DNA of 39,742 bases, taken from contig JAUMVO010000015.1 in assembly GCA_030530095.1 (NCBI GenBank), positions 1 to 39,742 of the forward strand, in the 5' to 3' direction. The DNA is from Clostridiaceae bacterium (GTDB taxonomy: Bacteria; Bacillota; Clostridia; Oscillospirales; Acutalibacteraceae). This document shows positions 1 through 39,742 of the stretch, one piece after another; position 1 is the stretch's first letter; each line of letters starts with the position of its first letter. Under the pieces are notes generated by a model. The model was not told the origin of the DNA. It made no database searches and saw only the letters and a program-made list of their open reading frames with translations. A program made the translations under genes and the position numbers.

Positions 1-80
1 GCCGTACGGCGGTCCCCCTCCCTTTGACAAGGGAGGCTGGTGCCATATCAGGCTTCCTGCCAGATAAACTCCGATTTATC
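1..80 (+). repeat. Partial copy of the 206-bp palindromic repeat (right end)
   Basis: This is the right-hand part of the repeat found complete at 16141-16346 and 26306-26511. It begins inside the GCC-GTAC-GGC hairpin, continues through CCTCCCTT/AAGGGAGG (stem of 8, loop TGAC), and ends with GATAAA-CTCCGA-TTTATC at 63-80. That end hairpin is the reverse complement of the TCGGAG-loop hairpin at the left end of the other copies. The left half lies outside the window. No coding content. Confidence 0.75.
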
Positions 81-145
81 AACTCATAACTTGCGAAGCA
101 ATCATAACTCATAACTCATAACTTGCCGCAGGCAATCATAACTCA
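63..145 (-). repeat. Short hairpin array with CATAACT spacers
   Basis: Small hairpins are separated by a constant spacer: GATAAA/TTTATC (63-80), TTGC-GAA-GCAA (91-101) and TTGCC-GCA-GGCAA (123-135), with one to three copies of an ATAACTC-type spacer between them. Read on the minus strand, the sense strand of the adjacent transpeptidase gene, the first small hairpin becomes TTGC-TTC-GCAA. That is the same hairpin found in the arrays at 32625 and 39660. The spacer then reads AGTTATGA, where the other arrays have AGTGAAAT. The array follows the transpeptidase stop codon by a few bases. Confidence 0.65.
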
Positions 146-149
146 ATCC

Positions 150-1220
150 TTACCACGGATTGTTCGGGTCGGGGTCGGTCGGATCCCAGCCCCTGCGCGA
201 ATCGTTGACGTCGATTTTAATCGGTGTGGGTTTGCCGAGCGGTTCTGCGGCCGAGCTGTCGTAAACCTTGACGGTTGTGCCGTCGGGACAGTTTTCGTAA
301 ATCCATTTTGCGTCCGCCACGCAAAGCCTTACACAGCCTGCAGAAGCAGCCTGTCCGAGCTTGTTGTACTCCTCATATTCGAGGTTGGACGGTGACTGCG
401 AAAAATACGGAACGGAGTGGAAAAGTATGCTGCCGTTAAATCTCGAAATGTACTGACCGTAAACTCCGCCCGTGAGTTGACGCCATCTGCTTCTTGCGGG
501 CTTGCCCTGCTGAGCGCCTATCCGGAAGGTGCCAAGCTCTGTCTTGCCGTTAAGACCTACCGAGCAGACCATGGCCTTGATCGGCTTTGTGTGATTGCCG
601 TTTTCGTCCTTGCCGTAAATTATGACAAGATTCTGCGTGCGGTTGACCGTAATATAGTACGGACTGCTTTTATTTGTGTCGGTGTTCGTGTTCTGGGGTG
701 CTGCGGCGGTTTCGTTTTCGCTCCGCAGGTATTTCGTATTACCCGAGCAGTAGCCCGCCTTGCCCTTGTAGTCAACTCTGAGCCAGCCGTTGGAGCATTT
801 GCCTGTTACGGTAACCTCGTCGTCCTTTTCAAACTTGCCGATTATATTGTCGCTGACGCTCGCGTCGGGTGAGCTTCTGACGTTCAACTCCTCGTTGGCG
901 TACATTGTAGCCGAGTAGTCGGTAACCTCGAATTCAAGCGCCTTTGCCGTCGTGCTTTCGGTCGAAGCTTCTTCGGTTTCAGCCTCTTCGCTCGTAGGCT
1001 CATCGCTTACGGTTTCGACCGCAGTCTGCGAAACGGTATTGTCAACGGGTTGGGCGTTTTTCTTATCGTTACTGTGCTTGACTATCATCGCCACGCCCGC
1101 AATTACAAGTATCGCGAGAAGGCAGGCAACAATGATAAGAAAATTCCTTTTTTCTTTTTGCTGCTGCTTGTTCTGCGGATTGCGAACGGAATAGTTGTTG
1201 TTGGGGGAATATTGCTTCAT
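150..1220 (-). CDS. L,D-transpeptidase (YkuD family) with SH3 domain
   Basis: Predicted membrane-anchored or secreted enzyme that forms 3-3 crosslinks in peptidoglycan or attaches partners to it. The 356-residue protein has a charged N-terminus, one membrane segment (about residues 27-47), a Thr/Glu-rich linker, a bacterial SH3-like domain with the LNVRSSP motif, and a C-terminal YkuD domain. The catalytic signature is a His in FHSVPYF followed by ASAGCVRL; the nucleophile is Cys296. The C-terminal tail is Pro/Asp-rich. I chose the ATG at 1220, which has GGAGATG about 7 bases upstream, over an in-frame ATG 21 bases earlier. The gene is divergent from the PAP2 operon and shares a palindromic promoter region with it. 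YkuD proteins may also be lipoprotein-type or toxin-linked enzymes, but the membrane segment and SH3 domain favour a cell-wall role. Confidence 0.9.
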   Translation of the reverse strand: MKQYSPNNNYSVRNPQNKQQQKEKRNFLIIVACLLAILVIAGVAMIVKHSNDKKNAQPVDNTVSQTAVETVSDEPTSEEAETEEASTESTTAKALEFEVTDYSATMYANEELNVRSSPDASVSDNIIGKFEKDDEVTVTGKCSNGWLRVDYKGKAGYCSGNTKYLRSENETAAAPQNTNTDTNKSSPYYITVNRTQNLVIIYGKDENGNHTKPIKAMVCSVGLNGKTELGTFRIGAQQGKPARSRWRQLTGGVYGQYISRFNGSILFHSVPYFSQSPSNLEYEEYNKLGQAASAGCVRLCVADAKWIYENCPDGTTVKVYDSSAAEPLGKPTPIKIDVNDSRRGWDPTDPDPNNPW

Positions 1221-1253
1221 TTTGACATCTCCAATCCTCACAATGCTATATAT

Positions 1254-1281
1254 AGTATATATTAAAATCGAAAATTGTCAA
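1254..1281 (-). promoter_or_regulatory. Promoter of the L,D-transpeptidase gene
   Basis: On the minus strand, TTGACA (1276-1281) and TATACT (1254-1259) are separated by 16 bases. The -10 lies in one arm of a 16-bp perfect inverted repeat (1253-1268 with 1315-1330). The other arm holds the -10 of the divergent promoter. This is a close match to the vegetative sigma-A consensus, seen by eye only. Confidence 0.65.
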
Positions 1282-1300
1282 ACAAAAGCACAAAAATAGA

Positions 1301-1329
1301 TTGAAAGTATATTAATTTTAATATATACT
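1301..1329 (+). promoter_or_regulatory. Promoter of the PAP2–FGGY–ADH operon
   Basis: TTGAAA (1301-1306) and TATACT (1324-1329) are separated by 17 bases. The predicted start is about 20 bases before the ribosome site of the PAP2 gene. The -10 region is the mirror image of the one used by the divergent transpeptidase gene. Confidence 0.65.
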
Positions 1330-1359
1330 AAAAGTTAAGAGTAATTTGGGGAGAGAGCT

Positions 1360-1857
1360 ATGAACCGGGATTTATACAGAAAAATAAGCAGACCGTTCCG
1401 AAAGAACAAACAGACGGTGCAGTTTGTGCGGCTTCTCAACCTCGCGCTTACGGGGCTGGTTTACGTCGCCTATCCCGCGCTGATGCTGTATGTGCTGATT
1501 TTCAGCCGAGAGCATTTCTGGCGCGCGCTGATTGTACCGGGCAGTATGTTCGTTTTCGTCAGCGGACTGCGGAAGGTTATCGACCGTCCGAGACCGTACG
1601 AGGCGCTTGAATTCAGGCCGCTTCTCGTCAAGGAAAAGCAGGGTGAGTCGATGCCCAGCCGCCACATTTTCTCGGTGTTTGTTATAGCGATGACCTTTAT
1701 GTACGTCTTCGGCGCGGGCGCATCGGTTCCGTTCTTTGTTATCGGAGTTGTAATGGCGCTTCTGCGGGTTATCGGCGGCGTGCATTATCCGTCGGACGTG
1801 CTTGCGGGCGCGGCGATAGGAATTGTTTCGGGTATATTAGGATTTTACGTTATATGA
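1360..1857 (+). CDS. PAP2-family membrane phosphatase
   Basis: Small integral-membrane phosphatase of the phosphatidic-acid phosphatase type 2 superfamily, probably acting on a lipid phosphate such as undecaprenyl pyrophosphate or phosphatidate. Its 165 residues contain the three family motifs in order: KVIDRPRP (motif 1, around residues 71-78), MPSRH (motif 2, about 100) and RVIGGVHYPSD (motif 3, about 138). The acid-base and nucleophile histidines are present. Four to five hydrophobic segments are visible. The ATG at 1360 is preceded by GGGGAGAGAG. It is first in an operon; the next start is 9 bases past its stop, and the stop overlaps the next ribosome site. The exact substrate cannot be read from the sequence. 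A diacylglycerol-kinase-like gene three genes downstream fits a lipid role. Confidence 0.85.
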   Translation: MNRDLYRKISRPFRKNKQTVQFVRLLNLALTGLVYVAYPALMLYVLIFSREHFWRALIVPGSMFVFVSGLRKVIDRPRPYEALEFRPLLVKEKQGESMPSRHIFSVFVIAMTFMYVFGAGASVPFFVIGVVMALLRVIGGVHYPSDVLAGAAIGIVSGILGFYVI

Positions 1858-1866
1858 GGTGTAATT

Positions 1867-3438
1867 ATGGATTTTAAGAAAACAAGCTTAGGCATTGAAT
1901 TCGGCTCGACGCGCATCAAGGCGGTGCTCATAGACGAGCAGTCAAACCCGATAGCCTCGGGCAGCTATACCTGGGAAAACAGATTTGAAAACGGCGTGTG
2001 GACATACAGCCTTGACGACATTTTCACGGGACTTAAAACCTGCTACAAGGAGCTTAAAAAGGACGTCGCGGACAAGTTCGGCGTAACCCTCAGCGAGGTC
2101 GGCTCTATGGGCATTTCGGCGATGATGCACGGCTACGTCGCGCTTGACGAAAACAACGAATTGCTCGTTCCCTTCCGCACGTGGAGAAATACAATCACCG
2201 CCGAATCGAGCGCGATACTGACGCGCGAGCTCGGCTTCAACATTCCGCAGCGCTGGAGCGTTTCGCACCTCTATCAGGCAATACTGAACAAAGAGGAGCA
2301 TCTTCCGCGCCTTAAAAGACTTTCCACCCTCGCGGTGTATATTCACCTGCTTCTGACGGGCGAATTCGTCGCGGGCGTAGGCGAGGCAAGCGGTATGTTC
2401 CCGATTGACTCAAATACAAATAATTACGATACCGAAATGATGGCGAAATTCGACTGGCTCGCAACCGAAAAGGGTTACGATTTCGATATGAGAACGCTTT
2501 TCCCGAAGGTACTTGTCGCGGGTGATAACGCAGGCTCACTCACCGAAGCTGGCGCGAAGCTTCTCGACCCCGACGGCGACCTGAAAGCCGGTATTCCGCT
2601 TTGTCCTCCCGAGGGTGATGCGGGCACGGGCATGGTTGCCACGAACAGTATTAAGGTGAGAACGGGCAACGTTTCCGCGGGCACGAGCATCTTTTCAATG
2701 GTTGTACTCGAAAAGGCGTTAAGCCGCGTATATACTCAGATAGATATGGTCACCACTCCTGCGGGCAAGCCCGTTGCGATGGTACACTGCAACAACTGCA
2801 CGGGCGACATTGACGCGTGGGTTAAGATTTTCGGCGAGGTGCTCGGCGAAGCGGGCGCAGATATTCCGAAGTCAAAGCTTTATGACCTGCTCTATTTCAA
2901 GGCGCTTGAGGGTGACAAGGATTGCGGCGGTGTGGTTTCGTTCAACTATATTTCGGGCGAGCCCGTTTCGGACCTTACCGAGGGCAGACCGCTTATGCTC
3001 AGAACTCCCGACGCAAAATTCAATCTCGCAAACTTTATGAGAAACGAGCTTTATTCCGCCTTTGCCGCGCTTAAAAACGGCAACGATTTACTATTTAAGA
3101 ATGAGGGCGTTTCGCTCGAGAGCATTTCGGGACACGGCGGAATTTACAAGACCGAGGGCGTAGGCGCAAAAATAACCGCCGCCGCTCTCAATACAAAGGT
3201 TACGGTTATGAAAACCGCGGGCGAGGGCGGCCCGTGGGGTATGGCTATACTCGCGGCGTATATGCTTAATAAGTGTGAAGGCGAAACCCTTGACAGCTAT
3301 CTTGAAAACAGAGTTTTCGCAAACGCCGAAAGCGCGACCGTTGAACCCGACGAAGCCGATGTAAAAGGCTTTGAGGAGTATATGAAGCTTTACAATAAGG
3401 CGCTTGCCGTTGAAAAAGCGGCAACGGAGAACGTGTAA
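1867..3438 (+). CDS. FGGY-family carbohydrate kinase
   Basis: ATP-dependent sugar kinase of the ribulokinase/xylulokinase superfamily, 523 residues, the usual size. The N-terminal phosphate-binding motif GIEFGSTRIKAVLID is near residues 9-23. The catalytic aspartate is D251 in CPPEGDAGTGM. The C-terminal half has the second ATPase-fold domain (GEGGPWGMAILAAY). GAGGTG lies 6-9 bases before the ATG and overlaps the end of the PAP2 gene. The sugar cannot be deduced: there is no isomerase, epimerase or sugar transporter nearby, unlike typical xyl or ara loci. A role on a polyol or an unusual ketose is possible, given the alcohol dehydrogenase at the end of the operon, but this is only inference. 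Confidence 0.85.
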   Translation: MDFKKTSLGIEFGSTRIKAVLIDEQSNPIASGSYTWENRFENGVWTYSLDDIFTGLKTCYKELKKDVADKFGVTLSEVGSMGISAMMHGYVALDENNELLVPFRTWRNTITAESSAILTRELGFNIPQRWSVSHLYQAILNKEEHLPRLKRLSTLAVYIHLLLTGEFVAGVGEASGMFPIDSNTNNYDTEMMAKFDWLATEKGYDFDMRTLFPKVLVAGDNAGSLTEAGAKLLDPDGDLKAGIPLCPPEGDAGTGMVATNSIKVRTGNVSAGTSIFSMVVLEKALSRVYTQIDMVTTPAGKPVAMVHCNNCTGDIDAWVKIFGEVLGEAGADIPKSKLYDLLYFKALEGDKDCGGVVSFNYISGEPVSDLTEGRPLMLRTPDAKFNLANFMRNELYSAFAALKNGNDLLFKNEGVSLESISGHGGIYKTEGVGAKITAAALNTKVTVMKTAGEGGPWGMAILAAYMLNKCEGETLDSYLENRVFANAESATVEPDEADVKGFEEYMKLYNKALAVEKAATENV

Positions 3439-3439
3439 T

Positions 3440-4555
3440 ATGAAGATTAAAATGGTCGCGCCGTGCATCTTCGGTCTCGAAGGCCTCGTCAGCGACGAAT
3501 TAAAGAAAATGGACGCCGAAAATGTGCTTGCCGAAAACGGCAGAGTGTTCTTTGAGGGCGACGAAAATATTTTAGCCAGAGCCAATATCGGCTCTCGTTA
3601 CAGCGAGAGAATATATATCGATGTCGGCTCGTTTGAGGCTCACTCGTTCGAGGATTTGTTTCAGGGAACGAAGGCTCTGGAATGGGAGCAGTGGCTGACA
3701 AAATACGACGAATTTCCCGTCAAGGGCTATTCGGTGAATTCCGATCTGTTCAGCGTGCGCGACTGTCAGGCGATTATCAAGAAGGCGGTTGTCGAAAGGC
3801 TTAAAGCTGTCTATCATACCGACTGGTTTGAGGAAACGGGCGCAAAGCATCAGATTGAGTTTTCGATAATCAAAAATCAGGTGCATCTGCTCATAGATAC
3901 AACGGGCAACGGACTGCACAAGCGCGGTTACCGTCCCGTGGCGAACGACGCGCCCCTGAAGGAAACTCTTGCGGCGGCTATGTGCAGCCTTTCACGGCTT
4001 CGCCCGTATCACACGCTCTACGACCCTATGTGCGGCTCGGGCACGATACTCATTGAGGGCGCGATGCTCGTTCACAACATAGCGCCCGGCGTCAACCGCA
4101 ATTTCTCGGCGGAACGCTTTGAACAGATTGACAGCAAAGTCTTCGACGAGGAAAGAGAGAGGGCAAAATCCCTCGTCATAACCGAAAGCGATTTCCACGC
4201 TTACGGCTCCGATATTGATAAGGGCGCGCTTGAAATCGCAAGGCAGAACGCCGTGCGTGCGGGCGTGAGCGATTACATAGACTTAAAGCGTGCGGACGTC
4301 AAGGACTTTTCGCCCGTCACCGATAGGGGAACGGTAATCTGCAATCCGCCGTACGGCGAGAGAATGCTCACCGATAAAGAGGTCTGCGAGCTTATAAAAA
4401 CGCTCGGAAGGGTGTTCGAGCAGCGTCACGGCTTCAGCTACTCGATTATCAATCCGCAGGAGGACTTCGAGGAGTATTTCGGACGCAAGGCGGACAAGAG
4501 ACGCAAGCTTTACAACGGCATGATAAAGTGCCAGCTTTATATGTATTTCAAATAG
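3440..4555 (+). CDS. THUMP-domain class I RNA methyltransferase (RlmL/YpsC-like)
   Basis: S-adenosylmethionine-dependent methyltransferase of the family that makes N2-methylguanosine in 23S rRNA (RlmL N-terminal half, Bacillus YpsC). Of its 371 residues, about 45-160 form the THUMP RNA-binding region and the rest the Rossmann methyltransferase. The catalytic NPPYGER motif begins at N302. A further SAM-pocket sequence, YDPMCGSGTILIEGA, is near residue 193. The start is the ATG at 3440, one base past the kinase stop; upstream in-frame codons would overlap the kinase gene and lack a ribosome site. Like other Gram-positive homologues it lacks the RlmK domain fused in enterobacteria. The exact target nucleotide is inferred from the family. 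Confidence 0.87.
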   Translation: MKIKMVAPCIFGLEGLVSDELKKMDAENVLAENGRVFFEGDENILARANIGSRYSERIYIDVGSFEAHSFEDLFQGTKALEWEQWLTKYDEFPVKGYSVNSDLFSVRDCQAIIKKAVVERLKAVYHTDWFEETGAKHQIEFSIIKNQVHLLIDTTGNGLHKRGYRPVANDAPLKETLAAAMCSLSRLRPYHTLYDPMCGSGTILIEGAMLVHNIAPGVNRNFSAERFEQIDSKVFDEERERAKSLVITESDFHAYGSDIDKGALEIARQNAVRAGVSDYIDLKRADVKDFSPVTDRGTVICNPPYGERMLTDKEVCELIKTLGRVFEQRHGFSYSIINPQEDFEEYFGRKADKRRKLYNGMIKCQLYMYFK

Positions 4556-4567
4556 GGGGAAATGAAA

Positions 4568-5503
4568 ATGAAATACGTTTTTATTCTTAATTCTGCAGCC
4601 GGAAAGGGCAAGACAGCAAAGGAATTTATCCCGAAGGTTGAGGCTTATCTTGCCGCACATCCCGAGCTTGACGCCGAGCTGTATCTGACTAAATTCGGCG
4701 GAGACGCGAAACAGTATACCGAAAAGCTTGCCTACACGGGCGAGGACATTACGTTTTTCGCCTGCGGCGGCGACGGCACGCTCTGGGAGGTTATCAACGG
4801 CGCGTATAAATACAAAAATGCAAACGTCGGTATAATCCCGCTCGGCTCGGGCAACGATTTCGCGAGAATACTCGGCGACCGCGAGAAGCTTCAGGACATT
4901 GACGCTCAGGTCAACGGCACAATTACTCAGTTCGACTTGATTAAGGCGGGCGACAAGGTTGCCATCAGCCAGTGTTCCATGGGCTTTGATGCCGAGGTCT
5001 GCGCGGATCAGGCAAATATGAAAAAGATACCCGGCGTCAACGGCGAGTTCGCATATACGGTTGCTCTGTTTCACTGCATGATGCGCCGCTTCGGCGGTGA
5101 CTTCACCGTAAAGGTTGACGACAAGGTTATCTATGAGGGCAAGACGATTTTTGCCCTTTGCGCAAATTCACGCTGGTACGGCGGCGGCTATATGGGCGCG
5201 CCCAAGGCGATACTTGACGACGGCCTTCTTGACTGCATACTTGTACGCAAGGAATTCGGAAGAATCAAGCTTGCGACACTTGTCAACGAATACAAGCGCG
5301 GCGAGCATCTTTCATGGCCCTACACCCAGTTCGTAAGGGGCAAGAAGATGCAGATTATCTCGAAAAAGCCCGCTTCGGTCAACGTTGACGGCGAGTGTGA
5401 GACGGTTACCGAATCGACCTTTGAGGTGCTTGAAAAGGCAATCAATTTCGTGATTCCGACCACTTCGGACTACTTTGAGAAAAAGGCTGCAGGGGAGTAC
5501 TGA
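4568..5503 (+). CDS. Diacylglycerol kinase-family lipid kinase
   Basis: Member of the DagK/YegS/BmrU lipid kinase family, 311 residues from this start. The N-terminal catalytic domain contains NSAAGKG (about residues 8-14), the nucleotide-binding CGGDGTLWEVING (about 64-76) and PLGSGNDFAR (about 93-102). The C-terminal domain has the usual beta-rich sequence. The likely reaction is phosphorylation of diacylglycerol or a related lipid alcohol, the reverse of what a PAP2 enzyme does. An ATG also occurs at 4562, but AGGGGGA ends only 1 base before it, so the ATG at 4568 is better placed. It follows the methyltransferase by 12 bases and is followed 1 base later by the dehydrogenase. Confidence 0.85.
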   Translation: MKYVFILNSAAGKGKTAKEFIPKVEAYLAAHPELDAELYLTKFGGDAKQYTEKLAYTGEDITFFACGGDGTLWEVINGAYKYKNANVGIIPLGSGNDFARILGDREKLQDIDAQVNGTITQFDLIKAGDKVAISQCSMGFDAEVCADQANMKKIPGVNGEFAYTVALFHCMMRRFGGDFTVKVDDKVIYEGKTIFALCANSRWYGGGYMGAPKAILDDGLLDCILVRKEFGRIKLATLVNEYKRGEHLSWPYTQFVRGKKMQIISKKPASVNVDGECETVTESTFEVLEKAINFVIPTTSDYFEKKAAGEY

Positions 5504-5504
5504 T

Positions 5505-6617
5505 ATGGATTTTAATTTCAATATGCCCGTCCGCGTGATAGGCGGCAAGGGAGCAGTGAAAAACCATAAGGAAATATTCAGCTACTACGGCAGAAGCTGT
5601 CTTATAGTCTGCGGCGAAGGCTCCGCAAGATTAAGCGGTGCGCTGACGGACCTTAAAGCAGTGCTTGACGAGCTTGAAATTACCTACGGCGTATTTGATA
5701 CGATTACTCAGAATCCGAAAACCGAGGACTGCGTTGCCGCAGGCAAGGCGGCAAGGGATTATTCTGCAGAATTTATAGTCGGTATCGGCGGCGGCAGTCA
5801 GCTTGACGCGGCGAAGGCTGCGGCGGTCTATGCTTCCAACAAGCATCTTGAAGCCGACGATATCTACACTCAGCCGCTTATGCTTCCGCCGTTGCCCGTT
5901 ATTCTTATCGGCACTACCGCAGGCACGGGCAGCGAGGTTACGGGTGTCAGCGTGCTGACGAAATGCGACGGCAAAAAGGAAAGCGTTTCGGGCGACAACT
6001 ACTACGCCAAGGTTGCATTTGCCGACCCGACTTACACCTATTCCGTTCCGTATCATTTCACCGTTTCTACGGCGGTTGACGCGTTTTCGCACGCGGTTGA
6101 GAGCCTGTTTTCGAATAAGGCTGACAGTATTTCGCGAGAGTTTGCCAAGGCGGCAATTCCCGTTATCTGGGACGGGCTCAAGTTCTTTTATGAGAATTCC
6201 GCACTGCCGACCGATGCCATGCGCGACGAGCTTTATTACGCTTCGCTTTACGCGGGTATGGCGCTCAATATCACGGGCACCTGCTTCCCGCACACCGTCG
6301 GTTACGTGCTGACCGAGAATTACGGTATGCCTCACGGCTTCGCCTGCGGCGCGTTTTTGCCCGCGTTTGTCAGACGCGCTCTTGAGTTCAGAAACGCCGA
6401 AGCCACGCATTTTCTCTCGGGGCTGGGCGTGAGCATTTTCGAGTTCGAAAGCATTATAAATGCGCTTGTCGATACTAGTAAAATATCAATGACCGCCGAG
6501 CAGATTGAACAGTTCACGGAGCCGTGGCAGAATGTAAAAAACTTCACAAACACTCCCGGCTCGTTTGACAAGAACGACGCAAAAGCTCTGCTTGAGGAGC
6601 TGTTCTTAAGAAATTAA
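5505..6617 (+). CDS. Iron-containing alcohol dehydrogenase
   Basis: NAD(P)-dependent group III (iron) alcohol dehydrogenase, 370 residues, normal length. The N-terminal nucleotide-binding domain has GIGGGSQLDAAKA near residues 93-105. The helical C-terminal domain has the metal ligands: Asp and His in STAVDAFSHAVES, then His in CFPHTVGY and His in GMPHGFACG. The start ATG at 5505 has AGGGGAG 7 bases before it; an in-frame upstream extension would run into the kinase gene. Last gene of the operon. Substrate unknown: the family includes butanol, lactaldehyde, 1,3-propanediol and glycerol dehydrogenases. No terminator is obvious, and the next gene has its own promoter. Confidence 0.88.
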   Translation: MDFNFNMPVRVIGGKGAVKNHKEIFSYYGRSCLIVCGEGSARLSGALTDLKAVLDELEITYGVFDTITQNPKTEDCVAAGKAARDYSAEFIVGIGGGSQLDAAKAAAVYASNKHLEADDIYTQPLMLPPLPVILIGTTAGTGSEVTGVSVLTKCDGKKESVSGDNYYAKVAFADPTYTYSVPYHFTVSTAVDAFSHAVESLFSNKADSISREFAKAAIPVIWDGLKFFYENSALPTDAMRDELYYASLYAGMALNITGTCFPHTVGYVLTENYGMPHGFACGAFLPAFVRRALEFRNAEATHFLSGLGVSIFEFESIINALVDTSKISMTAEQIEQFTEPWQNVKNFTNTPGSFDKNDAKALLEELFLRN

Positions 6618-6628
6618 ACGACAATATA

Positions 6629-6657
6629 TTGTAAAAATAATATTATTGTGATATAAT
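6629..6657 (+). promoter_or_regulatory. Promoter of the PBP–ruvX operon
   Basis: TTGTAA (6629-6634) and a perfect TATAAT (6652-6657) are separated by 17 bases, in an AT-rich stretch 44 bases before the PBP start codon. Confidence 0.6.
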
Positions 6658-6700
6658 AACTATTTGAGAAAATTTATTCCCGCTAACGGAGGTATTCTTT

Positions 6701-9049
6701 ATGGCTGTAAAGCTCCCCAAGCTTAAGGTTAATAAGCCGAAAAAGAATAAGGAAAAAAAGCCGAAAAAGAATAAGAAGCCGATGAATCCGAAGCTTCGCA
6801 AGTTCCTGACCGTCGTTTTATCGCTGGTCTTTGTTGCTGCGCTCTGCGTATGCATAGTTGCGGGTTATTATCTTAAGTTCTGCTCGGACTACGTCAACGG
6901 CGAAGCCCAGATGAATATTGAGGAATACAAGGAAAATCAGGCTCAGACCACTATCATTTACGCATATAACGAGAACAATGAGTTCGAGGAGCTCACGCGA
7001 CTTCACGGCGAGCAGAACCGAGTGTGGGTAAGCCTTGACGACATTCCCGAAAAGCTGCAGAAGGCATATATTGACCTTGAGGACAAGCGTTTCGAAAGCC
7101 ACGGAGGCGTTGACTGGATACGTACGTTCAAGTCCGTTCTTTCCTTCGGTAAGAGCGGCGGCGGCTCGACGCTGACTCAGCAACTTATCAAAAACCTTAC
7201 GGGTGAGAACGGCTATACCATCAACCGTAAGTTCTACGAGATACTCAACGCGCTCAATCTTGAAAAGAACGCATCAAAGGCTACTATCCTTGAAGCTTAT
7301 CTCAACACCGTTTATTTAGGCAATGGCTGCTACGGCGTAAAGACTGCCGCAGAGAAGTATTTCGGCAAGCAGCTTGACGAGCTTAACTATACCGAGTGTG
7401 CCTGTATTGCGGGCATCACCAAGAATCCCACGAAATTCAATCCGCTCAAGCATTTTGAGGACAGCCAGAAGCGTACAATCGACTGTCTTTACTATATGCA
7501 CCTTGCGGGTGACATAAGCGACGAGGAGTACGAAGAGGCCAAGAATTACGAGCTGATTCTCACCAACTCCGACAAGTATGTCCCCAGCGGCAATTCCGAA
7601 ACACCTTCCGCGGCTCAGGAAAAGGTTATCCAGAGCTATTACGTTGACTACGTTATTTCAAGCGTAATCTCCGACCTTGTCGATCAGGGCTATACGCGTT
7701 CACAGGCATCCAAGCTCATTTACAGCGGCGGTCTGAGAATTTACGCCGCGGTTGATCAGAAAATTCAGGCAGAGCTTGAAAACGTTTACGTTAACCGTAT
7801 TTCAATGCCCGAATATAACGCCAATGTGCCGGACGCACAGTCCGCGATGACGATTATGGACTACACGGGCAGAATAGTTGCCATTGTAGGCGGCACGGGC
7901 GAAAAGACCGAGAACAGAGGTCTTAACCGCGCGCTTTCAAACCGTCAGCCCGGTTCGTCAATCAAACCGCTTACGGTTTACACGCCCGCCATTGAGGACA
8001 AGTTCGTAACCTGGGGCACTCAGGTCACCAACTACGGCTTTACGGTCGGCGGCAAGCTCTGGCCGCACAACGACGGCGGCGACTACGGTTCGCCCGACAG
8101 CCATATTTCCGTTCAGCTTGCACTGGCGGTTTCCTACAATACCGTTCCCGCACAGCTCGTCCGTCAGATGGGCGTATCGCGCTGCTGGAAATTCGGTAAG
8201 GAAAAATTCCATCTGAACACTCTTGTTGAAAACGATATGGCGTATGCGCCTCTTGCGGTCGGCGGTCTTACAAAGGGCGTCAATACCGTTGAGATGGCGG
8301 CGGCGTTCGCAACCTTCGGCAACGGCGGCAAGTATTTCAAGCCTTACGCTTACTACAAGGTCACAAATGCCAACGGCTCCAAGATATACTTCCAGCACGA
8401 CGAAAACGATGAGGGCGAGCAGATTATGTCGGTTGACACCGCCGACGTAATGAACAAGCTGCTTCAGACCGTCGTTACCGACGCGGCGCACAGCTCGACC
8501 GGCCGCCTTTACGGCATACCCGGCTTCCAGACCTTTGCCAAGACAGGTACGACTACGGACGACAAGGACCGCTGGTTCATCGGCGGCACACCCTATTACG
8601 TAGCGGCTGTATGGTACGGCTGCGACCAGCCCAAGACGCTTTCAAAATACGTTCAGGCGAACCCCGCGGGCCGTATTTTCAAGGAAGTTATGACGAGAAT
8701 CCACACCGGACTTTCTGCAAAGAACTTCCAGCTTTATTCCTCGCTTGTCAAGCAGGCGGCGTACTGCACGCAGTCGGGGCTTCTTGCAACCGACCACTGT
8801 GCGAGCAAGGCGATGGGATGGTATTCGGCTCGCAATATGCCCGGTTATTGCGTCGGCTGCGGAGTTCCCGAGGATGAGACGAATCCCGATGTTGTAGTCG
8901 AGCCCGCAAATCCGACCGATCCCGCTACGGCGAAGCCGCCCGAGACCACTGCGGCGCCTCCTGCGACCGAGCCTGCGCCTACCGAGCCCGTAACTCAGGC
9001 TCCGCCTCCCGAAACCCAGCCTGCGCCCGACCCCGAGGGCGGCGGTTAA
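6701..9049 (+). CDS. Class A penicillin-binding protein (PBP1A type)
   Basis: Bifunctional peptidoglycan synthase with glycosyltransferase and D,D-transpeptidase activities, 782 residues. It has a very Lys-rich cytoplasmic start, a single membrane segment (about 33-55), and a GT51 domain with catalytic E127 in EDKRFESHGG and GGSTLTQQLIKN. The transpeptidase domain has all three motifs: S419-S-I-K422, S478-Y-N480 and K614-T-G616. The last 50 residues form a Pro/Thr/Glu-rich tail, as in many Firmicute PBPs. GGAGG lies about 9 bases before the ATG. It is co-transcribed with ruvX 3 bases downstream. Confidence 0.95.
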   Translation: MAVKLPKLKVNKPKKNKEKKPKKNKKPMNPKLRKFLTVVLSLVFVAALCVCIVAGYYLKFCSDYVNGEAQMNIEEYKENQAQTTIIYAYNENNEFEELTRLHGEQNRVWVSLDDIPEKLQKAYIDLEDKRFESHGGVDWIRTFKSVLSFGKSGGGSTLTQQLIKNLTGENGYTINRKFYEILNALNLEKNASKATILEAYLNTVYLGNGCYGVKTAAEKYFGKQLDELNYTECACIAGITKNPTKFNPLKHFEDSQKRTIDCLYYMHLAGDISDEEYEEAKNYELILTNSDKYVPSGNSETPSAAQEKVIQSYYVDYVISSVISDLVDQGYTRSQASKLIYSGGLRIYAAVDQKIQAELENVYVNRISMPEYNANVPDAQSAMTIMDYTGRIVAIVGGTGEKTENRGLNRALSNRQPGSSIKPLTVYTPAIEDKFVTWGTQVTNYGFTVGGKLWPHNDGGDYGSPDSHISVQLALAVSYNTVPAQLVRQMGVSRCWKFGKEKFHLNTLVENDMAYAPLAVGGLTKGVNTVEMAAAFATFGNGGKYFKPYAYYKVTNANGSKIYFQHDENDEGEQIMSVDTADVMNKLLQTVVTDAAHSSTGRLYGIPGFQTFAKTGTTTDDKDRWFIGGTPYYVAAVWYGCDQPKTLSKYVQANPAGRIFKEVMTRIHTGLSAKNFQLYSSLVKQAAYCTQSGLLATDHCASKAMGWYSARNMPGYCVGCGVPEDETNPDVVVEPANPTDPATAKPPETTAAPPATEPAPTEPVTQAPPPETQPAPDPEGGG

Positions 9050-9052
9050 GCT

Positions 9053-9466
9053 ATGGTTATACTTTCGGTTGATTACGGCGATAAGCGCACGGGACTTGCC
9101 GTCTGTGACAAGTTTGAAATGCTCGCTTCGCCCGTCAAGGTGATAACAACCGACGACCGCGAAAAGCTGATTGACGAAATCTGTGCTGTTGCGGCTGAAC
9201 GTTCGGTTGAGAGAATAGTCGTCGGACTGCCTAAGAATATGGACGGCAGCGAGGGCTTCCGCGCTGAAGCGTGCAGGGAATTTGCAGACGCGCTTAAGGA
9301 AAAGAGCGGAATCTGCGTTTTTATGCAGGACGAGAGGCTGACGAGCGTCAGCGCCCACAATATCCTGAACGCGACCGATACACGCGGCGCAAAGCGCAAG
9401 GCGGTAGTTGACGCGGTAAGCGCGGTGCTCATACTCGAGGATTATCTCAGAAAAACAAAGCGTTAA
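9053..9466 (+). CDS. ruvX: RuvX/YqgF-family nuclease (pre-16S rRNA processing, Holliday junction resolvase fold)
   Basis: RNase H-like fold protein of the YqgF family, 137 residues, normal size. The first strand carries the active-site Asp in SVDYGDKRTGLAV. Further family sequences are VVGLPKNMDGSEG and ERLTSVSA, and the C-terminal DAVSAVLILEDYL supplies the last acidic residue. YqgF acts in 16S rRNA 5'-end maturation in E. coli; a Holliday junction role was proposed earlier. It starts 3 bases after the PBP stop, so the two are probably translationally coupled. Its ribosome site lies in the end of the PBP gene. Confidence 0.92.
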   Translation: MVILSVDYGDKRTGLAVCDKFEMLASPVKVITTDDREKLIDEICAVAAERSVERIVVGLPKNMDGSEGFRAEACREFADALKEKSGICVFMQDERLTSVSAHNILNATDTRGAKRKAVVDAVSAVLILEDYLRKTKR

Positions 9467-9474
9467 AACCAAAT

Positions 9475-9507
9475 ATGACAAATTATTAAACCCTTAGCCT
9501 TTATAAT
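9475..9507 (+). promoter_or_regulatory. Candidate spoIIG promoter with long spacing
   Basis: ATGACA (9475-9480) and TATAAT (9502-9507) are separated by 21 bases. The B. subtilis spoIIG promoter, activated by Spo0A, is known for an over-long spacing of about 22 bases. TGACAAA at 9476-9482 resembles a Spo0A box (TGNCRAA). The -10 sits in the loop of the ruvX terminator. Inference from position and spacing only. Confidence 0.4.
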
Positions 9508-9528
9508 GGCATAAGGGTTTATTTTTTT
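9488..9528 (+). terminator. Terminator of the PBP–ruvX operon
   Basis: The outer stem AAACCCTTA/TAAGGGTTT (9488-9496 with 9512-9520) is extended by an inner GCC/GGC pair and followed by ATTTTTTT. Confidence 0.85.
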
Positions 9529-9539
9529 GCGGTGATAAT

Positions 9540-10385
9540 ATGACGGTTTATGTTGACGTTCTGCTGGCTACAAATCTTTTTATAAACTGCCTGCTGCTGG
9601 CGGGCGCGCGCAGAATACTGCACTGTGATGTGAAAACGCCGAGACTGCTGGCGGCGTCGTTTATCGGCGCGCTTTACTCGCTTATAATCTTTGCGGACGC
9701 ATTGCCCGGCTTTGTCAGAGCGGTGCTGAATATAGCGGTGCTGTCAGTGATTACGCTCGTCGCATTCAGACCGAAAAGTATAAAGAGCTTTCTGAAATAT
9801 ACGGCAGCGTTTCTGCTGGTTAATTTCATTTTCGCGGGACTTATGCTTGCCCTCTGGTTCTTCGTAAAGCCCGACAAAATGCTCTATAACAATTTCGTCG
9901 TTTACTTCGATATTGACGTCAAGCTGCTTATTATTCTGTCGGCTGCGTGCTATCTCGTTTTAAGGCTGATAACGGCATTTATAAGGCATATTTCGCCGCC
10001 GAAGAAGACCGTCAGCGTCACGCTCACCCACCGTATGAAAAGCGTGACGGTCAATGCGCTTGTTGATACGGGCAACACGCTTGCGGACGGCTTTTCGGGC
10101 GAGGCGGTGATAATAGCCGACAAAAGCGTTACCGAAAAGCTGGCGGGGGAGAGTCTGTACACACTGACCGAAAAGCAGACCGCGGGTGTCACAAAGGATT
10201 TCGAGCGCATACGCTTAATCCCCGTCAGCACGGTTTCGTCGCAGTCTCTGCTCGCTGCGATTAAGCTTGAAGAAATGACCGTGGGTAATGTGAATTTCGG
10301 AAACGTGCTTTTGGCGGAGAGCAGAAGTCCCTTAAACCCCGACTGTCCCGTAATTATCAGCGAACATTTCAACAGGGAGGAATAA
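9540..10385 (+). CDS. spoIIGA: Sporulation sigma-E processing peptidase SpoIIGA
   Basis: Membrane aspartic peptidase that removes the pro-sequence of sigma-E in the mother cell when signalled by SpoIIR. 281 residues: an N-terminal membrane half with about five hydrophobic segments (residues 1-150) and a C-terminal soluble protease half. The catalytic motif is ALVDTGNTL with Asp176, then GEAVIIAD. The start ATG at 9540 follows GGTGAT. sigE starts 2 bases after its stop. This spoIIGA–sigE order is conserved in spore formers, so the organism, or a recent ancestor, sporulates. Confidence 0.93.
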
Positions 10386-10387
10386 AC

Positions 10388-11092
10388 TTGTTAACTCAGA
10401 AAATAAAGGAGCTTTTCTTAAAGCTCAGATCAATCCTTTTCGACACCGAGGTTGATTACATAAACGGCCCCGAATCACTGCCCGAGCCGCTGACAAAGGA
10501 GCAGGAGGAAATGTTCTTAAAGAGAATACTCGAGGGCGACGAAGCGGCGAGAGAGCATCTGATAGTTCACAATCTGCGCCTCGTGGTCTATATAGCCAAG
10601 AAGTTTGAAAGCTCGGGCGTGCCCGTCGACGACCTTATCTCGATTGGCACGATAGGACTCATAAAGGCTGCCAATACCTTCAGACCCGAAAAGAACATAA
10701 AACTCGCAACCTACGCGTCGCGTTGTATCGAAAACGAGATACTGATGTACCTTCGCAAAATCAACGTACACAAGTCCGATATTTCAATCGACGAGCCGCT
10801 CAATACCGACTGGGACGGCAACGAGCTGTTGCTCTCGGACGTGCTGGGCAGTGAGCCCGACGAGATTAACCGAAACGTTGAATACGAAGACGAAAAGCTC
10901 TCACTTTTGCGCGCCCTTGACGCCCTTCCCGAGAGGGAGAGGACTATAATGAACCTGCGCTTCGGCATAGACTGCGAACACGAATACACCCAGAAGCAGG
11001 TCGCCGATATGCTCGGCATTTCCCAAAGCTATATTTCGCGGCTTGAAAAACGCATACTCGACCGCCTTAAAAAGGAACTCGTGAATAATTAG
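10388..11092 (+). CDS. sigE: RNA polymerase sporulation sigma factor SigE (SpoIIGB)
   Basis: Mother-cell sigma factor made as an inactive precursor, 234 residues. The first ~28 residues ([14 protein letters not shown]) are the amphipathic pro-sequence cut by SpoIIGA. Region 2 follows ([20 protein letters not shown] spans the start, then [17 protein letters not shown] and [18 protein letters not shown]). Region 4 ends the protein ([12 protein letters not shown], then [19 protein letters not shown]). The start codon is TTG at 10388 with GGGAGGA 6-7 bases upstream, a weak start under strong ribosome binding. In Bacillus and many Clostridia sigG comes next; here it is absent from the window. Confidence 0.95.
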
Positions 11093-11126
11093 TACTCAAA
11101 AATTCCAAAAAAAGCTTCAAAACCCC

Positions 11127-11156
11127 TTGTATATAGTTATACAATTATGATATACT
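11127..11156 (+). promoter_or_regulatory. Promoter of the MBOAT operon
   Basis: TTGTAT (11127-11132) and TATACT (11151-11156) are separated by 18 bases, in AT-rich sequence between sigE and the acyltransferase gene. Confidence 0.5.
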
Positions 11157-11184
11157 TTATATAACATATTTAGGAGCGTTTGAA

Positions 11185-12588
11185 TTGGTATTTTCCAACC
11201 TGACATTTTTATATATTTTCTTACCGCTCTGTCTGTTTTTCTATTTCATAACGAAGAATACTGCAGTTCGAAATATCGTGCTGTTGATTTTTTCACTCGT
11301 TTTTTACGCATACGGAGAGCCTAAGTATATTGCACTGCTGATAGCGACGGTACTTGTCGATTATATCGGCGGTCTTCTTATTGACAAATTCAGGGGCACG
11401 AGGCTTGCGAGGCTGTTTGTGTTCGTTACGGCGACCGTCACGCTCGCGTCACTGGCGCTGTTCAAGTATGCCGATTTCTTTACGGTCAACGCGAACTCAC
11501 TGTTTAATCTCAACATCACGCCCCTGGGACTTGCGCTTCCTATCGGTATTTCGTTCTATACCTTCCAGGCGCTGACATACGTTGTTGACGTCTATCGCGG
11601 CAAGGTTACGGTACAGAAAAACTTCTTCAAGCTTCTTCTGTACGTTTCAATGTTCCCGCAGCTTATCGCGGGCCCGATAGTCCGTTATTCCGACGTGGAC
11701 AGGCAGCTGTCCGAGCGTACCGTTACCCTTACGGGCGCGGCTTCGGGCGCAGTACGCTTCTGCGTAGGCCTTCTCAAAAAGACAATTATCGCAAATTATG
11801 CAGGCGAGCTTTGCAAACGCCTTATCGGCGGCGAGCTGACGAATCTGACCTTCTTAGGCGCATTCGTCGGCATACTTGCGTTTACGATTCAGATTTATTT
11901 CGACTTCTCGGCTTATTCCGATATGGCGATAGGCCTCGGCAAGATATTCGGCTTCGATTTCCCCGAGAACTTCAACTATCCCTACTGCGCGACATCAATA
12001 AACGATTTCTGGAAGCGCTGGCACATATCGCTGTCGTCGTTCTTCAAAGATTATGTTTACATCCCGCTGGGCGGCAACAGAAAGCACTGGGCGTTCAATA
12101 TGCTTCTGGTGTGGGTGCTGACGGGCTTCTGGCACGGAGCGAGCTGGAACTATGTACTGTGGGGACTTTACTATTTCTTCTTCCTCATGCTCGAGAAACT
12201 CTACATCGGCGACGCGCTCAAGAAGCTGCCCGTCATTAACCGCATCTATTCGCTTATGGTTATTATGGTCGGTTGGGCGTTCTTCTACTTCGAGGATATG
12301 TCGAGACTTCGCCAGTTCTTCACAGCTCTCGGAATGAGAAACGGTCTGTCCTCGCTGACCGAAAAGACTGTTATAATAAACTATATTGTCGTAATCGTAC
12401 TCGGCATTGTATTCTCACTGCCGTGGGCGAGAGTGTGGCGCAATATCGCACGTCTGTTTGAGGGCAGGAAGTTTACAAATGCCTTGCTTAACATTATTTA
12501 CGTGCTGTTCACCTTGGCGGCGTTGCTTATATCAACCGCTTCGCTTGTCGGCGACAGCTTTAATCCGTTCTTATATTTCAGATTTTAG
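11185..12588 (+). CDS. MBOAT-family O-acyltransferase (AlgI/PatA-like)
   Basis: Polytopic membrane acyltransferase that moves acyl (often acetyl) groups across the membrane to decorate an extracellular polysaccharide or wall polymer. 467 residues with about ten or more hydrophobic segments. Conserved AlgI sequences: LPIGISFYTFQALTYVVDVY, YFDFSAYSDMAIG, DFWKRWHISLSSFFKDY (His280), YIPLGGNRK and GFWHGASWNYVLWG with the presumed catalytic His317. The start is TTG at 11185 with AGGAG 8 bases upstream. Partner proteins are usually AlgX/AlgJ/DHHW-type; a short relative follows 8 bases downstream. The acceptor polymer cannot be deduced, since no polysaccharide synthase genes are in the window. Confidence 0.92.
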   Translation: MVFSNLTFLYIFLPLCLFFYFITKNTAVRNIVLLIFSLVFYAYGEPKYIALLIATVLVDYIGGLLIDKFRGTRLARLFVFVTATVTLASLALFKYADFFTVNANSLFNLNITPLGLALPIGISFYTFQALTYVVDVYRGKVTVQKNFFKLLLYVSMFPQLIAGPIVRYSDVDRQLSERTVTLTGAASGAVRFCVGLLKKTIIANYAGELCKRLIGGELTNLTFLGAFVGILAFTIQIYFDFSAYSDMAIGLGKIFGFDFPENFNYPYCATSINDFWKRWHISLSSFFKDYVYIPLGGNRKHWAFNMLLVWVLTGFWHGASWNYVLWGLYYFFFLMLEKLYIGDALKKLPVINRIYSLMVIMVGWAFFYFEDMSRLRQFFTALGMRNGLSSLTEKTVIINYIVVIVLGIVFSLPWARVWRNIARLFEGRKFTNALLNIIYVLFTLAALLISTASLVGDSFNPFLYFRF

Positions 12589-12596
12589 GAGACAGT

Positions 12597-12977
12597 ATGG
12601 CTCAGGTTGAAAAAACTCAGAAGTTAAAACCGCTTGTATCGACGCGTCTGTGCGCGCTGCTGATTATACTCGCTTTTGCGGCGGGTCTGTTCAGCCTGTT
12701 CGCCGTCAGTATGCTCGACACGGACAAGACCGTTTCCGAGCGCGACAACCGTATGCTCAAAACGCGGCCGAAGTTCAGCGTGTCCGCCGTGCTTGACGGT
12801 AGCTACGCGCGTGATTTCGATGCCTACTATTCGGACACGTTTCCGTTGCGCGATCAGTTCCTGACTCTCAACAACAAAATCAAAAAGCTTTTCTCGCAAA
12901 CACGTTCCACGGGCGGCGATATGGTTATCGTCGATTTTGAGGGTAAGGACGATTTTGCGGGACAGGATATAGATTAA
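12597..12977 (+). CDS. Short DHHW/AlgX-like secreted protein (N-terminal part only)
   Basis: 126 residues: one membrane segment or uncleaved signal (about 20-42), then DKTVSERDNRMLKTRPKFS and DFDAYYSDTFPLRDQFLTLN. These match the start of DHHW/AlgX-type proteins that pair with MBOAT acyltransferases. Full-length family members are about 350-400 residues and carry the catalytic SGNH-like domain; here the frame stops after an acidic segment (VDFEGKDDFAGQDID). The missing part is not found downstream, where a different operon starts 39 bases later. It could be a truncation, a natural short variant that only recruits or anchors, or a remnant. AGGAGACAG lies 5-10 bases before the ATG. Confidence 0.75.
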   Translation: MAQVEKTQKLKPLVSTRLCALLIILAFAAGLFSLFAVSMLDTDKTVSERDNRMLKTRPKFSVSAVLDGSYARDFDAYYSDTFPLRDQFLTLNNKIKKLFSQTRSTGGDMVIVDFEGKDDFAGQDID

Positions 12978-13016
12978 AATTATCTAAGCATATTTAACAC
13001 TTTGGGGGTGTTTTTG

Positions 13017-14450
13017 ATGAGATATGACGTTGCAATTGTCGGCGCAGGCGTCTGCGGCGCGCTGATTGCAAGGGAACTTTCTGCTTACAGTATTTCCGTA
13101 GCCCTGCTTGAGAGAGCAAACGACGTTGCTATGGGAACGACGAAGGCGAACAGCGCCATAGTTCACGGCGGTTTTGACGCCGTAACGGGAACGCTGAAGG
13201 CAAAGCTCAATGTCAAGGGTACGGCGCTTATGCCGAAGGTTTGCGGTGAAATGAACGTACCGTACAGAAACAACGGCTCTGTCGTGCTCGCGTTTTCCGA
13301 AAATGAAATGGAAACAATCAAGACGCTTTACGACAGAGGTATTGCAAACGGCGTTGAGGGTCTTGAAATCATTGACGGCGCAAGGGCAAAGGAGCTTGAA
13401 CCGCACATTTCCGATGATGTTGTCGGCGCTCTTTTCTGTCCGTCGTCGGGCATAGTATGTCCGTACGAGCTGACTATTGCGGCTACCGAGGTTGCGGTTA
13501 CCAACGGCGTTGAGTTCATACGCAACTGCGAGGTTAAGTCGATAAGCGAAAACGGCGGCTTCTATACGCTCGGCACGACTGCGGGCGATATTGAAGCGAC
13601 CTACATAATCAATGCCGCCGGTACTCATACCGACGAGGTTGCCCGTATGATAGGCGACAGCAGCTTTGAGGTAATCAGCCGTAAGGGCGAATACTACCTG
13701 CTGGATAAGTCCTACGGCTATCTTGCCGATCACACCGTTTTCCAGTGCCCCAACTATATGGGCAAGGGCGTGCTTGTAACGCCTTCTGTTGACGGTAATA
13801 TCCTTATCGGCCCGACTGCGCTTGACGTTTCCGACGGCAAGGACAGCATCGAGACTACGCCCGAGGGACTTAGTACCGTAGTCGAGAGAGCGCAGAAGAG
13901 CATACCCGAGGTTAATCTCAGGGGTGCAATCACCTCATTTGCGGGCGTAAGAGCGCATCTTGCAAGCGAGGACTTCCTCATTGACTGGTCGGCGCAGAGC
14001 GAGCGCTTTATCAACGTTGCGGGTATTGAATCGCCCGGACTTTCCGCCGCTCCCGCCATCGCATTGTATGTAAAGGATTTGCTCAAAGAGAAGCTTGAGC
14101 TTTCCGAAAAGGCAAATTACACCATGACGCGAAAGGCTCCCGTACGCTTCAGACACATGACAAAGTCAGAGCGTGAGGAGCTTATAAAGAAAAATCCCGC
14201 TTACGGCAGAATTATCTGCCGCTGCGAGACCATCACCGAGGGCGAGATAATCGACGCAATTCACGCTCCTGCGGGCGCACGTGACGTTGACGGCGTCAAG
14301 AGAAGAACAAGAGCCGGTATGGGCAGATGTCAGGGCGGCTTCTGCGGCAGCAAGGTTGTTGAAATCCTTGCGCGCGAGCTCGGCGTTGATATGAATGAGA
14401 TAACGAAATTCGGCGGCGAGTCGAAGATTATTTACGAAAGAACGAAGTGA
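13017..14450 (+). CDS. FAD-dependent oxidoreductase with [2Fe-2S] domain (GlpA-like)
   Basis: DAO-fold flavoprotein resembling anaerobic glycerol-3-phosphate dehydrogenase GlpA, 477 residues. The N-terminal FAD-binding motif is VAIVGAGVCGALIARELS (about residues 5-22). The substrate domain follows. The C-terminal BFD-like iron-sulfur domain has C401-x-C403 and C438-x4-C443. The ATG at 13017 is preceded by GGGGGTG; an in-frame TTG at 13002 overlaps that ribosome site and is unlikely. It is followed by a second flavoprotein and a DUF1667 protein, a set known as a Gram-positive counterpart of glpABC. Glycerol 3-phosphate as substrate is probable but not proven; 2-hydroxyacids are the main alternative. 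Confidence 0.87.
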   Translation: MRYDVAIVGAGVCGALIARELSAYSISVALLERANDVAMGTTKANSAIVHGGFDAVTGTLKAKLNVKGTALMPKVCGEMNVPYRNNGSVVLAFSENEMETIKTLYDRGIANGVEGLEIIDGARAKELEPHISDDVVGALFCPSSGIVCPYELTIAATEVAVTNGVEFIRNCEVKSISENGGFYTLGTTAGDIEATYIINAAGTHTDEVARMIGDSSFEVISRKGEYYLLDKSYGYLADHTVFQCPNYMGKGVLVTPSVDGNILIGPTALDVSDGKDSIETTPEGLSTVVERAQKSIPEVNLRGAITSFAGVRAHLASEDFLIDWSAQSERFINVAGIESPGLSAAPAIALYVKDLLKEKLELSEKANYTMTRKAPVRFRHMTKSEREELIKKNPAYGRIICRCETITEGEIIDAIHAPAGARDVDGVKRRTRAGMGRCQGGFCGSKVVEILARELGVDMNEITKFGGESKIIYERTK

Positions 14451-14460
14451 GGTGAGTGCA

Positions 14461-15717
14461 GTGAGAGAATGTGATCTGGTAGTAATCGGCGGAGGCCCTG
14501 CCGGTATGGCGGCTGCGCTCAAAGCCTATGAAGAGGGCATCAAGGATATACTCATACTCGAGCGCGCCGAAACTCTCGGCGGAATACTTGAGCAGTGTAT
14601 TCACACGGGATTCGGTCTTCACTATTTCGGCGAGGAGCTTTCGGGCCCCGAATACGCCGACAGATTTATTGAAGAAATCTATAAGACGGATATCGATATA
14701 AGAGTCGATACAATGGTTCTCGACGTTTCCGCGGACAACGTTGTAACGGCGTGCAACAACTTCGACGGCCTGCTTCAGATTAAGGCTAAGGCTGTCGTGC
14801 TCGCCATGGGCTGCCGCGAAAGACCGAGAGGCGCGCTTTCAATAGCGGGCTGCCGCGCGTCGGGTATTATGACCGCGGGCACGGCTCAGAAGTACGTCAA
14901 CCTTGACGGTTATATGCCCGGTCATGAGGTTGTAATCCTCGGCTCGGGAGATATCGGCCTTATTATGGCGCGCCGTATGACGCTTGAAGGCGCCAAGGTC
15001 AAGGCAGTCTGCGAGCTGATGCCTTATTCGGGCGGTCTGACGAGAAATATCGTTCAGTGTCTTGAGGACTTCGGCATTCCGCTTCGTCTTTCCTGCACAG
15101 TCGTTAAGACTCACGGCAAGGACAGACTTGAGGGCGTAACAGTTGCCAACGTCGACAAGAATCTCAAGCCCATACTCGGCACCGAGGAATACATACCCTG
15201 CGATACGCTTATGCTTTCCGTAGGTCTTATCCCCGAAAACGAGCTTTCCAAGAATTCGGGCATCGACCTCGACCCCGTAACAAACGGCCCCGTCGTTGAC
15301 GAGTACCGCGAAACGGTACGTAAGGGCGTATTTGCCTGCGGCAACGTGCTTCAGGTGCACGACCTCGTTGACTACGTTACCGAGGAAAGCCAGATAGCGG
15401 GCGAAGGCGCCGCGAAGTTCATTAAGGGCGAAAAGGAATACGGCGGCTATATCTCCACCAAGGGCGAAAACGGCGTACGCTATATCGTTCCGCAGAGAAT
15501 CAACAAGGCTACCGATAAGGATGTAAAGCTCTATTTCAGAGTCGGTAAAGTGTTCAGAAACGTCAAACTTGTCGTCAAATGCGGTGACGAAATCATCTCG
15601 TCGAAAAAGAAAAACAAGATGACTCCCGGTGAAATGGAATACGTTCCGATTAAGCTCGACACGATTAAGGCTTTGCCCGAAAACGGCGTTATTACCGTTA
15701 CAATAGAGGAGGCGTAA
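14461..15717 (+). CDS. NAD(P)/FAD-dependent oxidoreductase (second Glp-like subunit)
   Basis: Pyridine-nucleotide-disulfide-fold flavoprotein, 418 residues. The FAD motif is LVVIGGGPAGMAAALKAYE near residue 5; the second nucleotide motif VVILGSGDIGLIMARRMTLEG is near residue 155. There is no CxxC redox disulfide of the thioredoxin-reductase kind; CREC-like cysteines occur only in isolated positions. GTG start at 14461 with GAGGTGA 5-6 bases upstream, preferred over the GTG at 14452, which lies inside that ribosome site. It probably passes electrons between the GlpA-like flavoprotein and an NAD(P) or quinone-independent acceptor. It sits between the GlpA-like and DUF1667 genes with 10- and 3-base gaps. 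Confidence 0.83.
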   Translation: MRECDLVVIGGGPAGMAAALKAYEEGIKDILILERAETLGGILEQCIHTGFGLHYFGEELSGPEYADRFIEEIYKTDIDIRVDTMVLDVSADNVVTACNNFDGLLQIKAKAVVLAMGCRERPRGALSIAGCRASGIMTAGTAQKYVNLDGYMPGHEVVILGSGDIGLIMARRMTLEGAKVKAVCELMPYSGGLTRNIVQCLEDFGIPLRLSCTVVKTHGKDRLEGVTVANVDKNLKPILGTEEYIPCDTLMLSVGLIPENELSKNSGIDLDPVTNGPVVDEYRETVRKGVFACGNVLQVHDLVDYVTEESQIAGEGAAKFIKGEKEYGGYISTKGENGVRYIVPQRINKATDKDVKLYFRVGKVFRNVKLVVKCGDEIISSKKKNKMTPGEMEYVPIKLDTIKALPENGVITVTIEEA

Positions 15718-15720
15718 ATT

Positions 15721-16083
15721 ATGACAAAGAGAGATTTGATTTGTGTTTCCTGCCCGATAGGCTGTGCAATAACCGTCGAGCTCGACGATAACAACGAGGT
15801 TATTTCCGTAACGGGTAACACCTGCCCGAGAGGCGACAAGTACGCCCGTCAGGAATGCACCCATCCCGAGAGAATGCTTACCTCCACCGTTAAGGTTGAG
15901 GGCGCAAAACTTCCCGTAGTTCCCGTAAAGTCGGCATCTCCCATTCCGAAGGAAATGCTTTTTGACTGCATGGAGGAAATCAACAAGGTTTCGCTTACCG
16001 CGCCCGTAAGAATCGGCGACAAGGTAATCGAGAACATACTCGGCACGGGCGTTGATATCGTTGCGACGAATAACGCGCTTTAA
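15721..16083 (+). CDS. DUF1667 protein
   Basis: 120 residues, cysteine-rich N-terminus: CVSCPIGC, then CPRG and a cysteine in QECTHPERM, suggesting a bound metal or iron-sulfur cluster. DUF1667 proteins regularly follow GlpA/GlpB-like flavoproteins in Firmicutes, where they may act as a small electron-transfer or assembly subunit. That role is inferred from neighbourhood; no activity has been assigned to the family as far as I know. It starts 3 bases after the previous stop, and a strong terminator follows. Confidence 0.88.
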   Translation: MTKRDLICVSCPIGCAITVELDDNNEVISVTGNTCPRGDKYARQECTHPERMLTSTVKVEGAKLPVVPVKSASPIPKEMLFDCMEEINKVSLTAPVRIGDKVIENILGTGVDIVATNNAL

Positions 16084-16098
16084 TAAAAGGCAAAATAA

Positions 16099-16129
16099 AA
16101 AGGACACGGAACATTCCGTGTCCTTTTTT
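16099..16129 (+). terminator. Terminator of the GlpA-like operon
   Basis: A 12-bp perfect stem AAGGACACGGAA/TTCCGTGTCCTT with a short loop, followed by TTTTTT. Confidence 0.92.
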
Positions 16130-16140
16130 ACCGCACATAT

Positions 16141-16346
16141 AAATCGGAGTTTTTCGATGCGATTGACGGCGAGCATTCAGCGCCCCTTGTTAAAGGGGAG
16201 AGGGCCAGCGAACGCTGGCGAGGGGATTCAAGAAAGCTTGATATAACAATAAAAAGGAATCCCACCACCGCCATACGGCGGTCCCCCTCCCTTTGACAAG
16301 GGAGGCTTATGTACTATCCTACTTCTCCCCGACAAACTCAAATTTG
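16141..16346 (+). repeat. 206-bp nested palindromic repeat, complete copy 1
   Basis: Non-coding element about 90% identical to 26306-26511 and of the same length. It contains hairpins CCCCTT/AAGGGG (16183-16198), GCCAGCG/CGCTGGC (16204-16219), ACCGCC/GGCGGT (16267-16282) and CCTCCCTT/AAGGGAGG (16286-16305). The two halves also face each other as a larger inverted repeat (GGGATTC with GAATCCC). Both ends are similar short palindromes (AAA-TCGGAG-TTT and CAAA-CTCAAA-TTTG), resembling terminal inverted repeats of a MITE. No transposase is nearby. Confidence 0.85.
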
Positions 16347-16356
16347 TATAGTTAAC

Positions 16357-16381
16357 TAAAAGCCCCCTCATAGAGGGGGCT
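16357..16381 (-). terminator. Terminator of the rluA–comM–EamA operon
   Basis: The 9-bp stem AGCCCCCTC/GAGGGGGCT with loop ATA is followed on the minus strand by TTTTAG. A T7 run lies 6 bases beyond it on the plus strand (16386-16392), so it may act in both directions. Confidence 0.72.
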
Positions 16382-16397
16382 GATATTTTTTTGTCTG

Positions 16398-17300
16398 TTA
16401 GCCGTCGTAAATTCCCAAAATCACTATACCGCTGATTGCCAGTGCTATGGTTGCGTAATGCTTCCACGAGAGCTTTTCCTTTAAGAAAATGCGTCCCCAG
16501 ATTACCGACAGCAGGCAGTACGCCGAGATTATCGGCGCCGACATTGCAACGTGCTCGGTGTCGGCAAGCGCGTAAATGTACGCGAACTGTCCCGCTGTTT
16601 CGAACAGCGCGCCTGCATACTTCGGGCCTTCGGCCTTGGGCAGGAATTTCTGCTTTTTAATAAATTTGACGAAAACAAACGCCGCTATGCCGCACAAAAG
16701 GAAGGTGAGCTCATACGCCACGTTTGCAGAATCCTCATCAAGCGTTTCAAGCACTACCGAGTCCGCGAACGTTCCCGCCGCGTCAAGCAGGCAGTAAATA
16801 AGCGGTATGGCTATCGCCCAGATGCTCTTTGCATACTTGTAGTTTCCTTTTTCCTGTCTTAAAGCGCGAAGCTCTTCGTCCTCGTGCGCTTCAACGAAGC
16901 CGAGAAGTATAACGCCCGCACTTACCAGAACAACCGCAATATACTGCGGGACGGCGAGAGCTTCGCCGATTATGAAATAGATTATTGCGACCAGCGCGCC
17001 CGACGAATTGCAGATAGGCGAGGAAATCGAAAGCTCAATATAGCGAAGTCCGAGATAGCCAATCGCCATCGAAAGTATGTAGAGCGCCGAAACGGGCAGA
17101 TATTTGAGTATAATCTGCGCGTTTATTTCAACGCCCTGAACGAAAATCTCGAACGCCGCGTGCAGTCCCATTACAACGCCGACCGCCGTGACCATTTTGA
17201 GATGGCTGTACTTGTCGCGCGCGTCCGCGCAGCCTATTTTTGAAAACAAATCCGATCCGCTCCAGCAGATCAACGCTATTATTGAAAACCAGAACCACAT
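16398..17300 (-). CDS. EamA/DMT-superfamily transporter
   Basis: Ten-helix membrane transporter of the drug/metabolite superfamily, 300 residues, made of two EamA-type halves. The first starts WFSIIALICWSGSDLFSKIG; the second ends WGRIFLKEKLSWKHYATIAL and AISGIVILGIY. A charged cytoplasmic loop (EAHEDEELRALRQEKGNYK, about 155-173) separates the halves. AAGGAG lies 14 bases before the ATG, longer than usual, but no other in-frame start is closer. Last gene of a minus-strand operon. The cargo is unknown. Confidence 0.88.
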   Translation of the reverse strand: MWFWFSIIALICWSGSDLFSKIGCADARDKYSHLKMVTAVGVVMGLHAAFEIFVQGVEINAQIILKYLPVSALYILSMAIGYLGLRYIELSISSPICNSSGALVAIIYFIIGEALAVPQYIAVVLVSAGVILLGFVEAHEDEELRALRQEKGNYKYAKSIWAIAIPLIYCLLDAAGTFADSVVLETLDEDSANVAYELTFLLCGIAAFVFVKFIKKQKFLPKAEGPKYAGALFETAGQFAYIYALADTEHVAMSAPIISAYCLLSVIWGRIFLKEKLSWKHYATIALAISGIVILGIYDG

Positions 17301-17318
17301 GATGCTTTTATATTCTCC

Positions 17319-18848
17319 TTAAGCCTTCCAGAATTTTCTGTCCAGACTTCTGTACTGGACCGCTTCCATAATATGTTCGGAATCTATTATATCACTGCTG
17401 TCAAGGTCGGCAACGGTACGCGCAACTCTGAGCACCTTGTCGTATGCCCTTGCCGAGAGTCCGAGACGTTCGAATGAATCCTTCAGAAGCTTTGACGCCT
17501 CATCGGTGAGGTTGCAGTATTTTCTCGTTTCAGCCGATGTCATCTTGGCGTTGCAGGTTGTGGAGCTTCCCTCGAAGCGTTGCTGCTGTATTTTCCTCGC
17601 GGCGTTTACACGCGCCTTGATTGCGCTTGACGGCTCGCTCTTTTCACGGCTTGCGAGCTCGTCGTAATCGACGGCGGGAACCTCGATATGAATATCGAGT
17701 CTGTCGAGCAGGGGACCGCTGACTTTAGCGAGATATCTTGCGGGCGCGCCCGACGGGCAGGTGCATTTCTTTGTCGGATGGCCGAAAAAGCCGCAGGGAC
17801 AGGGGTTCATCGCGCATACAAGCATCACCGAACACGGATACGAATACGTAGCCGCAACTCTCGCTATCGTTATTCTGCCGTCCTCGATAGGCTGACGCAG
17901 AATTTCCATCGATTGCCGTGAAAACTCGGGAAGCTCGTCGAGAAACAGTACGCCGTTGTGAGCGAGTGAGATTTCACCGGGTCTCGGGACCGTGCCGCCG
18001 CCCGAAAGTCCCGCGGGGGAAATCGTGTGGTGCGGCGAACGGAAGGGGCGCTGTTTCATCAGCGACACACCTTCGGGCAGCTTGCCCGAAACCGAATATA
18101 TATTGGTCGTTTCAAGCGACTCGTCGAAGGTCATATCGGGCAGTATTGACGGTATGCGCTTTGCGAGCATACTCTTGCCCGAGCCGGGAGGGCCTATCAT
18201 CATGATATTGTGGCCGCCCGCTGCCGCAACTTCCAGAGCGCGCTTAGCCTGATACTGTCCCTTGACGTCCGAAAAGTCGGGCAGGTTATCGTCATAGCTT
18301 GACTCTATATAATCGTCCGCCGAAACGGGTGAAAGCTCCGCTTTTCCGTTGAGATGGTCGAGTAATTCTGCGACGTTCTTTACGGGATAGACCTCAATAC
18401 CCTTGACTACCGCGCCTTCGTGGCGGTTGGCATAGGGGACGAAGATTTTTCCGATATGCTCCTTCTGAGCCCTGATTACCATCGGCAGAACGCCGTTGAC
18501 GGAATGTACCTCGCCGTTGAGCGACAGCTCGCCGAGAAACGCGCAGCCGTCGGTGTCGGCGCGAAGCTGACCTGTGGATTTCAGTATTGCAATAAAAATC
18601 GGCAGGTCGTAAATCGGTCCTTCCTTACGCGTGTCGGCAGGGGCGAGGTTTATAGTAACCCTTGAAACGGGAAAGTCAAAGCCGTTATTGTGAACCGCCG
18701 CCCTGACTCTTTCTCTGCTCTCGCTGACCGCCGCATCGGGCAGACCGACAACGTCAAAGCGCGGCAAACCCGATGACAGATTCGCCTCAACCTCAACCTT
18801 ATAGGACTCCATACCGAAAAGTCCTATGCTCGTAACCCTCGCAAACAT
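17319..18848 (-). CDS. comM: YifB-family AAA ATPase (ComM / Mg-chelatase-like)
   Basis: DNA-processing AAA+ ATPase, 509 residues. In naturally competent bacteria ComM is a helicase that drives branch migration during recombination. The N-terminal ChlI/Lon-like domain begins MFARVTSIGLFGMESYKVEV. The Mg-chelatase ATPase domain has Walker A GPPGSGKS, Walker B LFLDELPEF, and the CPCGFFGHPTKKCTC zinc-like segment. A C-terminal domain ends the protein. The start is ATG at 18848 with GAGGTG 5 bases before it; the preceding TTG codon is too close to that site. It lies between rluA and the EamA gene. Most Clostridia carry it whether or not they are known to be competent. Confidence 0.9.
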   Translation of the reverse strand: MFARVTSIGLFGMESYKVEVEANLSSGLPRFDVVGLPDAAVSESRERVRAAVHNNGFDFPVSRVTINLAPADTRKEGPIYDLPIFIAILKSTGQLRADTDGCAFLGELSLNGEVHSVNGVLPMVIRAQKEHIGKIFVPYANRHEGAVVKGIEVYPVKNVAELLDHLNGKAELSPVSADDYIESSYDDNLPDFSDVKGQYQAKRALEVAAAGGHNIMMIGPPGSGKSMLAKRIPSILPDMTFDESLETTNIYSVSGKLPEGVSLMKQRPFRSPHHTISPAGLSGGGTVPRPGEISLAHNGVLFLDELPEFSRQSMEILRQPIEDGRITIARVAATYSYPCSVMLVCAMNPCPCGFFGHPTKKCTCPSGAPARYLAKVSGPLLDRLDIHIEVPAVDYDELASREKSEPSSAIKARVNAARKIQQQRFEGSSTTCNAKMTSAETRKYCNLTDEASKLLKDSFERLGLSARAYDKVLRVARTVADLDSSDIIDSEHIMEAVQYRSLDRKFWKA

Positions 18849-18934
18849 CAAAACACCTCAAAAGATATTATACTATTATATATATGCTCTCACGGACGAA
18901 TAAAAATGCCGTTTTATGTGTAAAGTAAATTCCT

Positions 18935-19897
18935 TTACACGAGCGAATAGAATTCTTTCTTAAACCAGACGTCGCGCACCTCAAAGCTCTTCTTATCAAG
19001 GTAATCAAGCGAGCCTGCGTCGCTCTGAAAATCAAATTCAAGGCGGTAGGAATATAAAAGCTGCTTTTTGTAACCGCCGAATTTTTTGTTTGTCCTGTTG
19101 TTGCCGTATTTGCCGTCGCCGAGAAGCGGACAGCCTATCGACGCCATGTGCGCCCTTATCTGATGCGTTCTGCCTGTCAGCAGCTCGACCTCGACTAAGC
19201 TTAAACCGTCAACGCTGTCTATAACGCGGTACTTTGTCTTTGCTGTCTTTGCGCCCTCGCAGGGAGCCTTGAGCACTTTGACGGTGTTCGTCTTTTCGTC
19301 CTTTAAGAGATAGCCCGTCAGGGTATCGCTCTTGTTTTTCGGTGTGCCGACTACGACGCAGAGGTAATACTTGTGAAGCTCTCTGTTCTTCATTTTTTCG
19401 TTAAGTATTCTCAGCGCTTCGGCATTCTTGGCGGCTATAACTATTCCGCCCGTATTGCGGTCTATACGGTTGACGAGGGAGGGGACGAACGAGTTTTCCT
19501 CGTCGGGCTTGTACTCGCCCTTTTCGTAAAGGTAGCGCTTCACCCTGCCTATAAGTGTGTCAACGTATTCCTTGTCGTCGGGATGGCAAAGCACACCCTG
19601 CTTTTTGTCAAGAAGCAGGATGTTCGCGTCCTCATAAATCACGTTGAGCGATTTCGGCGCTTCAAGAAAATCGTATTTCTTTTCGGCTTCGGCGAAAAAC
19701 TCGTCGTTGATATACATATCAACCGTGTCGCCGACCTCAAGACGCTGAGAAATCTCGGCGCGCTTCGAATTGACCTTGATGCGCTTGGTGCGTATGTACT
19801 TGTAAAGCATCGACTGCGGAAGCAGGGGGACGGACTTGTGAATGAACTTGTCCAGCCTCTGACCGGAGTCGTTTTGTGAAATTACAAAGCTTTTCAT
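18935..19897 (-). CDS. RluA-family 23S rRNA pseudouridine synthase
   Basis: Isomerises specific uridines to pseudouridine in rRNA, probably 23S. 320 residues: an S4-type RNA-binding domain (GQRLDKFIHKSVPLL to about residue 70), then the catalytic domain with Asp in VNRIDRNTGGIVI and the family sequence GRTHQIRAHMASIGCPLLGD. RluA and RluC/RluD cannot be separated by eye; the S4 domain excludes RluA itself and fits RluC/RluD/YlyB types. GGGG precedes the ATG at 19897. First gene of a minus-strand group with comM 86 bases downstream. Confidence 0.9.
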   Translation of the reverse strand: MKSFVISQNDSGQRLDKFIHKSVPLLPQSMLYKYIRTKRIKVNSKRAEISQRLEVGDTVDMYINDEFFAEAEKKYDFLEAPKSLNVIYEDANILLLDKKQGVLCHPDDKEYVDTLIGRVKRYLYEKGEYKPDEENSFVPSLVNRIDRNTGGIVIAAKNAEALRILNEKMKNRELHKYYLCVVVGTPKNKSDTLTGYLLKDEKTNTVKVLKAPCEGAKTAKTKYRVIDSVDGLSLVEVELLTGRTHQIRAHMASIGCPLLGDGKYGNNRTNKKFGGYKKQLLYSYRLEFDFQSDAGSLDYLDKKSFEVRDVWFKKEFYSLV

Positions 19898-20319
19898 ACT
19901 TTTTCCCCGTCAGAATATTACCTGCATATTCTATCATAATTGGAATTTTATTTCCATTGATTTTTTGAAAAAGTTCTCAATCCCACAAAAATGTCGGTTT
20001 TATAGTTAAAAATTAGCTGAAATGGGGAAGAATTTTCAAAAAAGCGAAAATTTTTATAAATTTACCAAATTTTTGAATAAAATCTGCACGTTTGCATATA
20101 TTTTATATGTAAAACGGTTAAAAAGCGGACAAAAAATGCCGATTTTGACACTTCGGTTCACCTTTCGGAGCCCGAAACTGCCGTTTTTTTTAACAATTTC
20201 ACAAATATTCACCGATTTTGCTTTAACGCGTAAAAATAATTAAGGTCATAAAACGTCGAATTGTCAGATATTGCCAATTAGTTTTGTGAAAAATGTACAA
20301 AAAGACCTACCCGAAATAT
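19898..20319. other. AT-rich non-coding region between divergent genes
   Basis: About 420 bases with no convincing gene. A 73-codon frame at 20022-20243 lacks a ribosome site and has low-complexity content. Visible items: a T8 run at about 20183-20190 after a weak GC-containing stem; a possible promoter TTGAAT (20073-20078) with TATATT (20097-20102); and an imperfect palindrome AATTGTCA/TGCCAATT (20259-20279). Confidence 0.5.
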
Positions 20320-20348
20320 TTGACAATCACTAAAACCTTAACTATAAT
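20320..20348 (+). promoter_or_regulatory. Strong sigma-A-type promoter of the 3D-domain gene
   Basis: Perfect TTGACA (20320-20325) and perfect TATAAT (20343-20348) with 17-base spacing, the best promoter in the window. Confidence 0.85.
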
Positions 20349-20363
20349 GGCAAGCACCGTATG

Positions 20364-20403
20364 GTGAAAGTATGTCTTTCACGCATAGTTCCGTTTTACG
20401 GAA
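20364..20403 (+). promoter_or_regulatory. Two hairpins in the leader of the 3D-domain gene
   Basis: GTGAAAG-TATGT-CTTTCAC (20364-20382) and TTCCGT-TTT-ACGGAA (20389-20403) lie between the predicted transcript start and the ribosome site AAGGAG, which directly follows the second hairpin. They may stabilise the 5' end of the mRNA or hold the ribosome site open. The leader is only about 50 bases, too short for a c-di-AMP (ydaO) riboswitch, which often precedes related genes. Confidence 0.55.
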
Positions 20404-20416
20404 AAGGAGAAAAAAG

Positions 20417-21673
20417 ATGATTACACAGGTTAAGGGGAGCATAAGAGCGTCACGCCTTCTCATCATGAGAGTTATAGCGCTCGTTGTGGTAATTGCCGCG
20501 CTTTGCGCAGGCACTGCCTTTGCCGCGTCCCCGAGCTTTATGCACAACGTCGATATCTATGAGGGCTCGACCATCACCAGAGTAGCCACTCTCAAGACGG
20601 ATGCAGAAGCCATAATCAAGCAGGCGGGCATTGAGCTTGCCGAAAACGACAGGTTAAATCTTGACGGATTTATCGAGGGCGAGGACGGCTATATTACCGT
20701 TTACCGCGCCGCGACAATTGAATATACCGATATTAACGGCAACACCGAGAAGCTTGTTTTCGCGGGTACCGTCGGTGAGTTCTTAAAGGAAAAGGGCGTT
20801 GCCCTGAGTGACGAGGTTATTGTCAACTTATCCGAGAACACGATTGTTACCGACGGTCTTAAGCTCAGCGTTCAGCCAGCTCACAGAATTAACGTTACTG
20901 CTGACGGCAGCACGCTTGAAGTTGTTATCGGCAACGGCACCGTAGCCGACGCCATAGCCAAGGCGGGTATCGCACTCGGCGCTGACGACGAGACTGAGCC
21001 TTCCGCCGACACCGAGCTTTCGGACGGTATGGCAATCACCGTTTACCGCGTAAGCTATCAGACGCGCACGGCTGTCGAGACCGTAGCCTTCGAAAAGAAG
21101 ACCGAGAACTCATCAGAGCTTTACAAGGGAACCACAAAGGTTACCCGTAAGGGCGTAAACGGCGAGAAGAACGTAACCTATAAGGATAAGTACGTTGACG
21201 GCAAGCTTGTTTCCTCAACTGTCGAGTCCGAGGAGATTACGAAGGAGCCCATCGCTCAGATTACTCAGGTCGGCACCAAGGAAAAGCCCGTTACCGTTGC
21301 CGCGCTCAAGAACGGCGGAGCAATGATTTCGGAGCTCGCAGTACCCTCGAGAATCAAGATTGAAAACGGCGTTCCCACCTCGTACAAGAGCATCGTAACC
21401 GGTAAGGCTGCGGCGTACACCGCGAAGGCGGGAGCAAAGACCGCTTCGGGCAGACTTGCAATGCCCGGTCATATTGCGGTCAATCCCAAGCAGTTCCCCT
21501 ACGGAACAGAGCTGTGGATTGTATCGACCGACGGTATCGTTTACGGTTACTGCATAGCCGCTGATACGGGCGGATTTGTAAATAAGGGCAAGTTCACGGT
21601 TGACCTTTATATGAACACAACCCAGGAGTGCTACGCCTGGGGTTCAAGAAACGTAATAATCTACGTTCTGTAA
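20417..21673 (+). CDS. Secreted DUF348/G5/3D-domain protein (YabE/Rpf-like)
   Basis: Predicted exported cell-wall protein, 418 residues. Membrane segment or signal at about 14-38, two to three DUF348 repeats (about 40-210; VATLKTDAEAIIKQAGIEL is typical), a G5 domain (about 215-295), and a C-terminal 3D domain with Asp-rich core AADTGGFVNKGKFTVDLYM. The 3D fold is a double-psi barrel shared with lytic transglycosylases such as MltA; relatives are YabE, YocH and resuscitation-promoting factors, so peptidoglycan hydrolysis is likely. ATG at 20417 has AAGGAG 8 bases upstream; an in-frame ATG at 20372 sits within the leader hairpins. Monocistronic, with its own promoter and terminator. Confidence 0.9.
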   Translation: MITQVKGSIRASRLLIMRVIALVVVIAALCAGTAFAASPSFMHNVDIYEGSTITRVATLKTDAEAIIKQAGIELAENDRLNLDGFIEGEDGYITVYRAATIEYTDINGNTEKLVFAGTVGEFLKEKGVALSDEVIVNLSENTIVTDGLKLSVQPAHRINVTADGSTLEVVIGNGTVADAIAKAGIALGADDETEPSADTELSDGMAITVYRVSYQTRTAVETVAFEKKTENSSELYKGTTKVTRKGVNGEKNVTYKDKYVDGKLVSSTVESEEITKEPIAQITQVGTKEKPVTVAALKNGGAMISELAVPSRIKIENGVPTSYKSIVTGKAAAYTAKAGAKTASGRLAMPGHIAVNPKQFPYGTELWIVSTDGIVYGYCIAADTGGFVNKGKFTVDLYMNTTQECYAWGSRNVIIYVL

Positions 21674-21686
21674 TTGAATAAGCATT

Positions 21687-21718
21687 AAGCCGACGGATTA
21701 CCGTCGGCTTTTGTTTTT
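21687..21718 (+). terminator. Terminator of the 3D-domain gene
   Basis: Stem AAGCCGACGG/CCGTCGGCTT with loop ATTA, followed by TTGTTTTT. Confidence 0.92.
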
Positions 21719-21719
21719 A

Positions 21720-21749
21720 TTGACAGGGTATAAGTATCTAATGTATAAT
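21720..21749 (+). promoter_or_regulatory. Promoter of the LRR/dockerin gene
   Basis: TTGACA (21720-21725) and TATAAT (21744-21749) with an 18-base spacer. It starts directly after the preceding terminator's T-run. Confidence 0.75.
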
Positions 21750-21828
21750 TAAAACGATTAATTATATTCTTATACTCTTGGAGCATATTCCCGGCACATT
21801 CCCCATTAAAACAAACGGAGGAATTACT

Positions 21829-24800
21829 ATGAAAAAGGCGTTATCAATTCTTCTGTCGCTGATACTCGTATTGGCGGCATTACCGTTTACGGCGGTAGAA
21901 AGTTTTGCTACCGACTACTACACAAGTCCCGACGGCGAATGGATGTATTACCTTAACGAGAACGACGAGGCGATAATCTATTCGGGCAGTACAAGTTCGA
22001 GCGCATATCTCGGCTCGGATACTGATATTGTCGTTCCGAGTTATATAGACAGATATCCCGTTGTTTCGCTCGGTCAGTACACATTCAGCGGAAACACAAA
22101 TCTTCAGAGCATAGTTCTTCCGAATACCCTGACAACGATTTCCAACCATGTTTTCCGTAACTGTACTAACCTGACAAGCGTTACCTTCGGTAATTCCGTA
22201 GGTATGCTCGGACCGAACGCCTTTGAAGGCTGTACAGCGCTTACGGAAATGAACCTTCCCGACTCGGTTCAGACCATCGGCTCTTACGCTTTCAGCGGCT
22301 GTACCAATCTTGAAAAAATATATATTCCGACAGGTTTAACCTCGATTGGCGGATATGCATTCAACAATTGCAATAAAGTCGTTACGTATGTAAAGGATTT
22401 AGCTGCGTGGTGCGCAATAGATTTTAACAACGGCGGCGGTTATTACTCAAACCCAATGGAAAGAGCGCATACTCTCTATATCTATGACAGTTCCGAAAAC
22501 GATTATATACTCGCAGAGAATATTGTTATTCCCAACGGAGTAACAGGTATTTCGGCGGGCGCATTTGACGGTTGTCAGACAATGAAAAGCATTGTTCTTC
22601 CCGAGGGATTAACAACTATAAATCAATATGCATTCAGATCGTGCTCAAATCTTGAAAGCATTACAATTCCTTCAACCCTGACAAGTATCAGCAGCAGAGA
22701 TACTTTTTATGGCTGCAATAAGCTTAACGCAGTTCATATTTCCGATATAGCGGCATGGTGTAATATAACCTTTGACAGCAGCGGCGCAAACCCGTTGAGC
22801 TATGCGAAAAATCTTTATATAGGCGACACTCTTGCAACCGATATTACAATTCCGTCAACGGTAACGACTGTTAAGAATAATGCGTTTTACTACTGCACAT
22901 CCCTTGTTAATGTGACACTTGCAAGCGGAGTTACGACGGTTAATCAGGCTGCATTTTACAACTGCCTGAATCTTGAAAGCATAACTGTTTCCAATACGGT
23001 TACAACAATAAACAGCAATGCATTCTACAACTGTTCCAAGCTCAATGCGGTTTATATAACCGACCTTGAAGCGTGGTGCGATATTACATTTACAAATGCG
23101 GATGCAAATCCTTTGTATAAGGCTCACAATCTCTATATCAATAATGTTCTTTCGACAGTTACCGTTCCTACTGCTATTTCACAGATTAAACAGTATTCAT
23201 TTGCAGGGCTCGGAAATGATGTCATTATTCCCGGCAATGTTACAACAATCGGATCTTATGCATTTTACGGCGGCACGCTTGAGAGCGCAACCTTACAGGA
23301 GGGTGTCAGGACAATTAAGGCCCACGCTTTTAACGGCTGTACATCAATGACAAGTGTTTATTTTCCGAGTACGATTACTGTTACTGAAAACTATGCTTTC
23401 GGAAGCTGCAGTAAGCTCAGCACTTACATCACCGATATGGAAGCATGGTGCAATGTTCAGTTCGGCGACAGCGGCGGATATTACGCCAACCCGCTGGAAA
23501 CAGGTCATAATCTCTATCTTAACGGAAATCTTGTAACCGACCTTGTAATTCCGAATACAATTACGGAAATTAAATACTGCGCATTTATGGGCGCTTCGTG
23601 TATAAAGAGCGTTACAATTCCGGAAAGCGTTACAACCGTAGGCAGACTTGCTTTCTATGACTGTACGAATCTTGAAAGCATCACAATTCCGAGTACGCTG
23701 ACTTCGATACACAATGACCGTGTTTTCTCATATTGTAATAATCTTAAAGAGGTTCACATTTCCGATTTAGCTGCGTGGTGCAATATCTCATTCCCGAACA
23801 ATTCTTCTAATCCGCTGTACTATGCGAAGAATCTTTATCTCGGAAACAATAAGATAACCGACATGGTGATCCCGAACACGGTTACGGAGATTAAGCCGTT
23901 CACGTTTTACAACTGCTCGGGATTAACAAGTCTTACAATTCCCGACAACGTAACTGCAATAAGCAACGAAGCTTTTTACGGCTGTTCGGGACTTCAGAGC
24001 GTAACGGTCGGCAATTCGCTTGCGAGCATAGGCAACAACGCATTCTATAATTGCAGCGGTCTGAATGCCGTATATATAACCGACCTTGAACATTGGTGCG
24101 ACATTCAGTTCTCGAATCAGGCTTCAAATCCTCTGTATTCCGGACACAACCTTTATGTAAACAACGTCTTATCCGACATTACAATTCCGAGTACTGTTAC
24201 TCAGCTTAAACAGTATGTGTTCACAGGACTTGCAAACAATGTAACAATCCCCGGAAATGTTAACGAAATCGGTCCGTATGCATTTGCAGACGGAAAGCTA
24301 TCTGCGGCAGTTTTGCAGGAGGGCGTTAGTATTATTCGGGCTAACGCATTTAGCAACTGCTCTTCAATGACAAGTATAACAATCCCTGCAACATTGACAA
24401 CTACCGAGAATTATGCTTTCAGCAGCTGTAATAACCTCGGCACATACATTACCGACCTTGAGGCGTGGTGTAACATTCAGTTTGGCAACGGCGGCGGATA
24501 CTATGCAAATCCGCTGGAAACCGGACACAACCTTTACCTTAACAATGAGCTTGTAACCGACCTTGTAATACCCGATACGGTTACCGAATTAAAGTACTGT
24601 TCATTCATGGGTTGCTCTATGCAAAGCGTACGGCTCCCGAACGGGCTGAAAAGCATAGGAAATCTCGCCTTTTATAACTGTACTTCCCTTAAAAGCATTA
24701 TAATTCCGAAAACGGTTACAACTATCGGAAATGACCGTGTGTTTGCATACTGTAATGCTCTGACTGATTATTACTGCTTCAAAGATACAAGAGGCGACAC

Positions 24801-25923
24801 ATATTGGACAAATAACTCAACAAAGTATTATATGGGTGATATGGATTCCGACAAGGCGTTTGATTTTGGCGATATCAGCGCAATTCTCAGCGCATCTGTC
24901 GGCTCACTTGAAAATATGACCGAGGTTCAGCAAACCGTTGCCGATTATGACCTTGACGGAGTTGTTGACGGCTTCGACGCCGCAGAGGTTGACAGATATG
25001 CTTATTCGGTCGGCATCACAAAGGGCGATGTCAATCAGGACGGCGAAATTGAACTTACGGACTACGCTATGATTAAGGCATATATCTCGGGTGTGGCAGT
25101 TGACAGTAACACTCCTGCGAATCTGCTTTCAACCGATTATCTCGAAACGAGATACGATACGCTTAAAGCTCAGTATCCCGAGGGAACGATAATAACCTCG
25201 CAGTATTACTGTGCGGATGTGGATTCCGACAAAGCGGTTGACGCATTTGATTTGTTCTATATAGATAAGCTTATAAACAAGGCGTCGATGCCGCCGACTT
25301 ATATATACTCGGATGGTTTTGAGAGCTATGCCGTTGATACGACCGTATCTTCGGGTGCTACGCCGTTCACCGTGCAGTATGACGGCACGGGAAACGGCAA
25401 TCAGAAGGTCATAACCGCTCAGCAGGCTGACGGCTCCGACGGAAATGTATTACAGCTTCAGGGCTCCTCGGGCTGGGCTTCCGAAATCAGATACGGCTTC
25501 ACACCCGATGAAAGACAGTATCTTGTGTTTGAAGCCGATGTCAAGCCCGTTGCGGGCACCTCACCGGGAGACGTACTCTTCGCCTCCAATCAGGCAGGCG
25601 GCGGCTGGACACATTCCGTATGCAGATTCGGACTCGGAAATAACGGCTTCCATTACGGCACCGAGGACGCCACAACTGCCATAAATACCGACCTGACATA
25701 CACTAACGGAAACTGGTATCATCTGAAAATGGTGCTGGATACAAGTGATTATAAATTCTATGTAAGCGTTGACGGCAACGTTCTCAACCCCGAAGGATAT
25801 CAGGCGGTTTCCGCAACGCCCGAATGGTTGGCATTAGGCGCAGGAAACGCAGGGCAGAATACTATGTATTTTGACAATATAAGCATATACTCTGTCGACA
25901 GTGCCGCTTGTGTTACAGATTGA
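21829..25923 (+). CDS. BspA-type leucine-rich-repeat secreted protein with internal dockerin-like modules and lectin-like domain
   Basis: 1364 residues. Signal peptide 1-27, cut after SFA. Residues about 50-1000 are LRR_5/BspA repeats (SITIPSTLTSI, AFYNCTNLESI) broken by seven copies of an insert of the type ITDLEAWCxIxF...NPLYxAHNLY. Four EF-hand-like segments follow: GDMDSDKAFDFGD (~1004), ADYDLDGVVDGFD, GDVNQDGEIELTD (~1066) and ADVDSDKAVDAFD (~1129), equal to two dockerin-type pairs. The C-terminus (about 1160-1364) resembles a concanavalin-A/LamG-like sandwich (ENISIYSVD-like end). Predicted role: binding to host or plant surfaces or a scaffoldin. No LPXTG or SLH anchor. ATG at 21829 has GGAGG 7 bases before it. 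The repeat region is more AT-rich in third positions than neighbouring genes, suggesting rapid evolution or acquisition. Confidence 0.88.
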   Translation: MKKALSILLSLILVLAALPFTAVESFATDYYTSPDGEWMYYLNENDEAIIYSGSTSSSAYLGSDTDIVVPSYIDRYPVVSLGQYTFSGNTNLQSIVLPNTLTTISNHVFRNCTNLTSVTFGNSVGMLGPNAFEGCTALTEMNLPDSVQTIGSYAFSGCTNLEKIYIPTGLTSIGGYAFNNCNKVVTYVKDLAAWCAIDFNNGGGYYSNPMERAHTLYIYDSSENDYILAENIVIPNGVTGISAGAFDGCQTMKSIVLPEGLTTINQYAFRSCSNLESITIPSTLTSISSRDTFYGCNKLNAVHISDIAAWCNITFDSSGANPLSYAKNLYIGDTLATDITIPSTVTTVKNNAFYYCTSLVNVTLASGVTTVNQAAFYNCLNLESITVSNTVTTINSNAFYNCSKLNAVYITDLEAWCDITFTNADANPLYKAHNLYINNVLSTVTVPTAISQIKQYSFAGLGNDVIIPGNVTTIGSYAFYGGTLESATLQEGVRTIKAHAFNGCTSMTSVYFPSTITVTENYAFGSCSKLSTYITDMEAWCNVQFGDSGGYYANPLETGHNLYLNGNLVTDLVIPNTITEIKYCAFMGASCIKSVTIPESVTTVGRLAFYDCTNLESITIPSTLTSIHNDRVFSYCNNLKEVHISDLAAWCNISFPNNSSNPLYYAKNLYLGNNKITDMVIPNTVTEIKPFTFYNCSGLTSLTIPDNVTAISNEAFYGCSGLQSVTVGNSLASIGNNAFYNCSGLNAVYITDLEHWCDIQFSNQASNPLYSGHNLYVNNVLSDITIPSTVTQLKQYVFTGLANNVTIPGNVNEIGPYAFADGKLSAAVLQEGVSIIRANAFSNCSSMTSITIPATLTTTENYAFSSCNNLGTYITDLEAWCNIQFGNGGGYYANPLETGHNLYLNNELVTDLVIPDTVTELKYCSFMGCSMQSVRLPNGLKSIGNLAFYNCTSLKSIIIPKTVTTIGNDRVFAYCNALTDYYCFKDTRGDTYWTNNSTKYYMGDMDSDKAFDFGDISAILSASVGSLENMTEVQQTVADYDLDGVVDGFDAAEVDRYAYSVGITKGDVNQDGEIELTDYAMIKAYISGVAVDSNTPANLLSTDYLETRYDTLKAQYPEGTIITSQYYCADVDSDKAVDAFDLFYIDKLINKASMPPTYIYSDGFESYAVDTTVSSGATPFTVQYDGTGNGNQKVITAQQADGSDGNVLQLQGSSGWASEIRYGFTPDERQYLVFEADVKPVAGTSPGDVLFASNQAGGGWTHSVCRFGLGNNGFHYGTEDATTAINTDLTYTNGNWYHLKMVLDTSDYKFYVSVDGNVLNPEGYQAVSATPEWLALGAGNAGQNTMYFDNISIYSVDSAACVTD
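22732..24770 (+). repeat. 1020-bp in-frame tandem duplication inside the LRR gene
   Basis: Three successive AWC inserts at 22732, 23049 and about 23431 recur at 23752, 24069 and 24451. Each pair is separated by exactly 1020 bases, or 340 residues. A block of three inserts with its LRR units has therefore been duplicated with no net indel through most of its length. One residue is lost near 24610. The two blocks are diverged in sequence, so the event is not recent. Confidence 0.85.
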
Positions 25924-25981
25924 CAAACAGTGTAACTCAAACTGATAAAACCAAAAAAATCAAGATTTTTGTAAAAAAGAC

Positions 25982-26010
25982 TTGATTTTATTAAACAATT
26001 CTGTTATTAT
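25982..26010 (+). promoter_or_regulatory. Promoter of rpmB
   Basis: TTGATT (25982-25987) and TATTAT (26005-26010) with 17-base spacing, 38 bases before the rpmB start. The -35 overlaps the arm of a weak AAATCAAG/CTTGATTT stem that may end the LRR transcript. Confidence 0.55.
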
Positions 26011-26047
26011 ATTCCCTGCTAATCGTTAAAAGGAGGTGCCACGCACT

Positions 26048-26233
26048 ATGGCAAAATGTGAATTCTGCGGAAAAGATGTCAAGTTCGGCATCAAGGTTTC
26101 TCACTCACACAGACGCTCAAACAGAACATGGAAGCCTAATGTAAAAAGAGTTAAGGCAATCGTAAACGGCTCTCCTAAAAGAGTTTATGCTTGCACTCGT
26201 TGCCTTCGTTCAGGCAAGGTTACAAGAGCCTAA
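26048..26233 (+). CDS. rpmB: 50S ribosomal protein L28
   Basis: Large-subunit ribosomal protein, 61 residues. It carries CEFCGKDV near the start and CTRCLRSGKV near the end, the zinc-ribbon (C+) form; paralogues without cysteines are used during zinc shortage in some Firmicutes. The ATG at 26048 is 9 bases after AGGAGGTG; a GTG at 26036 inside that site is rejected. Monocistronic, with its own promoter and terminator. Confidence 0.96.
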   Translation: MAKCEFCGKDVKFGIKVSHSHRRSNRTWKPNVKRVKAIVNGSPKRVYACTRCLRSGKVTRA

Positions 26234-26251
26234 GTTTAAGAGAAGAAATCC

Positions 26252-26278
26252 ACGCCCGTCGTATGACGGGCGTTTTTT
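26252..26278 (+). terminator. Terminator of rpmB
   Basis: Stem ACGCCCGTC/GACGGGCGT with loop GTAT and TTTTT. Confidence 0.92.
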
Positions 26279-26305
26279 CCTGCGCTCCGACAAAACCAAA
26301 CCGCC

Positions 26306-26511
26306 AAATCGGAGTTTGGCGATGCGATTGACGGTGAGCATTCAGCGCCCCTTGTTAAAGGGGAGAGGGCCAGCGAATGCTGGCGAGGGGATTCAAGAAA
26401 GCTTGATATAACAACAAAAAGGAATCCCACCACCGTCTTCGACGGTCCCCCTCCCTTTGACAAGGGAGGCTGGTGTCCTATCAAGCTTTCTCCCCGACAA
26501 ACTCAAATTTG
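26306..26511 (+). repeat. 206-bp nested palindromic repeat, complete copy 2
   Basis: Same element as 16141-16346. The left cap is GCCAAA-TCGGAG-TTTGGC (26303-26320), where copy 1 has a different stem. The central hairpin is ACCGTC-TTC-GACGGT (26432-26446) against ACCGCC-ATAC-GGCGGT in copy 1, a paired substitution. An AGAAAGCTTGATA segment at left is matched by its exact inverse TATCAAGCTTTCT at right; copy 1 has lost this on its right side. It lies between the rpmB terminator and the recA promoter. Confidence 0.85.
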
Positions 26512-26561
26512 CCCGTCACGGCGGGTTTGGTAATCTTTTTGCAATTATTTCAAAAAAACAC

Positions 26562-26590
26562 TTGCTTTTTACGTAAAGATAATATATAAT
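26562..26590 (+). promoter_or_regulatory. Promoter of the recA operon
   Basis: TTGCTT (26562-26567) and TATAAT (26585-26590) with 17-base spacing. Confidence 0.72.
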
Positions 26591-26599
26591 TTAGAAAAA

Positions 26600-26613
26600 C
26601 GAACATTTGTACG
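26600..26613 (+). promoter_or_regulatory. LexA (SOS) box before recA
   Basis: CGAACATTTGTACG matches the Gram-positive LexA site CGAACRNRYGTTYG-type at all but one or two positions. It lies directly downstream of the -10, where bound LexA would block transcription. Confidence 0.65.
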
Positions 26614-26632
26614 ATTGAGAGGTAATCTGAAT

Positions 26633-27769
26633 ATGGCAGCTAAGACAGCATCGGTTAACGAGAATAAAAAGAAGGCGCTTGACACGGCTCTTGCGCAGAT
26701 AGAGAAGAAATACGGCGAAGGCGCTATCATGCGTCTGGGCGAGAACGGCGGTATGAACGTCGAGGCTATTTCGACGGGTTCGATAGCGCTTGACGCTGCG
26801 ACGGGTATCGGCGGCTTCCCCAAGGGCAGAATAATCGAGATTTACGGTCCCGAGTCATCGGGTAAGACTACACTTGCGCTTCACGCTGTTGCCGAGGCTC
26901 AGAAGGCGGGCGGCGAGGCTGCTTTCGTTGACGCGGAGCATGCACTCGATCCGATTTACGCGGCTGCGCTGGGCGTTGACGTTGATTCGCTTCTCGTTTC
27001 CCAGCCCGACGACGGTGAGCAGGCGCTAGAAATCGTTGAGGCACTTGCGCGTTCGGGAGCGCTTGACGTTATAGTTGTTGACTCGGTTGCGGCGCTCGTT
27101 CCCAGAGCCGAAATCGACGGCGAAATGGGCGACAGCCACATGGGCGCTCACGCACGTCTTATGTCGCAGGCTATGAGAAAGCTTGCCGGCGTTATCTCGA
27201 AATCAAATACGATTATCATATTCATCAATCAGCTTCGTGAGAAGGTCGGCGTAGTTTTCGGCAACCCCGAAACGACTACGGGCGGCCGCGCGCTGAAATT
27301 CTATGCGACTATACGTATGGACGTTCGCAGGAGCGAGGCTCTCAAGGGTGCGAACGGCGAGTTCATCGGCTCTCACACCAAGGTCAAGATAGTCAAGAAT
27401 AAGGTTGCTCCGCCCTTCAAGACGGCTGAGTTCGATATCATGTTCGGCGAGGGTATCTCGCACGAGAGCGAGCTTGTCGATATGGCGGTCAATATGGATA
27501 TTATCAAGAAGAGCGGCGCGTGGTTCTCCTACGGCGAGCAGAGAATAGCTCAGGGCAGGGAGAACGCCAAGAAGTATCTCGTTGACAACCCCGAGGTTGC
27601 AGCCGAGGTAGAGGCGAAAATCCGCGAGAAGATTTCTCAGCAGAGAAGCGGCGAGACTGTTGCCGACGACGAGCTTTCGGACGAGGTCGTTGCATACAGA
27701 CCCGTTGCCACGACAAAGGACGCCGCGAGGGCGAAAATCGACGTTATAGTCGACGATGACGACGAATGA
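26633..27769 (+). CDS. recA: Recombinase RecA
   Basis: DNA strand-exchange ATPase and SOS co-protease, 378 residues. Walker [10 protein letters not shown] is near residue 72; the MAW/loop regions [20 protein letters not shown] and [12 protein letters not shown] match the family. The C-terminal tail is acidic (DVIVDDDDE). ATG at 26633 follows GAGAGGT; a start 18 bases upstream is also in frame but lies over the ribosome site. Its stop overlaps the recX start (ATGA). Likely SOS-induced via the box at 26600. Confidence 0.97.
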
Positions 27770-28392
27770 TATTAAGCATAAAGCCGGGTAAATCCGACAA
27801 AGTCCACATTTATATTGACGGCGAATACCGGATGACCTGCGACGGCAACTTCTGGTTTTCGGAAAAGTGGCACAAATTAAAAGAGATTAATGACGAGGAG
27901 CTGACTGAGCTTGAGGGCGCGGTCAGCTCCCGCCGCGCGTTTTTAAGCGGTATGAATCTGCTCGGACGGCGCGCACATTCCAAAAAGGAGCTTTTAATCA
28001 AGCTTTCGCAGAAGTTTGACCGAAGCGCAGCCGAAAATGCGGTCGCAAAACTCGAAACGCTTATGCTTATCGACGACGAAAAGTTTGCCCGCTATTATGC
28101 CGAGGAGCTTTTTGAACGCAAGCACTTTGCGCCAAAACGTATTGAAAACGAGCTTCGCCTAAAGGGCATAGACTCGGAAACGGCGAGAAATGCCGTCGAA
28201 TCACTTGACAAAGAGGATAATAATCGTATTATATTATTGTTAAATTCGAAATATAAGACTAAGCTGTCAACCGAAAAGGGCGTTCGTCAGGCGATTAACG
28301 GACTGATGCGTATGGGCTACGCCTACGGAGATATCAAAAAGGCGCTCGATGAGGTTGGCTGTAATTCGGAAGGTGAGGATTTCGATGGCTAA
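27766..28392 (+). CDS. recX: RecA regulator RecX
   Basis: Helical protein that binds in the groove of the RecA filament and limits its activity. 208 residues, within the family's length range; typical sequences are [36 protein letters not shown] and [11 protein letters not shown]. It overlaps recA by 4 bases and rimO by 8 bases, so RecA and RecX are translated together and the ratio can be held. Confidence 0.9.
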
Positions 28393-29710
28393 AAAAATCG
28401 GTATGATTTCCCTTGGCTGCTGCAAGAATCAGGTTGACGCCGAGATTATGCTTGCAAAGCTCGCTCAAAACGGCTTTGAGATACTTGACGACGTTGACGG
28501 CGCGGATGCCGTTATTATAAACACCTGCGGCTTTATCGAGGACGCCAAAAAGGAAGCTATTGAAAACATACTCGATATGGTTGAGCTTCAGAAGGAAGGC
28601 GTTATCGGCCGCATTATCGTCACGGGCTGTCTTGCCGAGCGTTATAAAGAGGAAATGCTTAAGGAAATTCCCGAAATTGACGCGGTAGTCGGCATCGGCT
28701 CAAATAAAGATATTGTTGATATAGTTAACGAAGTTCTTTCGGGTGAAAACGTTGAACGCTTCGGCGACAAGGCGTGTCTGCCGCTTGACGGCGAGAGACT
28801 GCTGACAACTGCGCCGTATTACGCATACCTGAAAATTGCAGAGGGCTGTTCGAACAACTGCACCTACTGCGCTATTCCGCAGATACGCGGTCCGTTCCGT
28901 TCAAGAGATCCCGAGAGCATTCTTCGCGAGGCGAAGCAGCTTGCCGACGGCGGAGTTAAGGAACTTATCGTTGTTGCTCAGGACACAAGCCGTTACGGCG
29001 AGGACCTGTACGGAAAATCTGCGCTTCCCGCGCTACTGACGGCGCTCAATAAAATTGAAGGTCTTGAGTGGATAAGGGTGCTTTACTGCTATCCCGAGAG
29101 AATTACCGACGAGCTTATCGAGGCATTTAAGAATAACGAAAAGGTTGTCAAATACATTGACATTCCCATTCAGCACGCCGACGCGGGCATACTCAAAAAG
29201 ATGAACCGTAAGGGCGACAGGGACAGTCTGCTGGCGCTTGTCGCTAAGCTTCGCCGCGAGATACCCGATATGGTAATCAGAACGACGCTTATTACGGGCT
29301 TCCCCGGTGAGGGCGAGGCTGAGTTTGAGACGCTTTCGGACTTCGTCGATAAGGCAAAATTCGACCGCTTAGGCTGTTTTGCATACTCGCTCGAGGAGGG
29401 AACTCCCGCGGCTTTGCTGCCCGATCAGGTTGACGAGCAGGTAAAACTTGACAGAAGTGATATAATAATGGAGCAGCAATACCGTATAGTGCTTTCAAAA
29501 AACGATGCGCTTATCGGCAAGGTGCTGCGAACTGTTGTTGAGGGATACGACGGATATACCGACACTTATTTCGGCAGAACGTGGCGCGATGCGCCCGAAA
29601 TTGACGGCACGGTCAATTTTACCTGCGGTTATGAGCTGAATGTCGGCGAATTCGTTGACGTGGAAATTATGGGGGTAAATGAGTACGATTTAATAGGTGA
29701 GGTTGTATGA
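28385..29710 (+). CDS. rimO: Ribosomal protein S12 methylthiotransferase RimO
   Basis: Radical-SAM enzyme that adds a methylthio group to an aspartate of ribosomal protein S12. 441 residues: an N-terminal UPF0004 domain with three cluster cysteines (SLGCCKNQVDAE, INTCGF, TGCLAERY), a radical SAM domain with C155-x3-C159-x2-C162, and a C-terminal TRAM domain. ATG at 28385 follows GGTGAGG; an upstream in-frame extension would overlap recX further. pgsA starts 4 bases inside its end. MiaB relatives modify tRNA, but the pgsA neighbour and the N-terminus favour RimO. Confidence 0.92.
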   Translation: MAKKIGMISLGCCKNQVDAEIMLAKLAQNGFEILDDVDGADAVIINTCGFIEDAKKEAIENILDMVELQKEGVIGRIIVTGCLAERYKEEMLKEIPEIDAVVGIGSNKDIVDIVNEVLSGENVERFGDKACLPLDGERLLTTAPYYAYLKIAEGCSNNCTYCAIPQIRGPFRSRDPESILREAKQLADGGVKELIVVAQDTSRYGEDLYGKSALPALLTALNKIEGLEWIRVLYCYPERITDELIEAFKNNEKVVKYIDIPIQHADAGILKKMNRKGDRDSLLALVAKLRREIPDMVIRTTLITGFPGEGEAEFETLSDFVDKAKFDRLGCFAYSLEEGTPAALLPDQVDEQVKLDRSDIIMEQQYRIVLSKNDALIGKVLRTVVEGYDGYTDTYFGRTWRDAPEIDGTVNFTCGYELNVGEFVDVEIMGVNEYDLIGEVV

Positions 29711-30276
29711 ATCTGAATTTACCCAATAAGCTGACACTCGCGAGAATTATCATCACTCCCGTTTTTCTCGCTGTTATTATGTGGGAGTCGCTTGCACACA
29801 GATTTTTAATTGCAGATATCATTTTCGTCATCGCTTCGATTACCGACGCCGTTGACGGACATCTCGCAAGAAAAAATAACGAGGTTACGAATTTCGGCAA
29901 GCTGCTTGACCCGATTGCCGACAAGATACTGACTACGGCGGCGCTGCTTGCGTTTCTGCAGTTAGGGCTTTGCAACGTCTGGATTGTTATGATAGTGCTC
30001 ACGCGTGAATTTGCGATATCTTCAATCCGTATGATTTGCGCCGCAAACGGCACGGTAATACCCGCCAACATTTTCGGTAAAATCAAAACTGCAAGTCAGA
30101 TGGTTTTCACGGTTATAATTATGCTTCTGTGCGAGTTTGAAGGCATTGTCGCAAAAACGCCCTTCACCGTGGCGCAGATTTCGTCCTGCCTTTTGTGGAT
30201 TACGGCGATACTGGCGGTCGTTTCGGGTATAATCTATATCAATGACAGCCGCAAATATATCGACTACTCAAAATAA
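29707..30276 (+). CDS. pgsA: CDP-diacylglycerol–glycerol-3-phosphate 3-phosphatidyltransferase
   Basis: Membrane enzyme making phosphatidylglycerol phosphate, the first step to phosphatidylglycerol and cardiolipin. 189 residues, about five hydrophobic segments. The CDP-alcohol transferase signature DAVDGHLARK followed by NFGKLLDPIADK supplies the four conserved aspartates. It overlaps rimO by 4 bases. rimO–pgsA is a common Firmicute pairing; cinA, often next to them, is absent here. Confidence 0.93.
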   Translation: MNLNLPNKLTLARIIITPVFLAVIMWESLAHRFLIADIIFVIASITDAVDGHLARKNNEVTNFGKLLDPIADKILTTAALLAFLQLGLCNVWIVMIVLTREFAISSIRMICAANGTVIPANIFGKIKTASQMVFTVIIMLLCEFEGIVAKTPFTVAQISSCLLWITAILAVVSGIIYINDSRKYIDYSK

Positions 30277-30280
30277 TTGG

Positions 30281-30308
30281 TTGCAATTATTGAAATTTGT
30301 GATACAAT
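30281..30308 (+). promoter_or_regulatory. Promoter of the cysE–cysS T-box leader
   Basis: TTGCAA (30281-30286) and TACAAT (30303-30308) with a 16-base spacer, directly before the T-box leader. Confidence 0.55.
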
Positions 30309-30321
30309 GTATTAAACAATA

Positions 30322-30546
30322 AATGCGTTGACTGAGAGAGTAACATTCTCATAAGGTCTTGTCAGAGAGGAAGCGCCGTCGGCTGAAAGCCTTCCGACCG
30401 AAAGGAATGCGAAATGCACTCACGAGCATGCGGGGGGAAGCGAGTATCCCCGCACGGGCAGTTTCCGTTAAAGACTCTTAAGTTATAAAACGAAGTGGAA
30501 CCGCGATTATTCGCCTTCGAAGCCATCGGGCTTTGGAGGCGTTTTC
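30322..30546 (+). promoter_or_regulatory. T-box riboswitch, probably tRNA-Cys
   Basis: Leader RNA that reads through when uncharged tRNA binds. The T-box AAGTGGAACCGCG is at 30493-30505. The terminator stem CGCCTTCGAAGCC/GGCTTTGGAGGCG (30512-30541), with G-U pairs, is followed by TTTT. An upstream structured region has GGAATGCGAAATGCAC near 30404-30419; the probable specifier is UGC (30415-30417), which reads Cys and fits the genes it controls. An alternative UGC at 30408-30410 cannot be excluded by eye. Confidence 0.88.
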
Positions 30547-30562
30547 ATTTTTCGGAGGATTT

Positions 30563-31213
30563 ATGATTAAACGGTTTAAGCAGGATATTCAGGCGGTAAA
30601 GGACAGAGACCCTGCCGCCAAATCGGGACTGGAAATAGCGTTGCTCTATCCCGGCTTTAAGGCGGTACGCATGCACCGCCGCGCATACTGGCTGTGGAAT
30701 CACGGCCTCAAGCTCTGGGCGCGCGCCGTTTCGCAGAGAGCCGCGCAAAAGACGGGTATTGAAATCCACCCCGCCGCAAAGATAGGCGAAAGGCTCTTTA
30801 TTGACCACGGTACGGGCGTTGTAATCGGTGAGACGACAGAGATAGGCGACGACGTTACGCTTTATCAGGGCGTTACCTTAGGCGGTACGGGCAAGGACGT
30901 CGGCAAGCGCCATCCTACGATAGGAAACAATGTTATGATAGGCGCGGGCGCGAAGGTGCTCGGTCCGTTTACCGTGGGCGACAATTCAAATATCGCCGCG
31001 GGTGCGGTAGTGCTTGAGGAAATTCCGCCCAACTGTACGGCGGTCGGTGTACCCGCGAGGGTTGTACGCTATAACGGCGAGAGAGTCGATATACTCGACC
31101 ACGTTCATATTCCCGACCCCGTTTCTCAGGAGCTTTGCAAGCTCAACGTCAGAATAGAACATCTTGAAAAGGAATTGGCACAGTATAAGGAGAAAGAAAA
31201 TGAGAGTTTATAA
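30563..31213 (+). CDS. cysE: Serine O-acetyltransferase
   Basis: First step of cysteine synthesis: acetyl-CoA + L-serine to O-acetylserine. 216 residues; the N-terminal helical part is short, and the C-terminal left-handed beta-helix of hexapeptide repeats runs through IGETTEIGDDVTLYQGVTL, IGNNVMIGAGAKVLGPFTVG and NIAAGAVVL. The catalytic Asp-His in FIDHGTGVVIGE and His in GKRHPTIG are present. ATG at 30563 has CGGAGGA about 5 bases upstream. It overlaps cysS by 14 bases. Confidence 0.94.
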   Translation: MIKRFKQDIQAVKDRDPAAKSGLEIALLYPGFKAVRMHRRAYWLWNHGLKLWARAVSQRAAQKTGIEIHPAAKIGERLFIDHGTGVVIGETTEIGDDVTLYQGVTLGGTGKDVGKRHPTIGNNVMIGAGAKVLGPFTVGDNSNIAAGAVVLEEIPPNCTAVGVPARVVRYNGERVDILDHVHIPDPVSQELCKLNVRIEHLEKELAQYKEKENESL

Positions 31214-32597
31214 TACGCTTACACGCACCAAGCAGGAGCTTAAAACAATCGACGAGGGCGAGGTGAAAATTTACGCCTGCGGCCCGACGGTATATAACTA
31301 TATTCATATCGGCAACGCGCGTCCGCTGTGCGTTTTTGACACGCTTCGCCGTTATCTTGAATACAGAGGCTACAAGGTAAAGTTCGTTCAGAATTTCACC
31401 GATATCGACGACAAGATTATAAAGAAGGCAATCGAAGAGAATTCGGACTATAAGACCGTTTCCGAAAAGTATATCGAGGAATTCTGGAAGGACGCAAAGG
31501 GGCTGAATTTCCGCGAGGCGACCGTTCATCCCAAGGCGACCGAGAACATTGACGAGATTATCCATATTATTGAAACGCTTGTTGAAAAGGGCTATGCGTA
31601 TCCCGTGGAAAACGGCGACGTATATTTCAGCCCCGCAAAATTCAATGAGTACGGCAAGCTTTCGCATCAGCCGCTCGAGGATTTGGAAGCGGGTGCGAGA
31701 ATAAATATCGGCGAGCTTAAGAAGGAGCCGATGGACTTCGCTCTCTGGAAGGGCGCCAAGCCCGGCGAGCCATATTGGGAGTCGCCGTGGGGCAAGGGCA
31801 GACCCGGCTGGCATATCGAGTGCTCGGCTATGGCGGGCAGATATCTCGGCAAGACCATCGACATTCACTGCGGCGGTCAGGACCTTATCTTCCCGCACCA
31901 CGAAAACGAAATTGCACAGTCCGAGTGCTGCAACGGCGTTCCGTTTGCAAACTACTGGATGCACAACGGCTATATCAACGTTGACAATGTAAAGATGTCG
32001 AAGTCGCTGGGTAACTTCTTCACCGTACGCGAGGTTGCCGAGAAATTCGGCTACGAGCCTATACGCTATCTGATGATTTCCTCGCAGTACAGAAGCCCGA
32101 TTAACTATTCAATCGATATTATCGAGCAGTGCAAGGCGGCGCTTGAGCGTCTTTATACCTGCCGCGACAATCTTGATTTCGCGCTTGAAAATGCGGGCGA
32201 CAGCGTTCCCGAAAATGCCGACGAAATCAAGGCTCAGCTTGACTCACGCCGTGAACAGTTTATAAAGGCGATGGATGACGACCTCAACACCGCAGACGGT
32301 ATTTCGGCGGTATTCGAGCTTGTCAAGGACATCAACGTAAACGTAATTAACTCAGGCTCCAAGGAGCTTGTTGAGTATGCCGCAAAGCTCTTTGACGAGC
32401 TTACAAACGTTCTCGGTCTTGTATATAACAGAGACAAGGGCTCGCTTGACAGTGAGATTGAAGCGCTTATTGAAGCACGCACCAAGGCGAGAGCCGAGAA
32501 GAACTGGGCAGAGGCCGACAGAATAAGAGACGAACTGAAGGCTCAGGGAATTGTGCTCGAGGACACCGCTCAGGGCGTCAAGTGGCACAGGGAATGA
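31200..32597 (+). CDS. cysS: Cysteinyl-tRNA synthetase
   Basis: Class I aminoacyl-tRNA synthetase, 465 residues. H36-I-G-N39 and KMSKS (265-269) form the ATP site. Zinc ligands come from cysteines and histidines in YACGPTVYNY, IECSAMAG and FPHHENEIAQSECC. The C-terminal DALR-like region is normal length. ATG at 31200 is within cysE, with AAGGAG 6-10 bases before it. The cysE–cysS pair under a Cys T-box makes both responsive to charged tRNA-Cys. No U-tract terminator follows: the first hairpin of a repeat array begins at the base after the stop codon. Confidence 0.96.
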   Translation: MRVYNTLTRTKQELKTIDEGEVKIYACGPTVYNYIHIGNARPLCVFDTLRRYLEYRGYKVKFVQNFTDIDDKIIKKAIEENSDYKTVSEKYIEEFWKDAKGLNFREATVHPKATENIDEIIHIIETLVEKGYAYPVENGDVYFSPAKFNEYGKLSHQPLEDLEAGARINIGELKKEPMDFALWKGAKPGEPYWESPWGKGRPGWHIECSAMAGRYLGKTIDIHCGGQDLIFPHHENEIAQSECCNGVPFANYWMHNGYINVDNVKMSKSLGNFFTVREVAEKFGYEPIRYLMISSQYRSPINYSIDIIEQCKAALERLYTCRDNLDFALENAGDSVPENADEIKAQLDSRREQFIKAMDDDLNTADGISAVFELVKDINVNVINSGSKELVEYAAKLFDELTNVLGLVYNRDKGSLDSEIEALIEARTKARAEKNWAEADRIRDELKAQGIVLEDTAQGVKWHRE

Positions 32598-32700
32598 CAA
32601 GGTCTGTGACCTTGCAGTGAAATTCTTGCTTCGCAAGAGTGAAATTGCCTTACGGCAGTGAAATCCGTCCTTTGGACGGGTGAAATTTGCTTTCAGCAAG
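32598..32700 (+). repeat. Hairpin array with GTGAAAT spacers, copy 1
   Basis: Five hairpins in a row with spacer AGTGAAAT(T) between them: CAAGGTC-TGT-GACCTTG (32598-32614), CTTGC-TTC-GCAAG (32625-32637), TGCC-TTAC-GGCA (32646-32657), CCGTCC-TTT-GGACGG (32665-32679) and TTGCT-TTC-AGCAA (32687-32699). The array begins immediately after the cysS stop. Compared with the array at 39632-39742, three of the five stems differ by paired changes that keep base pairing. Confidence 0.85.
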
Positions 32701-32830
32701 TTGTGGGCGGGCGCTGCCCGCACCCGATATAATTTCACTTACGGCGTATATCATACTCGTAGGGGCGATTCACGAATCGCCCGCATCCCACGGGACAGCG
32801 GTCCCGTTATTACGAGAATTTATGATTTGA
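32701..32830 (+). repeat. Further hairpins following the array
   Basis: GCGGGC-GCT-GCCCGC (32707-32721), then ATAATTTCAC, which is the inverse of the GTGAAATTAT spacer, then GGGCGATT/AATCGCCC with loop CACG (32763-32782) and ACGGGAC/GTCCCGT with loop AGCG (32790-32807). The GGGGCGATTC hairpin resembles repeats I recall from several unrelated bacterial genomes. Confidence 0.6.
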
Positions 32831-32910
32831 AAGAAGCAATTAACGGCGAAACCGATTTATAAAAATGTAATCCCGCAAAGCTCAAATGAATTGAACACAA
32901 TGCACAAAGC

Positions 32911-32943
32911 GCCTTGCGGCTTGAATCGCAACCTGAGGTTGCG
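32911..32943 (+). other. Two hairpins before the DUF975 gene
   Basis: GCC-TTGC-GGC (32911-32920) and CGCAACC-TGA-GGTTGCG (32927-32943), separated by TTGAAT and followed by TTAGAATT, just before the ribosome site at 32955. The style matches a decayed member of the hairpin arrays, with TTGAAT where intact arrays have GTGAAAT. Confidence 0.4.
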
Positions 32944-32967
32944 TTAGAATTTACAGGAGGTAAAAGT

Positions 32968-33888
32968 ATGAACCTTATAAACAGAATTGCAACCAAGCAA
33001 AACGCAAGAGCCTATATCGGCACCGATAACAGATGGCTTGTTATGTTCGCCACGATGCTGCCGCTTATGATTGTTTCGGGCAGCTTCGGCTCGGTCAACG
33101 TGGCCGGCGGAAATTACTCGGGTTACAGCGATTCAGCCGACAGCAGGGCAATGCTGTTTATTACTGTCGTTATCGCGGTATTTGCAATAATCAGCGCTGT
33201 ACTCAACATACTTCTGGTACCCTTTAACCTCAGTATTAACGGCTATTTTCTCAACCATGTCAGAGGATTTAATCCCCAGTGGAAATCGCCCTATGTCGAG
33301 GGCGCGAACCGCTATGCGAAGTATCTTGAGGTTGGCTTCACTACGGGACTTGTGATTTTCCTGTGGAGCTGTCTGTTCATCATTCCCGGTATTATCAAGG
33401 CTTACGCCTATTCGATGGTTCCGTATATCATCCACGACAACCCGAACCTTTCGGGCAGTGAGGCAAGGCGCATAAGCGACCTTATGACCAAGGGACACAA
33501 GGGCGAGCTGTTCGTCAAGGACATGAGCTTCATTCCGTGGTATCTGCTTATAGGCTGCACCTGCGGACTTGCAAGCTGGTATGTTTTCCCCTACGTCAAG
33601 ACCGTGGATGCCATGTACTACGAAGGCCTTAAGGATAACGCCGTAAGGTCGGGACTTGTTCCCGCAGGCACATTGGGCGTTGTTATCGAAACTCCCGCCG
33701 CACCGCAGAACAACAGCGGCTTTAACGCTTATCAGCCTTATTCCGCACCGCAGAACAATAACAGCGATTTCAGCGGCTATCAGCCCTATACTCCGCCCGT
33801 TAATCCCGAGCAAAAGAGCGAGGAGAGAACGATAATCTTAAACGGCGAGGAATACAAGCCGACGGACAGCGGCTTCAACAATCAGTAA
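32968..33888 (+). CDS. DUF975 integral membrane protein
   Basis: 306 residues. Family DUF975 of Firmicutes, function unknown. Visible: short N-terminal NRIATKQNARAYIGTDN, then four or five hydrophobic segments (about 20-45, 58-85, 125-150, 185-210). The family sequence PGIIKAYAYSMVPYIIHDNP is followed by SGSEARRISDLMTKGHKGEL. After the last membrane segment a soluble tail has Asn/Pro-rich near-repeats (FNAYQPY, FSGYQPY) and ends with EEYKPTD. ATG at 32968 with CAGGAGG 7 bases upstream. It stands alone between a repeat region and a T-box leader. Confidence 0.85.
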   Translation: MNLINRIATKQNARAYIGTDNRWLVMFATMLPLMIVSGSFGSVNVAGGNYSGYSDSADSRAMLFITVVIAVFAIISAVLNILLVPFNLSINGYFLNHVRGFNPQWKSPYVEGANRYAKYLEVGFTTGLVIFLWSCLFIIPGIIKAYAYSMVPYIIHDNPNLSGSEARRISDLMTKGHKGELFVKDMSFIPWYLLIGCTCGLASWYVFPYVKTVDAMYYEGLKDNAVRSGLVPAGTLGVVIETPAAPQNNSGFNAYQPYSAPQNNNSDFSGYQPYTPPVNPEQKSEERTIILNGEEYKPTDSGFNNQ

Positions 33889-33930
33889 AATCGTCAGAAT
33901 AAAAAATTCTGTATTTTTTCAAATTTTTTG

Positions 33931-33959
33931 TTGACAAATCATTTTTCAAGTGCTATTTT
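33931..33959 (+). promoter_or_regulatory. Promoter of the Trp T-box leader
   Basis: Perfect TTGACA (33931-33936) and TATTTT (33954-33959) with 17-base spacing, directly before the leader. Confidence 0.65.
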
Positions 33960-33969
33960 AGAAAAAACG

Positions 33970-34225
33970 AACAAACCTACGATTAAGAGTAGTAACCCTT
34001 TACGAAGCTCACAGAGAGCCGCTGGCAGTGGAAATGCGGCAGGGGAGTAATCGGTGAATGGACTTATGAGGGCGGCCGAAAGCGCAAGCGAGTAGTAACC
34101 GACGTGGCGTACACGTTACAGTACGGCTTATATGAAAGTATAATGCAGAGAGGGCGCGAAAGCGTCAACTTGGGTGGCACCGCAGGTATTAATTCCTGTC
34201 CCATTTATTTGGGACAGGATTTTTT
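33970..34225 (+). promoter_or_regulatory. T-box riboswitch, tRNA-Trp
   Basis: The T-box GGGTGGCACCGCAG (34172-34185) is followed by a perfect 10-bp terminator stem TCCTGTCCCA/TGGGACAGGA (34194-34219) and TTTTTT. The specifier in GGTGAATGGACT is UGG at 34059-34061, coding Trp. This fits the TrpB-type gene downstream. Expression should rise when charged tRNA-Trp is scarce. Confidence 0.92.
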
Positions 34226-34263
34226 AATGATTAAAAACAAAATTTGACAAGGAGGAAAAGACT

Positions 34264-35637
34264 ATGTCAGAAAACAAAATCCCTTACAAGATTTATCTTG
34301 AAGAAAGTGAGATGCCGAAGGCATGGTACAACGTACGTGCAGATATGAAGAACAAGCCCGCACCGTTGCTTAATCCCGGAACGCATCAGCCGATGACAGC
34401 CGAAGAGCTTGAAGGCGTGTTCTGTGCGGATCTCGTAGCTCAGGAGCTTGACAACGAAAACGCGTACATTGAAATTCCTCAGGAGATCAGAGATTTCTAT
34501 AAAATGTACAGACCTTCTCCGCTGGTAAGAGCATATTGCCTTGAAGAGAAGCTTCAGACTCCGGCTAAGATTTATTACAAGTTCGAGGGCAACAACACAT
34601 CCGGCTCGCACAAGCTCAATTCAGCCATCGCTCAGGCATACTACGCAAAGAAGCAGGGCCTTAAGGGCGTTACTACCGAAACGGGCGCAGGTCAGTGGGG
34701 TACGGCTCTTTCGATGGCATGCTCATACTTCGACCTCGACTGCAAGGTCTATATGGTTAAGGTTTCATACGAGCAGAAGCCGTTCAGACGCGAGGTTATG
34801 AAGGTTTACGGCGCAAGCGTAACTCCCTCTCCGTCGATGGAAACCGAAATCGGTAAGAAAATCAACGCCGAGCATCCCGGCACAACAGGCTCGCTGGGCT
34901 GCGCTATTTCCGAAGCTGTTGAGGTTGCCGTAAAGAATCCGGGTTACAGATACGTTCTCGGTTCGGTTCTCAATCAGGTGCTTCTTCATCAGTCGGTTAT
35001 CGGCCTTGAGACAAAGGCTGCCCTCGACAAGTACGGCATCAAGGCTGATATGATTATCGGCTGTGCGGGCGGCGGCTCGAATCTCGGCGGACTTATTTCC
35101 CCGTTCATGGGCGAAAAGCTCAGGGGCGAAGCGGATTACGAGATTATCGCCGTTGAGCCGGCTTCATGCCCGAGCTTCACACGCGGCGTTTACGCATACG
35201 ATTTCTGTGACACGGGTATGGTTTGCCCGCTTGCCAAGATGTACACACTCGGCTGCGACTTCATTCCGTCGGCAAACCACGCAGGCGGTCTTCGCTATCA
35301 CGGCATGAGCCCCGTGCTTTCCCAGCTTTATGATGACGGTCTTATGAAGGCTGTTTCCGTTGAGCAGACGAAGGTATTCGAGGCTGCCGAGCAGTTCGCG
35401 AGAGTTGAGGGCATCCTTCCCGCTCCCGAAAGCTCGCACGCTATCAGAGTTGCCATTGATGAGGCTCTCAAGTGCAAGGAAACCGGCGAGGAAAAGACTA
35501 TCGTATTCGGACTTACGGGTACGGGCTACTTCGATATGGTTGCCTACGAGAAGTTCCACAACGGCGAGATGACGGATTACATCCCGACCGACGAGGAGCT
35601 TGCAAAGTACAGAGCAAAGCTTCCAAAGATGGACTGA
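34264..35637 (+). CDS. trpB: TrpB2-type pyridoxal-phosphate enzyme (tryptophan synthase beta-like)
   Basis: Makes tryptophan from indole and serine. 457 residues, about 50 longer than classical TrpB and typical of the TrpB2 group. PLP lysine K117 in SGSHKLNSA; ETGAGQWGTALSMA and CAGGGSNLGG (PLP phosphate loop) follow, then GLTGTGYFDM near the end. AGGAGG lies 8 bases before the ATG. There is no trpA, trpC or other trp gene in the window; TrpB2 enzymes do not need TrpA contact and can salvage free indole. Regulation by the Trp T-box supports a tryptophan role rather than a serine deaminase one. Confidence 0.92.
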   Translation: MSENKIPYKIYLEESEMPKAWYNVRADMKNKPAPLLNPGTHQPMTAEELEGVFCADLVAQELDNENAYIEIPQEIRDFYKMYRPSPLVRAYCLEEKLQTPAKIYYKFEGNNTSGSHKLNSAIAQAYYAKKQGLKGVTTETGAGQWGTALSMACSYFDLDCKVYMVKVSYEQKPFRREVMKVYGASVTPSPSMETEIGKKINAEHPGTTGSLGCAISEAVEVAVKNPGYRYVLGSVLNQVLLHQSVIGLETKAALDKYGIKADMIIGCAGGGSNLGGLISPFMGEKLRGEADYEIIAVEPASCPSFTRGVYAYDFCDTGMVCPLAKMYTLGCDFIPSANHAGGLRYHGMSPVLSQLYDDGLMKAVSVEQTKVFEAAEQFARVEGILPAPESSHAIRVAIDEALKCKETGEEKTIVFGLTGTGYFDMVAYEKFHNGEMTDYIPTDEELAKYRAKLPKMD

Positions 35638-35648
35638 TAATCAAATAT

Positions 35649-35680
35649 AAACAGACCGACAGCTGTCGGTCTGTTTTTTT
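35649..35680 (+). terminator. Terminator of trpB2
   Basis: Long perfect palindrome AACAGACCGACAG/CTGTCGGTCTGTT (35649-35674) then TTTTTT. Confidence 0.93.
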
Positions 35681-35723
35681 ATCACTTCAATTCTTAAAAA
35701 ATTGTTATAAATGTCCGTTATCG

Positions 35724-35753
35724 GTTGAATAAAAAGTTATAAAGTGATAAAAT
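35724..35753 (+). promoter_or_regulatory. Possible promoter of the MMPL operon
   Basis: TTGAAT (35724-35729) and TAAAAT (35748-35753) with an 18-base spacer. Other AT-rich -10 candidates are nearby, so the choice is weak. Confidence 0.35.
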
Positions 35754-35803
35754 ACTTAGGTTAAGTAATTAATTATTCTTTATATATATTTTCGGAGGAA
35801 GAA

Positions 35804-37954
35804 ATGAGAAAACTGGCTTTATGGGAGGCGCGGCACCCGATAATCGTAATTGCGATAGCGGTTGCGCTGCTCATCCCGTCGATAATAGGCTTCTTCTGCA
35901 CGAGGGTTAACTACGATATGATGTCGTATCTGCCCGATACGTTTGAGTCCGTGCAGGGCGAGCAGGTGCTCGACGAGGTCTTCAACAATGCGGGTATTTC
36001 GATTATCGTCTTTGACAACTACGACCCGAAGTACGTCGACGCCGTCAGAACCGAGATTGAGAAGATTGAGGGTGTTACCTCTGCAACGTGGATAAGCACC
36101 GTTGCCGACATATCAATTCCGCAGGACATTATGCCCGAAGCCGTAACCGATATTTTCTACTCAAAAGACGGCACGAGTACAATGATGCTCGTTCAGTATA
36201 AGTACAAGGGCTCATCAAACGAAACGCTTGCTACCATCAAGAATATCAAGAAGCTGCTTGACAAAAACACCTTTATAAGCGGATTTTCCGCCATCATCGA
36301 GGACACAAAGGAGCTGACTGAAACTCAGGCTCCGCTCTATATTCTTGTCGCCGTCACGCTCGCGCTTATCGCGCTTTGCGTTATGATGGAGTCTTGGGCG
36401 CTGCCGCCCGTAATACTGTCGTCGCTGGGTATGGCGATAATTTACAATATGGGTTCCAACGTTTTCCGGGGTGAGATTTCCTTTATCACCCAGGCGGTTG
36501 CGGCCATACTGCAGCTGGGTATCACGATGGACTACTCGGTATTCCTCATGGACAGATACAAGGAGGAAAAGCACAAATATGCCGACCGCACCGAGGCTAT
36601 GGCTTCGGCGGTTACGAAGTCCTTTGTGGCGCTTATGGGAAGCTCGCTGACGACCGTTTTCGGCTTCCTTGCGCTGTGCTTCATGACGCTTCGCTTAGGC
36701 TTCGATATAGGCTTCGTTATGGCGAAGGGCGTTGTGTTCGGCATACTCGTCGTAGTATTTGTACTGCCCGAGATTATATTGCTTTTCGAAAAATATATAG
36801 ACAAGTATCATCACAAAAACTTTCTGCCGAAGTTTGACCGATTGAATGACTTTATCGTAAAGCACAAGGCGATATTTGCGATACTGTTTCTGGTGCTTCT
36901 CGCACCCTCTTATCTGATTCAGAGTAAGCTTGAGGTCTATTACGACTTCTCGCAGGCGCTTCCCTCGAAGCTCGTTTCTATTCAGGGACTTCAGCGACTT
37001 AAAACAGATTTCGGTATGGCTTCCACTCAGTTCATAGTAGTTGACGATACTCTGCCGTCGGGCACGCTTATCGAAATGGAGGAGGAGCTTAAAAAGGTTG
37101 ACGGCGTAACCTCGGTTATCGCGTACAACAGCTTCATCGGCCCCGCATTCCCCGACGATATAATCCCCGACGCGATACTCGATATCTGTAAAAAAGACGG
37201 CAAGCAGTTGATGATGGTCAATACCTACCTCGAGACCGCTTCGCCCGAACTCAACGACCACGTCGATAAGCTCATAGCCGTTGTCAAATCCTACGACCCG
37301 AACGCCATTGTAACGGGCGAGGGCGCGATAACCAAGGATATGATTACTACCGCCGACCGCGACTTCAAGGTCACGGCGCTGATGTCGATAGGCGCGATAT
37401 TCATACTGCTGCTGTTCGCGTTCAAATCAATCAGTATTCCCGTTCTGCTGATAGCGTCTATTGAAATCGCAATCTGGGTTAATCTAGCACTGGCAAAGAT
37501 AATGGGCTCGGACGTAAACTTCATAGCGCCGACGGTCATTAACTGCGTTCAGCTGGGTGCGACGGTCGACTACGCGGTGCTTCTGACGACAAGATTCCGC
37601 GAGGAGCTTCACCACGGTCTTGACCGCAAGACGGCGATACTAAGGGCGGCTAACAACGCCGAGCAGTCGATATTCCAGAGCGCGGTCGTATTCTTTATGG
37701 CGACGTTCGGAGTTTACCTCGTCTGCAATATCAATATGATTAAGGGTATGTGCGCGCTGCTTGCGCGCGGCGCGATAATCAGCGCACTTTCAATTATATT
37801 CTTCTTAACGCCGCTTCTGTATATCTTTGAGGGCGTTATTGACAAAACCACTTTAGGCTGGCACAAGGGCAAGAATCTTGCCGACGCGGAATTCGCCGAC
37901 GTCACGCCCGAAGCCGAAACCGAAAATGCACAGGAGGATGAGAACAATGCTTAA
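35804..37954 (+). CDS. MMPL/RND-family exporter
   Basis: Proton-driven exporter of the MMPL/RND superfamily, 716 residues. Twelve membrane segments as two copies of a 1+5 layout, with extracellular loops of about 130 residues each. Conserved proton-relay sequences in each half: GITMDYSVFLMDRYKEE (D243) and GATVDYAVLLTTRFREE (D589). The C-terminal tail is acidic. In Gram-positives such proteins export lipids, wall precursors or antimicrobials; the cargo here is unknown. GGAGG precedes the ATG by 7 bases. It overlaps the lipoprotein gene by 8 bases. Confidence 0.92.
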   Translation: MRKLALWEARHPIIVIAIAVALLIPSIIGFFCTRVNYDMMSYLPDTFESVQGEQVLDEVFNNAGISIIVFDNYDPKYVDAVRTEIEKIEGVTSATWISTVADISIPQDIMPEAVTDIFYSKDGTSTMMLVQYKYKGSSNETLATIKNIKKLLDKNTFISGFSAIIEDTKELTETQAPLYILVAVTLALIALCVMMESWALPPVILSSLGMAIIYNMGSNVFRGEISFITQAVAAILQLGITMDYSVFLMDRYKEEKHKYADRTEAMASAVTKSFVALMGSSLTTVFGFLALCFMTLRLGFDIGFVMAKGVVFGILVVVFVLPEIILLFEKYIDKYHHKNFLPKFDRLNDFIVKHKAIFAILFLVLLAPSYLIQSKLEVYYDFSQALPSKLVSIQGLQRLKTDFGMASTQFIVVDDTLPSGTLIEMEEELKKVDGVTSVIAYNSFIGPAFPDDIIPDAILDICKKDGKQLMMVNTYLETASPELNDHVDKLIAVVKSYDPNAIVTGEGAITKDMITTADRDFKVTALMSIGAIFILLLFAFKSISIPVLLIASIEIAIWVNLALAKIMGSDVNFIAPTVINCVQLGATVDYAVLLTTRFREELHHGLDRKTAILRAANNAEQSIFQSAVVFFMATFGVYLVCNINMIKGMCALLARGAIISALSIIFFLTPLLYIFEGVIDKTTLGWHKGKNLADAEFADVTPEAETENAQEDENNA

Positions 37955-39566
37955 AGGAAAAACAGTTAAAATAATAAGCCTGCTCACGGCATTGTCGCTT
38001 ATACTGCTTTGTATGGCGGGCTGCGGCAAGAAGCTGCCGACCGACAATCAGATTATACTCGACAAGCTCGGCGAGAAGAAATATGTTCAGACCGAGTACG
38101 AAACAATAGTTGAAAATACCGACCTTCGCAAGCAGGAGACGGTTTACGTAAATATCGGACCCGACGGAAGCGTCAACAAGGTTACCGTAACCGACTGGCT
38201 TCACGTCAACACCCCGCAGGTAAGGGTAGTCGACACGAGTACGCTTACCGATATCAGAAACGTAAAGTCCCTTGCCGAACCTATCGTTCAGGATCAGTAC
38301 CTGCTTTGGGACATGGACACAACAGATCTTTATTACAGCGGTATCAGCGATAAAGAGCCGCCGATTAAGTTCGAGATAAAGTACTTTATGGACGGCGAGG
38401 AAGTACCCTGCGATCAGATGGCGGGGGAGACCGGCCGCGTTACCATTCAGATTAAGGCTATCAATACCCTTACCGCTAACGTCAAGTCCGACGGCAAGGA
38501 GTACACCATCAGCTGCCCGATGCTTATGGTCGGCGGTATGATACTCTCCGAGGAGAAGTTCACCAATATCGCCGTTGAGAACGGCACGGCGCTCGGCGAC
38601 GGCACGAAGCAGATAGTATTCTTCGCGGGTGTTCCCGGTATGGATCAGAGCTTAGGTCTTTCGTCGCTCAACCTTTCGCTTCTCAACCCTCAGCTTTTAA
38701 GCGACACCTACACAATCACTGCCGACGTTGTGGACTTTGCGCTGGGCAATATGATGTTCGCGGTTCTTCCGTTCTCATCAATAGGCTCGATAGGCAACGG
38801 CGAACTTCCCGAAACCGTTGACGAGGTCAAGGGAATACTGACCGATATTCAGTCGCTTCAGACCGCCCTCAACGGCCTCGACCTTGAAAAAATAATAGGA
38901 CTTCTCTACGGCGATTCCGACAAGATAGGCGATATGCTCGACGCGGTCAGCGACGCCGTAAAGCTTTATAACGAGAACGAAAAGATGCTTAAGGTTATCG
39001 ACAAGTATATGACCGAGGATAACCTTGCAGCGCTCGACAAACTTGTCGATGACATCAATCAGACCGATATCGACGCGATTTCGCGTACGCTTTCCGATCC
39101 CGCTATGCAGCGGCTTATCGGTATGCTGCCCGCGCTCTCAGAGAGCCTTACGGGACTTAAGGGACTTGCGGACGACCTGAACAAGGTTATGCCCGTATTC
39201 CAGGCGATGAACGAGGATATGCAGGACCCAGAAATTCAGAAGTCGCTTGAAAATCTGCCGCAGACGCTCACAAAGCTTAAGGAAATACTCGCCGTAATTG
39301 ACGACAACCGCGAGCTTCTCGACGCGCTCGGCGCGTTTGCTGGCGGCGACAATGACGCTCAGCTTCAGGCGGTTATGGACACGGCGAAGAAGTATCTCAA
39401 CACCGATGAGCTTTCCGAGGCGCAGATGCAGACGCTTGCGGGCAGAACGAGAGAGTGGCTGAGCTTCGGTATGAGCTATTCGATTTTCACTCAGAAGATT
39501 GAGGGCAATACCTCAACAGTCCTCTTCACCTATAAGAGCGACTCAATCAAAAAGGCCGCTGAATAA
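37947..39566 (+). CDS. Coiled-coil lipoprotein partnered with MMPL exporter
   Basis: 539 residues. The signal sequence ends in a lipobox MAGC with Cys26, so it is probably lipid-anchored outside the membrane. Residues about 30-260 are a beta-rich region of unknown fold. Residues 280-500 are long amphipathic helices with many Leu/Asp/Ile heptads (LNGLDLEKIIGLLYGDSDKI, then DDINQTDIDAI), giving a likely coiled coil. No C-terminal membrane segment. It resembles YhgE-type proteins that accompany MMPL exporters, but I do not recognise a named family. ATG at 37947 has AGGAGGA 8 bases upstream. The overlap with the exporter gene implies coupled translation and a shared function. Confidence 0.8.
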   Translation: MLKGKTVKIISLLTALSLILLCMAGCGKKLPTDNQIILDKLGEKKYVQTEYETIVENTDLRKQETVYVNIGPDGSVNKVTVTDWLHVNTPQVRVVDTSTLTDIRNVKSLAEPIVQDQYLLWDMDTTDLYYSGISDKEPPIKFEIKYFMDGEEVPCDQMAGETGRVTIQIKAINTLTANVKSDGKEYTISCPMLMVGGMILSEEKFTNIAVENGTALGDGTKQIVFFAGVPGMDQSLGLSSLNLSLLNPQLLSDTYTITADVVDFALGNMMFAVLPFSSIGSIGNGELPETVDEVKGILTDIQSLQTALNGLDLEKIIGLLYGDSDKIGDMLDAVSDAVKLYNENEKMLKVIDKYMTEDNLAALDKLVDDINQTDIDAISRTLSDPAMQRLIGMLPALSESLTGLKGLADDLNKVMPVFQAMNEDMQDPEIQKSLENLPQTLTKLKEILAVIDDNRELLDALGAFAGGDNDAQLQAVMDTAKKYLNTDELSEAQMQTLAGRTREWLSFGMSYSIFTQKIEGNTSTVLFTYKSDSIKKAAE

Positions 39567-39580
39567 ACACACAAAGCATA

Positions 39581-39607
39581 ACGGCGCACTGTAATGTGCG
39601 CTGTTTT
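39581..39607 (+). terminator. Terminator of the MMPL operon
   Basis: Stem ACGGCGCAC/GTGCGCTGT (one G-U pair) with loop TGTAAT and TTTTT. Confidence 0.85.
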
Positions 39608-39616
39608 TGTTATTAC

Positions 39617-39742
39617 ATAAATCGGAGTTTATCGAGGTCTACGACCTCGAAGTGAAATTCTTGCTTCGCAAGAGTGAAATTGCCTTACGGCAGTGAAATT
39701 CGTCCTGCGGACGAGTGAAATTTGCCTTCGGCAAGTTGTGGG
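39617..39742 (+). repeat. Hairpin array with GTGAAAT spacers, copy 2 (runs to the window edge)
   Basis: Begins with ATAAA-TCGGAG-TTTAT (39617-39632), the cap hairpin seen in the 206-bp family. Then TCGAGGTC-TAC-GACCTCGA (39632-39650), CTTGC-TTC-GCAAG (39660-39672), TGCC-TTAC-GGCA (39681-39692), TCGTCC-TGC-GGACGA (39700-39714) and TTGCC-TTC-GGCAA (39722-39734), each separated by AGTGAAAT. It ends in GTTGTGGG, the sequence at the same place after the array at 32598, so it probably continues outside the window. Confidence 0.87.

Follow-up and report, generated by a model that had tools for sequence, protein, structure and literature searches.

REP sequences and BIMEs are dispersed palindromes near 3′ ends, and REP systems are defined by a Y1 (RAYT) transposase. 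Gut-1 (RF01706) is classed by Rfam as Gene; sRNA. It was listed in 2010 and, in the available text of that paper, was read as a noncoding RNA to which no function was assigned (PMC2864571). S23 proteins, matched by PF05635 ('23S rRNA intervening sequence'), are described without a known function in the available part of a second source, in which the IVS of Coxiella carries tandem heptameric repeats, variable in number between strains, right upstream of its ORF (PMC4990558). PF05635 is reported to resemble the DGR accessory protein Avd in sequence and structure (PMC10053308, available portion).

The window, which is the whole 39,742-nt stretch of DNA that was analyzed, contains the same five hairpins in identical order at 32598-32699 and 39633-39734, as an earlier note on this DNA had claimed. 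All features are on the + strand. In copy 1, hairpin 1 (7 bp, 32598..32614) starts right behind the stop codon of the ORF at 31164-32597 and is followed by spacer GTGAAAT (32617..32623), hairpin 2 (6 bp, 32624..32638), GTGAAAT (32639..32645), hairpin 3 (4 bp, 32646..32657), GTGAAAT (32658..32664), hairpin 4 (6 bp, 32665..32679), GTGAAAT (32680..32686) and hairpin 5 (5 bp, 32687..32699). Copy 2 is composed of hairpin 1 (39633..39649), GTGAAAT (39652..39658), hairpin 2 (39659..39673), GTGAAAT (39674..39680), hairpin 3 (39681..39692), GTGAAAT (39693..39699), hairpin 4 (39700..39714), GTGAAAT (39715..39721) and hairpin 5 (39722..39734), the last of which lies 8 nt before the contig end at 39742, where the window also ends. 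An ungapped repeat of 108 nt with 91% identity spans both arrays. The family A leader AATCGGAGTTTAT (39620..39632) stands ahead of copy 2 and, slightly altered, precedes many further copies of the window repeat in genome G000.

Both arrays scored above the gathering threshold of the Rfam RF01706 covariance model (50 bits), copy 1 with 60.2 bits (32615..32691) and copy 2 with 57.1 bits (39650..39726); the statement that they belong to no named repeat family was therefore wrong. The expectation that relatives would often carry such arrays was borne out, with arrays found in 19 of 40 genomes, G000 among them. Gut-1 matches ranged from 0 to 36 per genome, with 23 in G000, 35 in G027, 29 in G035 and 9 in G039. 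Most of the 80 record titles listed refer to uncultured Clostridia of animal-gut samples.

Alignment of 32598-32700 with 39633-39735 gave 11 differences in 103 positions, of which 6 fall in stems, 4 in loops and 1 in a linker. The 6 stem changes make up 3 whole compensated pairs (A-T/G-C, C-G/T-A and T-A/C-G), with no one-sided stem change between the two arrays and with hairpins 2 and 3 identical, in agreement with the earlier note. By a simple count, the chance of 6 stem changes falling on 3 whole pairs of 28 with pairing kept is ∼4e-6. The paired changes and constant spacers recur in further copies: across 14 copies from genomes G000 and G023, 3 of which form a diverged subgroup, pairing is intact in 99.0% of 392 stem cells, and 15 two-sided changes stand against 4 one-sided changes (all G-U) and 4 broken cells. 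One-sided changes are thus not as frequent as paired ones.

Comparison with relatives places Gut-1 in an inverted array, of which it makes up the left half. The full array has four GTGAAAT-like words with hairpins between them, followed by four reverse-complementary words, often with a terminator hairpin ahead. Read in order, a full element consists of an RNA-gene 3′ end (or that of a protein gene), hp0 (a terminator-like hairpin), 4 words with hairpins, a repeat of the 3′ arm of the first hairpin and 4 complementary words with hairpins, and in a minority of cases an S23 (PF05635) gene ends the element. At 60 loci picked for Gut-1 matches, a grammar parser set to 3+3 words and a score of ≥30 found 60 arrays in 579 kb and 0 in one dinucleotide shuffle; at its loosest setting it found 84 arrays, and 4 in the shuffle. 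The arms of hp1 pair within their own element in 99 of 101 cases compared with a mean of 35.7 when swapped; 63 distinct hp1 sequences occur among the 101, so the elements are partly related by descent and p-values overstate their independence.

The words of the two halves co-vary. Among 70 elements, word position 5 and right position 3 are A-T in 58 and T-A in 12, without exception, and word position 1 pairs with its right-hand partner as G-C in 40, A-T in 19 and G-T in 9, the other 2 being A-C. An alternative long-range helix, P1, pairs in 66/70 elements compared with a mean of 18.2 with centres swapped. In 70/70 elements the P1 duplex has greater stability than hairpin 1, a comparison biased in favor of P1 by its longer stretch. 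By eye, the minimum-energy folds of most of 15 folded elements did not show four word pairs nested in a strict ladder.

A tRNA or tmRNA gene lies at most 120 nt upstream of 61/85 arrays, compared with 4/206 control words; these 61 arrays are not insertions in 23S rRNA. Two of 17 pattern matches that gave no parsed array are also located behind a tRNA. In the Gut-1-selected set, a left neighbour that codes for protein is oriented toward the element in 27 cases and away from it in 19, so the 3′-end rule is loose outside tRNA genes. At the tRNA-Gln locus of genus g1, arrays with different words occupy the same place in G017 and G013, and no comparable array occupies it in G043, where the parser gave one weak call further right; the three genomes gave no clean empty site.

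Presence at orthologous sites is lineage-specific at the tmRNA locus and at G000:C43. At the tmRNA locus, G000 and G023 are 98.4% identical up to the CCA, after which a 547-nt element is present in G000 and missing from G023; at that end G023 carries other sequence instead of an empty site. At G000:C43 the element truncates a conserved gene, and the parser found no array in 11/11 fetched orthologues of that gene. No clear target-site duplication was seen by eye.

A PF05635 ORF was found to the right of 15 of 70 arrays (a set apart from the 85), and 55 of the 70 had no S23 gene within 250 nt. Two example proteins scored 90.2 and 83.2 bits against PF05635 (cut-off 33.8). Starting from S23 genes of relatives, a strict test found an inverted 7-mer array upstream of 24/45, compared with 3/900 shuffles and 1/28 other ORFs; many of these arrays use words other than GTGAAAT-like ones. 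The strict test failed at the remaining 21/45 loci, several of which show degenerate repeats by eye. A tRNA or tmRNA lies within 500 nt in 26/49 S23 loci of relatives, and other S23 genes of the phylum sit in 23S rRNA and RNase P RNA. Over 40 genomes, arrays and S23 co-occur (p = 5e-4), although a PF05635 match was absent from 3 of 19 array-bearing genomes and a Gut-1 match from 6 of 22 genomes with PF05635. A loose sigma-70-like pattern was counted by hand upstream of the S23 ORF in 14/26 distinct loci, a count without chance control; where the pattern is real, the array lies outside the S23 mRNA.

On balance we favor, with modest confidence, the explanation that Gut-1 is the left half of the inverted spacer-hairpin array of small IVS/S23-type mobile elements and that the window arrays are copies of it. 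What ties the window copies to the full element is their Gut-1 score together with their spacer and hairpin grammar, and nothing else. Near 32598 and 39633 no S23 ORF, right half, P1 or RNA-gene site was found except for one right-type spacer, AATTTCAC (32731..32738), behind copy 1, which could conceivably be a remnant of a right half (the contig stops at 39742); the window copies do not have the makeup of an IVS/S23 mobile element and are derivatives at most. Judged from sequence, they are probably protein-less half-array derivatives that spread as 3′-of-gene repeats. An S23 ring would recognise the word array, either in RNA or in single-stranded DNA; pairing between words, together with P1, would set the fold on which the ring acts during mobility, and hp0 would restore termination of transcription after the host RNA gene. 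A more specific form of this explanation is put forward tentatively: Gut-1 may be half of a cis-acting array of a widespread tRNA-end mobile family, in which a pentameric S23/Avd-like ring would read the repeated 7-nt word between hairpins, each element having its own word, with co-varying halves and conserved left-right pairing.

The location behind tRNA genes and terminators, the many copies without S23 and the paired changes are also in keeping with domesticated 3′-end DNA elements (terminator back-up, insulator, gyrase or nucleoid site, BIME-like) kept by the host behind highly transcribed genes. This is fairly unlikely given the lineage-specific presence, the wide range of Gut-1 matches between genomes and the copy that truncates a gene. 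Alternatively, the paired changes could arise without selection, through template switching (quasipalindrome correction) and slippage that homogenise palindromes and inverted words, the arrays being unstable selfish DNA. One array does differ by a whole word-hairpin unit between G000 and G023, and the words of one element, inverted ones included, tend to be alike; the hairpins of one element nevertheless stay unlike each other, and P1 and the left-right word pairing reach over tens to >100 nt. Homogenisation as the source of the pairing is unlikely on these grounds, and it is compatible with the IVS/S23-element explanation. An independent small RNA, with the S23 and tRNA neighbourhood incidental, would match the Rfam type, the reading in the available text of PMC2864571 and the strong folding of 14 of 70 elements (MFE z-scores −3.7 to −7.7). 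It is made quite unlikely by the enrichment next to tRNA/tmRNA genes, the S23 association and the frequent position of hp0 immediately upstream.

The earlier note had proposed REP-like 3′ elements. Placement at 3′ ends was supported, with a T-run directly before 8/15 window-type copies and the left ORF reading toward the copy in 10/14 with a known left ORF, and the arrays are palindromic and dispersed; movement by a Y1 (RAYT) transposase is very improbable. PF01797 is absent from the array-bearing but incomplete genomes G000 (0 matches, 95.8% complete), G027, G035 and G039, and over 40 genomes it has no association with arrays (p = 1), on which basis this mobiliser was rejected. A reverse transcriptase acting in trans was also discarded, PF00078 having no association with arrays over 40 genomes; one encoded elsewhere, or missed in incomplete genomes, could still act. 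Phage origin was dismissed: 14 viral contigs match the pattern, of which 3 (L255, L256 and L259) have a convincing array. One of these three also has a tRNA-Leu gene.

The Gut-1 motif itself was already known; no report of a link between Gut-1/RF01706, S23 and tRNA ends was found in the literature covered, preprints and most subscription papers being outside its scope. Through this link Gut-1 and S23, neither with an assigned function in the available texts (PMC2864571, PMC4990558), each gain a testable partner. The link fits the discovery of Gut-1 in gut metagenomes and introduces a type of element that makes use of tRNA ends. It is unusual for a repeated word to change from element to element while left-right pairing is kept, and this constraint can be tested directly. 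If the tentative form of the explanation, in which the ring reads the word, is true, the orphan S23 proteins of 23S rRNA IVS elements would gain both a substrate and a part in mobility.

Like Rfam RF01706, the window copies have the spacer words, three hairpins and the start CAAUGAAAU. The Rfam model spans 77 nt, all within the left half; neither it nor the available text of PMC2864571 includes a right half, the alternative P1 helix, a tRNA site or an S23 gene. As in the 23S rRNA IVS, a minority of the arrays of relatives are accompanied by an S23/PF05635 ORF, and as in the Coxiella IVS, short repeats precede it; here, in contrast, the elements mostly occupy tRNA or tmRNA gene 3′ ends, and hairpins separate the repeats, which are inverted and preceded by a terminator-like hairpin. 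Unlike DGRs with Avd, G027, G035 and G039 have arrays and S23 with no PF00078 reverse transcriptase found. The arrays resemble REP/BIME sequences as dispersed palindromes near 3′ ends and differ from REP/RAYT systems in having no Y1 transposase association and in spacer words that vary by element with left-right complementarity kept.

The window contains two arrays, at 32598-32699 and 39633-39734, each with five hairpins linked by GTGAAAT words. They are copies of one repeat, with 91% identity over 108 nt; of the 11 differences, six lie in stems and form three intact pairs, while loops account for four and a linker for one, confirming the paired substitutions described in the earlier note. Both arrays passed the gathering score (50 bits) of Rfam RF01706 (Gut-1), contrary to the suggestion that the repeat belongs to no named family. 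The 2010 source paper of Gut-1 (PMC2864571) describes it as a noncoding RNA, listed as 'human gut only'. The window's genome (G000) contained 23 Gut-1 matches, some overlapping, 11 above the cut-off and several close to contig ends, the majority being this same one-directional five-hairpin repeat (family A). Matches were present in 19 of the 40 genomes searched, G000 counted in, in line with the expectation that such repeats are common in relatives.

Pairing was followed in 14 copies of the window repeat from G000 and a related genome, G023 (392 stem cells, 99.0% paired). Stem changes were two-sided in 15 cells and one-sided (to G-U) in 4, and pairing was broken in 4; one-sided changes were not as frequent as paired ones, as the note's refuting case would have required. 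Pairs with double changes numbered 8 vs 2.4 in shuffles. The number of further pair types lends no support, since 475 of 500 shuffles reached the observed value. Copy 1 follows immediately on the upstream ORF's stop codon; 8 of 15 family A copies examined directly follow a T-run, and the left ORF, where known, was transcribed toward the copy in 10 of 14. Two T-box leaders (RF00230, 96.1 and 96 bits; 30319-30521 and 33970-34206) flank the first-array region. A further palindrome, GTAGGGGCGATTCACGAATCGCCC, lies 3' of copy 1 (32759-32782) and, slightly altered, 3' of many other family A copies, making these mosaic repeats.

Gut-1 matches in relatives frequently formed convergent pairs. A parser for spacer words and hairpins was run on 60 loci picked for Gut-1 matches (579 kb), yielding 60 arrays with at least three words on each side and a score of at least 30 vs none in one dinucleotide shuffle (84 vs 4 at the loosest setting). 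Typical arrays hold four left and four complementary right words within ∼170 nt. The element runs from a terminator-like hairpin (hp0) through S0, hairpin 1, S1, hairpin 2, S2, hairpin 3, S3 and hairpin 4 to a'' (which repeats hairpin 1's 3' arm), R1, hairpin 5, R2, hairpin 6, R3, hairpin 7 and R4. The Gut-1 model begins at S0 and spans the first three hairpins of the array. One-directional arrays of 4-8 units with a different last hairpin were seen near protein genes in the relative G027 (L077, L088, L089), and another array type, with a AATTCATG-like spacer, adjoins a full element at L107 (∼5090-5210).

Loci for covariation analysis were chosen by terminator run plus two words only, in order to avoid selection by hairpins. 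Among 141 pattern hits, 101 had S0-S3 by words alone and 70 had at least three right words. Hairpins were scored by formation of the four outer pairs, with arms swapped between elements as control; pairs formed in 99/101 for hairpin 1 (swapped mean 35.7), 59/101 for hairpin 2 (10.3) and 72/101 for hairpin 3 (14.8). Two right hairpins formed in 26/70 (swapped 9.1) and 63/70 (20.1). Across these 70 elements, the pair made by word position 5 with the right-hand word was A-T in 58 and T-A in 12 with 0 exceptions, that made by position 1 was G-C (40), A-T (19), G-T (9) or A-C (2), and position 2 was invariant. In 66/70 elements, a complement of 8 or more bases to the 5' arm of hairpin 1 plus S0 was present in the element's own centre, vs 18.2 with centres swapped. 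The resulting long-range helix (P1), alternative to hairpin 1, was the more stable by duplex energy in 70/70, its stretch being longer. Because the elements are related (63 distinct hairpin 1 sequences in 101), none of these counts represents independent events.

The arrays are enriched behind tRNA and tmRNA genes. Among the matches listed there were 127 pattern hits, spread over 117 public stretches; 97 of them carried an array with at least three left words and 17 carried none. Among the same matches, the site test was limited to the 85 of these 97 with at least 150 nt upstream; a tRNA or tmRNA gene lay within 120 nt upstream in 61, representing 14 tRNA amino-acid classes and tmRNA, vs 4/206 for the remaining TTTTTTCA words of these loci and 2/17 for array-less hits. 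In a Gut-1-selected set (n = 72), the left neighbour was a tRNA or tmRNA in 22/68; the other 46 were transcribed toward (27) or away from (19) the element. In G027, arrays were parsed at 7/24 tRNA transcript ends, one weak (30/40 tRNA loci covered), and their hp0 hairpins were by eye more alike one another than terminators of other tRNA genes. Hairpin units resembling the tmRNA 3' end were also seen by eye after tmRNA (L330, L331, L338-L341, L343, L345, L347) in several genus members, some in tandem, most ending in CTCCACCA; these are perhaps a second element at the same site.

Arrays are also linked to genes for S23 (PF05635, the '23S rRNA intervening sequence' protein of IVS elements). In 70 arrays with at least three words per side and 400 nt on the right (a different set from the covariation elements), an S23 ORF lay within 250 nt to the right in 15; examples scored 90.2 and 83.2 bits (PF05635) and 101 bits (TIGR02436). 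In the reverse direction, starting from S23, PF05635 was found in 22/40 genomes, with 57 hits among the matches listed, 49 of which were examined. In 24 of the 45 with at least 200 nt upstream, an exact 7-mer formed an inverted array ahead of S23, vs 3/900 shuffles and 1/28 other ORFs, and a tRNA or tmRNA lay within 500 nt upstream in 26/49. Words vary among S23 elements (e.g. GCTAAAT at the G000 tmRNA, GTGATGT, GTGAAGT, GTATGTA, ACATCGT), and some S23 loci carry TTCTCTC- or TTCATTA-type repeats without hairpins. A loose sigma-70-like pattern, hand-counted with no chance control, precedes the ORF in 14/26 distinct loci, an indication that in some cases the array is not the S23 leader. By eye, tRNA-end elements at L361, L362, L374-L376, L384, L433-L436, L438 and L445, and one at tmRNA (L342), have inverted words abutting without hairpins between; an S23 gene was found at all except L342. 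At L087 (4684-5318) hairpin arrays lie on either side of an S23 gene.

The elements are lineage-specific in their presence. At the tmRNA locus, the 1851 nt that end at the CCA are 98.4% identical in G000 and G023, after which G000 has 547 nt (hp0, array, S23) vs 298 nt of other sequence in G023; identity then returns (90%, 500 nt) in the next gene, presumably CCA-adding-enzyme-like. At G000:C43, a gene with matches in 38/39 genus genomes is truncated at its end by an element, and the parser found no array at 11/11 orthologues examined. In one array, G000 and G023 differ by one complete word-hairpin unit. Over 40 genomes, arrays and S23 were both present in 16, arrays only in 3, S23 only in 6 and neither in 15 (hand count; p = 5e-4); neither reverse transcriptase nor Y1 transposase co-occurred with arrays (p = 1 for each). 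Three IMG/VR contigs classed as viral (L255, L256, L259) also have arrays, L259 with a tRNA-Leu gene; these may be prophage or host carry-over.

The window copies resemble the left half of the element in word, grammar and Gut-1 score, and have no right half, P1, S23 or tRNA neighbour. We read them as protein-less derivatives of the full element, though they may instead be of independent origin. For the full element, hp0 would restore transcription termination, the repeated word would be read by an S23 ring, and left-right word pairing together with P1 could provide alternative folds used in mobility, the working form of the array being RNA or single-stranded DNA.

In the wider phylum PF05635 was found in 35/199 genomes. 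Among loci examined there, some S23 genes lie within 23S rRNA (L398, L403, L410) and inside the RNase P RNA gene (L405 and L407, 1229-2003), where the RF00010 match spans 775 nt vs a 367-position model; no inverted hairpin array was seen by eye upstream of S23 in the stretches examined outside the order. One solved structure related by sequence to S23 was found (2rld). According to PMC4990558, Xanthomonas S23 is a homopentamer and the Coxiella IVS has heptameric repeats ahead of its S23 ORF.
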